In this document: piece after piece, positions 1 to 64,000 of the stretch
Layout of the letters: every line of letters starts with the position of its first letter
Position numbering within the stretch: position 1 is the first letter of the stretch
NCBI GenBank assembly: GCA_010093515.1
Contig: MU001691.1
Coordinates: forward strand, 199,813 to 263,812
Length of the DNA: 64,000 nt
From: Lineolata rhizophorae
Lineage: Eukaryota > Ascomycota > Dothideomycetes > Lineolatales > Lineolataceae
Direction of reading: 5' to 3'
Position numbers and translations under genes: made by a program
Notes under the pieces: model-generated
The model's input: the letters and a program-made list of their open reading frames with translations, nothing else
What the model was told of the DNA's origin: nothing
Database searches by the model: none

Positions 1-623
1 ATGTGTAATTGTTGAAACATCGCGCGTAGTAGTGGTGGTGATGGTTGCCAAGAAATTCTGAGCGACTCGGTGGGGTGAGCGACTCGGTGGGGTGAGCGAC
101 TCGGTGGTGGAATACGTTACTTAGAACATTAGCAAAGCATTCAACTAGTACTTTGAGTTAATGCTGAGTGCCAACTACGTCTAACTAGGAGATGAATAAT
201 TTCATTTTCAATAATTGATGCAGGAGCGTTCTCCTTAGGATTTTGATGGAAATTACAATATGAACGTGGAATAAAGAAAATCTAAAATAATGGATAGCAC
301 GCAGGCCCTTTGACTCTACGCAGCCGAGAAAATGAGAAGAGTTGAAGCTGTCGCTTGGCGACCTGGTCTAACCTTGGCACAGCTGCTGGCTCTTAGTAAG
401 CAACACGCTGCCCGTAGCTCCATCCCACATCGCGGCATGCGAGCACGCCCTCGCCCTGTACGTCGCGTCCACCCAATAACTCTCTTTTGAAATTGCTGCT
501 TTCATCGATGGCCCCTTGAACTGAAGATCAAACGCCTTAAATATGGGGCTTCATCTTCCCCAAGAAATTTAGAAAGCTGCACGCACAAAGGTCTAACAGC
601 ACCAGCTGTTTGCGCAGCCCGGC
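1..623. other. Intergenic region upstream of the Far11-like gene
   Basis: No coding region could be supported. The first part is AT-rich and carries a short 17-bp tandem repeat, listed separately. The 200 bases before the first ATG are more GC-rich and probably hold the promoter and 5' leader of the STRIPAK gene. No clear TATA element was identified. Confidence 0.5.
59..107. repeat. 17-bp tandem repeat, about 3 copies
   Basis: The unit TGAGCGACTCGGTGGGG occurs twice in full, and a third copy is shortened at its end. The copies are identical where they overlap. It lies in non-coding DNA and is a simple minisatellite. Confidence 0.85.
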
Positions 624-3600
624 ATGGACTCGCAATCACCGGACGCGAACTTTTCCGAAGATAGCATGCCACGCGTTCCTGCCGCCGTCGACGAAGCGGA
701 AATGATGTCGCTACCTACAGACATGGCTTCGTCCAACAACGACCCTATCGCCGGTCGCGACGGCGAAGATGACCTTAGAACGCCGCTCGACACAGTTGAA
801 CAGGAAGGTTTCCTCCCGACTGCCGACACAGGCGCGAGTACCAGCAGCGGCGCCACTGGACACAAGCCTGCGTTGCCTACCGACCGCGTGTCTCTGCCCA
901 CGCGTCCTTCACTCAGGCGAGACAAGAGCGTGCCCTCTTCTCCGCAGCAGCTGCCCCCACCACCAGCGCCGATTCCGCCACCCTCGCAACAGCAACCGCA
1001 CATGGATCCTGGCAACCCCGAAAATTCCCTCTCTCTGATGCAGTTCCGGCGACTCGTAGCAGAGATGCCTAAGGTAGAGCCTACGCCTTACGCTTTCGAG
1101 TACACGGACGCGTCGAGTATGCCAGAGGAGCTCGAGGAATGGTTCACATACGGCGTCGAGGAGCGCGCGAGGGTATTCAAGACTTTGATATCCTTCAAGG
1201 GCGAATGGGAGGAGTATCACGATGTCTGGGCAATGGTGGACGGGCCATACTTCAAAGGCAAGATGGACTGGAGCAAGGCAGACGAGGCCGAAAGGGCTAC
1301 GTTTGTCGAGCGCTTGTTGCGGCGGGTCCATGATACTAATATGGCTGTTCGGTTGACCAATCTCGAAGCCTTGACGTACCTCATGTTCGGGGCCTATCAG
1401 GAGACGGCAGGAGCGGACAGGGAGTCGACCGCTCCGGCCGATCAGGCTGATGGTGGAGCGGTGCACTCCGCTTATCGTACCTCTCCTCTCCAGATACAAT
1501 GGATAAGAAGGAATGCCAAGTTGATCTTCAATGCTTCGGGCTTGCAGACTATTTACGATATTATGCGATCTGCATGTTTGCGCGAATGGTATGTACTATT
1601 CATGTTCTCTCCTAACATTGCTAGTAAAGAATATTGATCTTTGTAATAGTATGACATCAATGGATCAGGACTCCAAGGATGGGAGGGAAGAAGAGCGCCG
1701 CGAGATGTGGTGTGCTATGACAATAATGTACTTTTTCCTTGAGGCCGCTAGAACGGATTGCGAAGAAGGAGTTGATTCGGAGCTTCGGGATGGAATTAGT
1801 AAGTTTGGACAATATTCACGTGCGATACCAGTACTAATCATGAGCTTAGTAACCCTTCAGCCTCAGATTATGACTTTCCTGATGGACATCATTGCGCGCC
1901 TCCGGTGGGATGAGTCCATTGGTCTGCCCTTAATGAAGGTACGGCTATCTTTAATGTCTACGGCCGTGGTAATGGTTCTAACGAGGACAGATTTTGTTGT
2001 TGCTATGGAAGTCCATCCTTGTTGTTCTAGGCGGCATCACCGATGTCGATAGAACGAAAGCGTCCTTTCGCGATGAGACGTTGGAGACGGAAGACAGACG
2101 TGGCCAGCCGCTCATAACCGCCTCTCCTCTTGACTACCACCTCTTCCGACAAGAAATTTCCTCGAAATACCCGGCATACAACCCTCCACCTCCTTTGTTT
2201 CCTCTTGAACCCGAAAATAACTCCATCCTTCCTCCTCTTAAGAACCACCCGAGCAAGGCTACGGGCAGTAATATCTTCGGGGCCGGGACGACTCAGACTG
2301 GAACATCTATCCTCCACCAGCCGGTCCACATCGCGACTCCTGTCCCCTCCCCTCCGCCATCTCCCGCAGGACCCGGCGGAAAGGGAGGGAAAAAGCACAA
2401 CTATCAGACGAACCAGCTCTTTCCCTTCATGTACCCGCCACTTGACGAATCTAGCAATAACCTCGGTGGAAAAGGCTCGACTGACCTTCAAGACATTCTT
2501 GTGGGACGCAAGTGGAAGGGAAGCGACATCCCTGCTTCTATTCTCGAGGCGGCGGAACTGTTTGCTAAGAGAATGAGAGCTACTAGGGCAATGAAGCAAC
2601 TTTGGGAGGAGCGCGTAGAATTCATGAAGTACGAGCGGGGTTGGAGTGCCTCTTATGATGAGGACGTTGAGGATTTAGACTTGTCATCCGACCTGAAGTC
2701 TTCATCAAAAGGAAAGGGAAAGGTAGGGCGTCTATTGTCGACAGATATTGAGACACGCCTAAAGGCGGTGGAGGAACTCTACGTAAGTATCCTCCGTTTC
2801 AACACGGCCTTCCATGTACCATTTACTAATGAGATCTAGAAAACGTCTTTGCCTCATTTGCAATCGGTCGTCATTGTCTTGCTCAAAGTAGTCCTATCAA
2901 ACGTGACGTCTCTTATTACGCAAGCAAATGGTTCAAATGGTCTCCAGGGACCATTCCAATTTCACGACGGCCAAAACGGCAATCTATCGAGGCAAGACAG
3001 TAACCTAAACGGCAACCATCCAGATATTCCCAGCCCGTCAACGGAGGAACTTGATGCAATGCGCTCGCAGGAGATACTAGCGAAGGCCGTGTCTGGCATC
3101 TTAATCCTACTTCTTAAGTGGTTCAAGGTTTCGCGTATGAATTCCCGATGCATTCTCCTCTTTCTCTACCGTCTAACTTCAGACTAGATATCCTTAAATT
3201 CGAGTACTTAACGCAGCTCCTTCTCGACTCCAACTACATCCCTTTGATCCTGAAGCTCTTGCAAACTCAAGAGTTAGAGCGAGTCGTCAACTACAAATGT
3301 GATCGCGAAGATATCAAGTGGGTCCTAGAGCAAGAACTCCTCAGTCTCGCAGTATCTCTAACTCGATTTTCCAGCTTCTTCCAGTATTGCCTATCTCATT
3401 CCCGCCACAGGCCTAGACAGAAGGAGGAAGAGCCAGAACTAGCTGACTCGGACTCGGATGATGCCGCTCCCCCTCCCATCAAGCGTCAACGCTCGCCTCC
3501 ACCCAAAGCCCCCGACCCACCTCAGCAAGCCTACCTCCACCCACCCGAAGTCGACGACCTAGGAAAGCCGATGTCTGATTTTCCCCCGGAACCTATCACA

Positions 3601-4128
3601 AACTTTTCTTGGCGTAACTTTTTCAGCAGTATCAACTGGTTACGTGTCATGCAGAAGATTTGCAAGAACAAAGCTCACCGTAATCTTTTGCTTGTGCAGT
3701 ACAAGTCGTCTGGGTACCTCAAGAAATCGCTCAAGGTGCCGCAACCGCTCCTGCGCCTCTACGCCCTCAAGCTGTTTAAGAATCAGGTACCATACTGCGG
3801 CCGCAAATGGCGCCAATCAAACATGCGTGTCATTACCGCAGTTTATTTGCACTGCCGGCCTGACCTGCGCGATGATTGGCTGGCGGGATCGGATGTCGAT
3901 GCCGATGTAGAGGAAAGCGTGCCTCTCGAACAAGCACTGCGCGCATTGACACACTGGCACAATTTGAAGAGGTATCCGGAGATGATGGGGGCCGAGAAGG
4001 GGATCCTGGAAGAAGAACAGGATTTCTTTGTGAGGGAGCTAGAGAAGATGGAATGGGCAGAGGAGAGTATGCCGCCGGAGGAAATACCGGAACAGTGGGA
4101 GGGTCAGATGCACATGGAAGGGTGGTAA
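624..4128 (+). CDS. far11: Far11/STRIP-family subunit of the STRIPAK complex
   Basis: Scaffold subunit of the striatin-interacting phosphatase and kinase complex. The yeast Far11 and Sordaria Pro22 family acts in cell fusion, fruiting-body development and PP2A signalling. Seven exons are inferred: 624-1588, 1650-1798, 1850-1938, 1991-2782, 2840-3134, 3188-3317 and 3375-4128, giving 1057 residues. The introns are 49-61 nt and several have CTAAC-type branch points. After an acidic, Pro/Ser-rich N-terminus (about 1-135), the N1221-type region contains the MDIIARLRWDESIGLPLMK stretch. The C-terminal DUF3402-type region carries SSINWLRVMQKI and LYALKLFKNQVPYCGRKWR, both typical of the family, and ends in an acidic tail. 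A basic KRQR patch beside a Ser/Pro-rich stretch marks the variable linker. The start is the first ATG of the long first exon. Length and motif order suggest a complete gene. The symbol is assigned by family resemblance. Confidence 0.9.
3318..3374 (+). other. 57-nt in-frame intron of the Far11-like gene
   Basis: The donor GTGGGT, branch-like CTCTAACTC and acceptor TTTTCCAG define an intron whose length is a multiple of three and which has no in-frame stop. Removing it restores the expected family sequence, with CDRED followed by INFFQYC. Retaining it would insert 19 residues without shifting the frame. Splicing is therefore inferred from family similarity rather than forced by the frame. Confidence 0.75.
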
Positions 4129-5066
4129 GAGTGATAAAACTCAAGAATCGGTGATGACGTATTGTGCACGCAATGCTACTGATATTAATGCAGTAGAAGC
4201 ATTAAGGTACTAGAATTGATACCAAACCAAAATACATTGAGAAATGAAACCTAAATCCTAGGCCCGTCTCCGTTCTCTTTCTTGCATATTACTTTACAAA
4301 GTCTGGGGCTCCGATTATAGGGATCTTTCGTGAAGCCTAAAAGCGTTTTGAGCACTCGTTCTTGCCGTCCTCACTGGGGTCTGAGACTACTTTGCCATCA
4401 TGGTCCTAGCACATATTCTGGTACTGAGGTGTTTGCCGATCTAAAGGGAGGAGCTCGCTATTCTGGTTTGTGAACTCGTAGCAACGTGGCATTAGCAACA
4501 GGTTTGTGGACTAACCTGGACCACAAAAAAGCAACATGCGTTGAACAAGGGACACCAGGGGCTTTCCGTCCTCCATCTTGGGAGTAGTCGTGCAGTAGTT
4601 GTGGACGGTGTGGACATCGCCATGGCAATCCGAGTACCCAAAATTGCAGTTGTTCACGGAACAAGGAATGCTCCTGTACTCTTTGTAGCTCATGTCACCG
4701 CAACTCTTAATAAGCGCGGGGAAACTGACCTAGTATAGACCTAAATCATGCTGGTTTTCGTTTAGCTTAATGCCATCGCTTTGAACGGTAGAGGTAGAGG
4801 TAGTAGTAATGTAATCTAAACACTAGAGCTTAGCAACCGCAGCAGTACAAATAGACGTGGTTATCGAACCACGAACTTACACTTATAATTCACCACCAAC
4901 TAGACGATCCCTGGATCGTCCCGCTAGCTCCCGTTGAGACGGCGTGCGTGATGGAAATCTCAGTCCCCTGCTCTAGGTAGACTTTGTGTAGGCTTAGCAG
5001 CCCGCGTTGGCCCTCGACAGGCTCCCACTTGCCTGGCTGGCCTGTGTGACTCACCTCACAGTACGA
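4129..5066. other. Non-coding interval with a possible cysteine-rich exon
   Basis: This follows the Far11-like stop. On the minus strand at 4511-4693 there is a short open stretch of about 60 codons with six cysteines (spacing as in IPCSVNNC, YSDCHG and NYCTTTP). It could be a second exon of the small secreted protein just upstream on that strand, but I could not find a convincing splice pair joining the two. Nothing else stands out. Confidence 0.35.
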
Positions 5067-5288
5067 CTAGCACTCGTTTCTAAGGCAGATGTGCGGGCCC
5101 TTGCCGTCATCGTTCGTCTCCGAGCCGTTCGGGTGTGGGCGGTCGTACACCGAGATGCCGGTCGTATCGAGATCTTCATCACAGGTCACTTCACGCTCGA
5201 CCGAGGTGGGGTCTACAGGGTTGTCTAGGAACAGAACGGCACGTGCAAGTGAACGGAGAAGAAAACTAAGAATTAGAACGAATAACAT
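5067..5288 (-). CDS. Doubtful small secreted protein
   Basis: Not recognised. From the ATG at 5288 the reading frame gives 73 residues. The strongly hydrophobic N-terminus (MLFVLILSFLL, then an Ala/Val-rich stretch) looks like a signal peptide, and an acidic, Asp/Glu- and Asn-rich tail with three cysteines follows. A good splice donor, GTGAGT, sits a few bases after the stop. The true gene may therefore continue through a spliced exon toward 4.5 kb, where another cysteine-rich stretch lies on the same strand. Only the signal-like N-terminus supports it. It could be a real effector-type gene, the start of a longer one, or chance. Confidence 0.3.
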   Translation of the reverse strand: MLFVLILSFLLRSLARAVLFLDNPVDPTSVEREVTCDEDLDTTGISVYDRPHPNGSETNDDGKGPHICLRNEC

Positions 5289-8200
5289 TTTGCTTATCCA
5301 GTCTAGCGAGTGAAATAATAAGAAACGAGCATGGAAGGCTGAGGTATAAACAGATGTGATGAGGCTGCTTGAGAGCGGATGCTGCATATTCATGAGATCC
5401 ACGGATTTTTAAATGCTGAGGCTGGAAGTAATTTGTTCGAAGTATTGTCTCTTGAATGGAAGGATGCCTCTGAATTCACTACAGAGTGTTGAGCCAGTCT
5501 CTGTCGTCACGAACACGGACAGGATGTCGATCCTTCTCAATAAGAATGTTCGCTTTCCATGCATTGCTGCTAGCATTGGCATGATCCATTGTGGAGAAGC
5601 TGTTTCTATTTGGAGGCGTTTAAGAACGGTTGGAGTTGGAAAGTTCTGTTGTCATCTTCAAATCATACCGCTTAAGGGTACAAAGGGTTTCGCGTGCCTA
5701 TCGCGTGCCTTTCCTTTGCCCCTTTTATCATGATTTCTAGGAGAAACCTCCATGGGATGAATTCCGAGGCTTCCATCTTCAATTGCTTGGCCTGAATGCA
5801 GGGGCACCACTTTCGAGCGCCTGAATTCGAGCCATAGTCTTCTTCACCGGGCAATTTGAACGCAGTTCAGTAAACCAGAAAGTAAGTTTTCATTCTGGCT
5901 TTGGTGATTGGCATGGAAAAGCTTCAAGCATCCAAGTATATTTGGTTCCATTTCTGCCAAGTGAAACATGAAGCTCAACGTTGTGATTGTGGACTCCTTG
6001 TTGTCTGCTGCATGGGATAAATCTAGAGCACAAACTTCTAGCTTACAGTGTTATGAATTGACCGCGGAATTTTCACCTGCATGAGGTGCAGTGTGAAAGC
6101 GTCCGAAGGATTATTTAGCGTGCTGTACCTGCATACTTGGCACTGTACGCGGCTGTTGGCATGCTGGGTTTACAAGTAGAAACTAAAACCCGCGGGAGCT
6201 GTCTTCACAGAATAATCGAGCAACTTTTACACAATATTTGATGCTCCTCTTTCGCAATATTAATTATTGACTGTATAACTAATTGCTATTGTTGACACGT
6301 GCCTGCGTACGCCGCTTATAAGCATCAGCGACTTTTTTAAAGTATAGGGAGCTTTCGAACTCCATTACGCGTAGCATCTTCCGTCGCAAACAGTTGTTTC
6401 AGATTTTAGGATCTCACCGCTTGCGATCGGTGCTCGAACCCAAAAGCAAAGATCCTCAAACTCTCCTATACGAGCATCAAAAATATATTGGGTATGCTGC
6501 TTATAGGCCCAACAGGTCAGAATTGCGGAGACGCAATTTATCTGCGGCCGGCTCCGGCTCACTTCTATCACTGCGGTGTTCAATGCTTCCACACTGCATA
6601 TCAACCCCTCAACAGCTACAGCAAGCACTACACAATGGAAAGGAGGAAGATTACAATTTGTCATTGTTTTTATCGCCAACAAATTCTACCAAGACCTACA
6701 ACCCTTCACTCGAAAGTTCTAAGGAAGCGCTGCCGAGAAAGACCTGTACTGCATCTAAGCCCGCAATATTGACCTCCAGCGACACACTCTCCTGAGGCCT
6801 CTCCATACTCCCTCCCACAAACCACGCACCTCCACCAATCCCCCATTTCAAAAGCGCCATTCCAAATTCTCCTCAATAACTCTCTCTCTCCTCCTCCCTT
6901 CAACCACTTGCCCCTCATCGCCCCTCCCTCAAACACCCCCGCTCCACCCCGCCACAGCCGACGCAGCAAACCTAGGTCGCCCCATTCGCCCCGCCAAGCT
7001 CACCAGTCGACCACCAAGACGCGGCCAAGCTCGGCAGCCGCCAACGGGCCCACCCACCCAGGCGCCCCAAGGGACCCAAAGGCGACTGAGTGCGCCTCTG
7101 GGCTCGTCCCGAGCGCGCGGCAAAAAAAAAGGGCTTGGAAACGCCTTGTGCTGCACGAAAACGCAGGGGATAGGGGGGGCGGTGGTTTGGTTTGCCTCCT
7201 TTAAGAAGAGGCGTGAGCTGCTGCTTCTGCTGCGCGGCGTGCGCTTTTTCAGCTTGCTTTTCGAGTTGTGATCTCTGTGGATTTTTGAAGTTCCCTTTGT
7301 GATTCCCGCAGACCGAGGAACGAACTCACGAACGAATTCAGCGAATAGACGACTACGTTATGAGTGCCGAACCGCGACAGAGTTCCCGTTGACTCCGGAC
7401 CAGCAGCTTGCGCGTCTCGTGCGAAGCTCGAACCGTTCCGTTCATCAGTCAGCTGATGGGAACCACTCTCTTCGAACTGGAGCAGCCTCGGGTTATAGGC
7501 TTGAAACGTATCCGACGCGGTCCGGGGCCGGCTAGACTGGCGAACCTATTCTCCCTCCCGCCCTACTAAAATGCCATCACTAGCTTGAACCCCCCAGAGT
7601 TGCGACAAATACTAATCAGACACTATTCCGCGCTTGTCCGGATGACTCGAATAAATGCTTCTTTCCAGCCTCCCTCAAGACTGTTCGAACTCTACTGCAC
7701 CGAACCAATCTCGAATGCCCGCAGGAGAGTCTCATCGAAGACATCACGAAAATCAGAACTCGGCACTCCAGATCTACTGTAACATTCTCACATTCCAGTC
7801 TAACCGTTCATACAGGCACTTGCAAGTCGCCACCAGCCTTCTCCAGCCAGCTCGACAGCCCCCAATAAGGTATTACTGAAAACACAACACATGAAAAGAA
7901 GATACAAAAAGCGAATAAACGATGTGGGTTTGGAGGTATGGTGGGACGGGTATTGAGTTGTCGGGAAATGGAAATATACGGACGCCGCAACGCTGTTTCA
8001 CTCAAAATGAGGGAGCAAGCCATGAAAAACATGACAAGTTGACCGGGGCTGACTGAATTAGGAAGGCGAAGACAAGACCGTTGGAAAAAAAGAATTGAGC
8101 TTCGACTCGTCGAAGCTGCTTGCAAGGGAAACTTTTTGAAAGCCTCTATCCCATTGCGCGCGTTCCTGCGCGCTTGTCTGTCGCCACTCCACCTCCAAGC

Positions 8201-8410
8201 CCTTTTATTTGACTTCTTGCCATTGCTTTACATTATGGAGCCTGTGGTATCACTGATCCCTTCAGACGTTGCTGTTTTTGAAATGTTGGGGTGTTATTAT
8301 CAACAAAAATGAATTTCCACATCGCTGTTCATTCGCCTTTCCTTCCTCTCGCCAAAAGAATGAAATTCCCCTACGCAGCAAAGCACGGGACGCTAATAAG
8401 CGTGCCCAAA
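5289..8410. other. Intergenic region between the Far11-like and H+-ATPase genes
   Basis: No gene could be supported in about 3.1 kb. The left part (5.3-6.7 kb) is AT-richer. The stretch from about 6.8 to 7.2 kb is C- and A-rich with many short purine or pyrimidine runs, and its open frames look compositional. The last few hundred bases next to 8.4 kb should include the 3' untranslated region of the H+-ATPase gene, which is read leftward. Confidence 0.5.
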
Positions 8411-11400
8411 TTATGCGCTCTTCTCGTGCTGAGTAGAGACACGCTGCAATGAGACGACTGTGGTTTACCTGTTAGCATTGCTGATTTGCAGGTCAAGGGC
8501 TTCTTCCCTAAATAACGGGGCAACTTACTGAAATCCTCCAGAGAACGCTGTTTAGTGTCCTTCTTGGGGCTCTTTCCGTGCATTAGGTTATCGAAACCAA
8601 CAGAGTCCTGGAGCAGGTAGTACACGCCGCCCATGACGCAGAAGACTCCGAACGAGAAGATCCAAATACGGACGACAGCGACGATAGACGTCTCACCCCC
8701 GATGAACCAACCAAAGAGGGTGAAGAACGTGGCGATGATGTCGACGATCAAGATGGCACCAGCGAGCTGCCATGACGGAATCGACGACCAGAAAGGACCG
8801 TTGGCACGAGTGATGAAGATCAGCCAATTCTCAGTGAGCGAGATTTCTAAGAAGAGCACTTCGTCGCGAACACCGAAGTTCTGAACGATACCGCCGCTGA
8901 CACCTTGGCCCGCCTCGTTGGGGAGATCCTGGTACGGGAACATAGTCGTGAGGGTGATCCAGGTACCGACCGCAAGGACAACACCAAGCAAGACGGACAT
9001 ACCCCAGAGCTTAGGCAGGTTCCACTTGACGGGAGTCTTGGAGAACGGAGCGTTGTCGTAGGCGATGGCCAGGGTAGCGATATCGGCAAAGATGGCAATG
9101 AAGACAATAAGCTCCAAGTTCATCGATGTGTTGAGAATGGCGATCCAGAGACCGAGGAAGATTTCCAAGTGGAGGGACAACGCGATACGGTAAACGACGT
9201 AGGCGTACATACGGTGGAAAATCTGGCGAGACGTCTTGAGAGCGTCAATGATGGCTGACAGACCGGGAGCAAGGAAGACAATATCGGCAGCGGAGCGAGC
9301 GGCGTCAGAAGCACCCTCGACCGCGATACCTGTATCAGCCTTCTTCAGAGACGGAGCATCATTGACACCATCACCAGTCATGGCAACGAGGTAACCACGC
9401 TGCTGGAGGATCTCGACGACATTGAACTTATGCTGGGGGAACACCTCGGCGAAACCATCGGCAGCCTCGACGAAGTCGTACACCTCGGAACCGGGCATCT
9501 CACCACCGCCACCGAGACCAAGACGCTCAGCGTTGTACACGTTGGTACCTAGACCCAGCTGGCGAGAAGTCTCACGCGCAATACCAACGGCATCACCGGT
9601 CAACATCTTGATGGACAGACCAAGAGTCTTGGCCTCGTTGATGGTGCGAGCAGTATCGTGGCGGGGCGGGTCAGAGCAAGGCATGATACCGAGGATCTCC
9701 CAGTGGCTGTCACCGCGCTTGCGAGCAACACCAAGAGAACGGAAGCCGCGGGTAGCGAATTCGGCGACTTTGTTCTTGTAGGCCTCATCGACGTCCTCGG
9801 GGATCGGGTGGTCCTCCTCGACAGTCTTCAGAACGAAAAGCGGAGCACCCTTGACGCACGTGATACGCTCTCCCTGAGGCGACTCGACGACCGCTTGGAC
9901 CTTCTTGGACACGGGATCGAACGGGTGGAACTCAATGACCTTATACTTGGACAGAACGCTCTTGGCACGTGGGTAGTAGCGGAGCGACTTCAAGAAAGCC
10001 TTGTCAATTGCATCGATACCCTTCTTCTTGCGGGAAGCAGCCAAACAAGCAGTGAGCATGAGGTCCTCAGGCTCCACACCCTCGACAGTGTAGGGCTCGG
10101 CAAGAGAAAGCTTGTTCTTGGTCAAGGTACCAGTCTTGTCTGAGCAGAGGATTTCAACTCCAGCCAGAGACTCGATGGCAGACAGCTTCTGCACGATGGC
10201 TTGCTTCCTGGCGAGGTAAGCGGCACCGACGGCCATGGTAGTCGTAACGACGGCAGGAAGACCGACGGGCACACCGATGATGGTGATACCGAGGGTGAAC
10301 TCCAAAATCAGGACAATGGGGTTGGAGCGATAGAAAGACGATATCCAGACGATCAGAAGGGTGAGGATAACCAAGATGAGCAGGACAGTTCCGATACCGT
10401 TCAGCACTTCAGTGAAGTGACCAGTACCACCGGACGCAGATGCCACAAGAGAAGCGGCGCGACCGACAAAAGTGCTATCACCGGTGGCGCTGATGACCAT
10501 GAAGGCTTCACCACGCTTCACAGCGGAGGAGGCATAGCACGTGTCACCACGGTGCTTGTCAACAGCCAGAGATTCGCCCGTGATGGCGGACTGGTCAACC
10601 TGGAGGAATGCATCCTCGGTGACAATGCGACCGTCGGCAGGAATGATAGTACCCTACAAAGTCAGTGTTAAAAATACAGATGACACCAGCGGATATTTTA
10701 GTGCAGAATTTACTCACTTCCTCGATCTGCAAGATATCACCGGGAACAACTTCAGGAGCCTCGAGTTCAGAGAGCTTACCATCGCGGAGGACGGTGGCCT
10801 TGAGAGCGAGTGTCTTCTTCAATTCGTCGACAATAGAGCCTGCCTGGAATTCCTGGACGAAACCGACGGTGGCGTTGAGCAGAAGCAGCGCGCAGATAAC
10901 ACCGAAATCGACCCAATCCTCAAGACCGGCAGCAAGCACGGCAGCAGCCTATGCACGGTTAGCGATGCGGTCCAGAGGTGCCGATTGGTGCATTGGCGTT
11001 TCCAATGGTTGCGACTCCCAAGAAATTTCTAATTGAGAGTGCAAATTGCATGGCAATCGATGAACTCACCTCCATGACGAACTGGATAGGGCCAACGAAG
11101 TACATCATGAACTTAAGAACTAAGTTCTCCTTCTCTTCCTTCATCTGGTTGAGACCGAACTTCTTCCTGCGCGCAAGCACCTCCTGCGAAGTCAGACCCA
11201 TGCGGGTGTCGGTCTGCAGCATATCCTCCGGGACAGCACGGGCGCCACCGGGCTGGGTCTCCTCATCCTCAGGATCGATGTTGGCATCCTGCGACTCGAG
11301 CTCCTCGATGAGCGCGTCCATGTCCTCATCCTCCTCCTCTTCCTCGTCGGCGCCGGTCTCCTTCTTCGGCGGCACGTCGTCAGCAGGCGCGCCATTCCCG

Positions 11401-11495
11401 CTGTACTCCTTCTTCTCCTCAAGACCGCCCGAGGGCACATTGGTGCCTAGGTGGTTGGGCGGCGTGGAGCCGCCCTCGGCTTTGCTGTCGGACAT
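8411..11495 (-). CDS. pma1: Plasma-membrane H+-ATPase (P3A-type proton pump)
   Basis: Uses ATP to pump protons out of the cell, building the membrane potential that drives fungal nutrient uptake. Four exons read right to left: 11070-11495, 10718-10948, 8529-10653 and 8411-8457, giving 942 residues (Neurospora PMA-1 has 920). The N-terminus is acidic, with a Glu/Asp run. Visible signatures are the phosphorylated-aspartate motif SDKTGTLT near residue 391, the MLTGD and GDGVND hinge motifs, and the fungal [22 protein letters not shown] helix. The last exon is only 47 nt. It restores the regulatory tail [19 protein letters not shown], which the unspliced frame would destroy. The start is the ATG before SDSKAEGG. 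All catalytic motifs are intact, so it is expected to be functional and highly expressed. Confidence 0.96.
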
Positions 11496-14400
11496 GATGA
11501 GGGGGAGAAGCTGTCTACGATGCGACAGCTAAGAGCTATTTAGCGAGTACTGTACGATCGATGACGCAACTGGGAAAAAAAGGTGTGCGACGTTAGTTGC
11601 CTGCAGACATAGAAGGCGGGTTGGAACGATTGACGCGCGGTGCAATTGAGGAGGAGAGGGAGAAAGAGACGGCGCGACGGTCGAGCGCGAGACGGGGAAT
11701 GATTTTATGGTGGGAGGAAAAACAACGCGGAGCGATCGGCTCGGTCGGCGGGCGGGCCTTGGGTGAGGGCGCTGTGCCGCGCCGGGCGCGTCATGGTTGC
11801 TCGGGCGGAGCTCGGATGCGCGAGCGGCCTAGCGGCAGCGTTGCGGCTCGCGGGGACCCAACGTACCTCGAGTTGAAGGAATTGTTGCACCAGCCAGCAG
11901 CAATTGCGCACGCCGTCGAGGAGCGCGGCCTGCCCGGGGAAGCAGGAAGAAGGGAAGGAGGAAAGGGGGAGGGGGTTGGCGAAGGGGAGGAGAGAGCGGA
12001 GAGAGGAGAGAGAAAGAGAGAGGGGGGGAAGACGACCAGCTGGCGGGAGGGCTACGACGCAATTGCGGGCAGGGCGGTCGTGAAGGGAAGCGCGGCCGGC
12101 GCGGCCGGGCCTTTTAAGGCGAGGCCTCTTCTCCGGCTGCGAGCCGTGTGCCGGTGCGTTGCAAGCTTCCCCCGCCCGCCGCCCGCCGCCGGGTCGCTGA
12201 GGCTTTTTCGCACGCGCGCCTGCACGAACCGGCCAAGCGCCCCCGATCCCACGCCCGACGATCGCAGCGACTGGGCTTGCCCCCGAGGCCGGGCTCGTCT
12301 GCATGGTCCGCCCCGGTCGCCCCGTAAAGTTACACTCGCGCCTCGCTCCGCGCGTATTGCCCGCTCTGCGGGAGCCTCGCGGCGCCGGGCATGCATTGTT
12401 TCTTCTCGTCCTGTCTGTCGCTGGTTCCAATTGCCAGCGGGACGAGCTTTGTTGCGCTCCGGCAGCTCCACGGTTGGTGAGCTGGCGCCCGAGCCCGCTC
12501 GCCCGACGGACGGCCAATCGCACGCCGCGAAGCTTCCAAATGGCCCCTCCGTCGCGATTGGCACTTCTTGGTAGCTACCAAGCTTCGCGCGAGGGGCCGG
12601 CATTATCTCCACCCACTGGCCGACGTCACAGCGTGGCCGCACCGCATCCGTATTGCCCGCTCCGGATTGGCCTGAAGCAATTTTTGCTTACGACGCTAAC
12701 CCCCTTCGGGCCGCGCAGATCAGAGTTTTTCCAGCGCTTCCGAAGCCTACCCCATGCGCGATATAACGGCGCCGGCCCAAGACAGATGCCATCACACGCT
12801 GGTATTATTTTGCCCTGAGCCTCTTTAATCGCTCACGGCGGTGAGCGCGAGCCTCGATCGTTCTGACATGCGTTCTTATTTAGATTCTCTTTGTCCCTCG
12901 TTATTCCTCCCCTCGATTGAGGCTGCCTCGCCCGACAGGACACGCGCGCTTTGATTCCGCGCGATTTCTTTTCTTTTTGTCGCCGGCCCACCGGTGCCCC
13001 CGTAGCGCACCTGCAACGCCGTAAACAAAATTTCCCTGGGCCCTGTCCGGCTTCTATTGCCCTGCTCTGCCTAAAACATCCCAACGGTATGTAGGCTTGT
13101 TTGCACCGGGTCGTCTGCTAAGATACCCTGTCGAGGATGAAACGGATCGGTAAGGTATCAAAAGAAAAGCCTGGAAGGGACCTCGACGCTTTGACTTGCT
13201 TCTTCGCGCTGAAACGCTTCCGGGCATGTTTTTCCTTTGATGCTAAGTCGCTTCTTCAACTCGTCGCTCAAAATGTGCAATTGACCGCTCTGGACCTGGA
13301 CCAGGACATGGACTTGGACCCTGTTCAACAGCGCTGATCCACAATGCTTCGAGTGCTTGTCGCGTCTTGACTCAAAAGCTTCCTCAAGAAGTAGTGTCGT
13401 GGGTTCCTACTCCAGGTAACGTAGTTCTTACCTGATATGCGGTAGTACATTTCATGCGCGGGAGGCGCGCCGGGCTCGGCTAGGGCAGGCTCCCGACCGG
13501 TGGAGATGAAAGGCGACTCGGGTCGTTGCTCTGCCGCCGGCGGACCCCCTTTTGAGGACCACAACAAATTCAAGGCGCTCCAGAAGTAAACAAAGAATCG
13601 AGAGGGAGAAGCTCGTTTTGAGTTGGTTGCGACTCGGAGATCTAAATATGCCGCGTTGCAGCGCTCTCCAAACGCCATGCCTGCACCGTGCGTGATGAAC
13701 GGCGGCGCCGAGAGTCTTGAGAACTCTTGACTTTCTCGGCATCCACAGCCAAGCATCATGGCCTGCGGGGGATTCACGATGCCAAGTCCTTCTAGATATG
13801 CGCGCTGTCCTTACCAAGTACCAAGAAACGCTTACGCCGATTTACCGCTGCAAGATAGGATTCCCGTGATAGGGCACCTGGATGTTTCTTCCATCCACGA
13901 ATCGCGATCCTGACTCGAACAGCATCTGGCTCCGGTCTCTTTGAGCCTCCTTTCTTTCTCCGCGGCTCAGGATCCACTCCCCAACGAGCCTCTGCGCGGT
14001 AACTTCTCAGCTTTTACCCCTTTGAAGACGCCGTAAACAACAGCCGGCAAGTTGCCACACCCACTCTCTCGTCGCTTTCTCAACTGATTCAGACCCGCCC
14101 CGAGCCCGCTGCCCGGCAAGAGAGAGAGAGATCCCTGGCCGGCACTAGCGCATAAGCATTTGGGATGGCTGATACGGTGCCGGGCCCGCGCCCAATCACC
14201 AACGGCGGGCCGGGCAATTCGGGGTGACGGTGTTTCATGAGTGACGGCAAGGCTCGGGGGGCCGTGCTTTAGCCGGCCGAACCCTGCAGTACCTTGGGGG
14301 GCTTGCGCACGGGCCGTTTTTCTGGCCAACGGCGTTGGCAAGGTCGTGTGTTGGGTGGGAAGGGCGCACCCGCAGCATCCAAACTGGGGCTAACGAAGCT

Positions 14401-17400
14401 TTTTTCTTTTCGCCTCGCCCGAGCCGAGCGGGACAAATCCCTGGGAAACTCGAGCGAGGCTCGTCGCTTCATTTTAGGCGGGATGGGAGGGTTCCGCTCG
14501 AGCAGGGCCAGGGGGTTTAGAGGAAGGGGGAAAAAGTCAATTCGGTTTCAAAGAGCGGGCTGGGCGCGGATAGCCTCGTCGCGATGCCGATTGTTTCGAG
14601 TTTCGCATTCAATCAGGTTGGCCAGCTTTGTTAAACGAAGCTGCAGCTGTTGTCTTGGGAGGGCTTTCGGCGGGGTAGGCAGAATGGGGGGGAGAGCTGC
14701 AGAGCCGGAGATGCGCCGAGTCGCCGACAAGTGGTCGAGCGCCCGTGACCAGCGGGAGCTGTCGAGAGCTTCGACGTCATTCCACGCAGATTGTCAGATT
14801 GGGGTTTGCTGGGGGGGAGCCGGCGCGCGGTAACGATACCGCAGGGTATGTACCTATCTTTGCTACCTACCTAGTTCTCGGCCTACGTCCAGAGCGGCCG
14901 GAGGAAAAAGCACGGCTTTGACAAACGCATTCTAGAAATTGCTTGGAATCAAAGCGGCCAAGAGCTTCGGTCGATGGCCTTGCATCACTTGAACACAGTG
15001 CGCCGAGTCCAGAGGCGAAGATAAGCTTGGGCGATATCCACTTCTTTAGCGCGTTGTAGCCGTCGCCATGGCAGAGCGCTCCTCGTCGCAAGATCCAGCG
15101 GTACTCGGCCTCGGTGCTGCGTGTAATTTTGAGTAAGCGGCAGGTCGGCCGAAAAAGAAAAAATCCCGCGCTCTGCACGCCCCAACGGTTGGCTTGTACA
15201 TACCTACCTTGTATGGGTGGCCATGTGCCCTTGTCGCACGAGCCAGTCGAATCGCCCGCGGTCCGGCATCACATCGGAATTTCCCCCCCAACCCTACCAG
15301 GCCGGCCCCGGACAACGCCCAAAACAAAAGTGCTTTTTCCTGGCCCAAAGCAACGAGACAATGGAGCGCCGATAAGCAAAATAGATTGAGCTGATGGGAC
15401 ACACCAGGCCCCGTTCCGTTTCAATTGATTCACGCATTGCGTGGCAGGCCCGATCGCTCACGATGCTTCGTTTCTACCGGCCTGTCTATCCTACCAACTT
15501 GGCAACAGCAATAGAATCCATCGGACATTTTATTCTTCGCGACTCGATAAATCGCGTCTTAGCCACTCATACGCGTCGTGCCATTGACTAACGGCCTTCC
15601 TACAATGAGTAAGTACCTATGTAAGCGGCCGTCTCGGGTTACCCCTTCGGACAATTGTCCCGCTTCCAGCGGGCCTTCTCGCAGCTGATGTCCGAACGCC
15701 CATTGGATGACGGCGACGGGCTCCGCTCGACCACCGGCCGACCGCGGGCGGCTCCACTTCGCGTCTTGCAGGGATCATCACCTCTGCCTTGCTGGTCACG
15801 ATTAGTAGCTTATTGGACCCTTCGGGTTTCGTATTGGTGCTGTCATGAGGGCTCGAGCCAAACAATCAGAGCTTCTAATTTCGCGCCCTTGGCCCCCAAC
15901 AACGAAGCAGGAAGCCGGTCGCGTGCTCCGTGTCTCGTCTGAGCTTCAGGAATGCTGTGTCCAATTCGTGCCTTCTTTTTGAACTCGAGCCAGCTCGATC
16001 AATTCGCGCGGATGCCTTTATGCAACGAGCTCAAGCTTAAGCTCACAGTGACCAATATAAAATAGAAGCTAGGGGAGCTACATCTTCTCAAGGCCATTTC
16101 ATTGCGAACATTTTTTGCAAATTGCATGCACTCTCCTTCGCAACGGACACCAGCCGCTCTTAATCGCAATGAGCTTCTTTCAATTGGCGGAACAGCGCCT
16201 CAGCCAAGAATCGAGCGACAAGCTCCGGGAGCTTCGGCACTAGACAGAACCCCGTACCACATGAAGCAACCAGTTTCTAGTATATCCTTTGAATGACGAG
16301 AAATTCGCAATGATAACTTTTTCAGTTAGCTAGTCCAGCAACGGACAGTTCCTCGTTGTACTGTTTGCTCTTGCGTGCCGCTCACCATTGTCATCACCTT
16401 CTAATCTATTCGACGATTGGATACTACAGAGTCAACCATCAGCCGACGTCTCCGAGGGCTAACCGATCGAGGATGCCCCGGATGTCCATATTCCTCCGTA
16501 CGGCTCTACACCATCATCCTACCTACGCGAAGCCAACTGAGCATGTAAATCCTGGACGCTCTAGCCTTGCGGAGCACAATACACCTACGACAATGTTCGA
16601 GACACCCGCCTGCCTAGCCCTCACCCGCAGAACCAGTGTCCGGCGCTTCTAGGTAGGCGTTCACACCACGCTGCCTACTTGAACTTGATCCGCTATTCGT
16701 ACCTCGTCTCGACATTTGCCCGGCGGCGAACGAGTCACCAGCCCTTTTCAGCATTAGCTTCAGTTATAAACAATTGCATCAGGCAGGCTCTTGGCTTCGT
16801 CACCAGACTTCCAGAAGAGGCAGCCCGCTTCACGCGCCATGCCCGGGACGTAAAATCTGTCTTCGACATTTTCTTATGTGATCCCGGTTCGCTCAACGTG
16901 CGACTTCAGATACCGGCAAAGTGCACAAACATGAACCACGGAGGAGCGAAAGACATGTTGATAGGATTTCGCATCTGTAATCCTTCAAGGAGCTGGTGCT
17001 GCGTCTCGAACAGAGCGGTCGTGGAAAACAAAGGCTGGTTGCACAACTACCGATCGGGATCACTAGTACACAGGTTGCAGTAGAAATGCATAGGGAGGAC
17101 GAAGGTCAAGCCTCCGGTAGAAACTGGGGCTTGTGAACTCAACTTGGATATTGCGTGGGGGATGGTTACCTTGTATACGTGATTCCGGAGTGCAAACCGA
17201 AGGTTTGCGAACAGACTAGTGGTGGAAGGACTACGATTATTTCAGAGTCGAATTGAGAGAGTTGCAAAGCCCAATTGCGAACACGCTCTGACTGTCTGGG
17301 ACGCCCATGGCAACAAACAAACAATAATTCGCACATTTCAGTAGCACGCCAACGTGATACACGAAGTAGCCGCTGCAAGCGGCTAAAGACATATCCGACT

Positions 17401-18079
17401 ACTCACACAAAATGTTCTTCTCAACAATTCCCGCCGCAGACACGTACTGAAAATGGAGGTTCCTGCTTGAGTATACAATCTGTATCCAGCATCTGGACTA
17501 GATAAAGGACCCTCCGCCGTACAGCTTCGTTCCCGTGTACCAACGTGGCTCTAGACATGCTACTCCATGTTATCCCTTAATATTTTGACTGCGGCCCATT
17601 TGCGCCGTTAGTTAATTTATTCCGTCGCTGGGATCAGGTGTCAATACCAGGGGCAGTAAAGAATCATTCCCAACACCTCTAAACCTAGCGGGTACTCTCA
17701 TGACCGCTAATTCTCTAGATAAAAGTATTTGCGGTCAATAGCTGGTTTGGATAGCCACTTGGGAAGGATTCATCAATAATTTGTTAGAATATTATAGAGT
17801 ATTTTTAGGCGTACGCAAAGCCCTCTAAAGCTACTAAGAAATATAGAAATAATTGCAAATCCATTATTCCTGTCATCCTGCGCATATGTATTACAGAATG
17901 TTCCACGTCGTTTCGCGCCAGGCTGAACTAAAATTCCGGTGTATATCGTAGATAGGAGACCCTTATCGCTAGTCTACAATAAGAGAACACGCCTGTATTA
18001 AAAAGGAGAACGTTATTGGGCGTGCTTTAGCACTTTAAAATAAGGTCCCTAAATGCTAGCGCAAAAATATTAAAATGTT
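11496..18079. other. Long upstream region of the H+-ATPase gene; no supported gene
   Basis: About 6.6 kb without a convincing gene. The part nearest the pump (11.5-15 kb) is strongly GC-rich, with GA-rich tracts near 11.95-12.05 kb and many long but low-complexity open frames on both strands, as expected from base composition. It probably holds the promoter and leader of the proton pump. From about 15 to 17.5 kb the composition is mixed. A TATA-like AATATAAAATAG lies near 16.06 kb, but no credible coding region follows it. After 17.5 kb the DNA becomes AT-richer. Confidence 0.5.
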
Positions 18080-18189
18080 TAGTCCTGGCGAGGTTCGAAC
18101 TCGCGGCTTTCGCATCCCTCAGTGAGGCCATACTGTATCCAGTCGGAGTACAATATAAGAACGACACGCTACCACTGCGTCACAGGACT
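18080..18189 (-). tRNA. tRNA-Ile(UAU), with a 38-nt intron
   Basis: Read on the minus strand, the acceptor stem AGTCCTG pairs with CAGGACT and the discriminator base is A. The D arm (ACGC, AGTGGTA, GCGT) and T arm (GCGAG, TTCGAAC, CTCGC) are complete. The inferred anticodon stem TCGTT/TGCGA has four pairs plus one T-T mismatch. The loop gives anticodon TAT, then a 38-nt intron after position 37. The intron contains ATA, which could pair with the anticodon as in other intron-bearing tRNAs. Removing it leaves 72 nt. Isotype is inferred from the loop position, so another reading is possible. The weak anticodon stem may mean a degenerate copy. Confidence 0.65.
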
Positions 18190-20836
18190 TTTGGCCCAGA
18201 TTATTGGTCAAAGTAAAATATATAGCACAAATTTTATTTCGCGCACATTTACCTTCGTATTTCCTGATGCAGTCTAATTACCCTCCGCCCTTGATCTAAC
18301 TATAGTGCGTACAAAAAATCCGCAATAATGCCGTCCCCAGAATAAGAGCGTCGCAAGTAACTAATAATGAATTAATTTATGCTCTATTTCTTCTTGATCC
18401 TAATAAATCATAATATCCACGTTCAGATTCAGGAATTAATTTCAGACACGACTATCCATGGTTTGTTTGTAATATCCCTTTTCTGGAATCTTGGCGGAGT
18501 TTGCACAGGCTATCTCCTAGGAAGTACCTGTACGATAGGCTGTTCGAGATACCCGCATGAATAGAAGAAAACACCGCTTTGGTCCGATAATTAAACTAAT
18601 TTTCTAGACAAACAAATGATCAAGATTCCAAAAGTCGGCCTCCATTCGCCCAACATGCAGTCGTGATCTTTCGTCGCGGTATGAACTCCTAGAGAAACAA
18701 CTGACCGCCATCACTTACGCAACTGCTTTAACTTTCTCTTGCTCTTGAAGTTACATACTTTGCCTCTCTCTCCTAATGGATTACGCTCGATCTTTTGCTT
18801 ACCCTAACCCTTATCGCGCTCATTCTTGCTCTTGAGTCACACGCGTAAACGCCTAGAGTTGCAGGACTGCGGTCATTGCTCTTTGATGATATACTGTAAA
18901 CGAGCTTTGACGATTGCATTACGAACCCCCTAGTAGCCTTCCTTAGCTTCACGTTGCCTGATGTACTTACGAAGAGAGACGTTAAAGGGCTTGCCACTTA
19001 TACAAGCGTATTTATTTAGCAAATTCGAAGATAAACTCAAGCGGGTCTCCCAAAGTTAGGCCATTGTCTTCCTTGGCGTGTTGTTGATGCACTAGTGGGT
19101 TAAGACCCAAGCTTGAGGAGCCTGGGAGAAGCTGGTCAAGCAAGTTGAGAAGTAGAGAAATTAGACTCTTCGTCTGAAATATAGGCGTGGTTTTCATATT
19201 AATTCTCTAAAGCTAATGCGTTTTCAGGTATATTTTGGCCCATTCGAAAAAACACTTGACGTTCTATCTTTAGTGAAGTATGTGCACTTGAGAGCTCCAG
19301 CGCTGCTCAATGGAACATTAAACACCATTCTCGATAACATCTTATGTTTCCTGTTTGCTGGTGGAATGTTGAAGGCCGTGTATCGGAATCCCTGAACAAG
19401 TTGCCTCTGAAATTTCCAACTTTAGCAGATAGGTCGGTATACTACGCCTCTTAGATTCTCCGCCTTTCCGATTTTCTGTCGTGAAGGCGCATCTTATTTA
19501 CACTAGTACTCTGGTTTAGCTGCAAAACTTGCGTAGAAGTAACATGGTCTTTGGCATGAATTTCAATGTTAACTGATTCAACCAGAGCGTCTTTAAACAT
19601 TTAGCTTCGTTCTTTGCGCCTGCGATCCCCCTTCTTATCGTCGTGTAGGCCTCCTTTATTGCGCCAATTTTGCGTCATAATGACTATTTTTTTAGGCCGA
19701 TACAACTATTTAGCCCATGAAGTTAGTCATTCCAAAACTCAGCCACGCTATCATAGGACGCATTTTCGTGTCTTATGGAAACTATACCAGCGCCTACCGT
19801 CCTTACAAGCAAAACATATAAAGGTTCAATTCGTCACGCCCTGTACCTTAGTAATAACTGCCGCCTTTTGGGCAACTCGTTATTTAGTTGTTACAAATGA
19901 TATGGCCAGGACGAAGTTTCCATTGCTCAAATAGGTTGAGATCTCTCTCATCAAAGAGCCTGCGCGATTTACTATACACTAAGGACAAGGACGCGAAGAT
20001 ATCTTCGTGGTACTCAGCTGCGGGAGTTAGATATAGACCCGCGTGGATATTCTCTCAAATATGCTAGGTTCTGATAGCACGAAAATAGCGCGGACTGCAT
20101 GGTATAGAGAAAATCGATATGATATTTGTGTCTTTGCTAGTCGTATCGGCAGTTGAACGGCGAAGGACTCAAAGCTTTGTGGCTATCGTCCACCCAGGCA
20201 ACTAGTTCGCCCAAAGTAGTAAATCCTGCACGAACGGAAGGACGATGACATTCGAGCAGCTAATTCAAACGCAGCATTAGTATTGCGTACATCTGCCTAG
20301 GTCCTAGCTTTTTTACACGCCCTTCTTCATTCATACGAATTCATAAGGAGAAATTGCTGGCATATATATAAGGTACATGTCTTAGACTCTTCCAAAAAAA
20401 AAAGGGGGGGGGGTGTAGCAAACGGTTTGTTACAGTCGTCTCAATTGAGTCTTCATGGCCAACCGTTCCCACCCTAGCCATACCTGATAGCAAGGGGTAG
20501 TGTATCCCAGCGGCTATAATTGGAAAGGAGAAACTATAAAGGCGCTGCAACCTTCTAAGAGAATGAAATCAACTGAGACATTACGGCAAAGTAGTTAATT
20601 AAGACTTCCGGGGCATTTTGTTCTTAGAAACTCTTCAATTTTTCAGGTACAGCGGGTGAATACGCAAGTTCTTAGCTGCTAAACAACTTAGAACCGAGGT
20701 GCTATTACACCCTTTGGAACTCTATAGTCAGTCCGTAATGTCATACAAGCTATAGAGCTAATAAACCGATTAACCTGACATTAGTGACAAAAAGGCTCGA
20801 ATACAAATTCTTTAAAAAAAAGCGCAAAAGAAATGA
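18190..20836. other. AT-rich, gene-poor interval between two tRNA genes
   Basis: No intact coding region was found. Open frames are short and in conflicting directions. On the minus strand between about 18.77 and 19.2 kb, several frames hold fragments that could come from an old, decayed element, but I could not assign a family. An A-run followed by a G-run lies near 20.39-20.41 kb. Base composition differs from the GC-rich housekeeping DNA and resembles repeat-derived DNA decayed by mutation. Confidence 0.4.
20392..20413. repeat. Homopolymer A-run followed by G-run
   Basis: About ten A bases run directly into about ten G bases in non-coding DNA. It is a simple slippage-prone tract, and exact lengths may be affected by sequencing. 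No function is proposed. Confidence 0.7.
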
Positions 20837-20936
20837 TGACAAGAGTGGGATTCGAACCCACGCTCCTTTCGGAACCAGGAAAATCTGCTAAGGTAAAGCC
20901 TTAACCTGGCGCCATAACCAACTCGGCCATCTTGCC
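20837..20936 (-). tRNA. tRNA-Leu(AAG), with an 18-nt intron
   Basis: On the minus strand the acceptor stem GGCAAGA pairs with TCTTGTC (one G-T pair), with discriminator A. The D arm starts GCCGAG. The anticodon stem is CCAGG/CCTGG and the loop gives anticodon AAG. A variable arm (TTCCGAAAGGAGC) marks a class II tRNA, and the T arm is GTGGGTTCGAATCCCAC. An 18-nt intron follows position 37 (20881-20898) and contains CTT, able to pair with the anticodon. Every structural element is present, so this gene looks functional. Confidence 0.93.
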
Positions 20937-21655
20937 AGAACTTAAAGTCTAAATTCTTTTAACATACTATATAAATTAAGTTTCAATCAAAATTCTGTAC
21001 AAGAATTGCTACCGAGCAGGTTAGCCTTTTTTCCAAAAAAAGAAATAGCAATTTACATCATCTGATTGGTTATCCTTTGTTGCATTAGCGCGTGATTATA
21101 TCTCATCTATCAATAACTCTTGCGTACAACCTCACTTAAATGTATCCTGCAACTTAGCCTTTTCTTCTCTCTAGCTGCTGTCGACACATTCAGCTATTAC
21201 TCACCTAAATTTGCTTTTAACTATCCCGAACGTGATACTACGACCAAAGACGCTAGTATTGGTAGATCACCGTGATCAATGCGTTGTGACATTGTTTCGC
21301 TATAATTTTGCGTGCGGTTAAGTAGCATTTAGAAATGTAGGGATGTAGTTCATGTCCAAGAACTCCGAAGTTCCAAAGATCTAAAGCCTCTAGAACAAAA
21401 TATTTGTATTTTGTTTTATCTGAGTATACTACGTTCTTTTGACGCTATTTTGCATGGTGAAAACCTGCATTTATAGAGACTCTCAGGTTGTGGTTTCAAT
21501 TACGAATGAGGCTTGTTTGCAGCCTAATAGTTAAACCTCGGATCAAATATGTGCCCAGTGCGGGCATAATCTTTGAACATAGTTTCAAAATCCTGGGTTG
21601 AGCTTGCCCTTACCGCAACGTACTCTTGTTTTGCTACTGTAAAGCGCACTGCAAG
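20937..21655. other. AT-rich intergenic segment
   Basis: About 0.7 kb between the tRNA-Leu gene and the degenerate secreted-protein locus. It shows short T- and A-runs and no coding potential. Nothing further can be supported. Confidence 0.5.
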
Positions 21656-22511
21656 ATGCTACCCCGCACCCTGCTCACGATAACCCTCTTGCCCCGACTC
21701 ACTGGCCTCTCTATTTGCAGACCTATCGTGGGGGCTGTTGATACTCTATCTGTATCAAGCAATTCTATCGGTTTTGCTGCCGGCACCGGCTTCCTTAACA
21801 CCGTCTTGACACCGGCGCCATGTCTCGTGGCACTGCCCCAATCTACAAGCACTATGCGAATGCTCTCTGGGTTCGTGTCTGCAAAGACTATGCGCTTGAC
21901 AACCGCGCCTTGATACTTGTACCACTAGATGGAGATTGTCAACTAGTCGCTCCGTGGCCGGGCGAAGATGTTAAGTTTTTCGAGCCATATCCTGGGTTCC
22001 GCTGCTTCGTTAGCGACGATGACGTATGTTCCAGCGTCTATTCAATCCAGAACGACGTCGGAAATTTCGAAGTTCTATATCCAGAGAGATTGGCAAGTCT
22101 AAAGAACTTTTAGCTTAATGATCTACAATCTTCTTCTTCCTCTTTTCCCACGGGGCCATTGTTTCTTCCTGCTATGGCGACGAACCACCGATTTTCGACC
22201 CTATCAGTACCGGGATTTCAGCTTCGAACGAGACTGTGCTCCTCTGTGGGAAGGAAAATTTTCGGGACTACCACGAGATTAAGGTTGCGCTGGGTATCTG
22301 CAGTGACTTGCCAGCGGGGTTGGCTAGCTGGACGCGATCATTCCGCCCGTGGGCGCCGCGATTGAGGTGCACATTGTATGATACCTTAGAGGCCTGCGAA
22401 GTGTAAACGGGAACGGCGACGATCGACGTGCCTGCTTACCATCATGAAGGTCTTGGACTCAAGATATCTAGGATCGTGTGCGATACATTCACAGACACTG
22501 AGTTGGCGTAG
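21656..22511 (+). pseudogene. Degenerate two-copy member of the six-cysteine secreted family
   Basis: A signal-peptide-like start (MLPRTLLTITLL) is followed by two stretches that keep the spacing of the secreted proteins at 23.7 and 25.6 kb. The first, about 21.88-22.05 kb, has cysteines 19, 22 and 8 residues apart, with the PW..DV..F pattern and a DDDVC end. The second, about 22.24-22.51 kb, has an LCGKENF start, a CTLY block and a tail resembling the last strand of the family, ending in a cysteine. Both lack the second cysteine of the pattern. The pieces lie in more than one frame. Some of this could be introns, but the locus more probably has at least two breaks and is decaying. Start and end are approximate. 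It shows that the family was once larger here. Confidence 0.55.
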
Positions 22512-23700
22512 ATAGGATCAATGGTGCTAAGGATACGGAATGCGAACAATATTGGGCTATGGTGGCCACAGAATGCTGAAGAGATACGAGCTAAGCCTCG
22601 CTAGAAAGAACTGAGCCAGAATAATAAACCACCAAACAACGATAGGCGCTTAGTCGACATTGTGTTCATCAAGTTCCGGGAGCCCAAGATCTCGTAGCTA
22701 GAGTGGTGATGCATTGAATCAACAAGGTTGAAGTTGTTCCACCATTGCCGTTATGTTTCAGTGTGACATTTTGGACCTGTGTGGCGGGCAGATACGGAAA
22801 TGCTGTCAAACTCTTCCCCCTTTCACGGCCACAGGGCAAGCACACAGGAATGTTCCCCAACATGCCCTGATGATTGTACGAGCCTAGTGGGGTCTCCTCA
22901 CTCTCGTATTTGGGTAGTATTGTGCCCAGGTCCCAACTTTACGTATCTCCACGCAAATATTCACATTAGTATGGCTTCAGTCAATTCACTCCCACAAATG
23001 AGGCGAGAGCTATAACGCAAGGACGTGCTCCTTCCCCCTCTTTCGAGGAAGGTTCGTAATCGACGCAAGACCGTGGTAGACCGTGCAGTCTACAAAGAAC
23101 GTGATATCGTCAAAATATCTTCGTTGACCGCTCGCCGGGAACCTAAATACTGTATCGGTCGAATAGAGATATAAATTGGTTTCGAAGGAGACATAGCCAA
23201 GTGGCCAAGGCTGTTCTTCGGTTCTGTCGACCCCTGAAAACTGTTGATGGACATAACTGGGATTTTTGTGAGGCCGTGCTTTATTCCACATAAACCATAG
23301 AACCAAGGGAGCCTAGAGCAAGGACACACGAAATCGAATTGTATAAGGTCTCGCCATTGACATGTGTGCTATATAGAGAGTGCGGGAAGGCATGTTTGCC
23401 CAAACCCCAAGCAGTAGCCGACCGCAGTCATGGGACAGCACTTACCGAGCTGCGCGAAGTGAGAAAAGGTATCAGTTAGATCTTGTGCTCTATGGTAGCA
23501 CGTGGCCATTGGTCGCATTAACCTAGAGCCGAACTGCCTGGTGCTTGCATTTCGCTTGCTGCAAGGTATACATTCTCTCCAATCTATTCATCTTGACATT
23601 TTCTTTCTTCCACCCCACACCCACAAACACTGTCCATCATACGCACGCCAAATTATCCTCCAGGAGAAGCTCGGCTTAGAGAGATCCACGGTCTCCAACC
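22512..23700. other. Intergenic region with no supported gene
   Basis: About 1.2 kb. Short open frames on both strands show no family resemblance. The final 150 bases before 23701 are pyrimidine-rich (TTTCTTTCTTCCACCCC type), as in a fungal 5' leader, and fit transcription of the secreted-protein gene that follows. Confidence 0.45.
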
Positions 23701-24078
23701 ATGAAGCCTTTCAACCTCATGGTTCTCTCCTTCATGGGCTTCGGCTTCGGCTTCGGCCGTCCGGCTGGCTCTCCTCAGGATCCTACCATCCCAACGGTGC
23801 ATGCGAAGATCTGCCAACTCCATAACTTCGCTGGCGATTGTTACGAGGATACTGCGCTCGCGAACGACTGCGCAGCCTTTAGGGCGCCTTGGGTGGACAA
23901 TGTGCACTCCTTCATCGCCTCCGCGGGCTTCATATGCACCTTATACGTGGACGACAAGTGCATCGATCACAACTATGGATACGCCGAGGATGGTCAAGGC
24001 CTTCCGAATGTAGACGACGTCCTTATTTCTGGGATGGATGTGGCGTCTTGGAGCTGCGGCCTTAATGACGGCACCTAA
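23701..24078 (+). CDS. Small secreted six-cysteine protein
   Basis: Not assigned to a named family. A single exon encodes 125 residues. The hydrophobic N-terminus (residues 1-19, with Gly/Phe repeats) looks like a signal peptide. The mature part has six cysteines at 38, 47, 57, 79, 87 and 119, spaced 9, 10, 22, 8 and 32. This is nearly the spacing of each copy in the protein at 25.6 kb. Motifs HNFAGDC, APW..NVHSF, GFICTLYVDDKC and ISGMDVASWSC suggest a compact beta-rich, possibly crystallin-like fold with disulphide bonds. It is likely extracellular. A pyrimidine-rich leader precedes the ATG. A role as an effector, antimicrobial or wall-associated protein is possible but not shown by the sequence. 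Confidence 0.8.
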   Translation: MKPFNLMVLSFMGFGFGFGRPAGSPQDPTIPTVHAKICQLHNFAGDCYEDTALANDCAAFRAPWVDNVHSFIASAGFICTLYVDDKCIDHNYGYAEDGQGLPNVDDVLISGMDVASWSCGLNDGT

Positions 24079-25602
24079 ACACCTTCGAGCCTCGACCCCG
24101 CCATCTGAAGCTAGTTTTTTGAATTCACATTTGCAAAGGAGTCGAGACAGTGCGAAGAAACCCAAAACACAGAAAAACATGCTGCTATGGAGAGAAGAAG
24201 GCAAGGAAGCGTGGCGGTGGTTCTCATGATACCCTACTTTTCAATTTCACTTCGACCTCAAGACATCATAGGCTAGGTAGTTCCTCAAACACTAGCTGAC
24301 AAGGCAAATCAAATGGCTTTGGTTGAATTCAACCTTTATTATTCATAGTCTATCAATGAACGCTATGAATTTGCTTGTGATGTACCACAGGGACATGATA
24401 CTTCCTGGAGTGCGTCTGCACTCTCCAGTTACACAAACGAGGTGTATCACACGATCCCACGAGCCTCCAACGCCAACGTGTATGACCTGCACACTTACAC
24501 ACATTGCGAACTCAGAAGGAGCCCCTAAGGGAAGGGCCGAAAAAGAAGCCTTTCTTATAAATACTTACATAGCAGATCTCTTCTAGGCAAACGGAGCGGT
24601 AAATGTCACGAGGATATTCCTGTCGGGTGGCGATCGCTTTCACTAAACTTTACCCGCACCATGCTTCGCGGCTGACATTAAATCGCAGTCCAACACGAAA
24701 CATGCCACATTGATGGGTCTAATTTGGCTTCCTACCAGATGCACCTACATTTTTGAACTCGAAATACTTGTTCAAGCTCCGGTACTCAAGCCGTTCTCTA
24801 GTTTATGTTGTCCCGGAGTCTGTGTAGATTTGGACCTGCCTACCTACCTACCTATCCAGATTCATACCTACCTGCGCAAGCGGGACGAGGGAAAAAAACT
24901 AAGCCATGGAAGGCCCCTGAAACCTGAGGCATGAGTTGTAGACGCGACTGCCACAAAATTGGCCCCGCCCTGGATGGCGTGCTGCATCCACGGTCTGGGC
25001 TTGCCATGGGCTGTGGTTCCTTCCTGCCCGAATGTTAAAGGAGAATCAGAAGCTGAGTTTTATGGCCAGTGTCTGTCGTAGCTGCAGTGAATGGCGGCAG
25101 TTCGTTGCTCGTTCCTGTTATGACGGCTTGTACCACAGCTGCGCCATGGAACGTTGTCGGCTGCCTACAATCTCATGCCCTTGATTGGCCCTCTATCATA
25201 CATGCACCTTCCAGTAGTAGCCGTGAATAGCTCGCACCTCGTTAATGGAGCGCATTCGAGCTCCATGTTCGAAGTGTGTGAGGGCCCCGATCCGCGGCTG
25301 CTGCCCAAGCCTTGCCAACGTGGCGCTTGCCGCTGATCTATAGGTAACAGCGAGAGACGCCTTGTGACTGCCACATCGAGAGATGTGATGTCAATGGGTC
25401 CAATTCACTGCAGCCACACCTGATCGGGGCAGGTACGCTTTGCTGTTGGGTATGTACTATAAAGCTGGCCCACCCCTAGTTTTTCCTCGATTCTCTTTTC
25501 AACCCACTCCACTTCTCTGCTTCCCGATCCTTCCCACTCTCACCCTTGTTTGTTCTTAATTTCCTCCTCTGTTGAGAATCTTCCACTCCAAAAGATCTCG
25601 AC
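24079..25602. other. Intergenic region holding the promoter of the triplicate secreted gene
   Basis: No gene was recognised. A short stretch of repeated CTAC/CTAC-like steps (CTACCTACCTACC) lies near 24.84 kb. The last 150 bases contain a TATA element and a long pyrimidine-rich leader directly before the next gene. Confidence 0.5.
25458..25463 (+). promoter_or_regulatory. TATA box of the triplicate secreted-protein gene
   Basis: TATAAA lies 140 bases before the ATG at 25603. It is followed by a CT-rich leader (CCTCGATTCTC and similar), the usual layout of strongly expressed fungal secretion genes. The assignment rests on position and sequence only. Confidence 0.6.
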
Positions 25603-26760
25603 ATGCAATTCACCAAGTTTGTGGGGGTTGCCCTTGCTGTCATCGGCCTAGGTACCTGCAATCCTATCCAGCCAGAGCGTTCGGCGCCCGCCGAGCAAAA
25701 TGACCTGGTCAACGTGGGAATTTGTGCAAGCGAGAACTACAAGGATTGCTTGTACTACGACATTCGCGTGACAAACTGCCTATATCTGAAGAGTGGCACG
25801 CCTGACTTAAAGTCGGTTCATATCCTCAGCAAGGGTGCAGTCTGCGTTGGCTGGGTCGATGCTCTCTGTGGCAGTGGCGACAACATTGTGATCCCGTACC
25901 CTGGGAATCCTCGCCTGGATAGTATGGACATCAAGTCGGTCAGTTGCTCGCCGGCTCCTGGCCTCGTTGCCGACGGGGCGAAGAGGGATGTCGCAAATGT
26001 CAAGGCTGTCTCCCACGGCGCCGACCTCGCTCGCGATACCGACGAGGCCAACAAAGTTGGACTGGTCGCCGTCGACATCTGTGCGAGCCGCAATTACGAA
26101 GACTGCCTCGCATACGACGTTCGCGTCACCCATTGCCTCTCACTCACGGACAGCAACTTTGCCCCTAGGTCCGTCCGCATCTATGAAGATGGCGCAATCT
26201 GCGTTGCTTGGGTAAGCAACGATTGCACTGGCGACACCAATCTACCAGTTGAAGCTCCTGGCAACCCCGATCTTGCTCAAGGTGACATCAAGACAATTTT
26301 CCGTTCCTTCAGTTGCTCTCCAGCTCCAGGTGACGAAACCATTGGCATCGAGTCTTTTCAGGCCGCAGTTGAAGCGCGCAACGATATGCCAGCGTCTGAG
26401 GCTGAAGAATTGGACGTCGAAATTATCGAGAACCCTGATCCTATCTCCCCATCAGCTGACGGTGCAGAACTCGAGGTTGAGATCGGCTTGTGCGCTAGTA
26501 CCAATTACCGCGACTGTCTCTGGCACACCATTCGCGTCACTAACTGCCTCTCTATCACGAACGGTTCGCTGAAGTCGATCACCATCCATACTCGTGGTGC
26601 AGTTTGTGTTTTATCGATCGACAAGACTTGCGGCAAGGGCAGCATCCTCCCTATTGGCTGGCCTGGAAATCCCGATCTTGTGAAGGATGGGTGGGATAGA
26701 CGCACTCAGTCTGTGAGCTGCTCACCAGCTCCTGGTGCTTCAACAGTTGAAGAGACTTAG
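25603..26760 (+). CDS. Secreted protein with three six-cysteine repeats
   Basis: Not assigned to a named family. A single exon encodes 385 residues, with a signal peptide at about 1-19 (MQFTKFVGVALAVIGLG). Three copies of one domain follow at about 38-120, 157-243 and 294-378. Cysteine spacings are 8-10-22-8-26, 8-10-22-8-30 and 8-10-20-8-30. Each copy has ICAS.NY.DC, an IRVTNCL-like strand, GA.C..., a PGNP.L turn and ends in SCSPAPG. The linkers are acidic or charged; a KR pair at 127-128 could be a Kex2-type processing site. The copies are clearly related in DNA and protein, so the gene grew by internal duplication. The same spacing in the neighbour at 23.7 kb shows common origin. Likely extracellular, possibly released as separate domains; biochemical function unknown. 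Confidence 0.85.
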   Translation: MQFTKFVGVALAVIGLGTCNPIQPERSAPAEQNDLVNVGICASENYKDCLYYDIRVTNCLYLKSGTPDLKSVHILSKGAVCVGWVDALCGSGDNIVIPYPGNPRLDSMDIKSVSCSPAPGLVADGAKRDVANVKAVSHGADLARDTDEANKVGLVAVDICASRNYEDCLAYDVRVTHCLSLTDSNFAPRSVRIYEDGAICVAWVSNDCTGDTNLPVEAPGNPDLAQGDIKTIFRSFSCSPAPGDETIGIESFQAAVEARNDMPASEAEELDVEIIENPDPISPSADGAELEVEIGLCASTNYRDCLWHTIRVTNCLSITNGSLKSITIHTRGAVCVLSIDKTCGKGSILPIGWPGNPDLVKDGWDRRTQSVSCSPAPGASTVEET

Positions 26761-29346
26761 ATGTTCAAGAGAAGACTTCGTCATACGATGGTTACATCAT
26801 GGCATGAGGGGTAGAATAAAATTGAGAATCAGAAGGTCGAAGGAGTTCTCTAGAGCGAACCGGTATTGGCGGAAAACTTTCAGTGGGTTCATATGGGGAT
26901 CGACTTGTCGGTGAGGTTTCATGAATACCCCTCGAAGCCAAGGCTCACCTTCATGCCTTTTGCCTGTCTACACTCTACTGCATACACTAGTCTAGCACGT
27001 AGCTTTTCAATCTATTTCACATGCTGGTCCGATCATTATTCTGTTTGTAGCCCAATAACTGGTGAAGGCTTGACTCTGCTCTTCGGTTGTCCAGCCATAC
27101 CCTCAGAATCCCTCCGTAAAACGTTGCGGCGACTCAAGCAAGATCACTGATATAACCAATTCAGACATAAAATATTCCTGACTTCATAGGGCTTGAAATA
27201 TTTTCATGCAGCTTTGAGTCAGCTACTTTGTTTTCACAGCAACAGCGCTGGTCTCTGTTAACCGCCAAAGAATGTTTTCAATTGTCTCCCCATAGAACGG
27301 GCATGACAGGATGTTGCGATAGCAGAAAACCACCTATCGACACGTCAAAAATGTTCCAAGATTAGTTTGCCCATATTTTGGTCAGTTGAAAGGAGATTTC
27401 CAGCATTTACGTTAGACTGCATGCCAAGATAGACTGATAGCTTCGCCAGCGGCCAAAGCCTCCGAGCCTAGCTGCTTACCCATCCACCTCCAGATGACCT
27501 AATGGCCGATCAAAGACAGCTAAACCCGTTATTTCGCAACGCATCTACCACTTTACCTTTGCCCACCAGTATTTATGTGCACTATGTATGCCGACAGTTA
27601 CAATACATTATTTTTTAGGCTCTTTGTTTGAACTTTGGCAAGGTACTGCGTCGTTGTGAAGCTGTGAGCAAGTCTGCTCCAAGCAATCATCCAGTCACAC
27701 TATGATTGTGGCCTTAGTTGGAGTTTGTAGCGCTCTCAATGACTCCAGTCCCCCTAGATTGTGCTTCGGATTTCGCCCTGGTTACTGCGACCTATGTCTT
27801 GCTCGCTTGAAGCTAGGGAGTGGGACCCACCGACACGACGCCGCCTCCACCACTAATTGCAATCATCTTGAAACTCAAGTTGTACCTGCCGTGTATTTAA
27901 ATGCATCCTATGGCTTTTAGGAAGTTAGACTCTTGTATCGACAAGCGCTCGGTTGACCCGCAAGGCCTTCTGTAAGGTTTACGCTCTGCAAGCAAGCTAA
28001 ACTTCCACACCAACCAGGCAAGACCTCCAACAAACCACCGTTCATGCTGTAACATTCAAATTTTTTTGGTGCTGTTGGGGTGATATACGGCATTTTACTA
28101 ATCCTTGGGTCTTCTTTACAGAGAGGAGTGGAGTGGCGACACGACCGGCATGTCTTGACCTCTGGCGGCGGGCGACTCGCAAGGCGAAGGAGAGAAACCA
28201 CGGACAGCCTTTCAACATACAAAAGCCTAGAAGTTCCTTTATCGAAGTTCGCCAGCACCTACCCTTTATCGACCCCCTCCTTTCCGAGCCCGCTTTTCCC
28301 TAGCAGCGTTGGCGATAAGTGCTATAGTCTGACGGCGTAGTGTACTGGTGGTTGCGTTGGTTGCTTCATCAAAAACACCAACTCCATACAGTACGACAAG
28401 GCGACAAGCTGGTGGAGAACATCCTTGTCATAGCAAGTTTATTAGCTAAGCCTCGGTCCCATTGAGGGGAAGTGTTTTGGAAGCTACTCCTTGCCCCACA
28501 AACATGAAGCTGCTGCTGGACGACAAAGAACTAAGCCTCCCACTGCCACCTGGAGCTGTCACTATTCTAGGTTTGCACAAGCCTCCGTATAGGACCTGGT
28601 GATACTGGGGCAGGCACGCGACGTGCTCTGAATTCTGCTTTGCCACCAGCAAGAATAGGGACCGGGGTGCAATAGATGCTGTATAGAAAACACTACAACA
28701 GTGAGGCAGAATAGGTGGGCGTACTGAAACTTGCGAATCTGTGACTAACTGTGAGCATTGTGGTATATGTGGCCAGAGCTCTAGGTTTTTGCAATTCCTG
28801 GTAGAATTGACCATGTGAATATGTTTGACATTCCAGAGTTTTCGTGCCTTACAATTCATTGGTCCAAGGGCCCACACTTACTTCCCTTAGTGGTGGGTGA
28901 CTGGAAGCCTCTATGGGGGCAGCAAGGTCCTGATGCACGGATAGTAAAATAGCCTTGGCTTCCGGCTCTGGCTGTTTCCCCTTGGAGTTTGTTTGGGTAA
29001 AGAGATCGTCATAAGTGACCCCTTTTCTTTTTAGTTCCGGCTATTCATAATGGGGCAAATTTTATGCTAATTATATTGAATGCCAGCTCCCAAATGTGTA
29101 TGCAACGCATATATAAATACTAGGGTTAGCCAGATTTCCTGAGTCCTTCTTGTTGCTTGGGCGCCCTCATTCTACTCTGTATCCTTCAAGTTCGCTCTTC
29201 TACAAGCGAATTCTTATCGAGCCGGAGGATTTCACTACTATTGCTTAATACAATCCCTTCAAGACTATCAAGGGCTATTCACCTAGCCCGCTTTCACCAT
29301 AACGACATCGTTTTAACTACCACTAAGATATTTTATGTAAAGAAGA
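26761..29346. other. Intergenic region with weak candidate frames only
   Basis: About 2.6 kb. A 72-codon frame at 27702-27920 begins with a short hydrophobic stretch and has six cysteines, but nothing else supports it. A 143-codon minus-strand frame near 28.45-28.88 kb is Ser-rich and unlike any family I know. The right end contains a TATA element for the next gene. Confidence 0.4.
29110..29117 (+). promoter_or_regulatory. TATA box upstream of the small membrane protein
   Basis: TATATAAA lies about 230 bases before the ATG at 29347. It supports a rightward transcript here, although the coding region it would serve is short and not certain. Confidence 0.45.
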
Positions 29347-29613
29347 ATGGATCAAATCCTCCAGCACATGCGAGAGTTTTGGCGTTGCCATCAGCGGAAA
29401 TTTTTTATCACTCTGGCATTTTTTAGCGGGATCGGGGGGGTTTTCTTCGTCTTTCTTGTAGTCCTTAATGTCATGGACTGCAACGAGTGTCAAGAATGGA
29501 TAAACGAGGTTGTCACCACTGAAGTTGTGGGACCGATTGCGCCCGTGACAGTAACTCCAAGACCATCACTGACCGCAATATTGGTAAGATTTCTTCCCGT
29601 TGGGCCCAATTGA
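29347..29613 (+). CDS. Hypothetical small single-pass membrane protein
   Basis: Not recognised. The frame encodes 88 residues: a basic N-terminus (MDQILQHMREFWRCHQRKF), a strong membrane segment at about 20-43 (FITLAFFSGIGGVFFVFLVVLNV), a short CNEC motif, then a Thr/Pro/Val-rich tail. A good splice donor (GTAAGA at 29584) sits inside the last part, so the real protein may continue in a second exon that I could not place. A TATA element about 230 bases upstream supports transcription. By the positive-inside rule the N-terminus would face the cytosol and the tail the outside. It lies among secreted-protein genes. No function can be inferred. Confidence 0.4.
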   Translation: MDQILQHMREFWRCHQRKFFITLAFFSGIGGVFFVFLVVLNVMDCNECQEWINEVVTTEVVGPIAPVTVTPRPSLTAILVRFLPVGPN

Positions 29614-30695
29614 ATTTGAAAGACTAGCAAGATACTACGATCTGGATGTGGGGACTCTGTTTCAGAGATGTTAGGTGTTATCGCATGAAGTTTGAGACTG
29701 AGAACGCTTCACGTGTTTTTTCCGGCTTCTAGCATTGTATTTTATCTTGTATTCTTAATTTGGGCATCTTGATATCAACTACTCTTTCTATACTATACTT
29801 GAACTGGCGTAGCGCACTCTATGCTGCGCATAACATGCATTTGTTGCCTTGACCTCCTTTCAAACACTATTATCACGCCTGGATCGTTAACAAGCCACTT
29901 AACCTATAATAGTTGGTATTGCGGTGACGATTTGGCATCATCCAAATGCAATGTGCTTATTTGGTTACAAATGGCAATGGACAAGAAATGTATAGATAGA
30001 TGTCTTTCACCGCTTATAACAGTATATTAATTTAAATAGGGTAACTATAGTATTAATAGCACATCACATAGATCTAAGGGTCAAGCGTATCAACAATACA
30101 TCTTCAGCGAATTCAACTTTGCTATTGATGCCGCATTATGTCTACTGCTTAGTGATGTGCTTGGTCATATGTTGTGAATGTAGGACGATTGATTTTTTTT
30201 AAATAATAGTAATAATAAATAAATAAATAAGTAAAAAGAAAAGAAACTCCCAGCCTGGATGTAAATACATCCTCACAAATTATTTAACGACAAGCCTTTG
30301 ATTCACTTACAGGCGAAATTATCTAAAGGAAGACAATGACTATATGCTATCCACTATTTGAAACAGGAGGACTGCTGCGTGGATAATGGGAAGTTAGTAG
30401 GTGAGTGGTTCAAGTGTGTTGCCTCGGCTTTCTAACGTGAATAGCTCGGAAAGTGCGGCCGTGAGCCTTCCACAAATGCAAGGCTACTAGACGCTTATAC
30501 AACCGGAGTGCTCCGCGTCGATGACTCTTGCCGAAATATCTAACTTCTCTACGTAAACCACCGTGTTTGCCATTTCTTTGCGTGTAATATCCCGAGCGAA
30601 ATTCCTTTTAGATTCTCCCACAACACACCACCGTCTCCCGCATACGTTGAGGGATCAGCTACCAGATACGCTTCTCTAACACCTACTTTTGCAAC
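29614..30695. other. AT-rich intergenic segment
   Basis: About 1.1 kb without coding signal. A low-complexity AATAAATAAATAAATAAG stretch lies near 30.2 kb. The last 100 bases are the probable leader of the stalked secreted protein. Confidence 0.5.
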
Positions 30696-31762
30696 ATGAA
30701 GACACGAAACCTCATCTTCTTGGTTGGGGCCTTGTTGAGGAGGGCCGTCGGGGCTGCCGCAGCCGCTTTTCCACATGTTGACGAAGCAAGCACCAGCACA
30801 AGCTACTCACAGTCCTCTACGATCTTCGGCTCGGAGGGTAGGTTGTAATCCATCTTTGCGAGATATCATGCTAGAATTGAATAAATTAACAAATACTGAC
30901 TGTTCCACCGCACTGTGTTATAGTTATACCTAGCCTCGTACCGTCCTCTCGCAAGCCTAGTAACGTTTCATCTTGGAGTTGGCCAGTTCTTAGCAACCCT
31001 GGAACTTCGACTTCGTTGGCAAGCTTCGCGATGCCACCCGATTTATTCAATGGAACGTACAACGGAACTACGGCCCTCAGCACGTCGGCACCTCTGCCAA
31101 CGGCATTTTCAACCGGGTCGCTGGACGAACCAACTACGTTTAAAATGTCTTTCTCCCTAGTAATAACAAGCGGGTCAACAATGGAGTCATCTTTACCGGT
31201 TGTCCCTCCGACCAGTTACCGGTCTTCGGACTCACTGATTCAAGAGCCGAGCTCACTCACTCCGGCAGAATCGACCTCGTCGAAAGTACCTAATAGCGCC
31301 GTCCTTGTGACCATCACAACCACGGTGCCCGCAACCAGTACAATCACAACCGGTATAGAGGCGGCATCTTCTTCTTCAGCACCTCTTCTCAAGCGTGTGC
31401 CGGAGGAAAAACCACGAGTCTATGTCGAATTGTATGATCACTTCGACTTCACAGGGATAATAATCGGCTTGAACGTAACCCAGAGGCCATACTGTAACCC
31501 TGTGCCGGCAGATATCCTCAAAGGTGGTGTTCGATCTGTGAAGCCACATCATATATACGGCCGAGAGACCCTGTGCGGATTTCTAACGGACCAGCAGGAG
31601 GACTGCATGGCTCTTCCTCCCGCTGTACTGGTGTCTGGTGATGAACCCAGCGGACACGTGGCACCATTGGAATCCTCGGGTACCATTGACAAGTTTTGGT
31701 GCCAGTATGCTCCTGAACCCCGTCCGAGTTTTAAATCTCTCATGAATGTCCCCAGACAGTAA
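30696..31762 (+). CDS. Secreted protein with Ser/Thr-rich stalk and crystallin-like C-terminal domain
   Basis: Two exons, 30696-30837 and 30924-31762, give 326 residues; the intron has donor GTAGGT and acceptor TTATAG and keeps the frame. Order: signal peptide at about 1-25 (MKTRNLIFLVGALLRR, then an Ala run), a Ser/Thr/Pro-rich segment at about 30-200 that looks like an O-glycosylated stalk, then a folded domain at about 208-318. The domain starts VYVELYDHFDFTG, a tyrosine/phenylalanine and glycine pattern seen in beta/gamma-crystallin-like strands. It continues with C..VP, GGVRSVKP, LCGFLTD and a final FWC. It keeps four cysteines with looser spacing than the genes at 23.7 and 25.6 kb, so relationship to them is probable, not certain. 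Extracellular or wall-associated location is inferred from the signal and stalk. Confidence 0.75.
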
Positions 31763-32634
31763 GTCTAGAGTTCACCAGTATCAAGGGAGAACGACTATTC
31801 TAGCGGCTACTCTTGGAAGGACGAATGGAGTCTATATGGGAGTTGGAAGGGCGCAAGCTATTTGTTTGAGCATTTCATGGCTTTCGGAAGGATGTCTTAA
31901 GTTCACTTCAGGAATGTTCTAAATTGCATGAACCAATGTTCTTAGTAGTATTTGACCTGAATAGTCTTTCTTTCTACGTGTTTACTGAATCACCCATGAC
32001 ACACTTTAACTGTGCTAGCAATCTCAGGAGCACTGGGATATTAGCGGTGGTTATGATTTATGAGGAGAGGCTTGACTATTCGTCCAAAATGAATATTGAA
32101 TATCATGGTCCTTGCTTGCATTGAGACACCGTGTTGAGACTTTGCGCTGTTTTCCTTGGTACCTGGGATACACGCACCTCTATTCTAGAGCTCTCATTGA
32201 TGCCTTCTGATTCACGGGTACAGACATAACTATTCGCAATCATTGGTAGAATCGCGCTATGAAAATCAATAATCATGTCAACCATCAAGTATTGAAGCCG
32301 TATCCTACCGTTGTTCGTCACGGCATTTATCGAGTCGGCCCAAACTTCATGTAAATGGGGGCTAAACACGAAATGAGAATTATGTCGCTATCGGAACGGT
32401 GTGCGTGCTCTGCGAGCTCACTAAAAAACGAGTGGCGAGCTCGCTTGCCTGGAGCTTCACATGATACCTATGCGTTTCGTACGGGAAAGATTGTGTACCA
32501 AAAATCTAATGCATAGGTGGTGTAACTTAGTAATAATACAGTATATCAAGGTCTTCAAAAGTCGAAATCCTAGTGAGAACTGAACAGAAGTGCCTCGGGG
32601 GGATGAAAGTCCTTAGAGAGCTCTGTGCGAGAGC
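31763..32634. other. Intergenic region between convergent secreted-protein genes
   Basis: About 0.9 kb between a gene read rightward and the AA9 gene read leftward, so it should contain both 3' ends. No coding region or structured element was found. Confidence 0.5.
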
Positions 32635-33696
32635 CTACGCTGTAAACTTCACAATTCGCTTATTCTTTCCATGCCCGGCACGACGCCTGAAACGACGTCT
32701 CAACTCAGTGCAGCTGGTAGGCTCCTCCTCATCGTCGGCTGGATCAGAGTCATCATCCTCGGCACCGTCGCCCGTGTTGTCGCCATCGCCAGAGCTATCG
32801 CCGCTGCTACCGCCAGCAAGAAGCGCTGGCCCGGGAACTTCATACGTGTCAAGATCAGAGCTGTAGATATTGAAGAAGATACCTGGGTCGGTCGCAGTGT
32901 ACAACTCGATACCAAGTGTCCCGGAGGGGAGCGTGTTGGTCCCGGAACCGGTAATTTCGAGGTTGATACACTATTGATTGTCAACGGACGATTCGCCATA
33001 ATGCTAAAATGGTAAGAACGCTTGGGGATGTACCTGCGGATAATTCTGTGCGCCGCCCTCCTGATTTCCCTCATGCAGTGCGATAATCTCGTGGCGCAGG
33101 ACGTAGTTCCCAGGTGCGATGCTCGCCGGAATAGTTAGAACCCAGGTGTTGTCGTTCGCAATGAGATCATCTGTGGCCCAGGTGCCCGGATTGGAGGACC
33201 CGTCAGTAGGACCGACGCCACTAATTTTGGTGAATTCAAGCTCCGTTTTGGAGACTTGGGAGCAGTCGCCGTTGCAAGGCGCAAGGTAGTCAATGATGGG
33301 CCCGTGATGAGACTCCGGCCAGGTAGTCCATTGAAGCTCAATAGAGTCTAGTGTAGATCGTCAGCCCGAGACGCTCCGAATAAGACAAGGTTCCAATTCA
33401 AAAGGTAAAAATCGACTGGACTTACCGCCGGCTACGACAGGAACGCTAGTGCCGGCCGGCGAAGCACCCTTGTGGCAGATGATATTCTCATCTGCATAAT
33501 CCGATACAGCGACGAATCCGTTGTCAAGGTAATCGGTGGTCCAACCCGCAACTGTTGGAGGCGGGTTCTGGAACTGAAATGATGGATCGTAGCCTTGGAA
33601 AAAGGAACCTCCAGCTACTATGCCGGACACGGTACCATGAGCGTAGGCCGAGGAGACCAGTGCGCCGAGAATACCAATGAATTTAGAGGCAGGCAT
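32635..33696 (-). CDS. AA9 lytic polysaccharide monooxygenase
   Basis: Copper enzyme that cleaves cellulose and related beta-glucans oxidatively outside the cell. Exons read right to left: 33426-33696, 33034-33347 and 32635-32970, giving 306 residues. The signal peptide ends after Ala19 (ALVSSAYA), placing His20 at the mature N-terminus, the first ligand of the copper histidine brace. The second histidine is probably in NIICHKG. The family signature [23 protein letters not shown] holds the conserved His, Gln and Tyr. The catalytic domain ends near residue 245. An acidic Asp/Ser/Gly-rich linker and a short arginine/lysine-rich tail follow, where many relatives carry a cellulose-binding CBM1. 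All active-site residues seem present. It lies next to other secreted-protein genes and is read toward the stalked protein. Confidence 0.93.
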
Positions 33697-35684
33697 CGTA
33701 TATTGCGCCTTTGCAGTACCAAGAGCCTGGTGGGTACGAAGATTGAGAATGATCGAGCAAGATTTTAGGGGCAGTGCAAACACTTCGGACGAAACGAATT
33801 GGCTAGAATCCCTAAGACTTGAGCGCAATAAACGGAAGGACGGCAACGAAGGAGAACCGATCCAGTCGTGGAGAAGCAAAAGCGAACGTGGTGTATCGCA
33901 AAATACGAATGGAAGGCACTAATAGAAGGGCTAGAGAGCCAAACTTGAGGCGAAGATGGACAACGGGATATATATACAACTTTGGGCATGCCTGGACTTG
34001 AGTTTAATTTTAGTTAAGAATTATGGCGAACTTTGCCATCAATCATTGCATGATCCCTAGAACAGGGCTCATCTCGACTTTAGTCCAAAATCGTAGCTAG
34101 CCAGAGTCAAGCTTGTCACACGAAGAAAGAAACATCACTCCAAGACCCACCATACGCGGATGAAGGCGGCGCCACCTGCTCAAAGACTAGCGCACAGAGC
34201 GACAGAAAAGCTGGCGAGCAGAAAATGATGTAACCGGCATAATTATGTCTATCTTGTAGAACCATGCGCCTTTGTTTTATGGCGTTGAAGCTAAGCATCG
34301 CCATTGGATCGTACGCGTTTCGAGAACGCTGCCAGCTCAGATGCTGTGCAACAAAAGTTTGAGGTATAGTGAATTGGTAACACAGAATGGAAATGCCAAG
34401 CCACGTGGCTTCGTGGTGTAAATGACGAGCATCCTTGGGAGGCGGTTGTAACTTGATAGCCTAACTCTGATGAAAAGGTCTCTATAATCACCCGCTGTGG
34501 GGTGCTAAGCTTGGCAGCGCTTGTTGCCGCGACTATCGTTCTGCAGGTGAATCTTGGCCGTTAGACTAACCGTGGAGGGCGTGTTGGAAATGAGAGATCA
34601 AACTGCTGAGATTTGGCTAAGATAACTTGGACGGTTCTGTTAGTTTGAGGGCGGAATTCGCTCTGTCTTTGAAGAGACGGACTACACAATATTCTCTGAC
34701 AAGATATTCCGCGAAAAGCCGACGGTAGTTGTCCACCTATTGGGGCTCTCCTGAGCACATACAACTGGAGCTGAAGTAGTCGCAGGTGCCGAACGCCTTA
34801 CCCCGTCAGTCAATCAGTCCGATCCCTTCGATATTCACTGTCACCGGCCTCAAGCTCAGCCCTGTATACGGGGTTCGTAGTACAACGGCGCATTTCACCA
34901 TTGGCCTCTTTACAGCAGCTGCTTCGCTGAAACCATGTCGGATGGAGCCGAGAGCGTGGGAACGCCTTACAAAGAAAGTGTGGCGCTTCCGCCTGACCTC
35001 TCGCACCACCATTGCTGCTAGGACATCTTGTGCTCTTGTGTAATTCAATAGTAGCTTAATGCTAAAAATATATGAAAGAAACATAACTCGATCTCGGAAA
35101 GGCGGAGCAACCTATATCAGAAGAACCTCTAATGGCTCCTAGAGCATACTATCCGATTATAGGCTCTTGACTCTAGAAAATGTGGTGAAGCGCAATTCGA
35201 AGAGAGTCAGCGTTGTTGGATGACTTTACCTCATGGACATGTCGTTAAAGAGAGTGGAGCGAAGGCGCGAAACCGTAGCCGAGGCCGGTGCCGCCGTGGC
35301 GCTGTGGGCGCTAGACCAAGACGATAGGTGTTAGAAACCCACATTGTCTCCACCAGGGTCGACAGACGATTCGTCGCTCCTGGAACACAACCTAAGCGAA
35401 CTGTTTAGCTTCTGATGGTGTTGACGTTCGTTAGACTTGGCGACCCTACAAATTTCTCTCTGCACTCTACACCCTCTAGACATCACGAGGCCCGGAACTA
35501 ATGCATTGCCTACGACTTATGGAGAGAACAGGCTCCTGGAAAACTGTATGATTGTGCGAGTTATCAACTTTTTACACGTGAATTATTCCACAACAAATAA
35601 TTAATCATTACCACCATTGGGCGCCAAAAGAAATTATGCGCTTTTTTTGGTTCAGAAAATGCAGCTCGCTTCCCCTTAGGGACT
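33697..35684. other. Intergenic region upstream of the AA9 gene
   Basis: About 2 kb with the AA9 promoter at its left and the 3' end of the FAD oxidase gene at its right. Apart from a TATA element near 33.97 kb nothing specific was recognised; short frames on both strands show no family resemblance. Confidence 0.5.
33969..33976 (-). promoter_or_regulatory. TATA element of the AA9 gene
   Basis: TATATATA lies about 270 bases upstream of the AA9 start codon on the gene's strand. Position fits a fungal core promoter, though a longer leader than average is implied. Confidence 0.45.
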
Positions 35685-37863
35685 TCACTGCTTCTTGCAC
35701 AGCCTAGTACCATACTCAATGACTTCCCAATCCTCCGTACCGGGCGTAGACTTAGCGTAGAAGACACCGTTCGGGTCCCAAGTCTGCTTGATCTCCAGGA
35801 GCCTTGGGTAGTTGTCTCCCCAGTACGTCTCTTGCCAGTTCGGCTCGTTGACATCGCCCTACGTAATTGATTAGCTAAGACTCTTTAAACCGGAAAGGGA
35901 CAAAAATGAGCAGCTCGTACCTCGTTGATGTAGGACGCCGAGTTAGGCGACGCATCCCTCAGCTTCTGGCCCAGAGTATTTGTAACCATATCTTCTATCT
36001 CCTTCCGCTCCTCCCACGACATGCCCGGCTCCGCTGAGACGATGTACAGGTTCGCGGTCGCCGCTCTGCGCCATGCTGGATGCGTCGCGCTATAGTCTTC
36101 CTGCGGAATTGCGTGGCCTGGGTTGACGACGTGGCCGCCCATGACGGCGGCGCTGGCCGCAGCCCCTCCACCGCCGAAGCCGCCAAAGCCGCCACTGCCT
36201 GCACCGATAACTTCCCTGATGGCGTCGACAATCTCGTCGCCGTGTTGTTCGATATCCTCGGCGACAAATAGGCGGCCGCCAACGAGAGACTGCTGGTCGC
36301 CGACGTTGTTGGTCTTGGAAAACATGTTATACCAGAGGTCATAGAAGTTGCTGAACTCCCGAATTTCGTGCTGGTATTGGACGCCATCCTGGTCCAACTT
36401 GTCGAGGAAAGGTTGGACGACCTAAATAGTGTAAGTAGGTTTGGCCGCGGACTTTAGATTCCGAAAATTTGTAGAAAAGACTACGTGACGAACCTGGGTG
36501 AACTCTTGCTCTGTCATGTTGGGCCCAACTACGGGTTGAATGTTGAGGTTGCCATTCATCAATGCGAACCAAACGTACATGCCAGCCTCCGTGAAGTGGT
36601 TGGCCATGTTATGGAAGTCGGCGACCCCCGTCCAGAACGTCTCATCATAACCAGTAATGTTGACGCTCATCCCTATATTACTTAGTTCCCACTTCTGAAG
36701 ACACCTTCCGTTGGAGTCGAGTCACTTACCAGTACAGGTCATTTCCGGGTGAGTTTTGATAGTCACAGATGTGAGAACACCGAAAGTCGATGGGCCGCCG
36801 CCCTTGAGCGCCCAGAACAGATCAGGATTCTCCTCCGCGTTGGCAGTCGTAAGGTCGCCATCCGCAGTAACGACCTTGAACTCAAGAGCCTGGTCCGAGC
36901 CTAGATTGTCTAGTAAGTTAACTTGTCCGGACAAACATCAACATTTAAGATCTTACCAAGTCCGTGGTATCCGGCCAACGGACCATGTCCACCGCCCTGG
37001 ATAAATCCGCCAGCGATCCCGACAGTCTATTTATAGGTCAGATAATGAGCGTTTCATTTCACTCTGACTTGTCCACTTACAGGGCACTCGCCGCCAACCA
37101 CAACGACCGGCGGATCCAGCTGGTTTGCCGCCGGATAAAGCTGACTATGCTGGACACCTGATCCCAGAGTGACCGCGCCTCCAGTCCAATCGCCGGGCCC
37201 ATCATAGCTCGAAGTAAACTCGATGCTGTTGAGGGCGTGGGTATTGATGGCCAACGAGCCGTACCCGGTGGAGCGGCCCATGAAGTCGTGGCCTGTGTTG
37301 CGAATCACCAGGCGAAGGTTGTGCTCGGCGGCGAACTGGACACCCGCCTGGACGTGCTCTGCCGTCTTGGCCATGACGACGTACTCCGGCAGGAAGCCGA
37401 GGGTGCAGGTGCCTTGTGCGTTCTGTGCAGGCTCACACGTGGTGTTTGAGTAGAAGGGCCACATGAGGGTGGCGGGCTGGTCGTCACTGGGGTGGAATGA
37501 GCACTTGTTGCTTTCTGCTATAGTCTGGAAGATGACTTACACCCACTCGGCAACTCCATAGCCTTGTACGGCCTCTTGGCATTCCTGCTGATTGTACGTA
37601 GCTTCAACGTTGGCGCCGTGGTTCTGGTAGCAGGGAGCACCGGCCGGCGCATTAGCAACTAGGTTGCCGTCGACTGCCGTGTTGAGTTCGTCCCAGGCCG
37701 ATTGCTCCGGCCAGCAGTCGTCCGAATTATAGCATTTGCACGAGTAAGTCGCGCCGTTCCACGTCGTGGTCGGAGCGTCATTTTGGCGCTTTTGGATGCC
37801 ACCACGGCCCGCCGCGGCGTTCGTGGCGAGTAGAAGCGCCGAAAGAAGGTGCTGAAGACCCAT
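35685..37863 (-). CDS. Secreted FAD-linked oxidoreductase, berberine-bridge type
   Basis: Flavoprotein oxidase of the PCMH-type FAD-binding family, which oxidises sugars, phenolics or secondary metabolites with oxygen. Seven exons read right to left: 37541-37863, 37081-37486, 36957-37026, 36730-36909, 36494-36672, 35921-36421 and 35685-35858, giving 610 residues. The signal peptide is about 1-19. The FAD-binding part contains EYVVMAKTAEHVQAGVQFA, the histidine-bearing RNTGHDFMGRSTG (probable covalent flavin site), VVVGGECPTVGIAGG, and GGGHGPLAGYHGLG, where a cysteine is not evident, so single rather than double attachment is likely. The C-terminal BBE motif YWGDNYPRLLEIKQTWDPNGVF is complete. 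A Gly/Ala-rich insert sits in the middle of the substrate domain. No biosynthetic cluster genes are adjacent; substrate unknown. Confidence 0.93.
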
Positions 37864-39092
37864 TGTGAGAAGTTCTTGAGGACGACGGCGAGAATGGCGA
37901 CGCGTAAGGAAGGATAAAAAATGGCCAAAAATACCTTATATACAACCATGGTAGTTTTTTACATTGCACATGATGGCGCGAGTGGTTTAGGAACTAGAAG
38001 GTCTTGTCACAGTGCTCCAATTGCTCCGCCTGTGCCATTGCGTTTGCGCACATTAATTGAACGCATAGACGCCCCTTAGCAAATCGACCCATGGCGTGAT
38101 GTTTCTTTGACATAGGAAATTCCCGTAGATCCAGTTGATCCGGTAGCGTCTTGGGTGATAGTTCCAGAAATGAAGAGCGACTCAATTCGTTTAATAATAT
38201 GGACGGAAGAACGGGTACTAAGTACCGTCGCTACGACGGCCTAGTCACACGGACTACGCTGCTTGGATGGTTCTGTTGCAGCTAGCTGTTTTCAGCAATT
38301 GAACATAATCTCTATTACTTTTCTTGCTAACTCGTGCACAATGCCTACCAGTTCTCCATAGAAGAGTGACATATCGTAGGTGTGATAAACCCGAGTCCAA
38401 AAACTAGTCGTCGGGAATAATGAGGAGGGCAAAGGAAGTACAGAAGGAAGTTTGAATCCATATTCTGCTCTTGAGAGAATATCAATTTTCCTGGGTGCGG
38501 GGACAATATATTCGATGGTCCGGGGGCTATAACGTCGGTGCGTCGATAATGGTTCTCGCGGGGTACCCCGCAGCAGAGCGGATAATATGGTGGGGCCGTT
38601 CTTCTCGGCGGGTCTTCCGATACGTAAAGTGATCAAAGTTTGCAATACCCTCAAATAGGTCTTCAATTACCGATTTTCACAGCAAAACTGCAGCCCTAAA
38701 GGGTGCCCCCCCATCTTTAGTCGTACGAGCAACTGTGCATGTGAGCTTCGGAGCAATAAGAGATTACCATCAGTAGAATAAGGGCTATCTAGAGATTAGC
38801 CTACACACAATAAGTGCACGAGTAGTAAGATTGGATTCTAAGACGGATAGGGTGCATATGCCCGGGTACCTTTGAAATAAACAATGTAATTAGCAAGGGC
38901 TACATAAAAGGGAAGATCTACGAGCACATACCCTAAAGCCCGTGTACCTGGCTGTCCACCAACTTAACGCAACTGTTAGATCCGAGCTAGAGATTATGCT
39001 GCGCCAGGATTAACGTTCAAGATCCTCTTCTATTCCGCTGGAGCTTCTATTTAGGTATTAGAATATACATTACTAATATTTGCTATTCGAAA
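37864..39092. other. Intergenic region between the FAD oxidase and Pol III subunit genes
   Basis: About 1.2 kb. It holds the FAD oxidase promoter and, at its right end, the 3' side of the Pol III subunit gene. From 38.7 to 39.05 kb the sequence is AT-richer and could be an old repeat, but no element could be named. Confidence 0.45.
37935..37942 (-). promoter_or_regulatory. TATA box of the FAD oxidase gene
   Basis: On the minus strand TATATAAG lies about 72 bases before the start codon at 37863, a typical distance for a fungal core promoter. Confidence 0.6.
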
Positions 39093-42000
39093 TCAAGCCG
39101 GGAACTCGTCTTCCAACCTCAAAGACGCCTTGACATTCATGCTCAGCAGCTCCTGCACGAGCAGTTTTGCCGCGTACGGGATTGTCATCCTCACGACGCC
39201 CTTGGTGCTCTTGCAGGTCTGACACCAGCCCTGGTATCCCATCATGCCGCAGCGCTCGCAGATGTCGCACTCGTGCGCGTCGGACGAGAGCATCAGGCGC
39301 TCGAGCAGCAGCTGACTCGCGCCGTACGCGATGAGGCAATCGCGCTCCATCTCGCCTAGACGGAGGCCGCCTTCGCGCGAGCGCCCCTCGGTGGGCTGGC
39401 GCGTGAGAATGGCGCGCGGCCCTTTGGAGCGCGAGTGCATCTTGTCCTGGACCATGTGCTTGAGCTTCTGGTAGTAGATGGGACCGAAGAAGACGTAGGC
39501 CGGGAGACACTCGCCCGTGATGCCTGAGGTGAGCATGTCCTTGCCGGAGTAGGAGAAGCCATGCCGCAGGAGCAGGTCGCCCATGTCCTCGACTTTGGAG
39601 CCGCCGAAGGCGGTTCCGTATTGCTGGGTCCCGCTCAGCACGCCCGCCTTGCCCGCCACGAGCTCCAGCATCTTGCCCACGGTCATGCGCGACGGGAAGC
39701 CGTGCGGGTTCATGATGACGTCTGGGACGATGCCTGTATCGCTGAAGGGCATGTCGGCCTGCGACGCAATGATGCCTACGACGCCCTTCTGGCCGTGCCG
39801 CGACGAGAACTTGTCGCCCAGCTCCGGCCGCCTAGTCTGCCGCGTCTGTATCTTGAGGATGCGTGTGTCACCCTCATTAGCTGTGATCATGACCTTGTCA
39901 ACGTAGGAGGGGTCCGGAAGCCTGTATGACATGGGCGCTTGGCGCCACTCCTCGCGCCCAATGTCGGAGCCTAGCGGGTTCACCGACGTGATGACAGGCA
40001 CTTGCTTCAGAAGGTAAACATCGTCCTTTTGTAGCTCGCTGCCAACTTCTACAATGCCGTCATTGCCGAGCTTGCTATGCCGCTTGTTATTCGGGTCCCT
40101 ATCGCCGATCCGGTCTTGCGTACCGTTCGCGTACGTCTTGAGCGGCATTGTGATCTTTCTATAGACCTGACAGCGACCGAAGCCACGATCGCAGGATGCC
40201 TGATTGAGTACCAAGGCGTCTTCTATGTCGTACCCACTATACGACATGACTGCGACAATGGCGTTCTGCCCGGCAGGGAGCTTGTCGTACTTGATGAGTT
40301 CTATAGTGCGGGTGGAGACAAGAGGTTTCTGAGGATAAACCATAAGGTATAACAAAGTGTCGATTCGCGTGAACTGATTGTAAGCAATAGCACCGATGGC
40401 TTGTTTACCCATGGCGCACTGGTAAGTGTTACGCGGCGATTGATTATGGTGAGGATAAGGAATAAGGCCAGCGACAGCGCCCAGAATAGTGAACGGTTCG
40501 ATTTCTAGATGCGTAGTGGTTTCATTGATGTCGGTCTCATAGATGGCTATGTTGGAGTCGTTTTCCTCGTTGACATCCAAATATTCTACCAGTCCGCGCG
40601 AGAGGAAGTCATCAAAGTCCCAAGTGCCCTTGCGTAACGACATCAAATGCCGTACTGTGACTTTTGATTTCTTTCTCTCAACGACGATAAGCGGCCTGCA
40701 AATGCGGCCTTCGTCTGTAGCAATATGGACAGCGTTATGGTGATGGTTGATGTAAATGCTGACGAATTCAGAGACTCGGCCCATCCGGCGAAACTTCCTG
40801 AAACCATTTAGAAAGTCCTTAGGTTCTCGTGTAACTGCAACAGGGGTCCCGTTGATGAAGATGATGTACGCTCCGCCTTGGTAGATCTCTGCTCCCGTGG
40901 CAGACGTGACATGTTCGGCCCCCAGGATGAATATCAACTTCCTCACCGGTTCTTCTTCGTCGTCAGTAGTGATGTGCGTCATCAGCGCTAAGTTCTTGAC
41001 GAGACCGCAAGCCTCGCCCTCGGGCGTGTCTGCCGGACACAGCATGCCGAACTGCGACGGCTGCAGCGCGCGCGGCCCGCTAATTTTCCGAGTCTTCTCA
41101 AACTGACTGGTGATTCGAGTCATCATGCCCAAGGCGCTGATGTAGCTAAGCCGGCTGAGGACATGCGTGATGCCGGCGCGCTCCATTTTAAAACGGCGTA
41201 GGTTCCAGTTCCCAGTTGCGATGGCGCGCTCCATGCCGGCAGTAATGTGGCCGCCGTGGACTTCGATCAATTTGTACGCGTCGAATTCGGCGGAGCGGTT
41301 CTGCTTCTTGAGAACCTTGTCGATGCTCGTCTTGAAGTCGGAGTTGAAACGCTTGAAGTGGTCCTCGAAAAGTAGTGAGAGCATCTGGCCTGCCAACTCT
41401 AGTCGCTTATTGCCGACGTAATCTCGATCATCGACCAAGGTCGGGTCATGTATTGCCATGAGAACTCTTCGAACCATAAAGGCAATGTACAACGCCTTAG
41501 GGCGGAAATTGAGTCCTTGAACAGGAACATGCGTTATGATGGTTGAGCATAGTGCGTCGATTGCTTCTTGCATGTTGCTTCGGCGTTGGGTTGCACCTGT
41601 AGGCCTTCTTTGTATTCTAACCTTCTCTCCTATCCACGCAAGGGCTTGTTGTTGTGTGTGGATGCCTTCCTTCATCGCTTCCTCGAGGTTGATCGAGAAC
41701 TCGTCTTCAAAGACCATGTCATGGCCGGCAACAAGCAACATAATCTCGCGGTCTGACTGGACACCCATCGCTTTGAACACAATGGCAATAGGAACATCCT
41801 CGCTTAGGATATTGTGTTTTAGAAATAATAGCCCCTTTCTATGTTGCACGTAGGTCTTGGACTTCTTCTCGTGTGTAGAACTGGTGACCGAAGCTTGAAC
41901 CATACCCTTCGTTGCCTCTACGATCACTCGGTTTTTACTCAGTTGCTCATGGACAAGAATGACCTTCTCCTGCCCGCGCACGATGAAGTATCCGCCGGGA

Positions 42001-42879
42001 TCCACGGTACACTCATTCATGTGCGCTAGTTCGCGGTCCGACTTGCCGTTCAAGACGCACTTATTACTGCGTAGCATTATTGGCATCCTCCCGATCCGGA
42101 TGTCCTTTCTCTTGATGCGCTGTTGTCCTCTCCTGTATTCGACATCGACCACAATCGGCGCTGCGTACGTCATATCTCGCAGCCGGCACTCATTGGGCGT
42201 GATGGTCGACTTGTGGCTGCGCAGGTCCTCCTCGTCTAGGCGGTTCGGCTCCAGCACGCGGATGTCGGTGTACTTGAACCAAAACTTGTCGTCCACATCG
42301 CTATAGACCATCTGGTTCGCCTTGACGATGTTTTTGAGCTCCACATCCACGAAGAAGTTGAACGAGTCAATATGTTGCTTGACGAGACCTTTGACCTTGA
42401 GGAAGGCCGGCAGGAGGTTCCACTTGTCGCGCGCCGTGTCGATAGGGTCGGTGAGGGATTTACCGTAGTAGAAAGGCTCGAGCAGTGCGTCGAAGGCCTG
42501 CCACATCATCGTTAGCTTAGGGCGCTGCTGTCATTCTTGTTTATCGCAGAAACACTCACATCGTCCTTCAATGGTGCTGCCTTCTTCCGCCGCGTACCGT
42601 GTGTCCCTTCCTCCCGCGCGCTCGAACCGGCCTCAGCACCATGTCGAATCGTTTCCTCTCCCGTTTGCGTCGTCGTCCGCGTGGTAGCAGTACCGGTATC
42701 CCTCGCACTTGTTCGTGGAGCGGCGCGTTTTCGCGGTGCCTTTACAGCTGGCTGTTGCAGACATTAGCTCGGAAACGGAAGTGATCAGCTCCAGCCGAAC
42801 GAACCTTTTTCGACGCATCGCCCTCTGCTGGGCTCTCCGCTGGAGCGCTAGTGGCCGCTTTCCGCGCCTTGGGTGGCAT
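39093..42879 (-). CDS. RPC2: RNA polymerase III second-largest subunit (RPC2)
   Basis: Forms half of the active-site cleft of RNA polymerase III, which makes tRNA, 5S rRNA and U6 RNA in the nucleus. Three exons read right to left: 42805-42879 (25 codons), 42560-42739 (60 codons) and 39093-42497, for 1219 residues. The ATG in the long exon is not the start: the family sequence [15 protein letters not shown] begins right after an acceptor, with a CTAAC branch point upstream. The first 85 residues are basic and Ala/Thr-rich, longer than in yeast (1149 residues). Signatures include [27 protein letters not shown], the hybrid-binding and wall regions, and a C-terminal zinc site with four cysteines ([19 protein letters not shown]). 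Intact housekeeping gene. Confidence 0.96.
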
Positions 42880-45800
42880 GGTGCAAAGCGAAGCCGTGAA
42901 GAAACAATGGCGCTGATGACGACGGAACGGGAGAAGGCAAAGATGTGCGGCTCAAGTCAGCCCTACGAGCTTTTGCTCCAATTTTGCTTCTTCGTGTCTG
43001 GCGGCGCGCGGCCCGGAGAGACGAACCATGGAGGGGCCACCGCTAATTATCGCTAACTTATCTTATCAGATGCGATAAGCATTGGGGCGCCTGAGTCCTG
43101 CATATCAAGCCAAGGCCGCGATGCTTAAACCTAGAATAGCCGATTGGCCCTTTTGGGCCCTCCACGATGCCGAAGACAGCTGTTGCGATTTCTGCATTTC
43201 ACACCCAACGAATGGGCGATTTAATTTGTTCCAATCTTCCTAGCGCAAAGATGGCGCACACGGCTACAGAGTTCGAAATGCTACGTCGGCACTTCAGTCT
43301 GGCGGCTGCCCCAATGGGCCGCCGTGCACAAACGCCTCCCCCCATCGAGGTCGACCACCCACATCCCCCGATACGGTCGAAGCCCTCCATCCATATGCGC
43401 ACCATGACACCCAACTAGCCGCGTGCAGAGCCAAGCCCGGCCTGCAGGTTTGAGCCCTTGGACGCGCAGTAGGCCCCGCGGCGTATGAAACGGCGCATTT
43501 GCGTGGTACAGTGCATACCCCATAATGGTGCGCTGCCGTCGAGACCGCGGCGCCGCGGGTAGGTACCTATGTAGGGAGGTGGTGGGGAACAGAGGAGGCT
43601 TTTATGTTCTCGACCAGCTCGACCGCCGTAATAGTGCAGCCTTCGGTCGTGACGGTGTCCCTTGCCCGCGGCGGGCCCGGCTGCAAGCGATTCCCGCCCG
43701 CCGCTCCCACGGCGTTTGCTTCCTGTTGTGCAAAGGTGCGCCGCCGCCAGCCCTCGCACAAGGAACCCCCTCGGCCCCACGTCGGGCGCGAGAGCGCATG
43801 GCGCACGCTCATGTATGTACTACCAAAGGCGCTGAAAACAGTGCAGTAGAAGAGGATAGTTGCGCAGATGAACACCTCGTCTCCACCTACCTCACTTAAG
43901 GGAGGCCTAAGAAAAGACCACAGCCAGCAATTCCAACTTATCGTTTCACGAATCGCGTGCATAGGCCCTACGTTTCTTTCTACATACTCTGTGACCCCAT
44001 ACCATGATCAACGCGCCGACTTGATCGCTCCCGTGGCCGGACACCTACTCACAACCAACCCCCATCCCCCCCCTCCACGCTTGCCTGGCGGCGGCACAAT
44101 TGCTCCCTGCTGCGCTCCAGTCCCGACGGCGGCGGCGGCGGTGGCGGCAGAGAAAGCCCGCCGTCCGACAACCCCCCTAAGCGCGCTTTTGACGGGTCCC
44201 ACCGCCACGCTGCCTTAGCACCTAAATACATAGGTGTGGTCGTTCGTCACAAAACCGAACGTACCCCGACGTCGGCGGCCCGGCGGCGCACCCCTCCCCC
44301 CCTCCTCTTTTGCCCCAAGACTGGCGGTGAGAAAGCGCCCGCTGTTTGGAGCCACGGCGCTCGCGCGTTTCGGCGCCCGCGGCCCCGCCCGGCTGCGTGC
44401 AGCGCAGTGCGGCGCGCCGCCTGCGTGCGTGCGAGCGTGCGTTGCGATCGCGCCCGTTGCGTTGTTGGGAACGCGAAGGGGGAAAAGGAATGCTGTAGTG
44501 TCGGCGACGGGCGAGCGAGTAGCGGGCGACATGTGGGCGGTGGCCTTGAGGGGGGGGAGGGGGAACCCCCTCCCGGACCGCCTGCTGATTGGCTCGGAAG
44601 CCTGCTAATTGAAAGCGCGAATAGCGACGGCTGGGAGAGCGAGGGCGAGGGTCAAAAGATGGATGGGGGTTGATGGGGTTGTGTGGAGAGCATCTCCTGC
44701 GTGCGTGCCTGGCTTGGACGAGTTACAGTGGCCGCGATGGGAGACGCCTGCGAGAGCCGTGGTGTGCAGGCATACATTACACGTGTCGGCTCGTAGTTAG
44801 ACTTTCTGGTGGATGAGGGCTGTGACTGCGAGGCGCCTCTTCAAGTGGGCGGGCTCCGTCTTTCGTGCCGTGGCTTGGCGCCGCTGGAAGGGTGAATGGC
44901 CCCAAAAAGGTGCCCCTGTTAGGCGCGGCTGCATGCTCCCCTACTTACTAGCACACGATTCTGCCCCGGCGTTGCCTGACGTCCCCATCTATGCACTTGT
45001 TTCTTCTGCTTCTCGAGTACCGAACGAAGGGCCTCGCCCTTGCCCATTGTTCAATTGTTCGACTGCCATTCGCTGCGAAAATCATTTCGGCGCGCGGGGC
45101 GCGCTTTGCCTGATGTCTGCCTCGTCCGATCGGCACGTCTGCGTCGGGCCAGAACCAAGGGCTGGCTTGCAAGACCCTGGTGGTGATGAGTTGCCATTAC
45201 CGGCGAGAGATCTGCGGAGGGGTCTCCAGTACATATGGGTCCTCCCGCACGAGCCTAAGAGAAGGGGGGGGCGTCACTGGTCACGGGGAGGCGGGCGGTG
45301 ACCTCCGCTATTGGAGCGACCGGGCGACCTGCCCTTGCCGTTCGGCATACTGGCGGCCGCCTTTTATCAAGTCCGCCTCAAGGCCAGAGTTGGCCAGGGC
45401 GTCGGTGCCTCCTCCTGCGGGCGAAAGTGGATTGTGTGATGGCTAGGTCTTCATCCTGTGCGCTGGCCTGTTGACTCCCCGCGGCCCAGGCGGCAGAGCA
45501 GTAGTCGTCGCTCTGTGGCAGGTGCTAGTAATGTGCCGTTTTCACGCTCAATCGGTTCGCCGTGCGTACTATGTGCCTTGGTGTTGGGTGAACGGCCAGG
45601 TACCTCCCGTCGTGCCAAGTAGGGTTGACTGTGGAAGGTGATCTATTGGCAATGACTATTGGGCGGTTGAGACTTGGGAGCAGCGGGCACGTTCTCCGCC
45701 TACGCACCGTCCCGCCCTCTCTCGAGCGAAGCCGCAGACGACGGCCCGGCTGAACTGCAACACAGCCCGAGGACCAGAATATCGTGGTCGAATTTCCAAA

Positions 45801-46764
45801 GGCCGCCGGCCATTCTTTTACCCGCTCGTCGTGGTGGTTGTACCGTGGGCAGCGCCTGGTTTAGCGGCCACGCAGCTCGTCGAGCGAGCCAGGCCACGGT
45901 CGAGGGCGCCCGCGCGGTGTGGCTGCAGGAAAGCTCTGCTTTATGTAAGGGTCGACAACCCTTGCCGTCCCCGGTGCTGCTTATTCGGCCTCCTTCGTCC
46001 CGCCGCACGCATATTGTACCATATCCCACAAACACCGCCCGGCGGGACTCGTCCCTCTTCGCGACATCCGCTCCTTGTCTGTCGTTTTCGTTGCGTGCTT
46101 TGCATCCTTTCCCTCCGCGAAAAGAGGTTGTACACTACCCGATAGACAGAGCGGCGGTGGCCCCGTCCCCGCAAAGCACGCGCGCCTCGAGCACCGACGC
46201 ACCGTTCGCCCCAAGCGCCGGGGGTAGGTTGGAGCCCGCATCCCAAAGGGCCCTGTACGACGTGGTGGGCGGGACTCCCGACCACGCCTCGCTCGCTCTC
46301 GCTCTCCGCCCATCGAGTGGGTGCGCGCGCACGACTCTCCCACGCCCGGAGTGGGAGTTTGTGGTATCATTATCGGAGGCGGAAAGAAGCCCCGTTGTAC
46401 GATTTGTTATCCGGTTTGTGTGAGTAGTTTCTCCCTCGTCGCTGTCCGTCGTTCCCTGCGAAATCCAGGCGGCTGCGCGTCGGGGCCCGGTTGCTCCGCT
46501 GGCCGAAACGCTCGATTCGACGTCGTCTCCTTTCCCTGTGGGAAGACCGCGCCGGCAGCGGGACGTCGAGTGGTTTGCTGGCGAGCTCGAATTTCCCCAC
46601 ACGCACGCACGCACGCGGACACTTCGCCGCCGGCATAATTGCATCCCCTCCACGTCGAGGGCCCCGGCCTGGTGGCGGCCTGGTTTTGTGCTTCGTAGGA
46701 TTACCCCGGTGTGCTGATTGACGATGCCCGTCTTGGGCGTTTGCACCTGTACAGAAAGATTAGC
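42880..46764. other. Shared upstream region of the divergent RPC2 and Puf4-like genes
   Basis: About 3.9 kb between two divergently read genes, GC-rich from 43.5 kb onward. No supported gene. Long open frames on both strands are low in complexity and come from base composition. It likely holds both promoters and a long leader for the Pumilio gene, including a short overlapping upstream frame that begins at an ATG near 46733, before the main start. Confidence 0.5.
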
Positions 46765-49700
46765 ATGGCATTTCCGAGTGGGCTGGGCGACCGCACCGAC
46801 GACATCCGGTTCCGCAATCCCCAGTCGCCCCGAGACGACGCGCCCTTCCCAGCCTTCACATCCCCGCTGAGGGGTATGGGCAACCAGATGTCGCATTCTG
46901 GAACGCCGACGACGTCGAGCGAGGCGAGGGCGAGTCTCCATAGGCGCTTCACGACAAACAACGTACCGACGTTGCCCACGATGTCGCCATTGTCGCCCAT
47001 TGGACAAGCGCGGAGGCAGGCGGCCGAGCCGTCCGAGTTGACTTCTGCGGTACGAGCCCTTTCATAGTTTTATTTGAAATCCTGGCGTTTTTGGCTGGGG
47101 AAAGACGTCAATCGGCGGCGGGAATAGGCACTTACAGCCTTCGGGACGGAAGTGGGCTTCTGTTCTCGAGTCTCCGGTTATATTGGCGTTCCTAGGTCTT
47201 CCTCAGCTTGAGATTCCATTTGTGCGCCCCTTGCTTCCGGCGATTGTGGAGCCGCCCTTTCCTGCTTCGTCTCTAGTTCTATGTGACTGACCTTCCGTCT
47301 TAAACCTGCAGCAGTATCACAAAGTCCAACTGGTAAGTGACGAAGTTTGTTTTGCTCGGCGGCGGGACGAGCCGCAGCCGCCACTAGGCACCAAAGTGTG
47401 CGAATTGGACGGCGTCTGCGTCTGAGAGACGTCTTCACACGTGGAAAGCAGGGACCCGCCTTCAGGGCTGCCTGGCGGATCACCTTGGCTCTGGTTCAAA
47501 AGTTTCCAACCGCTTTGCCCCGCCTCTCTCTCGCTTCCTTCTTCCCTCACCACCACACTGTCCGTTCTCTTTGCCCCGGCAGAGTCCTCGCTAGAGCACA
47601 GCCAACAATCGCCTCGGCGTCCTCTGTCTTCTTACTTCCGTCACTCTTAACTGCGTACACTTCCCTTATCAACTCTTTCTGCTCCTCTTGCGAGCGGCGT
47701 CGCTCTGCCTCGGTCGCGCTGCAATACGCGCTGCTATTAAGAGCTTTGCTGTTTGATCCACAGTCGGTTGTTTTGCCCCCCGCACCACACATCGCACTCC
47801 ACGCCATATTCCATCCCCTCACGTCGGTACTCTCTATCTATCTTGCTAACTTGCTCCGCAGTACGAGAAGAAAAAACTAGAGTACGAGTTTTTGAAAGAG
47901 CAGAGGCGACGTTTCGAAGCGGAGATGGAGCTTCTAGATCTCCAAGCCAAGCGCGAGGAGTCTGAGATGCATCGTTTAGCGACTGACCTGAGCAACCTCC
48001 GCACTGGTGGACATCAGAGCGAACCTACCACGCCTCCCGAGTTTCACGAGTCGGGCTTCTCTTCTTCGGCGTATCGCCCTAACCGCTATTCCACCACGAG
48101 CATCACCTCTCCGACTGCGAACATGGGCTCCAACCGCCCTAGTCGCTCGGGCTCCCAAATTACGTCGCCATACCAGTCTGGCAACTCGTCGCACATGCCC
48201 TCCAAGTCCGTGCCTGGCACGCGTCGCAATTCGGATGAAGAAGAGGATCCTTTTGACTACGATCTTTCTACTATGAACCCTCGTACTACCTCGTGAGTTC
48301 CCTTCGATTACGTTCGTTCTCTTGTTTCCGCTTTCCGCTTCTGGCCAAGGTGGCTTCGAGGTCACCTGCTTTTTTGCACTCTACGGCCGCCTTGGCGCAT
48401 CTATTTCCCACTTTACCACCGCAAATATTTTGGGATCAGAGCTTTTACGTCTGAGCTACAGTTCGATATGCGCGTCTGTGGACGGGCCTCGCCCATGTGC
48501 GCGTCATCGTCACCAACACCATCGCCTTCATTCTTGGTCTCCTGCGACCAGCTCTGACTTCGTGCAACACAGACTTAACCGCAATTCGATGCCCGTGACC
48601 AAACTCGATAAGCGCGAGCGCGGACACAACGACCCGATGGCCGACTACCTGTCCGGCAACCTAGGCGCGGTCGATACCACCACGTTCCTCTTTGACGACG
48701 ATAAGCCGCTCAAGAAGGGCCACGCGGTCCACCATTCGGTCGATGTTGTCAAGGGCGGCTACTTGCAAATGGAGACGAATGACGAGAAGTTCCCGATCCT
48801 CGTCCGCCAGAATGGTAGTGGCAACGGCCAGATGCAGCTGTCTGCGTCGTCCGCGGCTTTGGATCTCGCCTTGTCCCAGTCGCCTGGACCGGAGGCCCAG
48901 CACTCTCATGCTCAGTCTCATGCTCAGTCCCAGACCCAATCTAACGGATGGGGCGGTGCTTTCGCTCGCCCGGGTCATCGCCGTTTCAACACCCTTGGAG
49001 GCGAGTCTGACATCGATATTGAGCATGTCGACTTTAACTTCTCGCCACCTCTCGAGACTCCTTCACGCAAAGCTCAGCGCCACTCTATGGAAGTGAAGTT
49101 CTCGTCGCCGTATGGTGATGGCAACAAGCGTCCGAGCCTTCAAACGTCTTCTCCTAATGGTGCTACCAACGGTATGCCTAAGCAGGGAGCGTCTTACTCC
49201 ACCAACGATATTCCGACGATGAAGAAAATCAATGGGTTTCCAGCTGGCTCCGGTTCCAACACAAATGCTACACCGACGCCCAACGGCGACCAGGCCTTCC
49301 ACAAGCATAACACTAGCCTTGGCCGTGTTCCTCCGGGTACCTCGAGCAACCGCCACAGCCGCGATTTATCGGCCGCAGATAACCAAGGCGACGAGTCGAT
49401 GTTCCGCCAGGCCTCTGCCGGTAGTCATTCGAGTTTGCATGCTAGCGCTCCGCCGTTCGGGCCTGCTATTTCCACTCCGACCCCAACTGGCGTGACTATG
49501 TCCCCGACCGAGTCTGCAGCTTCGACCACCCCCTCTACCGTCCAGCCTTATGGTGCTAGCAGCAATTACTACGGCTTCGGGATGAATATGATTGGTGCTG
49601 GCATGAATGGACCTGTTCAGGCGTGGGGAAATCACATGCAGATGTACCCGAATGCATGGGGTCATTATCCGTCCGCGTTCATGCAGACCTACGGTCCTCG

Positions 49701-51176
49701 CTTTAACCCGCCTTCCAGCGATAGCCAGTCCCGCGTTATGCAGCAGCGTCGAGCTCAGAACATGGAGGATAGTGCTCGCTTTGGCGATCGCAACTTGGAA
49801 GAGATGCAGGGCGAGATCTACAACATGTGCAAGGATCAACATGGCTGCCGCTTCTTGCAGAAGAAGTTGGAAGACCGCGATGCTCATCACGTCGAGATCA
49901 TCTTCAACGAGACCAAGGACCATGTCGTCGAGCTCATGACCGATCCGTTCGGCAACTACCTCTGCCAGAAGCTTCTTGAGTTTACGGATGACCAACAGCG
50001 CACTGTCCTCATTAACAACGCTTCCGACCAGATGGTGCGCATTGCCTTCAACCAGCACGGTACTCGCGCTCTGCAGAAAATGATCGAGTTCATCTCCACT
50101 CGCGAGCAGGTTGAGACGATCATTCGCGCGTTCCGTGGCCAAGTTGTCAACCTTATCCAGGACTTGAACGGCAACCATGTCATCCAGAAGTGTCTCAACC
50201 ACCTCAAGTCTGAAGATGCTCAGTTCATCTTCGACGCTGTTGGCGACCATTGTGTGGAGGTTGGAACTCATCGTCATGGGTGCTGCGTGCTCCAGCGTTG
50301 TATCGACCATGCTTCGGGAAACCAGAAGGTCAAACTGGTCGACAGTATCACGCGCAATAGCAAGGCGCTTGTTCGCGACCCGTTTGGCAACTACGTCGTT
50401 CAATACATCTTGGACCTTCAGCAGATCCGCTTCACTCAGCCTGTTTGTGCTGTCTTGTTGGGCGACATTGTCGCTCTGTCCAAGCAGAAGTTCAGCTCCA
50501 ACGTGGTCGAGAAGTGCATTCGCGTCGGCGATACTCAATGCAAGCGCGTCATTATTGAGGAGTTGTTGCGTCCTACTGTGCTTGACCAGTTGCTGCGGGA
50601 TCAGTACGCGAATTACGTCATTCAAACTTCGGTATGTGTACACCTTGTTCTGCCTATTATACAAGAAAAGGTACTAACATGCACTAGTTGGAATACTCTC
50701 CTGACCCTGCAACTCGTACCCGCCTTGTCGAAGCCATTCGTCCCTTGCTATCTTCTATCCGTGGCACTCCCTATGGTCGTCGCATTGCCAACAAGATTAC
50801 CGACCGTAGTTCCGGCGATGGATTCCCTAGCCTCCCGAGCAGCGGCAACGCTAGTGGCACGATCACACCCAACGACATGTCTACAGGCACTGTTCCCTCG
50901 ACGGCTGCCTTTGGCACTATGGGCTCGAATGGCTTCACTAATAATGTGATTTCCCCCCAGCCTCACCGGGTTAGCAACCCCACGTTGCCGACTCAGCTTC
51001 AGTCGAGTCTTAACCAGAACTTTGCCAACTTCGCAACTGGGCCCAACCCGCAGACTTCGTCCAACCCGCATGGTCGCCAGGGCCAGCACAACCAATCGAA
51101 TGGTATTTCTGGTTCGAACGGCATGCATCCGAACGGAATGGGGGGAGGTAGCCTGCCTCCTGGCGGCTTTTTCTAA
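46765..51176 (+). CDS. Puf4-like Pumilio-family mRNA-binding protein
   Basis: Binds UGUA-type sites in 3' UTRs and controls mRNA stability and translation in the cytoplasm. Five exons: 46765-47049, 47312-47332, 47862-48292, 48573-50631 and 50688-51176, for 1094 residues. The second exon is only 21 nt (QYHKVQL) and leads into a charged coiled-coil-like segment, YEKKKLEYEFLKEQRRRFEAE. A Ser/Pro/Asn-rich region fills about 140-640. The Pumilio homology domain spans about 650-975, with repeats such as DQHGCRFLQKKL, DPFGNYLCQKLLEF, NQHGTRALQKMIE, LNGNHVIQKCL, HRHGCCVLQRCID, DPFGNYVVQYI, FSSNVVEKCI and YANYVIQTS. Repeat identities match yeast Puf4 best. The tail is Asn/Gly/Ser-rich. Five-base acceptors and branch points support all introns. 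Confidence 0.93.
47312..47332 (+). other. 21-nt microexon of the Puf4-like gene
   Basis: Flanked by acceptor CTGCAG and donor GTAAGT, it encodes seven residues (QYHKVQL) and sits between introns of 262 and 529 nt. It is needed to connect the N-terminal segment with the charged coiled coil in frame-neutral fashion, since its length is a multiple of three. Confidence 0.75.
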
Positions 51177-54087
51177 GCCCTTCCCTCATGAGGGTTTGCT
51201 GCGGGCTGAGTAGATGAGAGCGGCTATTGTACGATGTGATGGATGAGGAGACACGCTGCCGGCTCGAGCTCACGACTCGACTGTCCAGTTCATTTCCACG
51301 GTTTTCCTACTACGCCTACAGCCCACGTTATATTTTAGCCTTTCCGCCGCCGAACGAATGACCGATACGCCTTGCCAAAGATTCTGGACACTCGGATTTG
51401 GACCTGGCGTCTGTTTCAGGCGTTCACGTCTCAAAAAAAGTCGAATAAAAACCAGAAAAAGCAAAATCCAGACAAAAAAAAATATTGCTCATACCCACTG
51501 GGTGTATTCAGGCTTGCATACAATGGTTCCTCCCCTTCCATTGCAACCTAGTCCTGTCCGTCTTTTTAGCTTGTCCCAGTCCTTTCCTTTTCCGGTCTCT
51601 TTTGACGTGATTTTACTTGCGCTTCTCGAGGTTTTCTAGGCACTTCTCACGCGCGTCATGGAATCATGAAATTAACGGCCACCAAACCAACTTCCTTCGA
51701 GTTTCTCTTTGGCCGTCTCCTCTATCCGCCGCCACGCATGTACGACAATTTTGGGCTACCAATAACGCCTAGTGTCGGTTTAATCTTTCGCTCCGGGCCA
51801 ATAATCATATCAACACGGACCAGCGATTAAGGACAGAGGAGACGGGACATGCGGGTTCGAACACAATCATATCAAACCAACCCTGTACACTACGATTGAC
51901 CGAAAAGCTGCGGTACGGCATATGACAAGATCACGACGGACGCGCTGGAAACTCTCACACGGCGAAATGGGGGTTTGCTTTGGCTTGGCTTGATTCCCCT
52001 TCTCTGTTTGCACTGCATTGCACTCATGGTTTTCTTCTCTTATTTCCTACCTACATGAAATCGGCCGCGATTCCCCTACACCCTACCCTAAGCCGAAAGA
52101 CATCCTTAAAAAAGAGCCTTGTTATTTTCTTCTTCTCGGTCTTGTACTTCTTCCTGTATCTGTCCCGATTTTCTTTCACAACTGCGAAGCATCTGCCTCC
52201 ACAACAAGAGAACATCATTGGAGGCCTTGCGGTACCAAGGGTTTACGAAACACCTGCGGGCGGCGCTTGATGAGTTTTGAGCAAACGGGCAACTTTGGCC
52301 GGACGGGCGAGCAAGCAAGTTCACCAGTTGTTTCAACACACATTCGAAAATACACACTCGGGCGACGTTCCTCCGCCAACTTGCTACATTCCAACGTTCC
52401 AACCGACGTGGTTTTCGATTTCTTGCTCTGCTGCTGCCTCCGCTCTGGCCATGAATACTTCCTGTACTTCATTCTGTTGTGTTTAGCATGGCCTGCGAAT
52501 TTTCTTCTGTGTTTCCTGCTTTCCGCCTTTCAGACATCAAACCCACAACAGCACTTTACCATTCTTACACCCGCGCACTTTGGGGAGAGAAGGCTCGGCA
52601 GAATGGGTTCTTTGCACACGTCTAGAACGAAAAGAGGCTACGCGACAACCGAGACAACATATCAGGCTCCTATTGTTCCTCTTTCTCCCGTGTGGACCCA
52701 CTCGGACCGTTTCTTCTTCTTTTCTTCAAGTTCCTCCAATTGCACACCCGGGACCTTGTTAGGTTTTCTGCCTCTTATCTTGTGTTTACACGGTTACCCC
52801 TTTTATACCGAAAGTCCTTTTCCATTGCCCCTTCTTCCACCTTGCTTAATCCTCCGACACGTCGATTTCAAACACCGACAAGCGTTCACCTGGAAAACTT
52901 CTTGCGACTTTCTTTTCTGTCTGTGCATCTCTGCTGCTGCTTTGACCTTTGTCCGCGGTCACTGCTTAAGTTGGGAGGCAAGGAAAGTTGCGCCCTAGAC
53001 TGAACTTCATTGCATTCTTTTAGTTGGAGGTAAGGCGGTAGAGTACGGGGCTAGGATAGCGGATAGGTAGCTTTCATCCCTCTCTCCTCTGAAATGCGAA
53101 TAACCAGAGTACGTGCACAAATGATCGAGGGCCCAACTTGCGCTGGGGAGATGGTGTGATGCGGATTGCTGTGACGCGTGGGGACTCCTGTTGTTGGAGG
53201 GAACTTGGAAAGTGGTTCTGAAGTGGGAATTGTTTCGACTTGAACTTGGGATATGTGTGGGATTGGCGGGATGACACCCTTTCGTCACGGGCTCTTTTGC
53301 TTGTGGAAAGTGTGGCTTTGGCTTTTTCTGTTATAAGAGTATGTACATGACCCATGTAGCTTGTTTGAAAATCAGGTAGTTGAATTTCTCGGTGCTTTTC
53401 TTCACATAAACAGATCTTGGTCCAGCTGTACAAGCACCCTCGTGCGTCTTTCCCCTCGTCTCCTCAACTCGACCAGATTCAAAAAATACTCAACCGTTGG
53501 CAACGACACATACCCCACGGCGCAGACTTTTTGGACTTTAGATGATTGAGGTGTTAAACCCAAGCTTCGTTGAGTCAGATGCCAGGCCAATTTACCCCGA
53601 TGGGACGTTCCGGCAGGAGCATTAGTCCTCCGTCCACTAGCCTTTGGGCCAATCGGATAATCCTATGCAAAGGCCGATCTGTATTGCGCCTGCTTTGACG
53701 ACGCAGGCGCTGTCGAGATCGGTTCGAGTCAGGGACCCGACCAGTGGACAGTACCGCGGAACGGATTGGCGCTGTGGAGAGCTCTCAGATAAGGAAGGTT
53801 CGCCGGTATGCCTGGATAGGAAGGAATAACGGCTGTTTTGGGATTGGGGTATAGTGCATTCAGGTTATTGCATTGAGCTCCTAATAAGCCATCCAGCCGC
53901 GATACGAGTACAGGGTGGGAGAGGACAGCAGCAGAACGAAAAACAGAACCAACCAAACGCCCAGCAAAAGCACCCATATGCCCTGAACTCCAGTAATGCG
54001 ACGTCCCGACATTTAAGCCGTCCAAGGTTCTCTCCCGACAGCGCTTCTGAACACCATCACATTGCCCTCCTGGCCCCACTCCCAACC
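51177..54087. other. Intergenic region downstream of the Puf4-like gene
   Basis: About 2.9 kb. The left part probably holds a long, T-rich 3' untranslated region. A 326-codon frame at about 52.0-53.0 kb is rich in Phe, Leu, Cys and Ser, fits T/C-rich non-coding DNA, and matches no family. The right end holds the 3' side of the DUF202 gene. Confidence 0.5.
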
Positions 54088-54677
54088 TCACTCCCCCAAC
54101 CTAAACGTCAACACCAACAGGGCGGCGAACGCGCACACGCTCAGCAGCGTCAAGCCCGCCACCACATTGCCGCTCGTGCGAAACTTGCGCCGCTCGACGC
54201 CGTCCTCGCCGACCTCGGCGAAGAACTGCGTGTTGCCCTGGTGGCGGCGGTAGGCCGAGACGAGCATGACGCCCGACGCGTAGGCGGCGAAGAGCGCGCC
54301 GATCGGGTAGAACTCGGCCGTGAAGATCTTGAGGATAATGAGGCTGAAGCTGAAGAGCGAGATCGAGGTGCGCATGTAGGCGCCTTGGATGGTGAGGATG
54401 TGAGTCACGTGGTCTGGCTCGGTGGCACAAGGGTAGTTTTACTGGTAAGGGAGGGGGGGGGGGCCCTTACCCTCGAATGTGCGTTGCGCGGCGCGGATCC
54501 TGGGATCGCGGTTAGTCTCAATGGGCTTGCGAATAGACGGGTAGATGATAACTGAGGCCTGGGGAGCATGTGATTGGGCTACGCAGGATATTGGTGATAA
54601 ATTATCCAGCTGCGTCTCCAAGGGAAAATTTAGGAAGGGGGAAATTGGTCAAAATTTGCTTGTACGCACTCTACCAT
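54088..54677 (-). CDS. Small DUF202-family membrane protein
   Basis: Integral membrane protein of the DUF202 family, related in fold to the membrane part of vacuolar transporter chaperone proteins; molecular role unknown. The core, 54088-54413, reads GAYMRTSISLFSFSLIILKIF, then a second helix (IGALFAAYASGVMLVSAY), a basic RRHQGN loop and a third helix (NVVAGLTLLSVCAFAALLVLTF). The exon at 54471-54558 gives VIIYPSIRKPIETNRDPRIRAAQRTFE; joining it to the core at CCAG yields the family-like RTFEDHVTH. No ATG lies in that exon. The best candidate is a first exon that contributes only the ATG (54675-54677) followed by GTAGAG, giving 138 residues, but this is uncertain. The second intron contains a G-run of about 12. 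Confidence 0.75.
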
Positions 54678-55361
54678 CTCAGGGCCGGTGAGCACGACGC
54701 TCCGGGCCCGGTGAGACCTGAACCGGTACCTGTCGGCGGGGTGGCGGCCCTGGCTTCCTTGTCAGACGGCCATGGTGCGCTGAGGGGCTCGGCGTACGCA
54801 CTCCAAACATCTTTTGTAAGTAACCCACAGGGTGGCTATTGGAGAAGCACAGCGATGAGGCTCGGTTCGTGGCGTTTCACGGGTGGACCGGGGAGCAATG
54901 TGGGACGCGAAGGGCGAGGCGGCATGCTCGGTAACAATCTCGTCCCGACTCCCGAGCGGAACGAGCGTATACTACGTACAGTAACGGCGGCCGATCATTC
55001 CGAATCAATCAATGAGAGGCGGGCGGACGTGGTTCCGAACAGCGAGTGCTCTTTCCTCTGCGAGACGTTAGCACCTGCTACGTACGGCCAACGCAGGCGT
55101 ATTTCCCGTGCGCAGAAGGCGCAGAAGTTGGCAAATCAGGGAAAAGAAAACGCGGAAAAAATACAAAAAGAAGGTGCGTACACGCTGCCCCGTTGGCCCC
55201 GAAAAAGGGATTACGTAAGTGGGGTACAAGAGCGCGAAATACGCGGGTTTTCGGGTGACGACGCACAAGGCGCAGCAGGGCCCGCCCGGCGGCGCGCGAG
55301 ATCAACAAAGCCCGGGCGGCGACGGGGAGCCAGCTGGGTCCCCAGCACCCCGGAGGCCCCC

Positions 55362-55408
55362 TCCCTCCCTCCCTCCCTCCCTCCTCGCTCCGCTCTCCCT
55401 CCCTCCCT
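55362..55408. repeat. TCCC microsatellite in the RNase H1 upstream region
   Basis: Runs of CTCCCTCCCTCCCTCC, broken once by CTCGCTCCGCTC, form a strongly pyrimidine-biased tract. Such tracts are common in fungal promoters and can adopt unusual DNA structure. Confidence 0.75.
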
Positions 55409-55735
55409 CCCCATCTCTTCCGCCGCCCACCCCCTCGCGCCGGCCTCGCAACACCCTCTCTCCCTTGCAACTCACGACCCCCCTCCCCCCACACCCCGTC
55501 CTGGCCTTGCCATCAACCGCACATTTGCAGCGAGAGAAAGACCAGCAGCAGCATCATCAGGCGCGCGCGCACCCTCTCCGGCCGCTCGTCGCCGCCCAGC
55601 TGCCGCCGCGCTCGCGATTTTTATTTTCTTGTTCCCGACTTGGCCGGGGCCCATCTCTCATCATTACGACGCCCGAACCCCTCCCGCCTCTAGCGCTGAC
55701 CCGGGGTCGGGGCCTGCTTGTTTCTACCACACGAC

Positions 55736-55760
55736 CGCATCGCATCGCATCGCATCGCAT
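55736..55760. repeat. CGCAT pentanucleotide repeat
   Basis: About five tandem copies of CGCAT (within CGCATCGCATCGCATCGCAT) lie in the probable leader of the RNase H1 gene. Simple microsatellite. Confidence 0.8.
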
Positions 55761-56490
55761 CACGGCGCCCATCTTTGGACGTCGGCAAGGAAAGAAACTC
55801 CGCCGTGGGAGAGTCTGACGACCGCGGGCGAAATCGCAATCTCATCGCCGCAAGCCGCGGGCGACCTCCATTGCGCCCTCGCCGTCGCCCCGACACGCAG
55901 ACCTAGCTTTGCTTTGCTCAGTCATCCACGGCCGGCTCGGGCACGCGCGCACCGCGACTACAGCTTCGGACACGTGAAGATTCCCCAAACCGTCGCGCCA
56001 TCCCCACAACAAACCTCCACGCACACAGGCGCGTGCACGCGCACACTAGACCTATTTTCCCAATTGTTTTTCTCGCCCTGCCAAGGGTGTTCTCCACCGT
56101 GCCATCTGCCGGATCCGCCAGCTAGCTCGCGTTGTGGCCCACACTGCTCGCGCACCCCGCCTGCCTGCCTAGGTACACACCAGGCCCAGTGCCCAGCACG
56201 ACAACCTCGCGGTGCATCATCGCCGCCGCACGGCACGCCTCCTCCAGGTGTGCGCTACCCGCCAGGACGACGCCGCCTCCGCCGCCTCCGGCCGCGTATC
56301 CCATCTCCGCCGCCACCATTTGGCAGCGCGTCGCCGCGGGTGCACCGCCCACGCCAGCGGCCACCCCCTCCAACAGCGGCTTCAATTGCGCGCCCGCGCC
56401 CGCGCCCACAACCGCCATCATTCCTCCGCCGCGCGTCGCCGCCGTCTTCCCTCCGTTCCCCTCCCCGCCGCAACGCGCACAGCCGCACCC

Positions 56491-56540
56491 TCACCAGCAT
56501 CCGCACCAGCATCCGCACCAGCATCCGCACCAGCCCCCGC
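56491..56540 (+). repeat. 12-bp repeat CACCAGCATCCG, about four copies
   Basis: Tandem copies of CACCAGCATCCG precede related CAC/CAG-rich DNA. In the RNase H1 frame they encode His-Gln-His-Pro units, similar to the Gln/His/Pro-rich linker inside that gene. It may be an in-frame part of an N-terminal extension or simply a composition repeat. Confidence 0.75.
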
Positions 56541-56776
56541 ACCCGCAACGCGCCCAGCCGCACCCGCACCAGCACCAGCACCAGCACCCGGCGCAGCGCG
56601 CCCACTCGTCCGGCAGCAACAGCCCGTACGCAGGCGGCGGTCCTGCGGCGCCCCCCGCCGCAACCACGTTCTCCAACAACGGCGGCAGCCGCGGCGCCGG
56701 CGGCGCGCACCAAGGCGGTCCTCGCGGCCACCCGGGCGCCGGCGGCGCGGCCCAAGGCGGCACCGGCCCGGGGGCG

Positions 56777-57858
56777 ATGTACTCGCCGCTGCAACACCAG
56801 ATGGAGGACGCGAGCGCAAAGTCCGAGTCCGGGGCGACTACGGCGACGGGGCCAACGGGGAGGACGGCGGGCAGCTCGTCGACGGCCTCGGCGGGGACCA
56901 AGCGCAAGCGGGCGTCGGAGCCCAAGTTTTACGCGGTGCGCAATGGATTCCATCCGGGCATCTATCACTCGTGGAGCGACTGCCTGGCGCAGGTCAAGGG
57001 GTTCAAGCACGCTGCATGTGAGTATTTACACCTGTCTTAGTTTTCTTTTCCTTCCCTCTTCCCATAGTGTTTGCTTGGTGTGTCTTGTGGTTGTTTTAGA
57101 TTTTCTGTCCGAGATGGCAATTTTTAGCTGTGTGCGGGTTCATGCGTCCATGACTCGGTTGACCTTACCCGTTTCGGGCGGGATCGTGCTTGGATCACGC
57201 CAGGATGGAGCTGCCCACTACCGTACCTGTTACTCAGCATACCCGCATCCGGCTGCTTTGGGTGAAAAGAAGCGCCTGTGCTTTCCAGGCTGCATCTGCA
57301 CGGCTTTTTCTATTCCACCTTGCAATTACTCAGGTTCCGCTTTGCCAGAAGCCCGCTAGTTTCCTTTTCCTTCCTTTTTGCTTTCTTCTTTTATCTCCCC
57401 GCACCTAGAAAGGCACTTAGCTTGCTCTCAATCGGCTAACACCCCACCCGTCACGTAGTCAAGTCCTTTTCATCTCTGACCGACGCCGAGGCCTTCCTCA
57501 ACGCCCCCGAGGGCACCGAGTACAATGCGAGCTTGAACGGCGGCTCCGGTTCTCCCACTTCGTCGCATAACACGCCACAGAAGTTCTACGCGGTCCAGAA
57601 CGGCCGCGTCCCTGGCGTCTACACGGACTGGCCGTCTGCGCAACGGCAAATCACGGGCTGGACACGGCCTAAGCACAAATCGTTCACGACGCGTGCCGAG
57701 GCCGAGGCCTTTGTGCGTGCAGGCCAACCCAGCCACCAACCGGGCACCGTCGGCGAGGCGCTTCGCAACGCCATCGTCGAGCAGGAACACGGCCAACAGA
57801 CGCCGCAGGGCCTAGGCGGACACCCTCACCAACAGGCCCCTCAGCAGCAGGGCACGCC

Positions 57859-57906
<48 letters not shown>

Positions 57907-59219
57907 GACGCCCGTCTCGCAGGCGCAACGCGGGTACCAGCAACAAGCGCCACACCCGCAGCAAGCTCACCCGCAGCAGCTACAACACGCACCGCCGCCG
58001 CACCCGGGTCAGCACCCGGGCCAGCATCAGCACCCACAACACCCGCAGCAACACCCCCAGCTTCAGCACCCGGGACATCCGGGCGCACACCCGGCGCACC
58101 AGCAGCAGCAGCCACAGCACCACCATCCGGCCCATCAGCAGCACCACACCCAGCACCAGCAGCTGGCCCAGCACCCGCACAAACGGCAGCAACACGTGCG
58201 CGGGCCCAACGGGACGCCCACACCGGCCGGTTTCCCGCAGCAATTCGTCGGGGCGCCGGGGAGCACCTCGGCGGCGGCGGCAGCAGCGGCGGCGGCGGCT
58301 GGCATACCGGATCCGGCGGCCATGGTGGGGTTCGACGGGACGACGGACCCGGCGGGGTCGGCGGCAGCCGCTGCTGCCGCGGGGCTGCCGGAGCCCGGGA
58401 CGGGCCCGCTACCTGGCGACGCCGAAGATGGATTCGATCGGCGGTTGAAGCTGAATCCACTGACGGGCGAACTGGAGTACAAGACGCCCGAGGAGATGGG
58501 CCTGGTGAAGAGGCAGCCGACCGGGGAGATGAGGCCGGGTGGTGGCGGTGGGCCCGCCGGCGCGGCAGGCAACGGCGGAGGCGCCGGAGGCGGAGGCGTG
58601 GGCAACGATGGCGTGTTGGACGTTTTCACCGACGGGAGCGCATTGGGTAATGGGGTCGAGTCGGCGGTGGCGGGCGTGGGGGTGTGGTTTGGGACTGGGG
58701 ATGCACGGTATGTTGAGCTTTTTTTGTCCTTTTCAGGCCTTGTCTCGCCCTCATCAGACGAACCTTTTTCGAGGTTTGGGATTGTGTCCCGGTAGACGCG
58801 TGGCTAACAGCAAGTTCTTTTGCTGGCACAACAGTAACGTGGCCGAACCACTGCCGGGCCCACGGCAGACGAACCAACGCGCTGAGTTGACGGCTCTGTT
58901 GCGCGCGCTCGAGATTTGCCCGATCCACCGACCGGTGCGGGTTCACACCGACTCCAACTACGCGATCCAGGCGGTGACGGTATGGGTGCACGGGTGGCGG
59001 CGCAACGGGTGGCTGACGGCGGGCAAGAAGCCCGTCGAGAACCGCGACCTCATCGAGCTGGTGGTGGCGAGAGTCGAGCAGCGCGACACGGTCGGCGCGA
59101 AGACGGACTTTCGTTGGGTTAAGGGCCACGCGGAGAGCGTGGGGAATAAGGCGGCGGATCAGTTAGCGGTGGCGGGGGCGAGGGAGGCGGCGGCGGCGGC
59201 GGCGGGGTTGGGGATGTAG
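56777..59219 (+). CDS. Ribonuclease H1 with two hybrid-binding domains and a long Q/H/P-rich linker
   Basis: Cuts the RNA strand of RNA-DNA hybrids, removing R-loops and primers in nucleus or mitochondria. Exons 56777-57017, 57459-58707 and 58835-59219 give 624 residues; yeast Rnh1 has 348. Order: a Ser/Thr-rich start with KRKR; hybrid-binding domain 1 (about 50-95, KFYAVRNGFHPGIY, split by intron 1); hybrid-binding domain 2 (about 121-168, KFYAVQNGRVPGVY); a Gln/His/Pro/Ala-rich linker (about 170-460) with 15 consecutive Gln; the catalytic domain (about 467-615). Catalytic residues are present: Asp in FTDGS, Glu in QRAEL, Asp in HTDSNY, His in VKGHAES and Asp in NKAADQLA. The ATG at 56777 is the first in frame, but upstream DNA in the same frame stays open, so an earlier exon is possible. 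Confidence 0.92.
57860..57904 (+). repeat. CAG trinucleotide repeat, 15 copies, within RNase H1
   Basis: An uninterrupted run of 15 CAG codons encodes polyglutamine in the linker. Repeat purity suggests recent or ongoing length change. Confidence 0.92.
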
Positions 59220-61631
59220 AGGGGTGCATGGATGGGTGGACGGGCTGAGGGATGAGTTCCGTAGTGGGGCTCTAATTTCTTGACTTAACTGATACCCCGA
59301 GGCGGAGAGAAAAGCGGTTGACAAAAAAACAAGTTATCGTGCGTTGTGTGTTGCGTACTTTTTTTTTCTATACTGTTAGGTTCTTTGCTATTTCGAGTTT
59401 TATCAGAATTTTCTTTCCTCTTTTCCTCCTTCCGTCCTCTATTACGGCTCTCTCTCGCTCCTTTTGACTTGCGCAGTTCTGCATCTGGCGTTGGCTCTCC
59501 TCTCTCGGTTGGCCGTGGAGGTTTCGGGAAGGATCGTGGGCAGGCGGGATACGACAGGTGTGAGGAGGGGTCGGTTGGGACAGGGCGTTGCTAGGGCCAC
59601 TAGCAAGGGAAGTTTGTCGTTCTTGGACGGTTTGTGGCTTTGCTGTTATTAGCCACTTCCTCGCTCTTGTTTCGAGAGTGCCTTGTGTGCGAGTCCCTGT
59701 GTGCAAGGACGGGCTAATTGTGTCGCCGGGCCTAAAGCTGCGCCTATGCTTTTGCTTTGCTTTGACTTCAGATGTTCCCAGCACTAGCGGTTATGGTTGT
59801 GTGCGGCTTTGCTTCGCTATTTTTCTTGTTCGTTCTCATTTCCTTGGTTTCGACTTCCTATTATTATCGTGCCTGCGAATAGAGGTCTCGAAGGATCGGG
59901 AGAGTGCAGGAGGTGTGAGGTTGCTCAAACCCAGCCGGGGAGGCAAACAAGAGCGACGGGTCTCGTGCCTCTCGCGGACGCATGCTAGGAAATTGTGAGA
60001 GGGCTTAGGGTAGACAGACTGGCGCGCACGCGAATGCTGTCCTGGTTCGGCTCGTGCTCTGTCAGTTGTGAGCGGGCGAAAATTGTCCCACGGTTTTGCT
60101 TTGCCTTTTTTTCCCTTCTTTTCTCCCTTTGCTTTTCTTTCCCCCTCCCCCCGCCCCTTTCGAGCTCGCGGCTCTTGCCTGCTACCGTGCACGCTTCCCA
60201 TAGGCTGGCTTGCTTGATCGCTTGCTTAGCTATTAGCTAGCTACCCAGTCGCTTGGATGGGCGTTTTTCTCGAAGTGTTGGTCGCCTTCTGCGAAACTTT
60301 CTTTTCTCGTCTTTGTCTTCCTATTTCGTGCTCCTTGATCATCCCCTCTCCTTAGTTGCTTCGTGTGCGTCTGGGTCTCTGACCGTGTTCCGATGTTATG
60401 CGAGTGTGTAGGAGAGAGACCGGAACGTGGTTCTCGGGGTTCCGTGAGTAGGCGATCGGAGCTTCTACGAGCGGAGCAGACCGCTATGGACTGTGGGTGT
60501 AATGATTGAATGAATGATTTTAACTGGCCAAGCGCATTGCATCGCGAGAAGATCTGAAATTGTTGAAGCATTAAGAAGTTCCTTGTGAAGTGTTGAGCTT
60601 GATGGGATCTAACTTGCCCAGCTAGAAGCCCGGATCCGGGTATGTCACTGCGTCGAGTGGTATCTGATGAGAAGCGTCCCCAAAGCTTCGAAGGGGCCTT
60701 CGGGGCTAAGATGGCAGATTAGCAAGGCAAGGCTCTCCGCGGCCGAAGTTGTTTGCAGATTGAGGTTGGTTCCGTTATGGTAGAATTGATTCTGCAGTGC
60801 GAGTAGCTCTGCTGTAGAGGAGGGATTTCAGTGTTAGGAGTTAACTGATGACCAGTCAGAAAAGGTGGACAATCTGACTTGGAGAGGAGAGCCCTGACTT
60901 GATAAGCCAACTGTAGGCGAGCGGGACCAGGCCGTGTGCGTACCTATCTGTGTACCTTTACTGGGTTCCCTTTTTCAGAGTTCCGATCATCTGTTGTGGG
61001 CGCGGTACAGCTTGCTGCAGCTTTCTGCGAGTTGGATCCACGCTACGAGCAGGAGGTATGTGCCGTGGTACGGCGTCTTCGAAAGCAGTCTTGCTCTACA
61101 GTGCACGTAGCTTGACAGATTATTGCACTAAGTCAATCGCGATAGTTTCGACGCGAAGAAGGAAGCGCAGGATCTAGAGCTGTAAAGTCTATTTGGCATC
61201 GCTGTGCCGTGGCTCGGAAATCTAAGCAATTGGGGAAAATGCTTTAAACTCAAGCTTTTTGGTCGTATTCCGAATCAAATAAACAGTCCGAGTGCTTATT
61301 ACGCCAAATCTAAGAGATCACGTGCGCCTAAGCACTTTTGTAGTGTCTAACGGTACTTTGGTACACGTTGAGCATACCACTGGATCAGAGCACCAAACTC
61401 TGACCCTCGCCCCAAGCACATCCGAGCCCACAAACAGTTCAAAATACCCACTTGTATCCTTCGTCTCTCTGCTCGCCGTTTAAAAACTTGACACTCTATC
61501 TTATCATCGCATCGTCTTGCACTCCGGACATCTAGACATCACGACTTTGCAGTCTTCAAACACACTCTAAACGCCCAGAGAACTAAAAGGCTCCTCAACG
61601 CCTTCGGCTCACCTTCTCCACGTCCTTGACA
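59220..61631. other. Intergenic region downstream of RNase H1
   Basis: About 2.4 kb, with T- and CT-rich stretches near 59.35-59.5 and 60.1-60.2 kb. No coding region with family resemblance was found. The last 200 bases before 61632 should include the promoter and leader of the next gene. Confidence 0.5.
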
Positions 61632-62745
61632 ATGGCGGCAAAGAGCTCTTCTACCCCCTCGCCGCCCGCCACTTCTAACTGGCAGGAGCCAGAAGAAGAG
61701 CCCAGAGAGGAGCCCGAGGCGGTCCAAAGTTTCTCTCCTACCTCCACTCTTGAGGAGGATTATGATGTCGAAACGGAACAATGGTCTCTAGATGACATCT
61801 ACGATGACTTCCGCGGAGTAGAAGAGAAAGAGAATGGGAGCGTATTCGAAGATTGGGGTGCTCAAGTGGACGAAGAAGTAAGCTGTGCGGATTCGAAAGA
61901 TAGTATTTTGTACGAGCGTTCGACCTTGATGCCGAGTCTCTATGTTCGCAACAACTTTTCAGGTCAACACCAACTCTCCATCTTGACAGCAGCTCTTGCC
62001 TTTTATACCAGCTCTCCCCCTTCACACCAACTCTCCACCTACTCTCGAAGTTCACATGAGCACTTAAGCTTCAAACTCCCTATACTATCTCTTGACACTC
62101 ATATCTACACCCAACTTCCATACCAACTCTCAACCTCCTTTCATGCCGCCTAACCAGCCGCAAACGACACAGATCGCACATCATACCACGCAGCCCCAAG
62201 CAGCGGGTCCCACACTCGCCAACCCACAGGCCGCTACCGCGGCCGCAACCAACACACCAGCAACCAACGCCGCGCCTCCCATCAAACAACGGACAGCGCC
62301 CAACCCACCTCCGCACGCCGCCATTTCCCCCGAAGACCAAGACGCCTCCGACATCATCGCGAGCGTCACAGCCGCGCTACCCACCATCTACCAAGCCAGT
62401 ATCCTCCTATGCCTCAGCCTCAGCATCCTCCTCTCCCTCGCCATTCTCTTCACGCACCTCCCCCCCGTCCTCCCTCCCCTCGCCTCCGTCACTCTCTCCG
62501 CCCCGGCCTTGGCTCGCGCCATCGATGCGCACGCCGCTTTGCGGCCCGCCGTCGCGCTGATCGCCACGCTCGCAGCCGGCGCCGCGGCTTACGAGGTGCT
62601 CGTCGTGGCGCCGCGGCGCTTGATACGGCGGCAGCCCTGGCCGGACGACGATGACGACAATGACGACGACGCGGCGGCGCACGCTGCGGCTGCCAGGAGG
62701 AGGCTGCTGGCGGCGGTTTGTGGTGTGGTTTTGGTCTTGGTGTGA
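61632..62745 (+). CDS. Hypothetical multi-pass membrane protein
   Basis: Not recognised. The best model joins 61632-61877 and 62158-62745 (donor GTAAGC, acceptor AACCAG), giving 277 residues in one frame. The N-terminal 82 residues are acidic and Pro/Ser-rich (EEEPREEPE, YDVETEQWSLDDIYDDF). A Gln/Thr/Ala/Pro-rich stretch follows, then membrane segments at about 165-190 (ILLCLSLSILLSLAILF), 215-240 (AVALIATLAAGAAAYEVLVV) and at the very C-terminus (LLAAVCGVVLVLV). A run of acidic residues (DDDDDNDDD) lies between the last two. The intron carries repeated CACCAACTCTCC-like motifs. Alternatively these are two separate genes, the second starting at an ATG at 62143. The mixed acidic and membrane layout suggests a membrane-anchored protein of an endomembrane, but that is a guess. 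Confidence 0.55.
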
Positions 62746-64000
62746 CAGGGGCCGCGGCGCGGGGTGGGCGCCGGGGGTCAGGAGGGCGGCTTTGGAGCGG
62801 CGGGTGGAAGGGTGGTTGTTGGGGATGCTGGAGGAGCGGCGGTTGGTGGGTTGGTAGGTGGGAGGAGGGAGGAGGAAGAGAGGTCGAAGGAAAGAGGTGT
62901 CGCTGTCAGCAGCTAGATTGAAACCTGGGATCTGTTGTGGGGGTTTGGTTAGTGGGTATGCTGTTCCAAGGAGTGAGGGGTTGCTATGAGTAGTTGTTTG
63001 AAGCTTCAGCGATCACTGCGTTCGAGGGCCAGATGGAGGGCCTCTGCGTCAACGACTCGACCATTTGAAGGGGTGTCTAGATCAAGGTTGACAGAAGCGG
63101 ATTTACTGGCCCTGAGATTGATTCTGGATTAACATTGTGTCATGAAAACTTGAAGCGCTAAACCTTACTTGGCTATGTCTCACTATTTAACCGCCAGTGG
63201 AGGCCTCTCGTCTACGGAAGAATATTAGGCGAAAAATCCTGAATCCCTTGCATGTCCTATCACATCTAATAGGAATTTGGGAGGTTATTGAGAAAATTCA
63301 GGTGAATGTAGCTAGTACTCTACATTATGAATCCACCGGTTTGATACCAATTCGATGCAAGTCCAAACATTTGGTACAATGTATACGTAGTAGGGCTGGC
63401 CGAATACAACGCGCACTTTTAGGATATACCCTTGTTGGGTAAACAACGCATCATCCTAACACATACTCAGTGTCATTCAGCGGAGAGGGTGCGTATCCAT
63501 AAGAAGTCCTGCCTAGTAGTATTTGCTTGCAGAGGTAAATGAACAATAACGTATTTTTGTAAGGCTAAGAATTACATCAATCACATTCGACAAAAAAATT
63601 ACAGAAATATCGGGCCCTCTTAAATCCTCAGATTCAGCAGTGATTTCGTTCCTTGAGTCACGGTGGCCCGACTGTGCATAAGCTACGTCTTTAAGAATCG
63701 CGTTAGAGGTCTTCAAAGGCACTGTACAAGGAGGTGGGACATTGGAATCCTACCTTCCTTTTTCAACAGCACGGATTACACGTTCTAGCATGCGGCACCA
63801 CCCTCCATGAGAAAGCTTCTGACAATTTTGATATATTTGATCAAGTGTTATTAAAACAAGACGTGAAAAAGTAATCAAAATTCCCACAGGCACGGGCTAA
63901 ACGAACTAGGAGATGGGGCAGAATTTAAAAAGCTAAGTTCAAAATTTCAACATTCTCATCTGTAGTGCAGTTTAACCTGCGGCCATAGGAATATGAGAAC
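62746..64000. other. Right-end intergenic region
   Basis: About 1.25 kb. The first 150 bases are G-rich; the rest becomes AT-rich towards the end of the window. No coding region was supported, and no element could be named. Confidence 0.5.

What the first reader, a model, noticed from the sequence alone, without database searches (positions are those of the whole stretch)
21656..31762. A clustered family of secreted proteins sharing a six-cysteine framework
The protein at 23701-24078 and each of the three repeats in the protein at 25603-26760 have six cysteines spaced about 8-9, 10, 20-22, 8 and 26-32 residues apart. They also share matching motifs at each position: NY or NF before the second cysteine, a hydrophobic strand before the fourth, and an Ile/Val-rich strand before the last. 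Two decayed copies at 21.8-22.5 kb keep most spacings, and a looser relative ends the stalked protein at 30.7 kb. All begin with a signal-like sequence. I do not recognise a named family. The pattern suggests a disulphide-bonded, beta-rich, possibly crystallin-like fold. Effector or antimicrobial function is inference.
Basis: partly seen in the sequence, partly recalled or inferred. Interest (0 to 1): 0.85.

Follow-up and report, generated by a model that had tools for sequence, protein, structure and literature searches.

The report
Secreted disulphide-rich fungal crystallin-like proteins
A fungal genome carries a small family of secreted-looking, cysteine-rich proteins, one with three domains in a row, whose predicted shape is that of eye-lens crystallins, a fold already known among fungal secreted proteins but here in an unusual form.

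The parts
23701..24078 (+). P0001: single-exon gene, 125 aa, signal-like N-terminus plus one six-Cys domain (C1 at 23812, C6 at 24055)
   Evidence: ORF; framework; reciprocal best match with P0004 in own genome, E 0.0024 and 0.005
25603..26760 (+). P0002: single-exon gene, 385 aa, signal-like N-terminus and three six-Cys domains in tandem
   Evidence: ORF; repeats; pS 0.58-0.81 against pN 0.34-0.37 between repeats, i.e. purifying selection
25708..25962 (+). domain 1 of P0002
26065..26331 (+). domain 2 of P0002
26476..26736 (+). domain 3 of P0002
25981..25986 (+). Lys-Arg pair (Kex2-like site) in the linker between domains 1 and 2 of P0002
   Evidence: cleavage is inferred. No dibasic pair lies in the linker between domains 2 and 3; one Arg-Arg lies inside domain 3
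21820..22113 (+). probable decayed copy 1: open piece with cysteines at the spacings of C1, C3, C4, C5, without C2 and C6
   Evidence: weak profile support
22173..22406 (+). probable decayed copy 2: piece with cysteines at the places of C1, C3, C4, C5; tyrosine at the C2 place; stop codon after C5
   Evidence: weak profile support
22407..22511 (+). same frame beyond that stop, with one cysteine about where C6 would be
   Evidence: profile gives no support for this piece on its own
30696..31762 (+). gene of the 'stalked' protein: predicted exons 30696-30837 and 30924-31762 (intron GTAGGT...TACTGAC...TATAG), 326 aa, Ser/Thr-rich stalk, Lys-Arg at 31391-31396, C-terminal domain 31415-31720 with 4 Cys; relation to the family not shown
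   Evidence: no profile support; single copy in own genome

Best explanation
P0001, the three domains of P0002 and the dispersed paralogue P0004 form one family of secreted proteins whose domain is a divergent beta-gamma-crystallin fold (two Greek key motifs) locked by three disulphides. Most likely pairing: C1-C2 and C4-C5 brace the first hairpin of each Greek key, C3-C6 staples a shared sheet (inferred, topology recalled). Cysteines have replaced one of the two aromatic residues of each Greek key signature and the calcium motif is lost, so the domain is stabilised by disulphides in the oxidising extracellular space and not by calcium. The proteins most likely act outside the cell as compact, protease-resistant binding domains, against competing microbes (as the crystallin-fold killer toxin HM-1/WmKT does) or against a host; P0002 presents three such domains, possibly partly separated by Kex2 cleavage. 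Shown: framework, homology, fold of one member's model. Inferred: disulphide pairing, secretion, cleavage, target and role.
Confidence: 0.6

Rival explanations
1. Same fold, but a developmental or stress-protection role: abundant structural or spore/fruit-body protein like spherulin 3a, Protein S or Neurospora abundant perithecial protein, not an antagonist or effector.
For: The best Foldseek matches are spherulin 3a, an archaeal crystallin and Protein S, with APP domain 5z6e at rank 7; full APP (5z6d, 204 residues) is longer than one domain, so multi-domain forms exist in fungi.
Against: The calcium motif of microbial crystallins such as those tied to calcium-dependent stress roles (PMC3551895 passages) is absent in 5 of 5 domains; six cysteines plus a signal-like N-terminus point to the outside of the cell; fold similarity says nothing of function.
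Confidence: 0.25
2. A different small beta-rich disulphide fold that AF2 pulled towards crystallins for P0004 only; the window proteins share the cysteine pattern by convergence or through another fold.
For: P0001's own model did not give a crystallin; repeat 2 is reached by 64 of 2000 Cys-fixed shuffles against the P0001+P0004 HMM.
Against: Profile-profile match over 83 columns at 94.9%; five domains align with all six cysteines in register; the five AF2 models of P0004 have similar confidence, 69.7-73.7; crystallin-like half-repeats are in the window sequences themselves.
Confidence: 0.12
3. An ordinary orphan-effector family member with nothing unusual: one of the widespread fungal crystallin/killer-toxin-fold secreted proteins, the three-domain form being a simple tandem duplication. 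(Not exclusive of the best explanation; it differs in emphasis.)
For: The beta-gamma-crystallin/WmKT fold is one of eighteen families found in over 80% of 20 Pezizomycotina species (PMC10462633, section 6 read); [quoted passage not shown]
Against: P0002 (385 aa with its signal) is longer than the under-300-aa mature limit of that survey, and I saw no report of three such domains in one secreted fungal protein in the searches made (listings, with passages of the papers named).
Confidence: 0.45

Closest known systems
Crystallin/WmKT-fold family of orphan candidate effectors in Pezizomycotina (PMC10462633)
   Same: secreted-looking, small, no Pfam domain, predicted double Greek key beta-gamma-crystallin fold
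   Different: sequences of those members were not compared here; P0002 has three domains and exceeds the size limit of that survey
HM-1/WmKT killer toxin of Cyberlindnera mrakii (PDB 1WKT per PMC12715866)
   Same: secreted, all-beta crystallin-type fold, one domain as in P0001 and P0004
   Different: no sequence match found; killing activity untested; not among the 50 rows shown; P0002 has three domains
Neurospora abundant perithecial protein APP (PDB 5z6e, 5z6d)
   Different: its calcium sites, cysteines and secretion were not compared here; the title of 5z6e is cut off after 'in the Ca2+-'
Spherulin 3a (1hdf) and Protein S (1nps)
   Same: fold; best and third-best Foldseek matches
   Different: associated with stress in calcium-dependent form (PMC3551895 passage); the calcium motif is absent here; their cysteines were not compared
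IPSE/alpha-1 of Schistosoma mansoni (4el6)
   Same: beta-gamma-crystallin-fold protein without sequence relatives outside schistosomes (PMC8718004 passage); secretion recalled; Foldseek E 3.1e-2
   Different: egg-stage protein of an animal parasite, disulphide-linked dimer; no sequence relation shown

Membership tests
beta-gamma-crystallin superfamily (fold level) | domain of two Greek key motifs in a beta sandwich | tested here: met
beta-gamma-crystallin superfamily (fold level) | the same fold in a model of the window protein itself | tested here: inconclusive
   P0001 model pLDDT 51.5 with no match; P0002 repeats not modelled as query
canonical beta-gamma-crystallin (PF00030) | match to the Pfam Crystall profile | tested here: not met
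   not among Pfam matches of P0001, P0002, P0003, P0004; 0 matches of PF00030 in the whole own genome, while 2 of 14 control genomes ring
canonical beta-gamma-crystallin (PF00030) | Greek key signature Y-x4-Y/F-x-G in both motifs (as given in PMC3551895, which also says the signature varies in diverse members) | tested here: not met
   0 of 10 half-motifs in the exact form at the aligned places; Cys at position 0 (motif 1) or +5 (motif 2)
calcium-binding microbial crystallins (spherulin 3a, Protein S type) | N/D-N/D-x-x-S/T-S motif (PMC3551895) | tested here: not met
   0 of 5 domains; 0 matches in P0001-P0004 whole proteins
crystallin/WmKT-fold orphan candidate effectors (PMC10462633) | predicted secretion, mature size under 300 aa, no Pfam domain, crystallin fold | tested here: inconclusive
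   no Pfam domain: met, chance-level matches only; size met by P0001 (125 aa) and P0004 (142 aa), not by P0002 (385 aa); secretion judged by hydropathy only
yeast killer toxin HM-1/WmKT | kills sensitive yeasts through the cell wall / beta-1,3-glucan synthase | not testable with these tools
   activity known from PMC12715866 passages; no assay possible
yeast killer toxin HM-1/WmKT | sequence or fold match | tested here: inconclusive
   no sequence match in PDB searches; not among the rows shown, which list only 50

The most novel reading that the evidence does not exclude
A lineage-restricted family of calcium-independent, disulphide-stapled crystallin-fold secreted proteins in which cysteines took over the signature aromatic places of both Greek keys, and in which P0002 is a three-headed pro-toxin or effector precursor, partly cut by Kex2 into crystallin-fold killer modules, with live, fused and decaying copies side by side in one gene-poor stretch.
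Probability: 0.25. Interest if true: 0.6.

Novelty: new variant of a known kind. Interest (0 to 1): 0.38.

Why it matters
If right, it gives a sequence handle (six-Cys spacing plus half-repeat) on a fold class that the fungal survey seen here grouped by structure prediction, and a natural three-domain form whose processing and target can be tested with one gene. It also suggests how disulphides can replace both the aromatic signature and calcium in a crystallin domain.

Tried and rejected
Relatives by sequence: three searches of the 5.8-billion-protein collection (P0002, P0001, seven-row alignment A4) returned only the window's own proteins (candidates 5025, 3, 186). Scans of bacterial/archaeal genomes and viral contigs with P0004, and of viral contigs with P0002: 28, 9 and 58 pattern matches, none confirmed. 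Plasmids with P0004: one chance match, E 0.2. PDB by sequence: chance matches only, e.g. E 0.29 to a clostridial toxin chain (not fetched), E 0.51 to an acetone carboxylase, E 0.091 to a WD-repeat protein. Further own-genome matches judged chance: C38 (E 0.065, in the Ser/Thr-rich stretch of P0003, not read further), C19 (E 0.0019 over 27 residues; the ORFs listed show no such domain), C11 (E 0.18; ORFs). The DNA pattern for the C-x-L-Y motif found P0004 alone; its backward control found one place. Because the own genome can be searched only by single proteins, families or patterns and only the best candidates are scored, further paralogues may be missed.

Repeat-induced point mutation as a cause of decay: dinucleotide ratios over 12-40 kb show no clear sign (TA/AT 0.57-1.14; decayed copies 0.84 and 0.76); rejected. 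No direct or inverted repeats of 40 bases or more in 13000-39000. I considered filing the 31.4 kb C-terminal domain as a family member because it carries one canonical-looking Greek key signature (Y-x4-F-x-G) after a Lys-Arg site; rejected for lack of profile support, left open as a possible distant crystallin-like domain. Yeast-killer-like two-domain fusions in rusts (PMC9816061, section 16 read) belong to the cluster that holds Ecp2 (cluster 12), not shown to be crystallin; kept only as a parallel. Many text matches on 'crystallin' were merely 'crystalline'.

Full report
What is there. The window is a 64-kb stretch of contig C22 of an unnamed 31-Mb, 48-contig genome. It looks fungal: genes recognised by domain include an AA9 lytic polysaccharide monooxygenase (in two open pieces, probably split by an intron) at about 33.0-33.7 kb, an FAD-binding oxidase at about 37 kb, a Pumilio-family protein and a ribonuclease H1 N-terminal domain. 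By eye (recalled, not searched) the ORFs at 8.4-10.5 kb and 39.1-42.5 kb look like a plasma-membrane proton ATPase and an RNA polymerase III second-largest subunit. Between them lies a stretch of lower G+C (42-54% over 16-36 kb, against 55-65% at 12-16 kb) with few long ORFs, in which the finding sits. The organism was not identified.

The observation. P0001 (23701-24078, 125 aa) has six cysteines with 8, 9, 21, 7 and 31 residues between them; the three repeats of P0002 (25603-26760, 385 aa) have 7/9/21/7/25, 7/9/21/7/29 and 7/9/19/7/29. Repeats 2 and 3 are 52% and 55% identical to repeat 1. A pattern written from these spacings (post hoc, allowing the 22 of P0004 below) matches 4 places in 489 six-frame ORFs of 60 aa or more in the window, which are exactly these four domains, and 0 of 20000 full shuffles of P0001 without its first 20 residues. 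Between the repeats synonymous sites have changed more (pS 0.58-0.81) than non-synonymous sites (pN 0.34-0.37), the mark of purifying selection. So the genes are real and the framework is not chance.

Homology beyond cysteines. Directly, P0001 against the three-repeat profile is weak in hhalign (probability 3.9%, E 0.011, 18 columns). The three-repeat HMM gives P0001 14.7 bits; 3 of 2000 shuffles that keep the cysteines in place and 0 of 2000 full shuffles reach it. The bridge is a fifth member: searching the own genome with P0001 found, besides itself, one place on contig C15 (E 0.0024), an open frame coding for 142 aa (P0004, L005:1351-1776 minus) with cysteine gaps 8, 9, 22, 7, 29. Searching back with P0004 found P0001 (E 0.005) and one chance place (E 0.18), and repeat 3 of P0002 touched P0004 (E 0.25). 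The repeats' HMM gives P0004 17.5 bits (0 of 2000 in either shuffle), and with P0004 added, P0001 gets 29.1 bits (0 of 2000 Cys-fixed). Profile against profile, P0001+P0004 match the repeats at 94.9% probability, E 4.1e-8, over 83 columns. Results against: the P0001+P0004 HMM on single repeats is reached by 8, 64 and 0 of 2000 Cys-fixed shuffles for repeats 1, 2, 3. In the alignment of all five, all six cysteines are in register.

Other claimed copies. Two stretches at 21.8-22.5 kb keep parts of the pattern. The open piece 21820-22113 has four cysteines with gaps 18, 21, 7; 22173-22406 has four with gaps 17, 22, 8, then a stop, the frame going on to one more cysteine. These are the spacings of C1, C3, C4 and C5 with C2 lost (the intact C4-C5 gap is 7). 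A post hoc pattern for them matches only these 2 places in 489 ORFs, and 1 and 6 of 20000 full shuffles. Profile support is weak: 8.4 bits (14 of 2000 Cys-fixed, 0 of 2000 full) and 9.8 bits (0 and 1 of 2000), a last piece -1.1 bits; hhalign 1.1% and 1.8%; the second piece found no family member in the own genome. They are probably decayed relatives. The C-terminal domain of the gene at 30696-31762 (31415-31720) has four cysteines with gaps 26, 9, 31 and gets 0.5 bits against the repeats (190 of 2000 Cys-fixed shuffles do as well) and -0.4 bits against all five domains (780 of 2000), hhalign 0.3%; no other copy was found in the genome. It carries one canonical-looking crystallin signature and a Lys-Arg just before it, so it may be a distant crystallin-like domain, but this is not shown.

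Anatomy. The crystallin signature is Y-x4-Y/F-x-G and the calcium motif N/D-N/D-x-x-S/T-S, one of each per Greek key (PMC3551895 passages). The exact signature is met in 0 of 10 half-motifs, the calcium motif in 0 of 5 domains. In the model C1 and C2 sit on the first two strands, C3 on the third, C4 on the fifth, C5 after it, C6 on the last (cysteine columns, strand list). With the known crystallin topology (recalled) this suggests C1-C2, C4-C5 and C3-C6; this was not tested.

Mechanism. Signal-like N-termini and even cysteine numbers in the domains point to secretion (hydropathy only; 29 of 101 ATG ORFs pass the same cut, so weak). Loss of the calcium motif with gain of cysteines suggests stability outside the cell without calcium. 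A crystallin-fold secreted fungal protein with a known role is HM-1, which binds cell-wall mannoproteins and leads to inhibition of glucan synthase (PMC12715866 passages); IPSE/alpha-1, an egg protein of a parasite, has the same fold (PMC8718004 passage). I therefore commit to an extracellular binding role, antagonistic or effector-like (confidence 0.6), with a developmental or stress role like APP or spherulin as main rival (0.25). A Lys-Arg between domains 1 and 2 of P0002 may let Kex2 free the first domain; there is none between domains 2 and 3.

Known or new. PMC10462633 (section 6 read; passages) predicted structures of orphan secreted proteins in 20 Pezizomycotina species and found the beta-gamma-crystallin/WmKT fold among eighteen families present in over 80% of species; PMC8146201 (passage) names one such protein in a wheat pathogen. 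So the kind is known. What I did not see in the papers searched (listings, and the passages named here) is a six-Cys sequence family with three domains in one secreted fungal protein. The 5.8-billion-protein searches found no relative, but without a positive control for fungi this cannot be read as rarity. Verdict: new variant of a known kind; interest 0.38.

Noticed in passing
L005:1351-1776 (minus), own genome C15:91621-92046: Dispersed paralogue P0004 (142 aa) with the most canonical-looking crystallin features of the family, the only other copy that the sequence searches made here found in the genome.
   Followed up: yes
33004-33681 (minus): AA9 lytic polysaccharide monooxygenase gene in two open pieces (probably an intron between), next to the cluster; suggests a plant-biomass-degrading or plant-associated fungus.
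   Followed up: partly
37054-37533 (minus) and flanks: FAD-binding oxidase exon (Pfam FAD_binding_4); by eye the gene continues in other open pieces between about 35.5 and 37.9 kb, two of which gave no Pfam match.
   Followed up: partly
29347-29613 (plus): Small ORF of 88 aa with one strongly hydrophobic stretch and a Thr/Val/Pro-rich tail; no Pfam match; may be the first exon of another membrane or secreted protein.
   Followed up: no
31391-31396 and 31415-31720 (plus): Lys-Arg site right before the four-Cys C-terminal domain of a Ser/Thr-rich secreted-looking protein; that domain starts with a canonical-looking Y-x4-F-x-G signature.
   Followed up: partly
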